Shown here piece by piece: positions 1 through 33,119 of a stretch of DNA of 33,119 nucleotides. Position 1 is the first letter of the stretch. The number at the start of each line of letters is the position of its first letter. Made by a program: the position numbers and the translations under genes. The DNA is from Dehalococcoidia bacterium. Its GTDB lineage: Bacteria; Chloroflexota; Dehalococcoidia; GIF9; AB-539-J10. Location of the stretch: NCBI GenBank assembly GCA_021160725.1, contig JAGHCA010000069.1, positions 1-33,119 on the forward strand. The letters are read 5' to 3'. The notes under the pieces were generated by a model that saw only the letters and a list, made by a program, of their open reading frames with translations, did not search any database and was not told the origin of the DNA.

Positions 1-72
1 GTTTTTACATTTAGCAAGGATGAACTTGAAAGGTTTAACAATTTAGTGATGGAGACCATTCATGAAAAGTAA
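1..72 (+). CDS. C-terminal end of an unknown protein (cut by window edge)
   Basis: An open frame enters from the left edge and ends at TAA 70-72, giving 23 residues that end in MVMETIHEK-like sequence (…NNLVMETIHEK). It overlaps the methyltransferase ATG at 62 by 11 bases, a spacing typical of cotranscribed genes. Because the next gene is a DNA methyltransferase, a restriction endonuclease or another partner of a restriction-modification system is the natural guess, but the visible tail carries no diagnostic motif. Function is unknown. Confidence 0.5.
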   Translation, partial: VFTFSKDELERFNNLVMETIHEK

Positions 73-1096
73 AGAATTCCTTGAATCTCTAACAAACAAG
101 GTTATTCAAAGCGATTGTTTAGAAGTTATGAGAAAAATCCCAGACAATAGCGTTGATGTTACCTTTGCTGACCCTCCGTTTAACCTAAAAAAGAAATACA
201 ACACCTACTACGATAAACATGAAGGTCAAAAATATCTTTCTTGGTGCCAGGATTGGCTTAATGAAATGGTGCGCATTACAAAGCCAACAGGATCAATTTT
301 TGTTCATAATATTCCCAAATGGCTAATCTACTTTGGCTTTTATCTAAATGAAATCGCTATCTTTCGACATTGGATAGCTTGGGATGCGATGGGCCCCCCT
401 CTTGGCAAAACGCTTTTACCAAACCACTATGGGATTTTATACTATGTGAAGTCTAAGGAATTCAAATTTTATGACATTAGGATATTGCATAAGCGATGCA
501 GGAATTGTAATTATGTTTTGCAGGACTATGGTGGAAAAAAAAACCAAATGCACCAATTTGGACCACTTGCATCTGATGTCTGGACAGATATTCACAGGAT
601 AAGACACAAGAAAAGACGGGATGAGCACCCATGCCAGCTACCAGTACATCTCCTCGAGAGGTTGATACTTATGAGCAGTGATGGGGGGGATATTGTACCC
701 GACCCATTTATTGGAACTGGAACAACGGCAATTGCCGCCAAAAAATTAGGGAGGAAATTTGTAGGCATTGACATCGACCCTAAATACGTGGAAATAGCGA
801 ATAGGAAGCTAGAGGTTGAAGAATCTACGGCGATAAATGGATGCTATGTCAGTATTTTTCTCGATAACGTGGTAACAGTAAGAGGTAAAGATTGGAATAA
901 GATCAAAGAGGCATTTCTTATCCCACAAGATCCATTAGAGCTGGAAAAAAGGAAAATCCGATTGCTCCATAAGAAGAGAAAAATGATAAAACACGAGACA
1001 GCAAAGAGAATGCAAGGTAGCTTACTCCCGTCATGGGAACAGTGTGAGGAAATTCCAGCTACTCATAACACAGCATTAAAAAGTACCATTGATTAG
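62..1096 (+). CDS. Site-specific DNA methyltransferase, beta-type N6-adenine/N4-cytosine
   Basis: This 344-residue protein would transfer a methyl group from S-adenosylmethionine to an exocyclic amino group in DNA. The catalytic motif DPPF lies at residues 37-40. The AdoMet-binding motif DPFIGTGTT lies near 214-222 and is followed by the strand GIDID at 235-239. Catalytic motif before AdoMet motif, with a long target-recognition segment between them, is the beta arrangement. That segment holds a CRNC pair (146-149) and a basic stretch. DPPF favours m6A over m4C, but the target cannot be read. The gene is clearly richer in A/T than the genes that follow, and it overlaps the preceding frame, so it is probably part of a horizontally acquired restriction-modification system. 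About 95 residues follow the usual methyltransferase end and are unassigned. Confidence 0.88.
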   Translation: MKSKEFLESLTNKVIQSDCLEVMRKIPDNSVDVTFADPPFNLKKKYNTYYDKHEGQKYLSWCQDWLNEMVRITKPTGSIFVHNIPKWLIYFGFYLNEIAIFRHWIAWDAMGPPLGKTLLPNHYGILYYVKSKEFKFYDIRILHKRCRNCNYVLQDYGGKKNQMHQFGPLASDVWTDIHRIRHKKRRDEHPCQLPVHLLERLILMSSDGGDIVPDPFIGTGTTAIAAKKLGRKFVGIDIDPKYVEIANRKLEVEESTAINGCYVSIFLDNVVTVRGKDWNKIKEAFLIPQDPLELEKRKIRLLHKKRKMIKHETAKRMQGSLLPSWEQCEEIPATHNTALKSTID

Positions 1097-1111
1097 GGAA
1101 ACGTTCCCTAA
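1093..1111 (+). terminator. Short hairpin over the methyltransferase stop codon
   Basis: TTAGGGAA (1093-1100) and TTCCCTAA (1104-1111) form a perfect 8-bp stem with a 3-base loop that includes the TAG stop. No T-run follows, so it is at best a weak or mRNA-stabilising end of the methyltransferase transcript. Confidence 0.35.
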
Positions 1112-1175
1112 ATACTGTAGATTACTACTCAGCTTTAACTCATTTGTCTATTATGATGAATAATATCGACTCAAT

Positions 1176-1253
1176 ATGATAGCCACAGACGGTATGGTGA
1201 AGTTGGTGAGTGGGGCAATAGTGCGCTATTCTGTGGTGCTGGCTAGCCTATAA
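1176..1253 (+). pseudogene. Decayed fragment of the rtcA 5' end
   Basis: Read from ATG 1176, this frame gives 25 residues before TAA 1251-1253. They align without gaps to the first 25 residues of the intact RNA 3'-phosphate cyclase at 3360. Shared stretches include IVRYSV and LASL, and by hand count 57 of 75 bases are identical. Nothing recognisable of the remaining ~320 codons follows, and the ABC ATPase begins 21 bases later. This is best read as the stub of a second rtcA copy, truncated by deletion or by arrival of the ABC transporter genes. It might be transcribed as leader of the transporter operon, but it cannot encode a working enzyme. Confidence 0.8.
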
Positions 1254-1274
1254 CCGTTACAATACGTGAGATAA

Positions 1275-1991
1275 ATGAAAGCAGTAGAAGTTAGAGAACT
1301 GGTCAAGGACTACGGGAACTTCAGGGCAATAAAGGGAATCTCTTTCGAAGTAAACGAAGGGGAGGTATTTGGCCTGATAGGTCCTAATGGTGCGGGAAAG
1401 ACAACTGCCTTGAGAGTCATTGCAACGCTGCTTCAAATCACCTCTGGCTCGGTAGCGGTCTTTGGTTATGAACTTCCTAAAGAAGCGGGAGAGGTGAGAA
1501 AGATAATAAGCTATTTGCCCGAAGAAGCTGGAGCCTATAAGAATCTCACGGGTAAAGAGTACCTGAATTTTATCGCCAAATTCTTTGACGATGGAGAGAA
1601 ATTCCAGGATATGGTTCGTAGAGGACTGGAAATAGCCAATTTAGGAGAGAGGATAAACGATAAGGTTGATACGTACAGTAAGGGAATGACACGGCGTTTG
1701 CTTGTGGGCAGAGCTCTGATGATAAACCCGAGATTGGCAATACTAGATGAGCCTACCTCCGGACTGGACGTGGTAAATGCTCAAGAGGTGAGGAGGATAA
1801 TAAATAGCTCGGTCGAAGCAGGAGTGGCGGTTTTATTGTCTTCACATAATATGCTTGAGGTGGAGCTCTTATGTCACCGCATCGCTTTGATAAACGATGG
1901 AGTAATAGTCGCCAGCGGGACTGTTGAGGAACTCAAAAAGGAATATGACGCTGGAAATATAGAAGAGGCTTTCGTTAAGGCAATAAAGTGA
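1275..1991 (+). CDS. ABC transporter ATP-binding protein (NatA-like, ABC-2 exporter)
   Basis: This 238-residue protein is the cytoplasmic ATPase of an ABC-2 export system. Walker A is GPNGAGKTT (36-44). The signature is the YSKGM variant (134-138) common in NatA/CcmA-type ATPases, and Walker B is LAILDEP (154-160), followed by the SGLD loop and a switch histidine in SSHNM. Its TGA stop overlaps the GTG start of the permease at 1988 by four bases, so the two are translationally coupled. The substrate is unknown; NatAB-type Na+ export or drug/lipid export are options the sequence does not decide. The preceding 21 bases end in GTGAGATAA without a strong Shine-Dalgarno site. Confidence 0.9.
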   Translation: MKAVEVRELVKDYGNFRAIKGISFEVNEGEVFGLIGPNGAGKTTALRVIATLLQITSGSVAVFGYELPKEAGEVRKIISYLPEEAGAYKNLTGKEYLNFIAKFFDDGEKFQDMVRRGLEIANLGERINDKVDTYSKGMTRRLLVGRALMINPRLAILDEPTSGLDVVNAQEVRRIINSSVEAGVAVLLSSHNMLEVELLCHRIALINDGVIVASGTVEELKKEYDAGNIEEAFVKAIK

Positions 1992-3259
1992 TTGGCAACA
2001 TAGTAAAGAAAGAGTTTAAGGAACTGTTTACCTTCGCGACCCTGATCCCACTGGTGGTTATTGCCATAGTGTTTGGGCTTGTAGGGCAATCGATTGGCAA
2101 CATCGGAGAAACAATGGAGGAGAAGCCGGTCATAGGGATCGTGGATAGGGACGATGGCGATTTTTCTGATATAGCCATGCCCATTCTTACCGAGCGAGCG
2201 GAGGTTATTTATAGTGGCAGTAGTACTGAAGAAGGATTGGAAGAAGTGAGGAAAGAAAATGGAGTGGCGCTTCTGGTAATACCTGAAAACTTTAGCCAAA
2301 ACATTTATGCTAATCATCCCGGGGAAATAGAAATCTACTGGATAATGAAAGGGGCGGGGGTGATGGATTCCATATCCTCGGGCGTGGTTGAAGGGCTTAT
2401 ACGGGCAGTGAACCAGGGGATATCTAGTAAACTGATACAACAATATAGCTCATCAGACCCGGCCCTCGTCTTGAACCCGACGACAAGAGTTGAAACCACA
2501 TTTTTCAAGGGAAAGGAGATAGAAGGGCTATCATCAAGCCAACTCGGCAATATGCTAAGTTCACAATCAATAGCTATTCCAATTGTGGTAATGATGCTCA
2601 TAATCATGGCCGGTGCCTCCGTAATATCTTCGATGGGCATGGAGAAAGAAAACAAGACACTGGAGACGTTGTTAACCCTGCCCGTAAGGAGAAGTCATAT
2701 AGTAATTGGCAAAATAGTAGGGAGCGCCCTGGTCGGGATGATAATGGCAGCCATCTATATGATTGGATTTTCACGCTACATGACTTCGTTCCAGATTTCA
2801 AATATAAATCTGGCAGATTTCGGGCTGTCCCTGGGCATGCAAGATTATTTATTGATAGGAGTCTCATTATTCACAGCTCTTTTAGCCGGGCTCGCATTGT
2901 GTATAGTTCTGGGAACATTTGCTAAGAATTACAGAAGTGCTCAGACACTGGTCTTCCCGATAACTGCCCTGGCTATGATCTCCATGTTTATAACCATGTT
3001 TAAAGATTTCGATACCATTCCCGCCGCCTTAAGAGCCTTTGTGTTTGCCATACCTTTTTACCACCCTATGATAGCTATGAGGGCTCTTATGATGGATAAT
3101 TATCCGCTGGTAATCGACGGCATTGCTTATACGGCAGTTTTTACGGTAATAATGATAGTGGTGGCGGTGCGCATTTTTAATTCGGATAGGTTGCTGACCG
3201 GAAGCGTTCAAAAAAGGGCAGGTCTGGGGAAACTGGCGTGGGGATTGCGGCGGCGATGA
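1988..3259 (+). CDS. ABC-2 type permease (NatB-like)
   Basis: This 423-residue membrane protein pairs with the ATPase directly upstream. One transmembrane helix near residues 17-38 is followed by about 150 extracytoplasmic residues. A cluster of five or six helices (about 190-400) comes next, including stretches such as IPIVVMMLIIMAG and LFTALLAGLALCIVLG. This one-plus-five topology with a large outer loop is typical of the NatB/YhaP branch of ABC-2 permeases. The motif KENKTLETLLTLPVRR after the second helix is the family's coupling-helix region. It starts with GTG inside the ATPase stop. The exported substrate is not deducible. Confidence 0.88.
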   Translation: MIGNIVKKEFKELFTFATLIPLVVIAIVFGLVGQSIGNIGETMEEKPVIGIVDRDDGDFSDIAMPILTERAEVIYSGSSTEEGLEEVRKENGVALLVIPENFSQNIYANHPGEIEIYWIMKGAGVMDSISSGVVEGLIRAVNQGISSKLIQQYSSSDPALVLNPTTRVETTFFKGKEIEGLSSSQLGNMLSSQSIAIPIVVMMLIIMAGASVISSMGMEKENKTLETLLTLPVRRSHIVIGKIVGSALVGMIMAAIYMIGFSRYMTSFQISNINLADFGLSLGMQDYLLIGVSLFTALLAGLALCIVLGTFAKNYRSAQTLVFPITALAMISMFITMFKDFDTIPAALRAFVFAIPFYHPMIAMRALMMDNYPLVIDGIAYTAVFTVIMIVVAVRIFNSDRLLTGSVQKRAGLGKLAWGLRRR

Positions 3260-3276
3260 ATTAGCCAGCCTAAAAA

Positions 3277-3300
3277 CAACTTTCCTGTACTCCAAAGTTG
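3277..3300. repeat. Inverted repeat between the ABC permease and rtcA
   Basis: CAACTTT (3277-3283) pairs with AAAGTTG (3294-3300) across a 10-base loop. A run of five A's precedes it, so on the minus strand the hairpin is followed by T's. On the plus strand, where the neighbouring genes lie, no T-run follows. It may mark the end of the exporter transcript, but it is not a standard terminator. Confidence 0.35.
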
Positions 3301-3302
3301 CG

Positions 3303-3331
3303 TTGAAATCCGAGGGTGTTTTGGATAAATT
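3303..3331 (+). promoter_or_regulatory. Candidate promoter for rtcA-sir2
   Basis: TTGAAA (3303-3308) and TAAATT (3326-3331) are separated by 17 bases and lie about 30 bases before the rtcA ATG. The -35 box fits the sigma70 consensus well, the -10 box only at four of six positions. Confidence 0.35.
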
Positions 3332-3359
3332 TCTGATATTAAGGTAGAAGCGGGTCAAC

Positions 3360-4394
3360 ATGATAACCATAGACGGTGGGTTGAAGTCAGGGAGCGGAAC
3401 CATAGTTCGCTATTCTGTAGCTCTGGCCAGCCTGTTGGGCAAGGAAATTAGGATAGAAAATATCAGGGCGGGTAGAGATAAGCCGGGCTTAAGAGCACAG
3501 CACTTCAAGGTGGTGCAGGCTTGCCGGGAGATGTGCCGTGGCGTGGTGAAAAATGCCTCGGTGGGCTCCAAGGAGATTACCTACACACCCGGAGGAAGGT
3601 TCAATGGGGGAGAGTATAGCTGGGATATAGGAACGGCGGGCTCAACCACCATGATGGCTCAGACGCTTCTGCCTCTGGCTTGCTTTGCCCGGAAGCCCTC
3701 CAAATTCAGGTTGGAAGGCGGGTTGTTTCAGGATTTTGCTCCTTCGGCTTATCATATGAAGTTTGTTTTGCTTTCGGTTCTGAAGCGAATGGGTGTCAGC
3801 GTAGAACTTGACATAATCCGCCCTGGCTATGTGCCAAGAGGAGGTGGAATTATAGAAGTCAGAGTTGAGCCGGCGGGGAAATTGGAGCCGTTAAATCTCA
3901 CCGTGCAGGGGGAGATTCTCAATATCAAAGGAATAGCGCTTTCCTCGCATTTGAAAGCAAAGAAGGTAAGCCCAAGGATGGCAGGGGAATGCCAGAGGGT
4001 ATTAAGCTCCTATGGGTATAAAGCAGAAATTGAGGAAATCGAGGACGAAAGCTCTCTTCAAGAAGGAGCAGCCCTGGCGATATATGCCGAGACGAGTTTG
4101 GGTAACCGGATGGGTTCTGACAGGGCAGGGAGGCCGGGGAGAAGCTCGGAATCCATAGGCAGATATGTGGCTGAAAGGTTTATAGAAGATGTTAAAACTG
4201 GCGCCGCGGTTGATAGATATATTGCAGACCAGCTCATAATCTACGCTGGCTTGGCCGAGGGGATTACCAGATATTCGGTTCCCCGCATTACTGAACATGT
4301 GGAGACAAACCTGTGGCTGATTGAGGAATTTCTGGGCGCCAGAACAAGGATTGATGGCAATGTTATAGAGATAGAGGGAATTGGTTTCGCCTGA
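3360..4394 (+). CDS. rtcA: RNA 3'-terminal phosphate cyclase
   Basis: This 344-residue enzyme converts RNA 3'-phosphate ends to 2',3'-cyclic phosphates through an enzyme-AMP intermediate. Family features seen are the N-terminal DGGLKSGSGTIVRYSVALA, the AGRDKPGLRAQH segment around 40, the PRGGGIIEVRV strand near 160, and ITEHVETNLWLIEEF near the C-terminus, where His313 fits the AMP-accepting histidine. Length matches bacterial and archaeal RtcA. ATG 3360 agrees with the family N-terminus. No rtcB ligase or rtcR regulator is nearby; instead a sirtuin gene follows 69 bases later on the same strand. A truncated, diverged copy of its first 25 codons lies 2.2 kb upstream at 1176. Confidence 0.93.
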   Translation: MITIDGGLKSGSGTIVRYSVALASLLGKEIRIENIRAGRDKPGLRAQHFKVVQACREMCRGVVKNASVGSKEITYTPGGRFNGGEYSWDIGTAGSTTMMAQTLLPLACFARKPSKFRLEGGLFQDFAPSAYHMKFVLLSVLKRMGVSVELDIIRPGYVPRGGGIIEVRVEPAGKLEPLNLTVQGEILNIKGIALSSHLKAKKVSPRMAGECQRVLSSYGYKAEIEEIEDESSLQEGAALAIYAETSLGNRMGSDRAGRPGRSSESIGRYVAERFIEDVKTGAAVDRYIADQLIIYAGLAEGITRYSVPRITEHVETNLWLIEEFLGARTRIDGNVIEIEGIGFA

Positions 4395-4462
4395 AGGATG
4401 TTCAGGATGAATTTAGCAGGCAAGCTGGCTTTTGACGCAGTAGTAGTGATTTTAGGTAAGTA

Positions 4463-5284
4463 ATGGAAGACTTGGTAAAGAGGGCAGCCAAGGATTTGGC
4501 GGAAAGCAAATACGCCATTGCCTTAACCGGGGCGGGCATGTCAACCGAATCAGGCATACCTGATTTCAGAGGCCCGAAGGGTATCTGGACTCTGAATAAG
4601 GGGGCCGAGGCTAAGGCTTATCAAAGATACGAGCTTTTCCTGAACAACCCCAGGGCGTACTGGGAAGAAATGCGGGGATTTCAGGGGACACATGGGGCGT
4701 TTTATGAGCAAATCAGGCAAGCTGAGCCAAATCCCGGTCACTATGCGCTAGCTGAGCTTGAGGCTCTGGGGATACTGAAGTGCGTCATCACGCAAAACAT
4801 TGATGGTTTACATAAAAAAGCGGGGAGCAAAAGGGTTTTGGAATATCACGGCAGTGTCCATGTGCTGAGATGTATTTCGTGCGGCTCCAGGTTTGTCAGA
4901 GAAGGAGTGTCCCTGGATGAGCTGCTGCCTCGCTGCCAGTGTGGGGCTGCCCTGAAGTATGATGTGGTTCATTTCAAGGAGCCAATACCCTCAGATGTCA
5001 TGGAGGAAGCGGAAAAAGAAGCTTCGAGATGCGACCTGATGCTTATCTGCGGAACTTCAGCGGTGGTTTACCCTTTTGCTAATCTGCCCAGGATGGCGAG
5101 ATTTCCTTCGGGTAGGTTAGTCACAGGCATGGATGTAGTCGGGCGTAAAGCCGATGTGAAGAGAATAGAGGTGAATGCAGACCCCACGCCGCTCACCCAC
5201 GAAGGCATCTCAGACTATTTGATTCAGGGAAGGACAGGCGAGGTATTGCCCAGAATAGTTGAAGAGGTAAAGAAGCTCACTTAA
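4463..5284 (+). CDS. NAD-dependent protein deacylase, Sir2 family
   Basis: This 273-residue cytoplasmic sirtuin would remove acyl groups from lysines, consuming NAD and releasing nicotinamide and O-acyl-ADP-ribose. The NAD-binding motifs are GAGMSTESGIPDFRG (23-37) and TQNIDGLH (110-117), with catalytic His129 in EYHGS. Zinc ligands are Cys137, Cys140, Cys158 and Cys160; the second pair is CxC rather than the commoner CxxC. The ICGTSAVVYP motif follows near residue 196. It sits downstream of rtcA and probably shares its transcript. Its stop overlaps the stop of the convergent ABC permease within a single TTAA. A Sir2-CobB role in acetyl-CoA synthetase control is possible, but no such partner is in view. 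Confidence 0.92.
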   Translation: MEDLVKRAAKDLAESKYAIALTGAGMSTESGIPDFRGPKGIWTLNKGAEAKAYQRYELFLNNPRAYWEEMRGFQGTHGAFYEQIRQAEPNPGHYALAELEALGILKCVITQNIDGLHKKAGSKRVLEYHGSVHVLRCISCGSRFVREGVSLDELLPRCQCGAALKYDVVHFKEPIPSDVMEEAEKEASRCDLMLICGTSAVVYPFANLPRMARFPSGRLVTGMDVVGRKADVKRIEVNADPTPLTHEGISDYLIQGRTGEVLPRIVEEVKKLT

Positions 5285-6033
5285 CCCTTGCTGCTAAGCA
5301 CGATTCTTTCCTTGGTGACCAGGCGGGAGAGATACATTGTCACCAGGGCTAAGATAGCGGCAACTGCCAAGGAGATAAAGACAATGTTCCATGACGCAGA
5401 GCCAAGCTTTACAAAGGGAGAAATCCCAAAGCCAACACCATATATTAGGCCCATGAAGGCAATGTTAATCCAGCGGATATTGGCGATTATGAGTTGTAGT
5501 GCTACCAGTAAGGTAACAAGGAAAAAGATTATTAGAGGCGCAGCCACCAGGGTGGCAACCAGTGGTGCTGCACCAGGCGTAACAGATTGCCCTATTTGGG
5601 GAGCTATAAAGAATTGATTTATGCCAGCCATTGCAGCGAAGGCGAATAGCAGCCCTAATATGGCACCGGGCAGAAATACTGTCAAACTTTTCCCTAGCCA
5701 AATTTGCCTCAGACTCAATGGTGTACATAGCAAGGATTCCAGAGAGTGCTTTATTTTCTCCATAGTAAGGGTATAGGCGCTGACATAGAGGCAAAATAGC
5801 ATCATCACTAGCAAGGAGAGCGTGAATACAATGGTGCCCATGATGGGTTGAATAACAGGGATAACCTCGGCTGGCGTTAATCCCTGCTCTATCGTAGAAT
5901 TGATTTGCCCTCTAACTATACCGCCCAGCATTATCATAAGGAACAAAACTAGGGCTATGCTGAAGTAAAAAGCCCTGGTGCGCAGAGTTTCCCTCAAATC
6001 CTTTTTCACAATCACCATTATCTGTTTCATCAT
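5281..6033 (-). CDS. ABC-2 type permease
   Basis: This 250-residue integral membrane protein has about six hydrophobic helices, starting with FYFSIALVLFLMIMLGG near residue 23 and including LSLLVMMLFCLYVSAY, GAILGLLFAFAAMAG, LVAAPLIIFFLVTLLVA, AFMGLIYGVGFG and IVFISLAVAAILALVT. The segment TMEKIKHSLESLLCTPLSLRQIWLGK between helices two and three is the conserved ABC-2 coupling region (ME..R.T.E.LL.tP.s...i..GK). Its ATG overlaps the stop of the upstream ATPase by four bases (ATGA), so the pair is translationally coupled. It is shorter and of a different branch than the permease at 1988. Substrate is unknown. Confidence 0.86.
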   Translation of the reverse strand: MMKQIMVIVKKDLRETLRTRAFYFSIALVLFLMIMLGGIVRGQINSTIEQGLTPAEVIPVIQPIMGTIVFTLSLLVMMLFCLYVSAYTLTMEKIKHSLESLLCTPLSLRQIWLGKSLTVFLPGAILGLLFAFAAMAGINQFFIAPQIGQSVTPGAAPLVATLVAAPLIIFFLVTLLVALQLIIANIRWINIAFMGLIYGVGFGISPFVKLGSASWNIVFISLAVAAILALVTMYLSRLVTKERIVLSSKG

Positions 6034-6974
6034 TTCCTTCCCTGTGTCACCTTGGCGTAAATTTCCTCCAGGGATATTTCACCCTTTCTTACCTCCTCTA
6101 CGCCTATGCTTTTCTGGGAGAGTATGGCTACGATTTCAGAGACATCGCTCCGACCTTCAAGCTGGAGCCGCAGTTTTTGAGCTTCCCTGTTGCAGCTTGC
6201 CACATAAGGCAATTTTTCAAGCTCAGCCACAACCCCGTCAAGTAACTTGGCTTGTTGCCTGGTTCTTACCCCGGTTTCTATGGTTATTTGTCTTTTACCC
6301 ATATCGCTTCTCAATTTCTCCAGCTCACCATAGAGCTTTATTTCTCCTCGATCTATAATAGCAATGCGGTTGCAAGTTCGCTGCACTTCATCCAGGTTGT
6401 GAGAACTCAGGAAAATGGTCTTACCCTTCTGGGCTGAGTTAAGAATGGTTTGTCTTACCTCTATCTGACCTGTAGGGTCGATACCAACGGTGGGCTCATC
6501 CAAAATGAGGAGGTCGGGTTCATGAAGCATAGACCGCGCCAGGGCTAGCTTTTGTCTCATTCCCTTAGAATAAGAAGATACTTTATCATCTGCTCTATCG
6601 CTTAACCCCACTAGCTCTAGCATTTCGTCTATTCTTTTGCTTTTCATAGCTGACGGCATGCCATAAATCTGGCAATAGTAATCCAGATTCTCATAGGCGG
6701 TCATATTGTCATAAAGTCCATCAGCCTCAAGAACGAAGCCAACTTTTTCTCTGGCATCATCACGTTCGACACTTTTACCTAGAACTGATGCTTTGCCTGA
6801 GTTGGGTGGAAAGAGCCCCAGGATGATCCTGATGGTGGTGGTCTTGCCTGCTCCGTTGGGGCCGAGATAGCCAAATATATCTCCCTGCTCCACCACAAAG
6901 CTAATGTTGTTGAGAATGGGGGGGCCGGCTATTATTTTGGTGACATTATCCAGCGTTATTACAGGTTGAGCCAC
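6030..6974 (-). CDS. ABC transporter ATP-binding protein (ABC-2 exporter)
   Basis: This 314-residue ATPase has Walker A GPNGAGKTTT (38-47), the signature YSKGMRQKLALARS (135-148), Walker B LLILDEP (155-161), and SSHNLDEV with the switch histidine. About 90 residues follow the nucleotide-binding domain and form the C-terminal regulatory-type extension seen in CcmA-like exporters. It starts with GTG at 6974 and overlaps the permease start by four bases. Upstream, 25 bases separate it from the stop of the nicotinamidase/phosphoribosyltransferase gene on the same strand, so it may be the tail of the purine-NAD operon. Substrate unknown. Confidence 0.9.
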   Translation of the reverse strand: MAQPVITLDNVTKIIAGPPILNNISFVVEQGDIFGYLGPNGAGKTTTIRIILGLFPPNSGKASVLGKSVERDDAREKVGFVLEADGLYDNMTAYENLDYYCQIYGMPSAMKSKRIDEMLELVGLSDRADDKVSSYSKGMRQKLALARSMLHEPDLLILDEPTVGIDPTGQIEVRQTILNSAQKGKTIFLSSHNLDEVQRTCNRIAIIDRGEIKLYGELEKLRSDMGKRQITIETGVRTRQQAKLLDGVVAELEKLPYVASCNREAQKLRLQLEGRSDVSEIVAILSQKSIGVEEVRKGEISLEEIYAKVTQGRK

Positions 6975-6999
6975 CTTGTTGCTCCTTCCCTGGCGCTCT

Positions 7000-8526
7000 T
7001 TATATCACTCTCCTCAACCTGGGGGTGGGGGTAATGCCGGGCATTCTGCCTCTTTTGGCGATGGGTTTGCCTTCTACTTCATGGAGATCAGCGGTGAAGT
7101 CAATGGGTTTGGCATTGCTGATGTAGCTGCCAACAGCGAAGATATCCACTGGCGCCCCTTCGTCAATGAAGTATCTAATTCGTTCTGGGCCAAGTCCACC
7201 GCTGACAACTATTTTCACGTCCTTAAATCCCTCGAGGTCCAGCCAGGCTCTGACTTCCTTGACAAGGTCAGCAGTAACTCGGCCTCTTTCTGAAGGTGTG
7301 TCCAGTCTTACGCCCTGTAATTTCCCTTGCATTGCCTTAGCCACAGCGACGCTTTCTCTGACCTCGTCCTCGAAAGTATCCACCAGAGCTATGCGTGGCA
7401 CTTCGGCGGGCATATGCTTATCAAAAGCAAGGGCGGCTTTAGCAGTTGTTCCCATGATAATTATAAGTGCATGAGGTATAGTACCTGTCGGTTTTATGCC
7501 AGCAAGTTTTGCCCCAGCAGTACTGGCGCAACCGGCACAGCCTCCGACTATAGCGGAGTATTCCATAATGCCTACTACTGAGGGATGGACATGACGGGCT
7601 CCAAAGCTGATGACAGGGATGTCCTGGGCAGCATCAACGCATTCTCGGGCAGCGGTAGCCCAGCCGCTGCAATGGGAGAGTATGCCCAGATAAGCTGTTT
7701 CATAAGTTCCGTAGCTTTGATAAGGGGCTTTTATGCGCAAGACCACTTCTTTTCTATCGAAAGGCTCGCCCTGGGATAATGCCCATACTTCACAGTTATC
7801 CTCAGGAAGAACTTCGGCGAGCAAAGACTTAACTTCCTCTATGCCACACAAGATACCAGCTCGGCGAGGAAATACCTCCATAGTTGCTATGGGATTAACT
7901 CCCTCTTTTTTAAGAATTTCCACGGTGCGGGGAAAGTAGATGTCGGCAGTTTCCCCATTCAGCCATGAGTCGGGAATTTCAAAGTGAGGTGTGGATACGT
8001 TGATGGAGGGCTTGATAAGCTTGGCTCCAAGCACCTTCTCCATATAATCCAGGGCGGAGGAGTGAGTTTTTTTGTCGAAGGAAGCAACACAGTCAACAGG
8101 GACTTCAACTTGATAGCCTCTGTTTCTGGCATCAATTACCGCGTTTAGAACACAGATATGGGTAGTTACGCCGCAGACGACTATAGTTTCAGGCCTGATT
8201 GCCTCCAGTTTCTTGTCCAAAGAAGTGTTGTAGAAACTGCTGAAAGTTCTTTTGGGTATTATTTCACCGGGATATTGCGAAAGCTCAGGTATGAGTTCAG
8301 CTTCCTCGGTACCTTCAAGGCAATGTGGTGGGAACATTTTGAATTCCGGGTCGTTGGATGTGTGGTGGTCACACAGGTAGAAGATTTTGGAGCCCTGTTC
8401 TAACTCTCGCTCCAGTAATTTCTGGATATTGGGTATGATACGACGGGCTTCTATGCCGCAATAAAGTGGATAGCCTTCCTCGACGAAGCCACGTAGCATA
8501 TCTACTACAATTACTGCTCTAGCCAT
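7000..8526 (-). CDS. Fused nicotinamidase / nicotinate phosphoribosyltransferase
   Basis: This 508-residue protein joins two consecutive NAD-salvage steps. Residues 1-175 are an isochorismatase-fold nicotinamidase with catalytic Asp9, Lys92 and Cys125 (CGVTTHICVLNAV) and metal ligands in CDHH (52-55). From about 195 on lies a nicotinate phosphoribosyltransferase with FGARHVHPSVVGIMEYSA carrying the probable phosphorylated histidine, CAGCASTAGAKLAG, and the phosphate-binding SGGLGPERIRYF and GSYIS loops near the end. The start at 8526 has the purine-rich AAGGGGTGGG (8536-8545) at good spacing and begins directly with MARAVIVVD. An upstream in-frame ATG (8709) was rejected because the extra residues translate purH and a repeat-like spacer. 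Nicotinamide released by the nearby sirtuin would be a substrate. Confidence 0.88.
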   Translation of the reverse strand: MARAVIVVDMLRGFVEEGYPLYCGIEARRIIPNIQKLLERELEQGSKIFYLCDHHTSNDPEFKMFPPHCLEGTEEAELIPELSQYPGEIIPKRTFSSFYNTSLDKKLEAIRPETIVVCGVTTHICVLNAVIDARNRGYQVEVPVDCVASFDKKTHSSALDYMEKVLGAKLIKPSINVSTPHFEIPDSWLNGETADIYFPRTVEILKKEGVNPIATMEVFPRRAGILCGIEEVKSLLAEVLPEDNCEVWALSQGEPFDRKEVVLRIKAPYQSYGTYETAYLGILSHCSGWATAARECVDAAQDIPVISFGARHVHPSVVGIMEYSAIVGGCAGCASTAGAKLAGIKPTGTIPHALIIIMGTTAKAALAFDKHMPAEVPRIALVDTFEDEVRESVAVAKAMQGKLQGVRLDTPSERGRVTADLVKEVRAWLDLEGFKDVKIVVSGGLGPERIRYFIDEGAPVDIFAVGSYISNAKPIDFTADLHEVEGKPIAKRGRMPGITPTPRLRRVI

Positions 8527-8553
8527 GAACATTTCCCACCCCTTACATAGAAA

Positions 8554-8640
8554 CTCTAAATCCTTATATCTAAATTCTAAACAAATTCTAAGTTCCGATT
8601 CTTCAGTTTTAGGATTTAGAGCTTGGTGCTTGGTATTTCT
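8554..8640. repeat. A/T-rich heptamer-like repeat and inverted repeat between purH and the NAD-salvage gene
   Basis: CTCTAAATCCT (8554-8564) and AGGATTTAGAG (8611-8621) are perfect 11-bp inverted copies. Between them lie further near-copies of CTAAAT/TTCTAA, and the tandem GCTTGGTGCTTGGT follows (8621-8634). Composition differs sharply from the flanking genes. The degenerate, short-period character suggests a dispersed intergenic repeat family. On the transcribed minus strand it could also fold into a long A/U-rich hairpin in the purH-pncA/B spacer. Confidence 0.6.
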
Positions 8641-8644
8641 CGGT

Positions 8645-10177
8645 TCAGTGTCTGAAGTGGCGAACCCCGGTAAATACCATAGCCACATTGTACTTGTCTG
8701 CCAACTCAATTACCTCTTTATCTCTTACGGAACCACCGGGCTGGATGATGGCGGTAACTCCGCCCTTGATTGCTAATTCCGGACCATCGGTGAAGGGGAA
8801 GAAGGCATCTGAGGCAAGGACGCTGTCTTTAGCCTGGTCACCAGCTCTTTTCAAAGCTAGCTCAACGCTTACCACTCGGCTGGGTTGTCCAGCTCCCATG
8901 CCTAACAACGTACTGTCCTTGGCGATAACTATGGCGTTGGATTTTATGCCTTTAACAGCCTTCCAGGCAAAGAGCAGGTCTGATAACTCAGACTCGCTTG
9001 GTTGGCGCTTGGTTACGATGCGAGGTTTGAGTTCGGATTCGGTTAACATGTCTGGCGATTGTGCCAGGAAGCCACCTCTGATGTAACGGAAATCGAAGCA
9101 CGATTCAGAGGGTGAGGGCTGATGATAGGGAGCAACTTTAACCAGGCGCAGGCTTTGTTTCTGCCTTAGTAATTCCAAGGCCTCCTTCTGATATTCTGGA
9201 GCAACAATGGCATCGTAGTGGCTCTTATCTATCTCTTGGGCAGTAGCTAAATCAAGGATCCGGTTGCTGGCAACTATGCCGCCAAAGGCAGCTACAGGGT
9301 CGCCCGTCAAAGCCCTTCGATAAGCCTCGGCTAAATCGTTATGGGAGGCAAGCCCGCAGGAATTAGTGTGCTTCATTATGGCAATGGAGGGAGCAGTAAA
9401 ATCGCGCAACACGTTTAAAGCAGCATCTAAATCGAGGAGGTTATTGAAGGAAATTTCAGGTCCGCCAAGCTGTTCTAATGATGCCAAGCCATCTTGCCTG
9501 CGCCTCACATTTTGCTCAACGTAAAAGGCCGCTTGCTGATGGGGATTCTCGCCATAGCGAAGGCTACGAGCTTTTTTTAGGGCTATGGTCATCTCTTCGG
9601 GGAAGGTTTCTTCGTTAAGGTATTGAGCGATGGCTGTGTCATAGAGCGCTACATGTTGGAAAGCTTTTTGGGCTAATCTTTTCCTGTATTCTGAATCTAT
9701 ACTGCCCTGGCGCAGCTTTTGCAAGATTGTATCGTAATCCCCGGGGTCAACTACTACCAGGACAGAGGGGAAATTTTTGGCTGCGGAGCGAAGCATACTT
9801 GGTCCACCGATATCGATGTTCTCTAGTGCCTCATCTAAGGAAACCCCGGGTTTGTTCACCGTTTCTACAAAGGGATAGAGGTTAACCACCACCATGTCAA
9901 TGGGTTCAATGCGGTTATGGGTTAGCTCGGATAGATGCTGGGGAAGGTCACGTCGGGCAAGAATGCCTCCGTGCACTGCGGGATGCAAAGTCTTTACCCG
10001 CCCATCGAGGATCTCAGGAAAGCCGGTCAGCTGCGAAACGCTATGTACTTTAACGCCAGCAACCTCTAAAGACTTCTTGGTGCCTCCTGTACTGAATAAG
10101 TCAATATCCAGTTCTTGTAGACCTCGGGCAAAATCAACTACGCCTGATTTATTCGAAACACTAATTATGGCTCGCAC
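8645..10177 (-). CDS. purH: Bifunctional AICAR formyltransferase / IMP cyclohydrolase
   Basis: This 510-residue enzyme catalyses the last two steps of IMP synthesis. The N-terminal third is the IMP cyclohydrolase domain (ISVSNKSGVVDFA, STGGTKKSLEVAGV, GRVKTLHPAVHGGILA). The remainder is the formyltransferase domain with the catalytic Lys-His pair in MKHTNSCGLA, RYGENPHQ at the domain junction, FAWKAVKGIKSNAI, and the C-terminal VRHFRH typical of the family. The conserved proline of KHTNPCG is serine here, a mild change. Start is GTG 10177 behind a strong AAAGGAGG site. It lies downstream of purM on the same strand with its own candidate promoter. Confidence 0.96.
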   Translation of the reverse strand: MRAIISVSNKSGVVDFARGLQELDIDLFSTGGTKKSLEVAGVKVHSVSQLTGFPEILDGRVKTLHPAVHGGILARRDLPQHLSELTHNRIEPIDMVVVNLYPFVETVNKPGVSLDEALENIDIGGPSMLRSAAKNFPSVLVVVDPGDYDTILQKLRQGSIDSEYRKRLAQKAFQHVALYDTAIAQYLNEETFPEEMTIALKKARSLRYGENPHQQAAFYVEQNVRRRQDGLASLEQLGGPEISFNNLLDLDAALNVLRDFTAPSIAIMKHTNSCGLASHNDLAEAYRRALTGDPVAAFGGIVASNRILDLATAQEIDKSHYDAIVAPEYQKEALELLRQKQSLRLVKVAPYHQPSPSESCFDFRYIRGGFLAQSPDMLTESELKPRIVTKRQPSESELSDLLFAWKAVKGIKSNAIVIAKDSTLLGMGAGQPSRVVSVELALKRAGDQAKDSVLASDAFFPFTDGPELAIKGGVTAIIQPGGSVRDKEVIELADKYNVAMVFTGVRHFRH

Positions 10178-10217
10178 GGGACCTCCTTTAAATCAACTAA
10201 GATAAAATTGGTTTTAT

Positions 10218-10246
10218 ATTAAACAGGGTTTTCACGAAAATCGCAA
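10218..10246 (-). promoter_or_regulatory. Candidate promoter for purH
   Basis: On the minus strand TTGCGA (10246-10241) and TTTAAT (10223-10218) are separated by 17 bases and end about 40 bases before the purH GTG. A 7-bp dyad TCACGAA/TTCGTGA (10232-10256) overlaps the -35 box and could act as an operator or as the end of the purM transcript. Confidence 0.45.
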
Positions 10247-10263
10247 GATATTCGTGAGGTGGT

Positions 10264-11286
10264 TTAATTTATTATTACTCTTTCTTCGCTTTCTCGCTTG
10301 ATTATCTTGCCGACGGTTTTCGCTTGAGGCAAGATACTTGCAATCGTGGCTACCTGCTGGGGAGAACAGACAAGGGTCATGCCTATCCCCATGTTGAACA
10401 CATGGTACATCTCCGTCTCATCTATATTTCCCGTCTTCTGAATGAGCTTAAAAATTGGTAGAACATCCCAAGAATGTTTTTTAAGGTGGGCAGCTACTCC
10501 CTCAGGTAGGATGCGAGGTATATTACCTGCAAATCCGCCACCGGTAATATGAGCTATACCTTTAATAAATGGCAAGGCTGGCTTAAGTTGAGGGTAGTAG
10601 CAACGGTGGACCTGGAGTAATTCTTCACCGAGGCTCTTTCCTAGTTCAGGATAAAATTTGTTTAAGCACGAAGGGTTAGCATCTACACCAAAGACTCTTC
10701 GTACCAGTGAGTAACCATTGGTGTGTAAACCGGAGGAGGGCAGCCCGAGAATTACATCATCCGGGGCAATGGAACTGCCGTCGATGATGTTTTTCCTTTC
10801 CACCACTCCAACGATGAAACCTGCTAAGTCATAATTCCTCTCAGAATATATGCCGGGCATCTCGGCGGTTTCACCGCCTATTAATGAGCAGCCAGTTTCT
10901 TGGCAGGCTTGCACGAGGCCTGAAACGATAGCTTCTATTTGCTTGGGCACAAGCTTACCTGCAGCAATATAGTCGAGAAAGAAAAGAGGCTCGGCGCCGC
11001 AACAGAGAATATCGTTCACGCAGTGATTAACTATGTCCATGCCCACGGTATTGTTTTTATCCAGGAGCGATGCTATTTTAAGCTTGGTGCCTACTCCATC
11101 AACGCTGGAAACCAAAACTGGTTCATCGTATCCTTTGAGTTGAAACATACTGCCGAAAAATCCCGACCCTATGACTTCGGGGCGAAGAGTAGCTCGAACT
11201 TGCTGGGCAACGGTATTTTTTACTTTATTGGCGAGGGAAACATCTACACCAGCGAGAGCATAAGCTTCTCTAGAGGTGGATTTCAC
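10264..11286 (-). CDS. purM: Phosphoribosylformylglycinamidine cyclo-ligase (AIR synthetase)
   Basis: This 340-residue enzyme closes the imidazole ring, FGAM + ATP to AIR. Family motifs are YALAGVDVSLANK at the N-terminus, LVSSVDGVGTKLKIA, VNDILCCGAEPLFFLDYIA, LIGGETAEMPGIY (about 140-152), GLPSSGLHTNGYSLVRR, HITGGGFAGNIPRILP and the C-terminal FNMGIGMTLV. Start is GTG 11286, which overlaps the end of purF by 17 bases, so purF and purM are cotranslated. Length is normal. purN, often found between purM and purH, is absent from this cluster. Confidence 0.96.
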   Translation of the reverse strand: MKSTSREAYALAGVDVSLANKVKNTVAQQVRATLRPEVIGSGFFGSMFQLKGYDEPVLVSSVDGVGTKLKIASLLDKNNTVGMDIVNHCVNDILCCGAEPLFFLDYIAAGKLVPKQIEAIVSGLVQACQETGCSLIGGETAEMPGIYSERNYDLAGFIVGVVERKNIIDGSSIAPDDVILGLPSSGLHTNGYSLVRRVFGVDANPSCLNKFYPELGKSLGEELLQVHRCYYPQLKPALPFIKGIAHITGGGFAGNIPRILPEGVAAHLKKHSWDVLPIFKLIQKTGNIDETEMYHVFNMGIGMTLVCSPQQVATIASILPQAKTVGKIIKRESEERVIIN

Positions 11287-12682
11287 TAGGTTCCTCCTTA
11301 GGGAGTACTTCCAAAGCTAGTTTGTCCATCTCTATTTGAACTGGAGTGGGATATGCTCCAGTGAAACAAGCGAGGCAGAAAGTATCTCTGGGTAGCCCCA
11401 CAGCTCGAATTAAGCCATCGAGGCTAAGGTATCCCAGCGAATCAGCACTGAGGTGTTCTTGGATTTCCGGGACAGTTTTTCTTGCAGCAATAAGCTCCCA
11501 TCTGCTTGCCATATCTACCCCGAAGAAGCAAGGGTAACGGATAGGAGGAGCACAGATGCGGAGATGAACCTCTGCAGCACCTGCTTTTTTGAGCAAACTA
11601 ACAACACGAGGGGTAGTGGTGCCGCGAACAATACTGTCGTCGACAACTACTAACCTCTTTCCGGCGATTATACGGGCAAGGGGGTTGAATTTTAATTGGA
11701 CGCCGAGCTCACGTATCCTTTGGTCGGGCTCAATGAAGGTACGTCCCACATATCGGTTTTTTAATAGGCCCTCGCAGTACGGAATACCAGAGGCATTAGA
11801 ATAACCAATGCCGGCGGCAGTGGCGGAATCAGGAACACCCATGACGAAATCAGCATCAACAGGGTATTCTTCAGCCAGTATTTTGCCCATAGCTTCTCTT
11901 GTCGGGTAAAGTAATTTGTCTTGGATGATACTGTCGGGGCGGGCGAAGTAGATGTACTCAAAGATGCATAGGGCTTTTTTATTGCTTTTCTTCTTAAAAC
12001 TCTTCACTCCTCGTCTATCAATAGCTACAATTTCCCCGGGTTCGATTTCCCTTATGAATTGGGCACCTATATGGTCTAGGGCGCAACTTTCTGAAGCAAT
12101 GCTCCATCCGCTGTCAATGGTTCCGAGACAAAGAGGTCGAACGCCAAAGGGGTCCCGAACTCCGATCAGTTTATTTTCAGTTAGAAGTACCAAAGAATAA
12201 GCTCCTTGGAGGCGATGCATGGCATGCCTTATTTTCTGCTCACAGCTCTTGCCGGGGGAGGCCAAAATCAGATTGGCAATGACTTCGGAATCACTGCTGG
12301 TGTGAAAATTATAACCGCGCTCTTGGAGTTCATCGCGGAGCAGTTTGGAGTTGATGATATTGCCGTTATGTGCCAGAGCAATGGTCAACCCCCCTGCTTT
12401 CGCTATAATGGGCTGAGCATTCCTGGGTCTACTTGAGCCTGTAGTGGAGTAGCGGTTATGCCCGATGCTAATATGCCCTTTGAGCAAAGCGAGATCGGTT
12501 TCCGTGAATGCCTGGGAAACCAATCCCATGCGGGTATATACTTTTATTCCGTCGCCGTCGGTGACGGCGATACCGGCACTTTCTTGACCACGATGCTGTA
12601 AAGCAAAGAGGCCAAAAAAGGTCGTTTGAGCCACATTTATGCCCGGGGCATAAACTCCAAAAACACCGCAACTTTCGCGCAT
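11270..12682 (-). CDS. purF: Amidophosphoribosyltransferase
   Basis: This 470-residue enzyme commits PRPP to purine synthesis using glutamine. The class II glutamine amidotransferase nucleophile is Cys5 in MRESCGVFGV, so a four-residue propeptide must be removed. Amidotransferase motifs include LQHRGQESAGI, IGHNRYSTTG and SDSEV. The phosphoribosyltransferase PRPP loop is VVVDDSIVRGTTT. Cysteines in ALCIFEYIYF, IRYPCFFG and FCLACF match the [4Fe-4S] ligands of the Bacillus subtilis-type enzyme, so this is the oxygen-sensitive iron-sulfur class. It heads the minus-strand purF-purM-purH run and is divergent from rpsO. Confidence 0.96.
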   Translation of the reverse strand: MRESCGVFGVYAPGINVAQTTFFGLFALQHRGQESAGIAVTDGDGIKVYTRMGLVSQAFTETDLALLKGHISIGHNRYSTTGSSRPRNAQPIIAKAGGLTIALAHNGNIINSKLLRDELQERGYNFHTSSDSEVIANLILASPGKSCEQKIRHAMHRLQGAYSLVLLTENKLIGVRDPFGVRPLCLGTIDSGWSIASESCALDHIGAQFIREIEPGEIVAIDRRGVKSFKKKSNKKALCIFEYIYFARPDSIIQDKLLYPTREAMGKILAEEYPVDADFVMGVPDSATAAGIGYSNASGIPYCEGLLKNRYVGRTFIEPDQRIRELGVQLKFNPLARIIAGKRLVVVDDSIVRGTTTPRVVSLLKKAGAAEVHLRICAPPIRYPCFFGVDMASRWELIAARKTVPEIQEHLSADSLGYLSLDGLIRAVGLPRDTFCLACFTGAYPTPVQIEMDKLALEVLPKEEPSEIHL

Positions 12683-12704
12683 AAAAAGTTGCCTTTACAG
12701 GTCA

Positions 12705-12733
12705 ATTGTAAATCATCTTGAACTTTTGGTCAA
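12705..12733 (-). promoter_or_regulatory. purF promoter
   Basis: On the minus strand TTGACC (12733-12728) and TACAAT (12710-12705) are 17 bases apart; each box matches five of six consensus positions. The direct repeat GGTCAATT occurs at 12700-12707 and 12728-12735, one copy touching each promoter box, which could be a repressor site pair. Confidence 0.6.
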
Positions 12734-12737
12734 TTTC

Positions 12738-12766
12738 TATACAAGATTATTTTATCGTGGTATGAT
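12738..12766 (+). promoter_or_regulatory. rpsO-pnp promoter
   Basis: TATACA (12738-12743) and TATGAT (12761-12766) are 17 bases apart, giving a leader of about 30 bases to the rpsO start. The -35 region lies four bases from that of the divergent purF promoter. Confidence 0.55.
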
Positions 12767-12802
12767 ATACGACGCTATTATTAAGTTAGGGAGTTTGTAA
12801 CA

Positions 12803-13066
12803 TTGGACAAAGAAAAGAAAGAAGAAATTATCACTCAATTTAGGCTTAAGGAAAATGATAGTGGGTCTGTCGAGGTCCAAGTAGCTTTGCTTAACGAGAG
12901 GATAAATCGGTTAACTGAGCATCTTAAGTTGTATCCCCAAGATCGACATTCCCGACATGCACTCCACGGGGTGATAGGAAAGCAGAGGCGTTTTTTAGCT
13001 TACCTGCACAGAACGGCCCCCAAGCGATATTATGCTCTTATTACTAGATTGGGCTTGAGGAAATAA
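12803..13066 (+). CDS. rpsO: 30S ribosomal protein S15
   Basis: This 87-residue protein binds 16S rRNA in the small-subunit platform. Recognisable segments are DSGSVEVQVALLNERINRLTEHLKLYPQDRHSRHALHGVIGKQRRFLAYL, cut here into the family's SxEvQva.Lt.RI..Lt.Hl, HsRr.L..lv.kRr.lL.YL pattern, and the C-terminal ITRLGLRK. Initiation is at TTG 12803, preceded by AGGGAG about ten bases away; no nearby in-frame ATG exists. pnp begins one base after its stop, the conserved rpsO-pnp pairing. Confidence 0.96.
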   Translation: MDKEKKEEIITQFRLKENDSGSVEVQVALLNERINRLTEHLKLYPQDRHSRHALHGVIGKQRRFLAYLHRTAPKRYYALITRLGLRK

Positions 13067-13067
13067 T

Positions 13068-15257
13068 ATGGCTAATGTATTTGAGTGTTCAATAGCAGGT
13101 AGAGCGCTTGGCATTCAGGTGGGGAAATTTGCTCAGCAAGCGAATGGTACTGTCGCTGTGCGTTATGGTGACACACTTGTCTTGGTTACTGCCTGTCTAA
13201 GCTCTGAAGTCCGAGAGGGAGTCAATTTCGTGCCGCTAACGGTGGATTATGAAGAGAGGCTCTATGCTGCAGGTAAAATACCGGGCAGCTTTATCAGGCG
13301 GGAAGGACGCCCTACTGAGGAAGCGATTATAACTAGTCGCCTCATCGACCGCTCCCTGCGCCCCCTTTTCCCCAAGAAATTTAATTATGATGTTCAGGTT
13401 GTGGCGACGGTCCTATCTGTTGACCAAGAAAATGATCCTGATATTTGTGCCCTTATTGGTGCTTCAGCAGCATTGACATTATCGGATATCCCATTCTTTG
13501 GCCCTATATCGGCAGTGCATGTTGGTTATATAGATGACAATTTTGTTGTGAATCCTACCCTGCCTCAAATGGAAAATAGCTTGCTGGATCTGATTGTTGT
13601 TAGCGGTAAAGAAAATGTTGTAATGGTGGAAGCAAGTGCACGGGAAGTAGTCGAAGAGATATTGCTAGAGGCAATTAAGTTGGGGCACGAAGCAAATCAA
13701 GAAGTTATTAAGATTCAAGAAGAAGCACAGAGAATTTGCGGTAAGGCTAAGGTAGAAATTAAATCTAAAGAAATTGTTCCTGAGCTTTCATCTCAAATCT
13801 CTTCTATACTTAGTGGGGAATTGCAACAGGTTCTAGAGAAGCCAGGGAAATTGCAAAGAGAGAATGCTTTGACGTCTCTCAAAGAAGAAGTGGTGAACAA
13901 ATTGGTTGATTCCTTTGCAGAAGAAGAAATCAATTTCGCTTTTGAAAGCGAGCTTAGAGCTAAAGTGAGAGAGAAAATATTGCAGACAAGGCGACACTTG
14001 GATGGGCGCCAAGCTAAAGAAATTCGGCCCATTAGCTGTGAAGTTGGCATTCTGCCACGCACCCATGGCTCGGGATTATTTGCCCGAGGAGAAACTCAGG
14101 TGTTGACTATTGCTACTTTGGGGTCTACAAGTCGGGAGCAATTATTGGATGGCTTGGGGCTGGAGGAAAGTAAACGCTTCATGCATCATTATAATTTTCC
14201 TCCCTTTTCTACTGGTGAAGTGAAACGAATAGGAGCAACAGGAAGGCGAGAGATTGGGCATGGCGCTTTGGTGGAACGAGCTATTGCCCCGGTATTACCG
14301 ACGGAGGAAGAATTTCCTTACACTATACGCCTGGTTTCTGAAGTGCTTAGTTCTAACGGAAGCACATCTATGGCTAGCGCTTGTGCCTCGACCCTCTCTC
14401 TGATGGATGCAGGTATACCTATCAAGGCGCCTGTGGCCGGGATAGCTATGGGTTTGGTAATGGGAGAAGATGGACATTTTGTTGTCCTGACTGATATTGT
14501 GGGTATGGAAGATGCCTATGGTGACATGGATTTCAAAGTTGCAGGTACAGATCGAGGGCTTACAGCCCTGCAGCTTGATATCAAGCTGCAATCAATAGAT
14601 TATAGCGTGCTGGCTAAAGCTTTAAGCCAAGCTCGTGAGGCGAGGTTGGAAATACTGGAGAAAATGAGTTTGACTATTAGTAGCAGTCGTTCTGAACTCA
14701 GCCCCTATGCTCCTAGGATGTATGAAATAAGAATTGATCCGAGCAAAATTGGGAGCGTTATTGGTCCCGGGGGTAAGGTGATAAGGTCTATTACAGAGGA
14801 AACCAAAACAACTATAGACATAAGAAATGATGGCACAGTTATTGTTGGCTCTTCCAGCGAAGAAGCAGCCCAGAAAGCAATTAAAATGATAGAGGATCTA
14901 ACTCGGGAGGTAGAGCAGGGGGAGATTTACACTGGCAAAGTAACCAGGCTGTTTAATTTTGGTGCTATGGTAGAAATTTTACCGGGGAAGGAGGGGCTGG
15001 TTCATATTAGTGAGCTAGCAAATTACCATGTACCGGTAGTTGAAGATGTGGTTAAGGTGGGTGATGAGATAATGGTAAAAGTTATCGGGATTGATAACTC
15101 GGGGAGAATAAATCTATCGCGCAAAGCAGTATTTGAACGGTTTTCCAATGTCCCTAGTGTCAAGGTCCGAAATTCCTCGGCTTCCAACAAGGACCGCCAG
15201 AAAAAATTCGCTCATTCCCCTGATAGGGGTGAACGGCGCGGTAATCGTAAGCAATAG
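13068..15257 (+). CDS. pnp: Polyribonucleotide nucleotidyltransferase (PNPase)
   Basis: This 729-residue phosphorolytic 3'-5' exoribonuclease has two RNase PH-like domains (about 10-230 and 310-550) joined by the helical linker. It then has a KH domain with GSVIGPGGKVIRSITEE (about 562-578) and an S1 domain starting near 615 (GEIYTGKVTRLFNFGAMVEILPGKEGLVHISEL). Active-site regions such as FIRREGRPTEEAI, RLIDRSLRPLF, LPRTHGSGLFARGETQ and GDMDFKVAGTDRGLTALQLDIK are intact. The last ~35 residues are basic and low in complexity, as is common for the degradosome-facing tail. It is the second gene of the rpsO operon. Confidence 0.97.
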   Translation: MANVFECSIAGRALGIQVGKFAQQANGTVAVRYGDTLVLVTACLSSEVREGVNFVPLTVDYEERLYAAGKIPGSFIRREGRPTEEAIITSRLIDRSLRPLFPKKFNYDVQVVATVLSVDQENDPDICALIGASAALTLSDIPFFGPISAVHVGYIDDNFVVNPTLPQMENSLLDLIVVSGKENVVMVEASAREVVEEILLEAIKLGHEANQEVIKIQEEAQRICGKAKVEIKSKEIVPELSSQISSILSGELQQVLEKPGKLQRENALTSLKEEVVNKLVDSFAEEEINFAFESELRAKVREKILQTRRHLDGRQAKEIRPISCEVGILPRTHGSGLFARGETQVLTIATLGSTSREQLLDGLGLEESKRFMHHYNFPPFSTGEVKRIGATGRREIGHGALVERAIAPVLPTEEEFPYTIRLVSEVLSSNGSTSMASACASTLSLMDAGIPIKAPVAGIAMGLVMGEDGHFVVLTDIVGMEDAYGDMDFKVAGTDRGLTALQLDIKLQSIDYSVLAKALSQAREARLEILEKMSLTISSSRSELSPYAPRMYEIRIDPSKIGSVIGPGGKVIRSITEETKTTIDIRNDGTVIVGSSSEEAAQKAIKMIEDLTREVEQGEIYTGKVTRLFNFGAMVEILPGKEGLVHISELANYHVPVVEDVVKVGDEIMVKVIGIDNSGRINLSRKAVFERFSNVPSVKVRNSSASNKDRQKKFAHSPDRGERRGNRKQ

Positions 15258-15298
15258 ATTGCTTTACTACTGGAGGATGTCATATAGACCCCATAAGA

Positions 15299-16081
15299 GT
15301 GGTTGTTAATGGTGCTTTAGGCAGGATGGGGAGGGAGATAACTAAAGCCGTGGTCTGTGAGCCCGGCTTGAAGTTAGTGGGTGCTGTGGAAAAGGAAGTA
15401 ACTCAGCGATACCTTCCTTTAGCTGAGGCTGTGGAACTGATACCTTTTTCTTCTGATTTAAGCTCGCTTTTAAGAAGCTGTAATGCTGATGTGGTGGTGG
15501 ATTTTACCAATGCCGAGGCTTCCATAGCAGCCGCTCGCATCGCTGTTAAACAGAAGGCCAATATGGTTATTGGCACTACAGGCCTTTCTGAAGAGAATCT
15601 GGCAGAAATTGAGCAATTGTGCATAGCCAACGAGGTAGGGGTGGTAGTAGCACCTAATTTTTCTTTGGGGGCAGCAGTTCTAATTCATTTGTCGAAATTT
15701 GCTGCTAAATTCTTTAACTATGCCGAGATTATCGAGATGCATCATGACAAAAAGGAGTATGCTCCTTCAGGGACTGCTCTAGCTACAGCAAGAGCTATGT
15801 TACAAGCTCGTGGTAAACCATTTATTTTCCCTGAAGTTGAACGCAAAATACTCAACAATACCCGAGGAGGACAGATAAATGGCATAGCTATCCACAGCTT
15901 GAGGTTACCAGGATTTATGGCTGGGGAGGAAGTTATATTTAGCGGAGAGTGTGAAACTCTAAACTTACGTTATACTACTATCGGTCGAGAGTGTTACTTG
16001 CCTGGCATTATCTTGGCAATTAATGAGGTGATAAAACGCAAGGGGCTAACTTACGGATTGGATGCCTTGTTGGAGATGTAG
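15299..16081 (+). CDS. dapB: 4-hydroxy-tetrahydrodipicolinate reductase
   Basis: DapB reduces hydroxy-tetrahydrodipicolinate with NAD(P)H in the diaminopimelate/lysine pathway. The nucleotide-binding NGALGRMG lies at the N-terminus, DVVVDFTNAEA and GTTGLSEENL follow, and the signature EMHHDKKEYAPSGTALATA carries the catalytic His and Lys; the usual Asp before APSGTA is Tyr. The C-terminal LRLPGFMAGEEVIFSGECETLNLRY is family-like. The listed GTG 15299 is the only conventional start, but it lies 22 bases after GGAGG (15272-15276) and cuts off part of the first beta strand. The frame stays open upstream, and ATA at 15284, seven bases after GGAGG, would give MDPIRVVVNGALGRMG and a normal 265 residues. 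The gene lies between pnp and the asd-like gene. Confidence 0.9.
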   Translation: MVVNGALGRMGREITKAVVCEPGLKLVGAVEKEVTQRYLPLAEAVELIPFSSDLSSLLRSCNADVVVDFTNAEASIAAARIAVKQKANMVIGTTGLSEENLAEIEQLCIANEVGVVVAPNFSLGAAVLIHLSKFAAKFFNYAEIIEMHHDKKEYAPSGTALATARAMLQARGKPFIFPEVERKILNNTRGGQINGIAIHSLRLPGFMAGEEVIFSGECETLNLRYTTIGRECYLPGIILAINEVIKRKGLTYGLDALLEM

Positions 16082-16088
16082 GAAGGGC

Positions 16089-17129
16089 ATGAAGGAATTC
16101 AATATAGCTATTATTGGTGCGACCGGAATTGTGGGGCAAGAATTTATCAAGATACTTGAGCAGCGCACTCTCCCTATAGCGTCTGTTCAATTACTAACCT
16201 CTGATCACTCTTCTGGGGCGAAACTATTCTTCAACCATCAAAAACTTGAAGTTGCAGAAGTGAAACCAGAGGTATTTCGTAATGTTGACATTGCTTTTTT
16301 CTTTGCTGGTGCTGAGATTAGTCGAAGATTAGCGCCAGTAGCTGTTGAAGCTGAATCAATGGTCATTGATAATAGCGCTGCCTTCGGAAGGGATACTACG
16401 GTGCCCTTAGTAGTTCCGGAGGTAAATCCGGAGGATATAAAATGGCATAAAGGGATAATTGCCAGTCCAAATGCCCCTACAATCCAAATGGCGGTAGCGC
16501 TTTATCCATTGCACAAGGTCAATCCCATAAAGCGTATCGTGGTAAGTACCTACCAAGCAGTATCAAGTAGTGGTGGTGTTGCCCTGCAAGAGCTGACAAA
16601 TCAAGTGAAGTTGGTTTTAGAAGGGCGCCGTATTTGCCCCCATGTCTATTCTCATCAAATTGCTTTTAATGTACTGCCGGAAGTTGATGTCTTTTTGGAT
16701 AGTGGATATACCGAAGAAGAACAGAGAATAGTAGAAGAAACACGGAGGGTATTGCATGCTGATGACGTAGCGATTTCGGCTACTTGTGTCCGAGTCCCGG
16801 TTTACTTCGGGCATAGTGAATCAGTTAACGTAGAATTTAGCTCGCCTATTACTCCTGGAGAAGCAAGGAAGATTTTGGCTGAAGCCCCAGGGGTCAGAAT
16901 ACTTGATGACCCTACTGTGAGTTTTTATCCTCAACCCTGGGCTGCTAGTGGGTCAAATCATGTATTTGTGGGCCGAATCAGAAAAGACATCTCGCATCCT
17001 AACGGGCTTGTTATGTGGATAGTGGCTGATAATCTGCGTAAAGGGGCAGCGCTAAACGCTGTGCAAATCGCTGAGGCAGGGATAGAGAGAGGTTGGATAG
17101 GCCTTAATAAGAGGTTAGCTGGTTTGTAG
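16089..17129 (+). CDS. asd: Aspartate-semialdehyde dehydrogenase homologue lacking the catalytic cysteine
   Basis: This 346-residue protein has the full ASADH fold and length: NADP-binding AIIGATGIVGQEF (7-19), FFFAGAEISRR (69-80), DNSAAFGRDTTVPLVVPEVN (94-113), STYQAVSSSGG, VRVPVYFGHSESVNVEF with the active-site His, and GRIRKDISHPNGLVMWIVADNLRKGAALNAVQIAE. The nucleophile motif, normally NCST or NCTT, is NAPT here, with GCC for Ala129 at 16473-16475. The conserved SAFR arginine is also displaced (AAFGR). Classical acyl-enzyme chemistry should therefore be impossible; a Usg-1-like non-enzymatic paralogue is a known precedent. Start ATG 16089 follows GGAAGG, seven bases after dapB. A dapA remnant overlaps its stop. 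Confidence 0.85.
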   Translation: MKEFNIAIIGATGIVGQEFIKILEQRTLPIASVQLLTSDHSSGAKLFFNHQKLEVAEVKPEVFRNVDIAFFFAGAEISRRLAPVAVEAESMVIDNSAAFGRDTTVPLVVPEVNPEDIKWHKGIIASPNAPTIQMAVALYPLHKVNPIKRIVVSTYQAVSSSGGVALQELTNQVKLVLEGRRICPHVYSHQIAFNVLPEVDVFLDSGYTEEEQRIVEETRRVLHADDVAISATCVRVPVYFGHSESVNVEFSSPITPGEARKILAEAPGVRILDDPTVSFYPQPWAASGSNHVFVGRIRKDISHPNGLVMWIVADNLRKGAALNAVQIAEAGIERGWIGLNKRLAGL

Positions 17130-17278
17130 TGAATAAGCGAGGCAGCTTACTAACAGCTACCGTTATGTCTTTTGACACTCAAGGCAAGGTTAACTCCCAA
17201 CAAACTAAGAAGCTGGCAGTCTCAGACACCACTGGCAAATCTTCTACTCGTAGTTTAGCCTGGCGAAGAATCAGCTAA
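17129..17278 (+). pseudogene. dapA: dapA remnant (4-hydroxy-tetrahydrodipicolinate synthase N-terminus)
   Basis: GTG 17129 shares its G with the asd TAG stop, and the frame runs 49 codons to TAA 17276-17278. The translation matches the DapA N-terminus: GSLLTATVMSFDTQGKVN parallels G.ltAmvTPFde.GkVd, and QQTKKLA parallels the first helix. VSDTTGKSSTRS then parallels V.GTTGESpTLs. About 13 residues between these blocks (the H.v..G.dgl part) are missing in frame, TP has become MS, and the TTGE glutamate is Lys. Nothing DapA-like follows the stop before the convergent purA ends at 17351. This is a decayed gene that kept its translational coupling to asd. Confidence 0.75.
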
Positions 17279-17350
17279 TCTCATACAGACAACACTAAGG
17301 GAACTATGGAATGGGGATTTGCCTATCTCCCAGTTGATGACTAGTAATTG

Positions 17351-18637
17351 TCAACTGAAGAACTCTTTAACCGATATTATTTGCCGCCTATCTGGCCCCA
17401 CGGAAACGAGGTTGATGGGGCAGGACAAGAGCTCTTCAAGACGGGACATATAATTGCGGGCTTCTGCTGGCAGCTTGTCAAAATTTCGGATTCCACTTAT
17501 TGATTCTTCCCAGCCTTCCACCTCTTCGTAGATAGGTTGGCATTTCTCCAATATGTCTAAATTGCTAGGGAAAGAGGTTATAACCTCATCGTTGAATTTG
17601 TAGGCGGTACATATTTTGATTTGAGAGAAACCATCATAAATATCGAGGTGAGTTAGAGCTATGTCAGTAATGCCATTTATTTGCACGCTGAAGCGCCCTG
17701 CCACGGCATCAAACCAACCACATCTTCGCGGCCTTCCCGTGGTAGCGCCATACTCGTGGGCTTTTTCTCGTATTAAGTTACCGGTTTCATCCTTGAGCTC
17801 TGTAGGCATGGGACCGGCCCCAACTCTGGTGTTATATGCCTTAAACACGCCCACCACGCGGTCGATTTCTTTTGGGCCTAGGCCTACTCCAACACAGCCT
17901 GCCGCAGCCAACGGTGAAGAAGAGGTCACGTAAGGATAAGTGCCGAAGTCAGGGTCAAGTAAAGCTCCCTGGGCACCTTCCAATAAAACTGGCTCTCCTT
18001 TTGCCACCGCTTCGTGAATCATGGAGCTAGTTTCCTGAATGAAAGAAGCTATCTGTTCTCCATAATGACAGTATTGGTTATAAATTTCTTCTAATGAGAG
18101 GGGAGAGGCTTGGTATACTTCTGTCAGGATGATATTCTTAAGCTCAAGAGCTGCACTCAAACGGTTCCGAAATGTCTCCTTATCTAATAAATCTCCAACA
18201 CGAATTCCCGAACGAGCTACTTTATCGGCAAAGGCAGGGCCAATGCCTCTGCGCGTAGTACCCAGTGCTCCTTTACTACGCCTTTCCTCTTCCAGCGCGT
18301 CGAGAAGAGTATGATAAGGCATGATCAGGTGAGCACGGTCACTGACAAAAAGGCGATTTGTATCTACACCATGATTAGATAGGTCTTTTATCTCTTGAAG
18401 AAGTACCGCTGGGTTAATAACCACTCCATTGCCAATAATGCAAGTTACCTCGGGATAAAAGATGCCCGAAGGGATAAGATGTAAACGGAACTCGCCATGA
18501 GGGTTGACTACAGTGTGGCCAGCATTATCTCCTCCAGAGAACCGAGCGACTATCTTTGCTTTCTTGGCCAAAAGGTCGATTATCTTCCCTTTACCTTCGT
18601 CACCCCATTGCCCGCCTACAATAGTCACAACAGCCAT
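17351..18637 (-). CDS. purA: Adenylosuccinate synthetase
   Basis: This 428-residue enzyme joins IMP and aspartate with GTP hydrolysis on the way to AMP. The N-terminal GGQWGDEGKGKIIDLLA (8-24) is the GTP-binding/catalytic loop. It is followed by RFSGGDNAGHTVV with the catalytic His, GTTRRGIGPAFADK, LEGAQGALLDPDFGTYPYVTSS and GATTGRPRRCGWFD. Length is typical. Its ATG follows directly on the TAA of the CDP-alcohol phosphotransferase gene (TAAATG), so it is the last gene of the inositol-lipid operon on the minus strand, not part of the purF cluster. Confidence 0.97.
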   Translation of the reverse strand: MAVVTIVGGQWGDEGKGKIIDLLAKKAKIVARFSGGDNAGHTVVNPHGEFRLHLIPSGIFYPEVTCIIGNGVVINPAVLLQEIKDLSNHGVDTNRLFVSDRAHLIMPYHTLLDALEEERRSKGALGTTRRGIGPAFADKVARSGIRVGDLLDKETFRNRLSAALELKNIILTEVYQASPLSLEEIYNQYCHYGEQIASFIQETSSMIHEAVAKGEPVLLEGAQGALLDPDFGTYPYVTSSSPLAAAGCVGVGLGPKEIDRVVGVFKAYNTRVGAGPMPTELKDETGNLIREKAHEYGATTGRPRRCGWFDAVAGRFSVQINGITDIALTHLDIYDGFSQIKICTAYKFNDEVITSFPSNLDILEKCQPIYEEVEGWEESISGIRNFDKLPAEARNYMSRLEELLSCPINLVSVGPDRRQIISVKEFFS

Positions 18638-19243
18638 TTAATCACCTTCAATTTTCCCTTGCTTTCGTAGATAACTCAGTCTTTGTCCCACAGTGATAAA
18701 AACAAAGATTGCCAGAATACATAAAGCAATAAAAATGCTTCGCGTAAAAATTTGATTTATCAGCAAACCTATTGCTAATACTATAACGCGTTCTGCTCTG
18801 GTAAACAAGCCGACTTGACATTGCCAGCCAAGTCCTTCTGCTCTAGCCCTTATGTAGCTGACCAGAAAGGACCCAATTAAAACAATAAAAATGAGCATGA
18901 TTTCTAAGTTGGCTTCTTGTGTTATATACCAAATCAAGAGGCCGCAGAGTATTGCCGCTTCAGAAATGCGGTCAGCTACTGAATCCAGTACAGCACCAAA
19001 CTTTGTAGTTTGTCTGGTGAGGCGGGCTAAGGCTCCATCTAGGAGGTCAAATAGACCTGAAACTAGAATTAGAACTCCACCAAGACGAAAGTGACTCGTG
19101 GCAATGACATAGGCAGCACCTATATTCAGAACCAGATTGATAAGAGTAAGAGCATTGGGTGTTATTCTGCTTTTACTCAAAATCCTGACCATGGGATCGG
19201 TAATACGATAGGCTAAATTCCGTCGAATATTTACTAAATTCAT
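18638..19243 (-). CDS. CDP-alcohol phosphatidyltransferase, probably phosphatidylinositol-phosphate synthase
   Basis: This 201-residue inner-membrane enzyme would move a phosphatidyl group from CDP-diacylglycerol to an alcohol. The complete catalytic motif is present: Asp66, Asp69-Gly70, Ala73-Arg74, Gly83, Asp87 and Asp91 (D-x2-DG-x2-AR-x8-G-x3-D-x3-D). About six hydrophobic helices are visible. The segment SYIRARAEGLGWQCQVGLFTRAER resembles the inositol-phosphate-binding region of actinobacterial PIP synthases. An inositol-3-phosphate synthase two genes upstream supports inositol 1-phosphate as acceptor. Plain phosphatidylglycerophosphate synthase is the alternative. Confidence 0.82.
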   Translation of the reverse strand: MNLVNIRRNLAYRITDPMVRILSKSRITPNALTLINLVLNIGAAYVIATSHFRLGGVLILVSGLFDLLDGALARLTRQTTKFGAVLDSVADRISEAAILCGLLIWYITQEANLEIMLIFIVLIGSFLVSYIRARAEGLGWQCQVGLFTRAERVIVLAIGLLINQIFTRSIFIALCILAIFVFITVGQRLSYLRKQGKIEGD

Positions 19244-19256
19244 TCAGCTCTTCCAG

Positions 19257-19964
19257 CTAGCCTGCTATACCTTCCTTTTGCAGGAAATTGACTACCCCTT
19301 GTATTTGATCTTCGTCATTCCACTCGCCGATTTCACAAACCTTCACTATTCCCGGCGGTAAGTATGTGGTTAACATTTCCCAATTCACATCTCCTTTGCC
19401 CGGGGCCTGATGATCAGAGAGGCCAAGAACATCGTGCAAGTGGGTGCCACTCATTCTATGTTTGAACCATAAAAGCCATTCTCCATGCGAGCTAAAGCCA
19501 ATCTGCTGTTGAACTTCAAGGTAGGGGTGGACTTGGGAAATGAGCTGGTAAACGAATTCTTCTTTGGCTTGGATATATTCTTTAGTTTGAGTGTTGCTCT
19601 TGGTGCAAAATGTATACAGCCTATCTTGCAAACTCAGGTCAATTGGCACTTCACCCATGTGGAGCACAATAGCTTTGGCACTCACATTTGACGCAAGGTC
19701 TATTGTTTGCTTGGTAAAGCTAACAACCTCTATTCGCTCACTCTCGTCCAGAGGACTTAAAGAAAGGCTACTTGCGGAGATTCCTCTGGTTGATAATACC
19801 GCCGGGCAGGGAGAATGAATGCTGGAAATAGAGACTGTGGACTCAAGGAGTTCACTAATCATTCTTGGGAAAATTGAAGCATTTGCTTCTAGGTGAATAA
19901 AGCCCAGTTCTTTAGCTTTGGCGGCAAATTCCGCCATGTGGCTAAATCTACCTTTTGCCCACAT
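19257..19964 (-). CDS. TIM-barrel protein, sugar phosphate isomerase/epimerase-like
   Basis: This 235-residue protein resembles the xylose isomerase-like / AP endonuclease 2 superfamily: AKAKELGFIHLEANA at the first strand-helix, ISSIHSPCPAV, VSAKAIVLHMGEVP, GTHLHDVLGLSDHQAPGKGDVNWEMLTTYLP and CEIGEWNDE near the end. The His, Asp and Glu residues in these strands (IHSP, LHMGE, LHDV, CEIGE) are positioned like the metal ligands of this fold. It lies between inositol-phosphate synthase and the CDP-alcohol phosphotransferase, so it may act on inositol phosphate or another head-group sugar. No exact reaction can be assigned. Confidence 0.7.
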   Translation of the reverse strand: MWAKGRFSHMAEFAAKAKELGFIHLEANASIFPRMISELLESTVSISSIHSPCPAVLSTRGISASSLSLSPLDESERIEVVSFTKQTIDLASNVSAKAIVLHMGEVPIDLSLQDRLYTFCTKSNTQTKEYIQAKEEFVYQLISQVHPYLEVQQQIGFSSHGEWLLWFKHRMSGTHLHDVLGLSDHQAPGKGDVNWEMLTTYLPPGIVKVCEIGEWNDEDQIQGVVNFLQKEGIAG

Positions 19965-20093
19965 AGTAGATAGGGACCCCCCGGGTAATTTGACATCTTT
20001 ATCAAACGTAGTTAGCTCCCGTAACTAAGGTCACATATAGATTTATTTTCAAGCTGCAATGTTTGAAGTTAACACTTCTGGCACGAAGGCAGC

Positions 20094-21218
20094 TTATTTC
20101 CCACTTTCAATTGACTCTACCTCGGGTAGAGTGATGGGGCATTCTTGCCCTTGTCCTACAATAAATGCCTCGGTTTTTACACGAGCTTCCTCGTCAGAAT
20201 ATTGAATAGGTGGGGATTTCATAAAATACGCTGAAGGTCCTACGATGGCTCCGCTTAAGCCACGGTCCATGGCCAATTTGCAGCATCTTATAGCATCAAT
20301 AACTACTCCGGCTGAATTGGGACTATCCCATACCTCCATCTTTAGTTCTATATTCAGAGGGACATCACCGAAGGTGCGGCCTTCCATCTTCAGGTAGCAA
20401 AATTTGCGGTCGGCTAGCCAGGGAACATAATCACTGGGACCAACATAGACGTTGTCAGGGTCGAGAGCGTAGTCTAACTGGGAAGTAACAGCATTAGTCT
20501 TGGAAATCCTTTTGGACTCCAGCCTTTCGTGATCCAGCATGTTGTAGAAATCAGTATTGCCACCAAAATTTAACTGGTAAGTTCGCTCTAGTTTCACGCC
20601 TCGGTCGCGGAAAAGTCTGGTTAACACTCTATGAGTGATCGTGGCACCAACTTGGGACTTAATATCATCGCCAATGACAGGTAATCCCCGCTCGGCAAAT
20701 CGCTTTTGCCAGTAAGACTCACGTGCAATAAAAACAGGTATGCAGTTGACTAAGCCACAACCAGCAGCTAATACTTGCTCTACATACCATTTGGTCGCCT
20801 CCTCGCTTCCCACAGGCAAATAATTAATTACTACGTCAGTCTCGGTCTTTTTGAGTGTATCAACAATGTTAGCAGTCGGGCCTGGCGCCTTGGTAATAAT
20901 TTTAGATAGAGAAGTGCCCAGTCCATCATGGGTCATACCCCGCTCAACCCGGATGCCTGTCTTAGGCACATCACAAAACTTAATTGTGTTGTTTGGCTTG
21001 GTGAAAATAGCCTCAGCTAAATCCTTGCCTACTTTGTTTTTATCAATATCGAATGCGGCCACGAAGTTGACATCAGCTATATGATAATCTCCGAGGTTGA
21101 CATGCATTAAACCGGGGACAAAGTCATCTTCCCTTGCATTCTTGTAGTAGTGAATTCCTTGCACTAGGGAAGAAGCACAATTACCAACACCTATGATGGC
21201 TACATTTATTTTTCCCAT
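20094..21218 (-). CDS. ino1: Inositol-3-phosphate synthase, actinobacterial type
   Basis: This 374-residue NAD-dependent enzyme converts glucose 6-phosphate to myo-inositol 3-phosphate. It matches the short mycobacterial Ino1 class: [17 protein letters not shown] (NAD-binding), [51 protein letters not shown] with the catalytic lysine, [26 protein letters not shown], and [16 protein letters not shown]. Of two nearby ATGs, the one at 21218 has GGGGG five bases upstream, whereas 21230 has no ribosome site, so 21218 was chosen. It heads an operon with a TIM-barrel protein, a CDP-alcohol phosphotransferase and purA, and follows a long leader with a small ORF. Confidence 0.94.
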
Positions 21219-21231
21219 TTTTACCCCCATT

Positions 21232-21375
21232 TCATAAATTAAATGCAGAGAGCTTACTATTGGAGTTAGCTCTCACCCATTCTAAAGGCCTTTGTTCTGC
21301 GTATAGGGCAGATTCTCTGAATTGCTGGTTTCCTGTTCCTAATAATTGTGTTCTGGGCATTTTTATCTCTCTCAT
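21232..21375 (-). CDS. Possible 47-residue leader ORF before ino1
   Basis: Within the leader of the inositol operon an ATG at 21375 opens 47 codons ending at TGA 21234-21232, just before the GGGGG ribosome site of ino1. A second in-frame ATG lies at 21360. The product begins [10 protein letters not shown] and contains [13 protein letters not shown]; no family is recognised. Its position between a strong promoter (21468-21497) and ino1 would allow translational coupling. It could equally be a chance frame or a decayed gene. Confidence 0.3.
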
Positions 21376-21467
21376 TGTCCGACACTTAAAGGCAATATGA
21401 TTGCATTGAAAAGAAAACCAACCGGATTTTAAGGCTAGAACACATTCAGGTATCTTTTATGCACCAC

Positions 21468-21497
21468 TTTATACATATTTATAGATACCAATGTCAA
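21468..21497 (-). promoter_or_regulatory. Promoter of the inositol-lipid operon
   Basis: On the minus strand a perfect TTGACA (21497-21492) and TATAAA (21473-21468) are 18 bases apart. Transcription would start near 21461, leaving about 240 bases of leader before ino1. It lies just downstream of the rbfA stop. Confidence 0.65.
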
Positions 21498-21533
21498 TAC
21501 CTTCAAATCTCCCTCGGCTAAAACAAAGTAAAG

Positions 21534-21881
21534 CTATTCAGTGGTAGTTAGTTCCTCGATCAATTTGAGTAAATGTGTTCCTCGTTCAATGGAATCATCA
21601 TAATGGAAGCTGAGTTGCGGTGTGTATTTCAATTTTAAGTGTAACGCAAGTTCTTTACGCAAGAAACCTGAAGCATTGTTAAAGCCTGCCAGCATATCCT
21701 CCTTGTTTATTTCGCTGCCTAAGGTGCTAACAAATACCTTGGCATGCTTAAAGTCGGGTGAAATTGTGACCTCTGTTACCGAGATAAGTCTACTCAGCCT
21801 GGGGTCATTAACCTCACGCTCAAGCAGCCCGCTGATTTCTCGCTGAATAAGCTTACAGGTTCGTTCACTTCGCCTGCTCAT
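21534..21881 (-). CDS. rbfA: 30S ribosome-binding factor A
   Basis: This 115-residue assembly factor acts on the 16S rRNA 5' region during small-subunit maturation and cold adaptation. It shows the compact KH-like pattern RRSERTCKLIQREISGLLEREVNDPRLSRLISVTEVTISPDFKHAKVFVS, read here in pieces of the family's R..R....i..eI..ll...v.DPrl..lvtvt.V..s.Dl..AkVyvs. LRKELALHLKLKYTPQLSFHYDDSIERGTHLLKLI closes it. It follows infB by 29 bases and is the last gene of the nusA operon. Confidence 0.94.
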   Translation of the reverse strand: MSRRSERTCKLIQREISGLLEREVNDPRLSRLISVTEVTISPDFKHAKVFVSTLGSEINKEDMLAGFNNASGFLRKELALHLKLKYTPQLSFHYDDSIERGTHLLKLIEELTTTE

Positions 21882-21910
21882 CTGGATCTCCTGTCAAGAA
21901 AGTATGGTTG

Positions 21911-23662
21911 TTATTCTACTCTTTCCTTTCGATAAGATTCAATGATATCACCAGTCTGAAAATCAACATTCCCTTCTATTGCTAGGCCGCATTCGAGGCC
22001 AGCAGAGACTTCGGCAACGTCCTCTTTGTAGCGTCTTAAGCTAGAGACCCGAGATTCTCCAACGATTTTATTTTGGCGCAGTATTTTGACCTGAGCATCT
22101 CTCCACACTTTCCCCTCCGTAACGTAAACCCCGGCTATTTTCCCTAGCTTGCTGCTGGGGAAGACAGCCCTCACTTCAGCACGCCCGCTGAGGACCTCAG
22201 TATAAGTTGGCTCAAGCATCCCCTTCAATGTCCTGTCCACATCTTCAATTAGCTTGTAAATTACATCATATTGTCGGATGCTCACTGCTTCCGAATTAGC
22301 TAGCTGGATTGCTCCAGGAGAGGTGGTAGTGTTGAAACCGATGATAATACCTTTCGAAGCTGAAGCCAAAAGCACATCACTTTCTGTGATGATCCCGCTA
22401 GCAGCGTGCATGACTCTAGCTTTTGCCCTATCTGTACCTAATCTTTCCAGGGAAGTTTTTATGGGTTCAATGCTGCCATCAACATCTGTCTTCAAAACTA
22501 TAGGAAGTTCCTTTATTTGCCCGTCGCTGATTTGGCTGGAAAGAGTACTTAAACTTAGAGTGGGACGAGGCCTCGAGTATTTATGTTCTTCTACGATGCT
22601 TCGTGCCTCATGCTCATTGAGAACCACCATGAAAAGGTCTCCCGATTTTGCCACCTCGTTTAAGCCGAGGACTTCTACTGGAGTAGATGGTTCAGCTTTG
22701 TGAATTCGATTTCCTTTATCATCGAACATGACTTTTATTTTTCCCCAAGTATCCCCGGCTACCACAATGTTACCTTGCCTGAGGGTACCCCTCTGAACAA
22801 GAAGGGTAGCTAAAGGTCCTTTGGTTTTATCCAGCTTAGCCTCAATGACTACTCCCTCTGCGGCTCTATCAGCATCAGCTTTCAGTTCTAATATGTCAGC
22901 CACTAAGAATAGATTTTCTAATAAATCCGATATTCCTTGTTCTCGCTTGGCGGATATGGGTACACAAACAGTATCGCCGCCCCACTCCTCAACAACCAAC
23001 CCCAAATCGGCGAGCTGTTGTTTTACACGTTCGGGGTTAGCATCGGGCTTATCAATCTTATTGATGGCAACTACTATGGGCACCTTAGCAGCCTTGGCGT
23101 GATTTATAGCTTCCACAGTCTGAGGCATAACGCCATCGTCAGCAGCCACCACTAAAATTACAATATCAGTCACTTGAGCTCCTCGGGATCTCATGGCGGT
23201 GAATGCCTCATGTCCCGGTGTATCTAGAAAGGTGATTTTGCGTCCATCTACGAAAGCTTGATAGGCACCAATATGTTGGGTAATTGCTCCTACCTCGCGA
23301 GCAGTCACGTTAGTCTTTCTGATAACATCAAGCAGACTGGTTTTGCCATGGTCAACATGTCCCATGACAGTAACCACTGGGGAGCGAACCGACAGTCTCT
23401 TTTTTTCTCTTTCCTTTCGGGTAGGCAAAACTCTATGCTCTGCTGCAGTTTTAACGTTATAGCCAAAGTCTGCAGCTATTGCGCTTGCAGTATCGAAGTC
23501 CATGGTTTGGTTAATGTTAGCCATGATACCTTTGCGCATGAGCTGCTTAATTACCTTTACGGGCTCTACTTTTAGAGCGTTGGCTAGCTGCTTCACAGTT
23601 ACAGAAGACGGAAGTTCTACTTGTGGCAGATCCTTCTTCAATCTCGGTTTGTTGACGTCCAA
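21911..23662 (-). CDS. infB: Translation initiation factor IF-2
   Basis: This 583-residue GTPase delivers initiator tRNA to the 30S subunit. After a short N-terminal IF2_N domain (SVTVKQLANALKVEPVKVIKQLMRKGI), the G domain has VTVMGHVDHGKTSLLD (G1), DTPGHEAFTAMRSRGA (G3) and VAINKIDKP (G4). Domains II, III (KTDVDGSIEPIKTSL) and the tRNA-binding C2 domain (VTEGKVWRDAQVKILR) follow. The long variable N-terminal region of many bacteria is missing, as in other compact IF-2 proteins. Initiation is at TTG 23662, nine bases after GGAGG, two bases past the ylxR stop. Confidence 0.95.
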   Translation of the reverse strand: MDVNKPRLKKDLPQVELPSSVTVKQLANALKVEPVKVIKQLMRKGIMANINQTMDFDTASAIAADFGYNVKTAAEHRVLPTRKEREKKRLSVRSPVVTVMGHVDHGKTSLLDVIRKTNVTAREVGAITQHIGAYQAFVDGRKITFLDTPGHEAFTAMRSRGAQVTDIVILVVAADDGVMPQTVEAINHAKAAKVPIVVAINKIDKPDANPERVKQQLADLGLVVEEWGGDTVCVPISAKREQGISDLLENLFLVADILELKADADRAAEGVVIEAKLDKTKGPLATLLVQRGTLRQGNIVVAGDTWGKIKVMFDDKGNRIHKAEPSTPVEVLGLNEVAKSGDLFMVVLNEHEARSIVEEHKYSRPRPTLSLSTLSSQISDGQIKELPIVLKTDVDGSIEPIKTSLERLGTDRAKARVMHAASGIITESDVLLASASKGIIIGFNTTTSPGAIQLANSEAVSIRQYDVIYKLIEDVDRTLKGMLEPTYTEVLSGRAEVRAVFPSSKLGKIAGVYVTEGKVWRDAQVKILRQNKIVGESRVSSLRRYKEDVAEVSAGLECGLAIEGNVDFQTGDIIESYRKERVE

Positions 23663-23664
23663 AT

Positions 23665-23952
23665 TTAGCTTTCCTCCAGCAAGCTATGGCTATACTTAAT
23701 TAAACTCTGGCGGTTGTCATCACTAAGTTTTGTGCGTAAAGCGTATTCTAATTGCTTCTTCTTTAGTGCTATTTCCCAACAAGCTTTGTTAGGGCATAAG
23801 TAAGCACCCCTACCTGGCTTCTTTCCAGATATATCTACCTCAACAGCTTCATTGCCGGCACGCACTAAGCGAATCAAGGCTTTTTTTCCCTTAATCTGTC
23901 GACAAGCTATACAAGTACGCTGAGGTAGATGCTTACTCTTCGACATCATCAT
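23665..23952 (-). CDS. ylxR: YlxR family RNA-binding protein (RnpM-type)
   Basis: This 95-residue protein has the DUF448/YlxR signature: [20 protein letters not shown] at the N-terminus and [29 protein letters not shown]. The cysteines and the GRGAY loop are conserved. YlxR is cotranscribed with nusA and infB in many bacteria and has been linked to RNase P modulation. Its start overlaps the nusA end by 20 bases, and its TAA lies two bases before the infB TTG. The exact start among three consecutive ATGs is open. Confidence 0.9.
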
Positions 23953-25300
23953 CTATAAAATGGTCTTCTTGCTTTTTATACTTTATGACCTTTTTCGTTC
24001 TTTTGCCTTTAATTCTGCCTTTCTCCTTATCTGGTATTTCCGCTTTTAATGTACCCAGTAAGATATCTTCGGCAAAGCGAATGTGTTTTTCTTTAGGTTT
24101 CTCGGGTGGAGCTTCTAAAATGCTTGTGAGTTCAATAGGCTCCTCCGCACTGGTCTCCTCAGCCAGCTCTACTTCGATTGGCTCCCTTTCCATAACTTCA
24201 GGGGGAATGGGCTCCTCTGCTGTTTCTGGCTCTTGTTCCGGGAGGATGGGGACGGCTCTTTCCAATTCGATGGCAGTGACGCTCTTGATGTCAATCCGCC
24301 ATCCTGTGAGTCTTGCTGCTAGCCTGGCATTCTGCCCTTCTTTGCCTATAGCCAGAGAGAGTTGCTTATCGGGGACAACTACAGTAGCTACGTTTCTTTC
24401 TTCATCGATTTTGATGTTTGCTACTTGGGCTGGGCTGAGAGCGTTGGAAATAAATACTGCGGGGTCGGCATCCCACTGAATTACATCTATTTTTTCACCA
24501 TTTAATTCATTTATGATGCTTTGGAGCCTTATACCCCGGGGTCCCAGACAGCAACCTACAGGGTCGATGTTTTCCTGAGTAGTTGCCACTGCTACTTTGC
24601 TTCGGTGTCCAGCCTCACGGGCTATGGCTTTTAACTCTACGAGCCCATTTTGAACTTCAGGGATTTCCAATTCAAACAGCCGACGTATCAGGTTAGGGTG
24701 GGAGCGCGAAACTATTATTTGAGGCCCTTTACTACCTGGGACTATCTCGAGGAGATAAAATTTGAGTCGCTGTCCTCTATAATAATGTTCGCTAGGAACT
24801 CGTTCACTGAAAGGGAATATTGCCTCTGTTCTATTCAATCTGACATAAATTCGTTGAGGTTCGGTGAATTGAATTACTCCGGTAACAACTTCTCCTTCCC
24901 TATCTGTAAATTCCTCATAAATAATGCGCTGCTCTGCTTCTCGTAATCTCTGTAGAACGACTTGTTTTGCTGCTTGAGCGGCGATACGGCCGATATTCCG
25001 GGGCGTGCATTCTAGGCTTATAATATCACCAAGCTGTGCTGTAGGCCGCAATTTTCGAGCTTCGTCGATGGAGATTTCACGATTTGGATTGGTAACCGAC
25101 TCAACTACAACTTTTTGTACGTAGAAATCAATTTCGCCAGCGTTAGGGTCAACTTTCACCAAAACATCTTGTTCCGGAGCAGAAGCGTCTTTTTTATATG
25201 CTGAGGCCAGTGCTGATTCCAGAGCAGCAAGAACTACTTCTTTAGGCAAGTTCCTCTCAGCCGAAAGCTGAGTAATCGCAGCCTTAAGGTCTGTTTTCAT
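23933..25300 (-). CDS. nusA: Transcription termination/antitermination factor NusA
   Basis: This 455-residue RNA polymerase-binding factor has the N-terminal domain ([33 protein letters not shown] region), an S1 domain ([34 protein letters not shown] region) and two KH domains: [37 protein letters not shown], and [19 protein letters not shown]. The last ~110 residues are acidic then basic and of low complexity. AGGAAGGGG precedes ATG 25300. The usual upstream rimP gene is absent; a terminator-like hairpin lies in its leader instead. Confidence 0.96.
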
Positions 25301-25333
25301 TTCCCCTTCCTATTTAATTTCCAGCGTTTAATT

Positions 25334-25357
25334 AAAAAAGTGGGTAATCCCCACTTT
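25334..25357 (-). terminator. Terminator-like hairpin in the nusA leader
   Basis: On the minus strand AAAGTGGG (25357-25350) and CCCACTTT (25344-25337) form a perfect 8-bp stem with a 5-base loop. It ends in six consecutive T's (25339-25334). It lies 35 bases before the nusA ATG with no minus-strand gene upstream. That placement suggests an attenuator for the nusA operon rather than the end of another gene. Confidence 0.65.
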
Positions 25358-25377
25358 GGCTTGAGCCCTTTGAAGTT

Positions 25378-25406
25378 AATCTAGCATATTTGGGTTAAAA
25401 ATGCAA
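25378..25406 (-). promoter_or_regulatory. Candidate promoter of the nusA operon
   Basis: On the minus strand TTGCAT (25406-25401) and TAGATT (25383-25378) are 17 bases apart. Transcripts starting near 25371 would reach the hairpin at 25357-25334 almost at once. Both boxes are only moderate matches. Confidence 0.4.
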
Positions 25407-25494
25407 AAGTTTGCTTAGACGGTTTGTGATGGTTGATGAACTAATTCGGCAGGAGGGTTGTTAGCTTTGGAGATGTGGAAATTTTGGAAGGGGA

Positions 25495-25524
25495 TTGAGA
25501 ACTTACGACAAAAAGGTGTAATAT
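25495..25524 (+). promoter_or_regulatory. Candidate promoter of the HIT gene
   Basis: TTGAGA (25495-25500) and TAATAT (25519-25524) are 18 bases apart, which would give a leader of about a dozen bases. AGGGA (25531-25535) is the ribosome site for GTG 25543. Confidence 0.45.
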
Positions 25525-25542
25525 GTCAATAGGGATTAGACT

Positions 25543-25890
25543 GTGGCGGAGCAGTGTATTTTTTGTCGAATTGTTGCTGGAGAGGCGCCTGGCGATATAG
25601 TCTATCAGGATAAAGATTTTCTGGCATTTAGAGATATCTCGCCTCAAGCACCTATACATTTGCTCATTATACCTAAAGCTCATATTACATCTTTAGCTCA
25701 ACTTGCTGACGAACAACAAGAGCTTGCTGGACGCCTTGTTATCCTGGCTAAGAAGCTGGCTGAGAAAGAGGGGATAACTGAGAGGGGCTATCGTTTAGTG
25801 ATAAATTGTGGCTCTGAGGGAGGGCAGCTGGTGCCTCATCTGCATCTTCACTTGATTGGAGGCAGGAAGCTGGGCGATAGGCTTGGGTAA
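25543..25890 (+). CDS. HIT family nucleotide phosphohydrolase (HINT-like)
   Basis: This 115-residue protein has the histidine triad HLHLHL (His99, His101, His103) near the C-terminus and an N-terminal CIFC pair (Cys5, Cys8), which binds zinc in many HinT proteins together with histidines further on. IPKAHITSLAQL is the other conserved block. HINT proteins hydrolyse adenosine phosphoramidates and aminoacyl-AMP; the physiological substrate here is unknown. Start is GTG 25543. The gene is alone on the plus strand, divergent from nusA and convergent with ispH, which ends five bases away. Confidence 0.92.
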   Translation: MAEQCIFCRIVAGEAPGDIVYQDKDFLAFRDISPQAPIHLLIIPKAHITSLAQLADEQQELAGRLVILAKKLAEKEGITERGYRLVINCGSEGGQLVPHLHLHLIGGRKLGDRLG

Positions 25891-25894
25891 AAAA

Positions 25895-26737
25895 TTATAG
25901 GGACTTAAGCTTGGTTACTAACTCCTCCACAGCTTCATCTGGGGTGGATGCTCCAGCAGTAATACCAACATGGCGCTTACCTAAAAACCAGGAATTGTCA
26001 ACCTCGTCTGCTGTTTCTATCAGATGAGTTTCCACTAGGGGGGAACATATTTTGACAAGGTGCCTGGCATTAGCACTATTGCATCCACCTATCACTAACA
26101 TAAGTTGGCTACCGCGAGCTAATCTCATGGCAGCTTCCTGGTGCCCCTGTGTTACGGGACATAAAGTATTAACGAGGCGTATTTCCTTAGTCTTAGGGCC
26201 AACTATACCTACAAGTTGCCTGACAAATTCGATAAAGGCAGGTCGAGTTTGGGTTGTCTGGGAGATAATACCCAGGCGTGGTGATGACTTCTCTAAACCA
26301 TCTATTTGCTTCATGTTGAGGGCGGCTATACCTTTGCCTCCTGCCCAACCCAGTAGCCCTTTAACCTCAGAATGTTCTGCTTCCCCGAATATGATGATGT
26401 CAAAACCAGCCTCGGCTAACTCCTTTGCTGTGTTTTGAGCCTTGCGTACTATTGGACAAGTAGTGTCAATAATGTGAATGCGGTGAGATTTGAGCTCAGA
26501 TAATACCGCCGGGCTTGTACCATGAGTGGTAATAGCCAGGATTTTGCCTTGGGCTTGGTCGAGATGGTTTATCGGTTTTATTCCTGTATTAGCCAATGCT
26601 TCTACTAGCAAGCGATTGTGTGCTACATGGCCTAGTGTTTCTATCTCTCCGTATTTGCTGGCTGCCTCCTTTAAAAGCTTGATAGCCCGTCTGATACCAA
26701 AGCACAGGCCTAACTTCTCAGCTTTCTCAATGTTCAT
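25895..26737 (-). CDS. ispH: 4-hydroxy-3-methylbut-2-enyl diphosphate reductase
   Basis: This 280-residue iron-sulfur enzyme makes IPP and DMAPP in the last step of the MEP isoprenoid pathway. The three cluster ligands are Cys12 (GLCFGIRRA), Cys94 (DTTCPIVRK) and Cys193 (NTLCPVTQGHQEA). Substrate-binding LGHVAHN (36-41), TTHG (70-73) and GGCNSANARHL are present. Length is standard for single-domain IspH. It overlaps the plsC end by 11 bases and is the last gene of the cmk-plsC-ispH run, a combination common in Chloroflexota and Firmicutes. Confidence 0.95.
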   Translation of the reverse strand: MNIEKAEKLGLCFGIRRAIKLLKEAASKYGEIETLGHVAHNRLLVEALANTGIKPINHLDQAQGKILAITTHGTSPAVLSELKSHRIHIIDTTCPIVRKAQNTAKELAEAGFDIIIFGEAEHSEVKGLLGWAGGKGIAALNMKQIDGLEKSSPRLGIISQTTQTRPAFIEFVRQLVGIVGPKTKEIRLVNTLCPVTQGHQEAAMRLARGSQLMLVIGGCNSANARHLVKICSPLVETHLIETADEVDNSWFLGKRHVGITAGASTPDEAVEELVTKLKSL

Positions 26738-27377
26738 GTTCCTTATAGACGCCTTGATATTCGGGAGGTAAAAGAGCGGCGATTTCCCTCATTAGTTGTG
26801 TGGTTAATAATTCCCTTTGTGACTTGCTCATGTTGTTATTAGTTGAAGGTAATCTGAAGGGCTTGCCAATGTTGATAACTATGCTAGGGCGCTTCCATAG
26901 CCAGCTTATGCCTTTAATTTTATCTGTGCCGACGATGCCGACGGGAAGAATGGGGACGTTTGCTTTTGAGGCTATAACTGCGGAGCCTGGCTTGCCTTTT
27001 TTGAGTTTGCCGTCTTGGCTCCTGCTGCCTTCAGGAAACATTCCCAGGATTAATCCCTGCTCCAGTGTATTTCGGGTGCGCTTGAGTAATTCCTGTTTCT
27101 CTTTAATCTTCCCTCGACGGCGTATGGAGAGAGCGCCACCCCATCGAAGCCAAGGTCTTAAAAAAGGAGAACGGAAGAGTTCCTCTTTAGCCATGAAATG
27201 AATCCATCGCGGAAAGCTAAACAATAGAAAAAATGGGTCGAGGAGATGAACGTGATTGGCTACCAAAATAAATGGACCAGTCAATGGTATATTTTCTCTT
27301 CCTTCGGCTTTCCAGAAGAAGAGAATGTTGAGCAGAGGCTTGCATATAGTCAAGAGTATCTTTTGAGAGAGGGTCAT
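26727..27377 (-). CDS. plsC: 1-acylglycerol-3-phosphate acyltransferase
   Basis: This 216-residue membrane-associated enzyme acylates lysophosphatidate to phosphatidate. The acyltransferase motif NHVHLLDPF (H-x4-D, His42 and Asp47) and the substrate motif FPEGSRSQDG are intact. The later ILPVGIVGTDKI block and the hydrophobic N-terminus fit the PlsC family. Its ATG overlaps the cmk stop by four bases, and its own end overlaps ispH. Confidence 0.92.
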   Translation of the reverse strand: MTLSQKILLTICKPLLNILFFWKAEGRENIPLTGPFILVANHVHLLDPFFLLFSFPRWIHFMAKEELFRSPFLRPWLRWGGALSIRRRGKIKEKQELLKRTRNTLEQGLILGMFPEGSRSQDGKLKKGKPGSAVIASKANVPILPVGIVGTDKIKGISWLWKRPSIVINIGKPFRLPSTNNNMSKSQRELLTTQLMREIAALLPPEYQGVYKEHEH

Positions 27378-28057
27378 AGATTTACAGCTAAAGCATATGT
27401 TTTATCTATAACCTGCTCCAGACTAAAGTTTTCTGTATCGATAATTATGGCATCTTCAGCAGGTTTAAGTGGCGAGATGGTTCTGTTGATATCTATCTCA
27501 TCTCGCTTCTTTAAATCGGCAAGGACGGTTTCCAGGCTGGTATTTTCCCCTCGTTCCAGTAATTCCTTGTAACGGCGTCTAGCTCTCTCTTCGGTGGAGG
27601 CGGTGAGAAAAATCTTTAATTCTGCCCAAGGTAAGACCACTGTACCAATGTCCCTGCCTGCCATCACTACTTTTCCTCGCTGGGCTAACTTTCGCTGTTC
27701 TGATACCAGCACCTGGCGTATCCCGGCTATCCTCGATATCAAGGAAACCCGTTCCTCTATTTCAGGGTGAAGCAGCTTGGAGGATATATCTTTATCATCA
27801 ATAAGGGGCGAGAGACACCATCCTGATTTAATTGGAGCAAAATCAAATTTAGTAGTATTTGCCAACTGGCAAATCTTATCTTCATCCTTTGGTGAAATGC
27901 CTGATTTGAGAACCTTCCAGGTAAATGCTCGATACATCATACCTGTATCGAAGAAAACATAGCCTAGTCTTCTTGCCAACAATGAGCCTACACTGCTCTT
28001 GCCGACTGCCACAGGACCATCTATAGCAATTAGTTGTGGTTTCAAATTTCCCTCCAT
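27374..28057 (-). CDS. cmk: Cytidylate kinase
   Basis: This 227-residue enzyme phosphorylates CMP and dCMP. The P-loop is IDGPVAVGKSSVG, followed by LGYVFFDTGMMYRAFTW, the CMP-binding insert, MAGRDIGTVVLPWAELKIFLTAS and RRYKEL, and the C-terminal R.ISPLKPAEDAIIIDT segment. ATG 28057 was chosen; a TTG 18 bases upstream stays in frame and would add MAQNGS, which is not family-like. It heads the cmk-plsC-ispH operon. Confidence 0.94.
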   Translation of the reverse strand: MEGNLKPQLIAIDGPVAVGKSSVGSLLARRLGYVFFDTGMMYRAFTWKVLKSGISPKDEDKICQLANTTKFDFAPIKSGWCLSPLIDDKDISSKLLHPEIEERVSLISRIAGIRQVLVSEQRKLAQRGKVVMAGRDIGTVVLPWAELKIFLTASTEERARRRYKELLERGENTSLETVLADLKKRDEIDINRTISPLKPAEDAIIIDTENFSLEQVIDKTYALAVNL

Positions 28058-28187
28058 ACTACCATTCTGAGCCAAGCTGTCAAGTTTTAAGACTTAGCTC
28101 AATTTGCTTTGCAGTCAAGCTAATGGACAGATATTGTGCCCAGGATTTAAGCTACGACCCTGCAATATATAATAGCATAATTGCTTA

Positions 28188-28220
28188 TGGCAGCTACAAC
28201 ACCCATCGTTGTAGCTGCCA
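28188..28220. repeat. 13-bp perfect inverted repeat with 7-base loop
   Basis: TGGCAGCTACAAC (28188-28200) pairs perfectly with GTTGTAGCTGCCA (28208-28220) around ACCCATC. No T-run follows on either strand, so it is not an ordinary terminator. It lies in the 325-base gap between the divergent cmk and carboxyltransferase genes, where no gene was recognised. A TATAAT sits just upstream (28168-28173), so it could form a stable 5' hairpin. Confidence 0.7.
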
Positions 28221-28250
28221 AGTGGCTAAGACCATCGTGGAAGACTGCTC

Positions 28251-28270
28251 GTCATACCCATGGGTATGAC
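28251..28270. repeat. Perfect 20-bp palindrome
   Basis: GTCATACCCATGGGTATGAC is identical to its own reverse complement. A gapless palindrome of this length is a typical binding site for a symmetric dimeric regulator. It lies 42 bases upstream of the -35 box of the carboxyltransferase promoter. Confidence 0.75.
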
Positions 28271-28286
28271 CATTGTTTTGGAAAAG

Positions 28287-28311
28287 GTTCAGTACGATAT
28301 CGTAGCTGAAC
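28287..28311. promoter_or_regulatory. 25-base near-palindrome abutting the carboxyltransferase promoter
   Basis: GTTCAG + TACGAT (28287-28298) mirrors ATCGTA (28299-28304) + CTGAAC (28306-28311), with a single extra G at 28305. The core TACGATATCGTA is a perfect 12-bp palindrome. Its right end touches the -35 hexamer at 28312, a position expected for an activator or repressor operator. Confidence 0.65.
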
Positions 28312-28340
28312 TTGGCTTCGTTACGTATTCGATATATAAT
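28312..28340 (+). promoter_or_regulatory. Promoter of the carboxyltransferase operon
   Basis: TTGGCT (28312-28317) and a perfect TATAAT (28335-28340) are 17 bases apart. The leader is about 36 bases, with AAGGAGGAG (28369-28377) before ATG 28383. Confidence 0.7.
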
Positions 28341-28382
28341 AATCTCCTTTGTAGCAAAGTTAACTTGTAAGGAGGAGTTTAG

Positions 28383-29936
28383 ATGGACACGGTTGCTGAA
28401 AGGCTAAAGGCACTGCAGGACAAAGAAAAAAAGGAAAAAGTTTTAGGAGGTTCTGCGCGGGTAGAAAAGCAGCACAAATCGGGGAAATTAACTGCTCGTG
28501 AAAGGCTTGGGTTGTTTTTTGACCCTGGCAGCTTTCATGAGCTTGATTTGTTTGTTAGACATCGTGCTACACTTTTCGGCATGGATAAAACTGTTGTTCC
28601 TGCAGAGGGAGTTGTTACTGGATATGGGACAGTGAATGGGCGTCAAGTGTGTGCCTTTTCCCAGGACTTTACCTCCATGGGGGGGACATTGGGTGAGATG
28701 CATGCTAAAAAAATATGCAAGGTAATGGATTTAGCTATGAGGTGTGGTGTCCCTATAGTAGGCTTTAATGACTCTGGAGGGGCTCGAATTCAGGAAGGGG
28801 TTGATGCTCTTTCTGGGTATGGGCAGATATTTTTCCGGAATTCTGCTGCTTCAGGAGTTATTCCCCAGCTCTCGGCAATAATGGGACCTACCGCTGGAGG
28901 GGCAGTCTATTCGCCGGCCATGACAGATTGGATATTTATGACAAAGGGAACAAGCTACATGCACATTACAGGCCCGGCGGTCATTAAGCAGGTTACCGGG
29001 GAGGAGGTCACTTCTGAAGAATTGGGAGGTGCCATGACCCATGCTAATAAAAGTGGCGTCTGCCATTTTGTCTGCGATAGCGATGCCCATGCTATTGAAC
29101 TCATGAAAAAGCTCCTGAGTTACCTTCCTTCGAATAATATGGAGGACCCCCCTTTAATTGAGCCTACCGATGACTCAAACCGTGTTGACCATGCCCTTGA
29201 TAGCATCATACCAGATGAGCCTAGCAAGGTCTATAACATGAGGAATGTTATCCAATCCATTGTGGATAACGGGGAGATACTTGAACCTCATTATCACTAT
29301 GCTCGAAATGCCATTACTTGTTTTGCCAGGCTTAATGGCAGAACAGTGGGTGTTATCGCCAATCAACCGATGTATCTTGCTGGTTGTCTTGATGTCAATG
29401 CCTCAGATAAAATCACTAGATTCATCAGATTTTGCGATGCTTTTAACATTCCCCTGCTCACCATTGTTGATGTCCCGGGGTATTTGCCAGGGGCAGACCA
29501 GGAGTGGGCAGGCATAATAAGGCATGGTGCCAAGGTTCTTTGGTGCTATTCTGAAGCTACAGTTCCTAAGATCACCTTAATCATTCGCAAGGACTATGGG
29601 GGCTCATATCTTGCCATGTGTAGTAAAGATTTGGGCGCTGATTTTGTTTTTGCCTGGCCCACAGCAGAAATCGCAGTGATGGGTGCCGAAGGCGCCATAC
29701 CAGTTATATTTCGTAAGGAGATAAAAACTGCTCCAGACCCTGAAGCAAAGGAAAAGGAAAAGATTGAAGAATATCGTAATTATCTGTATAATCCCTACAT
29801 TGCTGCATCACGAGGCTACGTTGACGAAGTTATTTTACCTCGGGACAGCCGCCCAAAGATAATCAACGCTTTGGAACTTCTCATTACCAAACGAGAAACC
29901 AGACCCCCAAAGAAGCATGGCAATATTCCGATGTAA
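28383..29936 (+). CDS. Acyl-CoA carboxyltransferase (methylmalonyl-CoA decarboxylase alpha / transcarboxylase 12S type)
   Basis: This 517-residue protein has the tandem crotonase-like carboxyltransferase fold of PccB, MmdA and the 12S subunit of transcarboxylase. It moves CO2 between biotin and an acyl-CoA, most likely propionyl-/methylmalonyl-CoA. Seen are GKLTARERLGLFFDPGSFHELD, VCAFSQDFTSMGGTLGEMHAKKI, FNDSGGARIQEGVDALSGYGQIF with the first oxyanion glycines, GPTAGGAVYSPAMTDW, VDVPGYLPGADQEWAGIIRHGAK and the second oxyanion region GGSYLAM. Ends with a KKHGNIPM-type tail seen in the propionyl-CoA branch. It heads a plus-strand run with a small protein, a 5S-biotin fusion and mdh. Confidence 0.9.
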   Translation: MDTVAERLKALQDKEKKEKVLGGSARVEKQHKSGKLTARERLGLFFDPGSFHELDLFVRHRATLFGMDKTVVPAEGVVTGYGTVNGRQVCAFSQDFTSMGGTLGEMHAKKICKVMDLAMRCGVPIVGFNDSGGARIQEGVDALSGYGQIFFRNSAASGVIPQLSAIMGPTAGGAVYSPAMTDWIFMTKGTSYMHITGPAVIKQVTGEEVTSEELGGAMTHANKSGVCHFVCDSDAHAIELMKKLLSYLPSNNMEDPPLIEPTDDSNRVDHALDSIIPDEPSKVYNMRNVIQSIVDNGEILEPHYHYARNAITCFARLNGRTVGVIANQPMYLAGCLDVNASDKITRFIRFCDAFNIPLLTIVDVPGYLPGADQEWAGIIRHGAKVLWCYSEATVPKITLIIRKDYGGSYLAMCSKDLGADFVFAWPTAEIAVMGAEGAIPVIFRKEIKTAPDPEAKEKEKIEEYRNYLYNPYIAASRGYVDEVILPRDSRPKIINALELLITKRETRPPKKHGNIPM

Positions 29937-30201
29937 ATATGTTTCAGCAAAGGAGCTTTTGAAGGACAAAAGAGGAATAATAGCCGCTATTACTGCTGTG
30001 GTGGCATATATGGAAGAAGAGAAGGCTCTGGCGTCGGTAATGGTCCAACAAAGGCCCGTGGTAGTGTCAAATCTGTGGGGTAGTTCCGGGCGTGAGGAGA
30101 TAATGCTTATGCGAAGGCTCTGGCAGCGAAGAATTGTTTCTAAATGGACGATATTTGACTGTCGTCCTGGGTCAAAGCATCATGTGAGGCGAAGAAGTTA
30201 G
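29917..30201 (+). CDS. Small protein of the carboxyltransferase operon, possible gamma/delta or epsilon-like subunit
   Basis: This frame of 94 residues overlaps the carboxyltransferase end by 20 bases and lies 51 bases before the 5S-biotin gene. IIAAITAVVAYMEEEKA resembles the helix seen in small subunits of biotin-dependent acyl-CoA carboxylases and decarboxylases, and LWGSSGREEIMLMRRLWQRR forms a basic second part. There is no transmembrane segment, so it is not a classical membrane-anchoring OadG. The ribosome site of ATG 29917 is poor, and the true start is uncertain. A structural link between the two carboxyltransferases is an inference. Confidence 0.6.
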   Translation: MAIFRCKYVSAKELLKDKRGIIAAITAVVAYMEEEKALASVMVQQRPVVVSNLWGSSGREEIMLMRRLWQRRIVSKWTIFDCRPGSKHHVRRRS

Positions 30202-30252
30202 TGAATGCTCTGAATGTTTTGCATGTTTAAGATGACAGGAAAGGAGTGATTT

Positions 30253-32217
30253 GTGAACGGAATAGGAAGTGGTCCTATGTTAGCTGAGGATTTAACTACT
30301 GATAAGGTAAAGACGAGGCCGAAAGCTAAAAACCCGGTTAAAATCTGTGATACCACCTTTCGTGATGCGCATCAATCCACATTGGCTACAAGGATGCGAA
30401 CTGAGGATATGGAATGGATTGCTCCTGAGATGCATAAGTGCCGCTTCCATTCCATGGAGGTTTGGGGTGGGGCAACCTTTGATGTTGCTCACCGTTTTTT
30501 GGGCGAGGATCCTTGGGATAGACCCCGCAGATTAAAAAAACTCCTGCCTGATACTCTGCTGAAGATGCTTTTGCGAGGTCAAAATTTAGTTGGTTATCGG
30601 AATTACCCCGATGACTTGGTTGATGCCTTTGTAAAGCAAGCCGCTGAAGTTGGTATTGATATTTTCCGTGTTTTCGATGCTGTTAATGATGAGCGTAACC
30701 ATGAGCGTGCTGCTAAAGCAATTAAGAAGGCTGGCAAACACTATGAGGCTGCCATATGTTACTCACTCACTCAGCCAAGGATGGGTGGACCGGTATATAA
30801 TCTGGAATACTATATTAAGAAAGCCCTCATTTTTCAAGACATGGGTGCTGACTCTATTTGTATTAAAGATCAGGCTGGACTTATCTCTCCTTATGATGCC
30901 TATATATTGATAAAGGCTCTTAAGGACAACTTGAAGGTTCCTGTTAGTCTCCATACCCACTACACCAGTGGACAGGCATCCATGTCCATACTGAAGGCTA
31001 TCGAGGCTGGAGTTGACATAATTGATGTCGCCTTGTCTCCATTTGCATTACGTACCTCGGAACCCCCTGTTGAACCTTTTGTGGTTGCTCTATATGGAAC
31101 AGATAGAGATACGGGACTGGATATTGAGCAACTGTTTAAGTGCGGGCAAATGCTTGAGCAGATCGCTCCTAAATATAGAGATTTTCTAGACACATCGGCG
31201 ATGTCAATCATTGATGCCGGGGTGCTGGTGCACCAAATTCCTGGCGGCATGACCACGAACCTGGTAGCACAGTTAAAGCAGGCCAATGCCCTGGACAAAT
31301 TGGATGAGGTGCGAGCAGAAATTGCTAGGGCTAGGGCAGAGCTTGGTTATCCTCCTTTAGTTACGCCTACGAGCCAGATTATTGGAGTTCAAGCGGTACA
31401 GAATGTCTTGGCAGGGCGCTACAAAATGATTACCCAGGAAACTAAAGACTATTGCTATGGGCTCTATGGACGACCGCCAGCGCCGATTGATAAGGAAATC
31501 CAGAAAATAGTGCTTAAAGACTACAAAAGGGGTAAGAAGCCGATTAATTGCCGGCCTGCTGATATGCTGGAGCCAGAACTGGAGAAAGCCAAGCAAGAGT
31601 CCAAAGAATTCGCCAGAAATATTGAGGATGTGCTTACCTATGCTCTCTTTCCCATTACCGGCTCGCGCTTCTTGAAGTATAAATATGGTATAGATAAGAC
31701 TATTCCTGATGATTGGAAGCCGCCACATGCTCCGAAAACCTTGGAAGAGGTGAGGGAGGAAGATGAGCTGATTGCTAAAGCTAAAGCTGGTGAGGTGGTA
31801 GCAAAACTTGAGAAAGCGGTCCCTGAAAGAGGACCCGGCGTGCGGACATTCAATGTTTTTATTGAAAATGAATATTATAAAGTGGATGTGGAGGCTGTGG
31901 GGAAGCCTCCAGCTAATCCTGCTCCTTCGCCTACATCACCTAGTACTACAGAAGCACGAGCGAAAGCAAAGGAAAAGAAAATACCACCTGCTGCCGTTGC
32001 TGAGGGAACGGAGGTGCCTGCGCCTATGCCAGGTATGATCATCCGCTATTTGGTCAATTTATGGGATAGAGTAAAGGCTGGCGACCCATTGCTTATCCTT
32101 GAAGCGATGAAGATGCAAAATAATATTCCTGCCCCTGTTGATGGTGTTGTTAAGGCAATTAACTTTGAGCCCGGAGATTCGGTAAGCGCGAATGATATAT
32201 TGGCTGTCATTGGGTGA
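30253..32217 (+). CDS. Pyruvate/oxaloacetate carboxyltransferase (5S / OadA type) fused to a biotin carboxyl carrier domain
   Basis: This 654-residue protein begins with the pyruvate carboxyltransferase TIM barrel: KICDTTFRDAHQS (30-42) with the metal Asp, VFDAVNDERN, CIKDQAG with the catalytic-site lysine, and SLHTHYTSGQASMS with the metal histidines. The conserved carboxylase domain follows (about 330-500). A Pro/Ser/Ala/Lys-rich linker (about 555-580) leads to a biotinyl domain whose ILEAMKMQ carries biotin on Lys620. Start is GTG 30253, six bases after AAGGAG. Together with the CoA carboxyltransferase it forms all parts of a transcarboxylase (12S + 5S-1.3S). An oxaloacetate decarboxylase alpha or pyruvate carboxylase B role is the alternative. 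Confidence 0.92.
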   Translation: MNGIGSGPMLAEDLTTDKVKTRPKAKNPVKICDTTFRDAHQSTLATRMRTEDMEWIAPEMHKCRFHSMEVWGGATFDVAHRFLGEDPWDRPRRLKKLLPDTLLKMLLRGQNLVGYRNYPDDLVDAFVKQAAEVGIDIFRVFDAVNDERNHERAAKAIKKAGKHYEAAICYSLTQPRMGGPVYNLEYYIKKALIFQDMGADSICIKDQAGLISPYDAYILIKALKDNLKVPVSLHTHYTSGQASMSILKAIEAGVDIIDVALSPFALRTSEPPVEPFVVALYGTDRDTGLDIEQLFKCGQMLEQIAPKYRDFLDTSAMSIIDAGVLVHQIPGGMTTNLVAQLKQANALDKLDEVRAEIARARAELGYPPLVTPTSQIIGVQAVQNVLAGRYKMITQETKDYCYGLYGRPPAPIDKEIQKIVLKDYKRGKKPINCRPADMLEPELEKAKQESKEFARNIEDVLTYALFPITGSRFLKYKYGIDKTIPDDWKPPHAPKTLEEVREEDELIAKAKAGEVVAKLEKAVPERGPGVRTFNVFIENEYYKVDVEAVGKPPANPAPSPTSPSTTEARAKAKEKKIPPAAVAEGTEVPAPMPGMIIRYLVNLWDRVKAGDPLLILEAMKMQNNIPAPVDGVVKAINFEPGDSVSANDILAVIG

Positions 32218-32255
32218 ATTGCCCTTCATATTTTGAGAGGTAAGATACAAGATAA

Positions 32256-33119
<864 letters not shown>

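Follow-up and report, generated by a model that had tools for sequence, protein, structure and literature searches.

DapB and Asd are well-studied antibacterial targets. The loss of a biosynthetic pathway normally removes all of its genes. The locus described here lies on a DNA stretch of 33,119 nt (the window) from a Dehalococcoidia metagenome-assembled genome, or MAG (G000; 1.45 Mb, 104 contigs, 96% complete), and contains a dapB gene and an asd-like gene (asd1). Asd1 resembles the asd_B ASADH enzymes of S. pneumoniae (2GYY) and T. thermophilus (2YV3) in full-length homology and in predicted fold. However, the window Asd1 lacks the catalytic Cys and Arg99, and in eight relatives (clade A) Asd1 is found without the pathway. 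The searches also matched Asd1 to an Asd homologue of P. aeruginosa, the USG-1 protein homologue (PDB 2HJS), which we take to be Asd-like with an unclear role. The USG-1 homologue has another subfamily and gene neighbourhood, whereas Asd1 is the original dapB-linked gene. The window DapB is comparable to the M. tuberculosis DapB (4-hydroxy-tetrahydrodipicolinate reductase, 1C3V) in equivalog score and predicted fold, but it has no DapA for its substrate, most clade A members no longer have the catalytic His, and the window gene begins with ATA. A second Asd of the same genome (Asd2) belongs to the archaeal/eukaryal type (asd_EA, PRK08664; M. jannaschii 1YS4) and is presumed to be a functional replacement. 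The literature searched contained nothing relevant on Asd pseudoenzymes, DapB moonlighting, USG-1, or lysine auxotrophy in Dehalococcoidia, and no report of dapB-asd1 outliving the lysine pathway.

In eight species, DapB and Asd1 have survived the loss of all other members of their textbook pathway, under selection like that on purA and pnp and with eroding catalytic residues. We consider it likely that the DapB-Asd1 pair persists for a putative non-lysine role, probably as near-pseudoenzymes, after relief by Asd2 and the loss of lysine synthesis.

Organization of the locus

The features of the locus are listed in Table 1. The sister species is represented by locus L031 (genome G005), whose Asd1 is 89% identical to that of the window. 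Every related locus came from a Dehalococcoidia/Chloroflexota MAG, all the compared genomes are MAGs, and the completeness of the clade A genomes is 69-95%. The pnp-dapB-asd adjacency is kept class-wide, in nearly all of the Dehalococcoidia loci fetched. The neighbours pnp and purA had been described as intact, and both are indeed open and constrained by dN/dS.

Table 1. Positions of the locus features in the window.
Feature	Position	Strand	Evidence
pnp (polynucleotide phosphorylase), intact upstream neighbour	13068..15257	+	ORF, adjacency table, dN/dS control
GGAGG, Shine-Dalgarno-like site of dapB	15272..15276	+	sequence; same place before ATG in sister L031
dapB, ATA for ancestral ATG, otherwise open	15284..16081	+	alignment, TIGR00036
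asd1 (Asd-like protein), full length, non-catalytic active site	16089..17129	+	TIGR01296, alignment, predicted fold
Arg99 codon (phosphate-binding) changed to GGA (Gly)	16386..16388	+	window; absent from sister L031
Catalytic Cys codon changed to GCC (Ala); Cys128, S. pneumoniae ASADH numbering	16473..16475	+	common to sister
5' part of dapA remnant, 49-codon frame	17129..17278	+	ORF, comparison with sister
3' part of dapA remnant, different frame	17241..17330	+	breakpoint common to sister L031
purA, intact convergent neighbour	17351..18637	-	ORF, dN/dS control

Loss of the lysine pathway

The 49-codon frame encodes the DapA N-terminus, and the C-terminus ('PGEESANLIQTTLRELWNGDLPIS') is encoded in another frame. 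An internal deletion has removed most of the gene and, together with a frameshift, leaves no intact DHDPS frame. The sister locus has the same junction of N- and C-terminal parts, plus a frameshift and stops. The preliminary description of dapA as an internally deleted remnant therefore holds for both species. At the clade A loci, the adjacent dapA is reduced to unrecognisable scraps.

The genome-wide search of G000 found no DHDPS, no DAP epimerase (DapF), and no LysA-type decarboxylase; no PF00701 (DapA) match that could supply the DapB substrate was found anywhere in this genome. DAP-route lysine synthesis has therefore been lost, which was one of the two possibilities proposed earlier. The outcome to be set against pathway-specific damage was a functional asd and dapA elsewhere, with the three genes absent or random in relatives. 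A canonical second Asd is indeed present, but dapA, dapF, and lysA are not, and in relatives dapB and asd1 are both present and non-random. G000 keeps lysC, hom, and Asd2, which is of the archaeal type, has an intact PNCTTT motif, and is encoded close to lysC. Asd2 presumably supplies the Thr/Met branch. The sister genome keeps dapF, but has a lysA truncated to 146 residues within a 62.9-kb contig, which suggests that the loss of lysine genes has been progressive in the window pair. G000 has a single Mur-ligase-family protein, and its relatives have at most one per genome, which is probably FolC; thus no peptidoglycan synthesis is apparent, as had been suggested.

Clade A comprises G002, G004, G007, G008, G011, G013, G014, and G018 (loci L038, L037, L047, L035, L052, L033, L050, and L048). 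The dapA, dapF, lysA, lysC, and hom genes are absent in all eight genomes, apart from a sub-threshold hom scrap in G008. The losses were possibly staggered, since G008 still has this scrap and Asd2. In these genomes, dapB and asd taken by themselves would lead to an erroneous annotation of lysine synthesis. The species tree was built on PurA, CDP-alcohol transferase, and Pnp. Its best topology separates clade A from the window pair, which means two dapA losses; a single origin is compatible with the strongly supported branches alone. The different dapA remnants of the two groups also favour two losses.

Amino-acid synthesis appears to be broadly lost in clade A, where the genes for Lys, for the Thr/Met entry, and, where searched, for Arg are missing together. 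ArgC is absent in clade A, and ArgJ is absent in the six members searched; a role of Asd1 as a stand-in for ArgC was therefore rejected. In G008 (L165, contig C20), lysC is deleted from between conserved neighbours, and the nearby intact Asd2 is 89% identical to that of the window. A partial second Asd2 copy lies behind the intact one, and a similar partial copy is present in G012 (L167).

Active-site residues of Asd1 and DapB

The window Asd1 matches TIGR01296 (asd_B) over its full length with 416 bits (equivalog cut-off, 324). The motif at the catalytic Cys is NPNCST in active ASADH, SPNAPT in the window, and SPNAST in the sister. The reported lack of the catalytic cysteine is thus real, and Ala takes its place in both species. 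The Cys is kept in the other 15 genus members compared. The tree requires four changes for its losses, which fall in at least three lineages, with Ala in the window pair and Ser in L055 and in L093/L098/L105. Of the residues presumed to bind substrate from established ASADH knowledge (Arg99, Gln155, Arg245, and His252), the window Asd1 has R99G and keeps the other three. Gln155 varies across the genus. Most genus members, including those with dapA, lack Asn127, Gln155, a Rossmann glycine, or Arg99. At seven Asd1 positions, several of them adjoining the active site, new residues have become fixed, or nearly so, throughout the genus. The predicted Asd1 structures match the ASADH fold (best TM 0.86-0.88), with weak confidence near the active-site loops.

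The window DapB scores 215 bits against TIGR00036 (equivalog cut-off, 122), and keeps the GxxGRMG, HH..K, and PSGT motifs. Two substitutions, A158E and D159Y, adjoin PSGT. All 62 outgroup sequences and all seven dapA-bearing genus sequences have an intact HH..K, but six of the eight clade A members have an altered one (H159Q or H160D/N/S); two clade A members also have G169A/S. The loss of His159/His160 is confined to lineages without dapA, and GxxGRMG is retained wherever sequenced. The predicted structures match the DapB fold (TM about 0.7-0.8), again with weak confidence near the active-site loops. Most Asd1 proteins of the genus and most DapB proteins of clade A have therefore lost catalytic residues and kept their predicted fold. 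One clade A member, L033, has all the canonical catalytic residues in both proteins.

As described earlier, the window dapB has no conventional start at the right place. Aligned to relatives, its frame opens at ATA, 7 nt past GGAGG, and no in-frame ATG, GTG, or TTG lies upstream of the GTG at 15299 as far as the upstream stop. The sister has ATG at this codon, so the window start is explained by a single ATG to ATA change, which was seen in the window genome only. The window dapB may be newly start-impaired, with either weak expression of DapB or the onset of dapB loss in this species. Together with the extra Asd1 substitutions, the ATA start may indicate that the window species is starting to lose the pair. 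The proposed coordinated erosion of dapB, asd1, and dapA was not one event, because the erosion of Asd1 is genus-wide and preceded the dapA loss, whereas the dapB start change is limited to the window genome.

The two proteins could also still be catalysts with altered substrates, performing two dehydrogenase steps outside amino-acid synthesis. DapB retains GxxGRMG, GTTG, and Lys163. In Asd1, Arg245 and His252 are retained in nearly all genus members, and the active-site neighbours 126, 160, 161, and 212 are among the positions newly fixed across the genus. However, the window pair and the Ser-bearing lineages have lost the Asd1 nucleophile, and the Rossmann glycines, Asn127, and Gln155 of Asd1 differ between close species. 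Position 160 of DapB likewise varies among D, N, S, and H in close species, whereas a new active site would be expected to be conserved. We regard altered-substrate catalysis as unlikely, although it is the best placed of the alternatives.

A separate Dehalococcoidia group (L086, L092, L093, L094, L096, L098, and L105) has an intact dapA and an Asd1 in which Arg99, Asn127, and His252 are replaced. Three of its members also have C128S, and each member has an Asd2 elsewhere. The Asd1 erosion in this group is independent of that in the window genus.

Retention and selection after pathway loss

All eight clade A genomes keep dapB and asd1 as open frames, with contig edges limiting two of them. Genus-wide, DapB_C and Asd1 are each found in 19 of the 20 genomes; in the remaining one, G010, the entire locus is missing. 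No stop or frameshift was found in asd1 in any of the 10 genomes without dapA. The decay of the clade A dapA to scraps indicates that there was enough time for unselected sequence to vanish at this locus. The comparison of the same locus in relatives, which had been recommended, thus showed dapB-asd1 kept, with the Cys to Ala change and the dapA breakpoint shared by the sister.

The recommended dN/dS estimate showed both genes to be constrained. Within clade A, asd1 has a pairwise dN/dS (NG86) of 0.06-0.13 and dapB one of 0.07-0.19, in the same range as PurA/Pnp. Part of this divergence could predate the loss, so changes were polarised on post-loss branches. This post-loss test covers two species pairs with modest counts, one of which (L035/L037) shares a clean dapA deletion. 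In L035/L037, asd1 has N 12 and S 35 (0.13-0.15 of neutral, p about 1e-10), and dapB has N 13 and S 20 (0.25-0.30 of neutral, p ≤ 5e-4). In the window/L031 pair, asd1 is at 0.31-0.37 of neutral (p < 2e-6) and dapB at 0.36-0.44 (p < 2e-4). On the window branch alone, dapB and asd1 are constrained to a similar degree, and slightly but non-significantly looser than PurA+Pnp (odds ratio 1.44, p = 0.10). Both dapB and asd1 are under purifying selection after the pathway loss.

These data bear on plain ongoing decay, in which lysine synthesis was lost recently, dapA degraded first, and dapB and asd1 are merely not yet degraded. The window species fits such a course in part, with the dapB start and the Asd1 Cys and Arg99 lost and selection slightly relaxed in the pair, and the truncated sister lysA indicates a loss under way. 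However, the post-loss N/S ratios are well under neutral, asd1 is uninterrupted wherever dapA is missing, and clade A keeps both frames in every member though its dapA is in scraps and dapF, lysA, lysC, and hom are gone. Decay of this kind is improbable, slightly more so than altered-substrate catalysis.

The persistence of a normal pathway, with DAP synthesis sustained by a non-homologous or unassembled DapA, DapF, or LysA, is very improbable: the MAGs are incomplete, but the same five genes, aspartokinase and homoserine dehydrogenase included, are jointly missing in eight MAGs and present in sisters, and the DapB catalytic His is lost exactly in those genomes. The least credible explanation is that each of the three window defects stems from an error in sequencing or assembly, because the dapA breakpoint and the Cys to Ala change are common to the independently assembled sister, which refutes error at asd1 and dapA; the ATA start, seen in a single genome, could be one. 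Operon polarity is also an unlikely cause of retention, with only the convergent purA downstream.

Asd2 and the possible function of the pair

The presence of a canonical Asd2 would explain how the Asd1 Cys could be lost. Outside the genus, a non-canonical Asd1 was found in all 14 genomes with Asd2, versus four of the 36 without it (Fisher 3e-9), in related taxa that offer only one to three informative independent contrasts, too few for significance. Despite the strong raw count, the acquisition of Asd2 as a statistically demonstrated cause was dropped. It is plausible that Asd2 relieved Asd1 of catalysis.

Retention for a non-lysine role probably came about as follows. With catalysis supplied by Asd2, the dapB-linked Asd1 would have shed its catalytic and cofactor residues stepwise; the residue losses are observed, and the cause is suggested by the presence of Asd2. 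On the best tree, two dapA losses would then have followed, one in the window pair and one in clade A. The window species has lost DAP-route lysine synthesis and would continue Thr/Met synthesis via lysC, Asd2, and hom. DapB and Asd1 would be retained for a function that needs no dapA and, in clade A, no other aspartate-pathway enzyme. The pair would most likely form a structural or regulatory module of co-expressed, fold-preserving near-pseudoenzymes; Asd1 retains its conserved core along with its fold, and DapB may still bind NAD(P)H, as its binding motif is kept. The repurposing suggested in the preliminary description appears to apply, given the post-loss constraint and the retention in eight relatives without the aspartate pathway. 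These genomes offer a natural separation of catalysis from a putative second function of DapB and Asd, and so allow a testable search for it.

More tentatively, the DapB and Asd1 of Dehalococcoidia might always have shared a second function of a non-catalytic kind, which becomes visible only where the lysine pathway is lost and they survive as paired pseudoenzymes; this broader proposal is possible but falls short of being likely. The class-wide pnp-dapB-asd order suggests a link to RNA turnover, for example through a complex. The idea of a PNPase partner is weakened by L033 (G013), where pnp is apparently cut to its first ~177 codons (~1229-1760) directly before intact dapB-asd1. This shortening could be either a real deletion or an assembly join.

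Another gene of the window is possibly inactivated as well. The sugar-isomerase-like protein (xylose isomerase-type TIM barrel) encoded at 19257-19964 on the minus strand has 235 aa, versus the ~340-aa open frame in L045, and an internal stretch of ~55 residues, including the GLETR motif, is gone.
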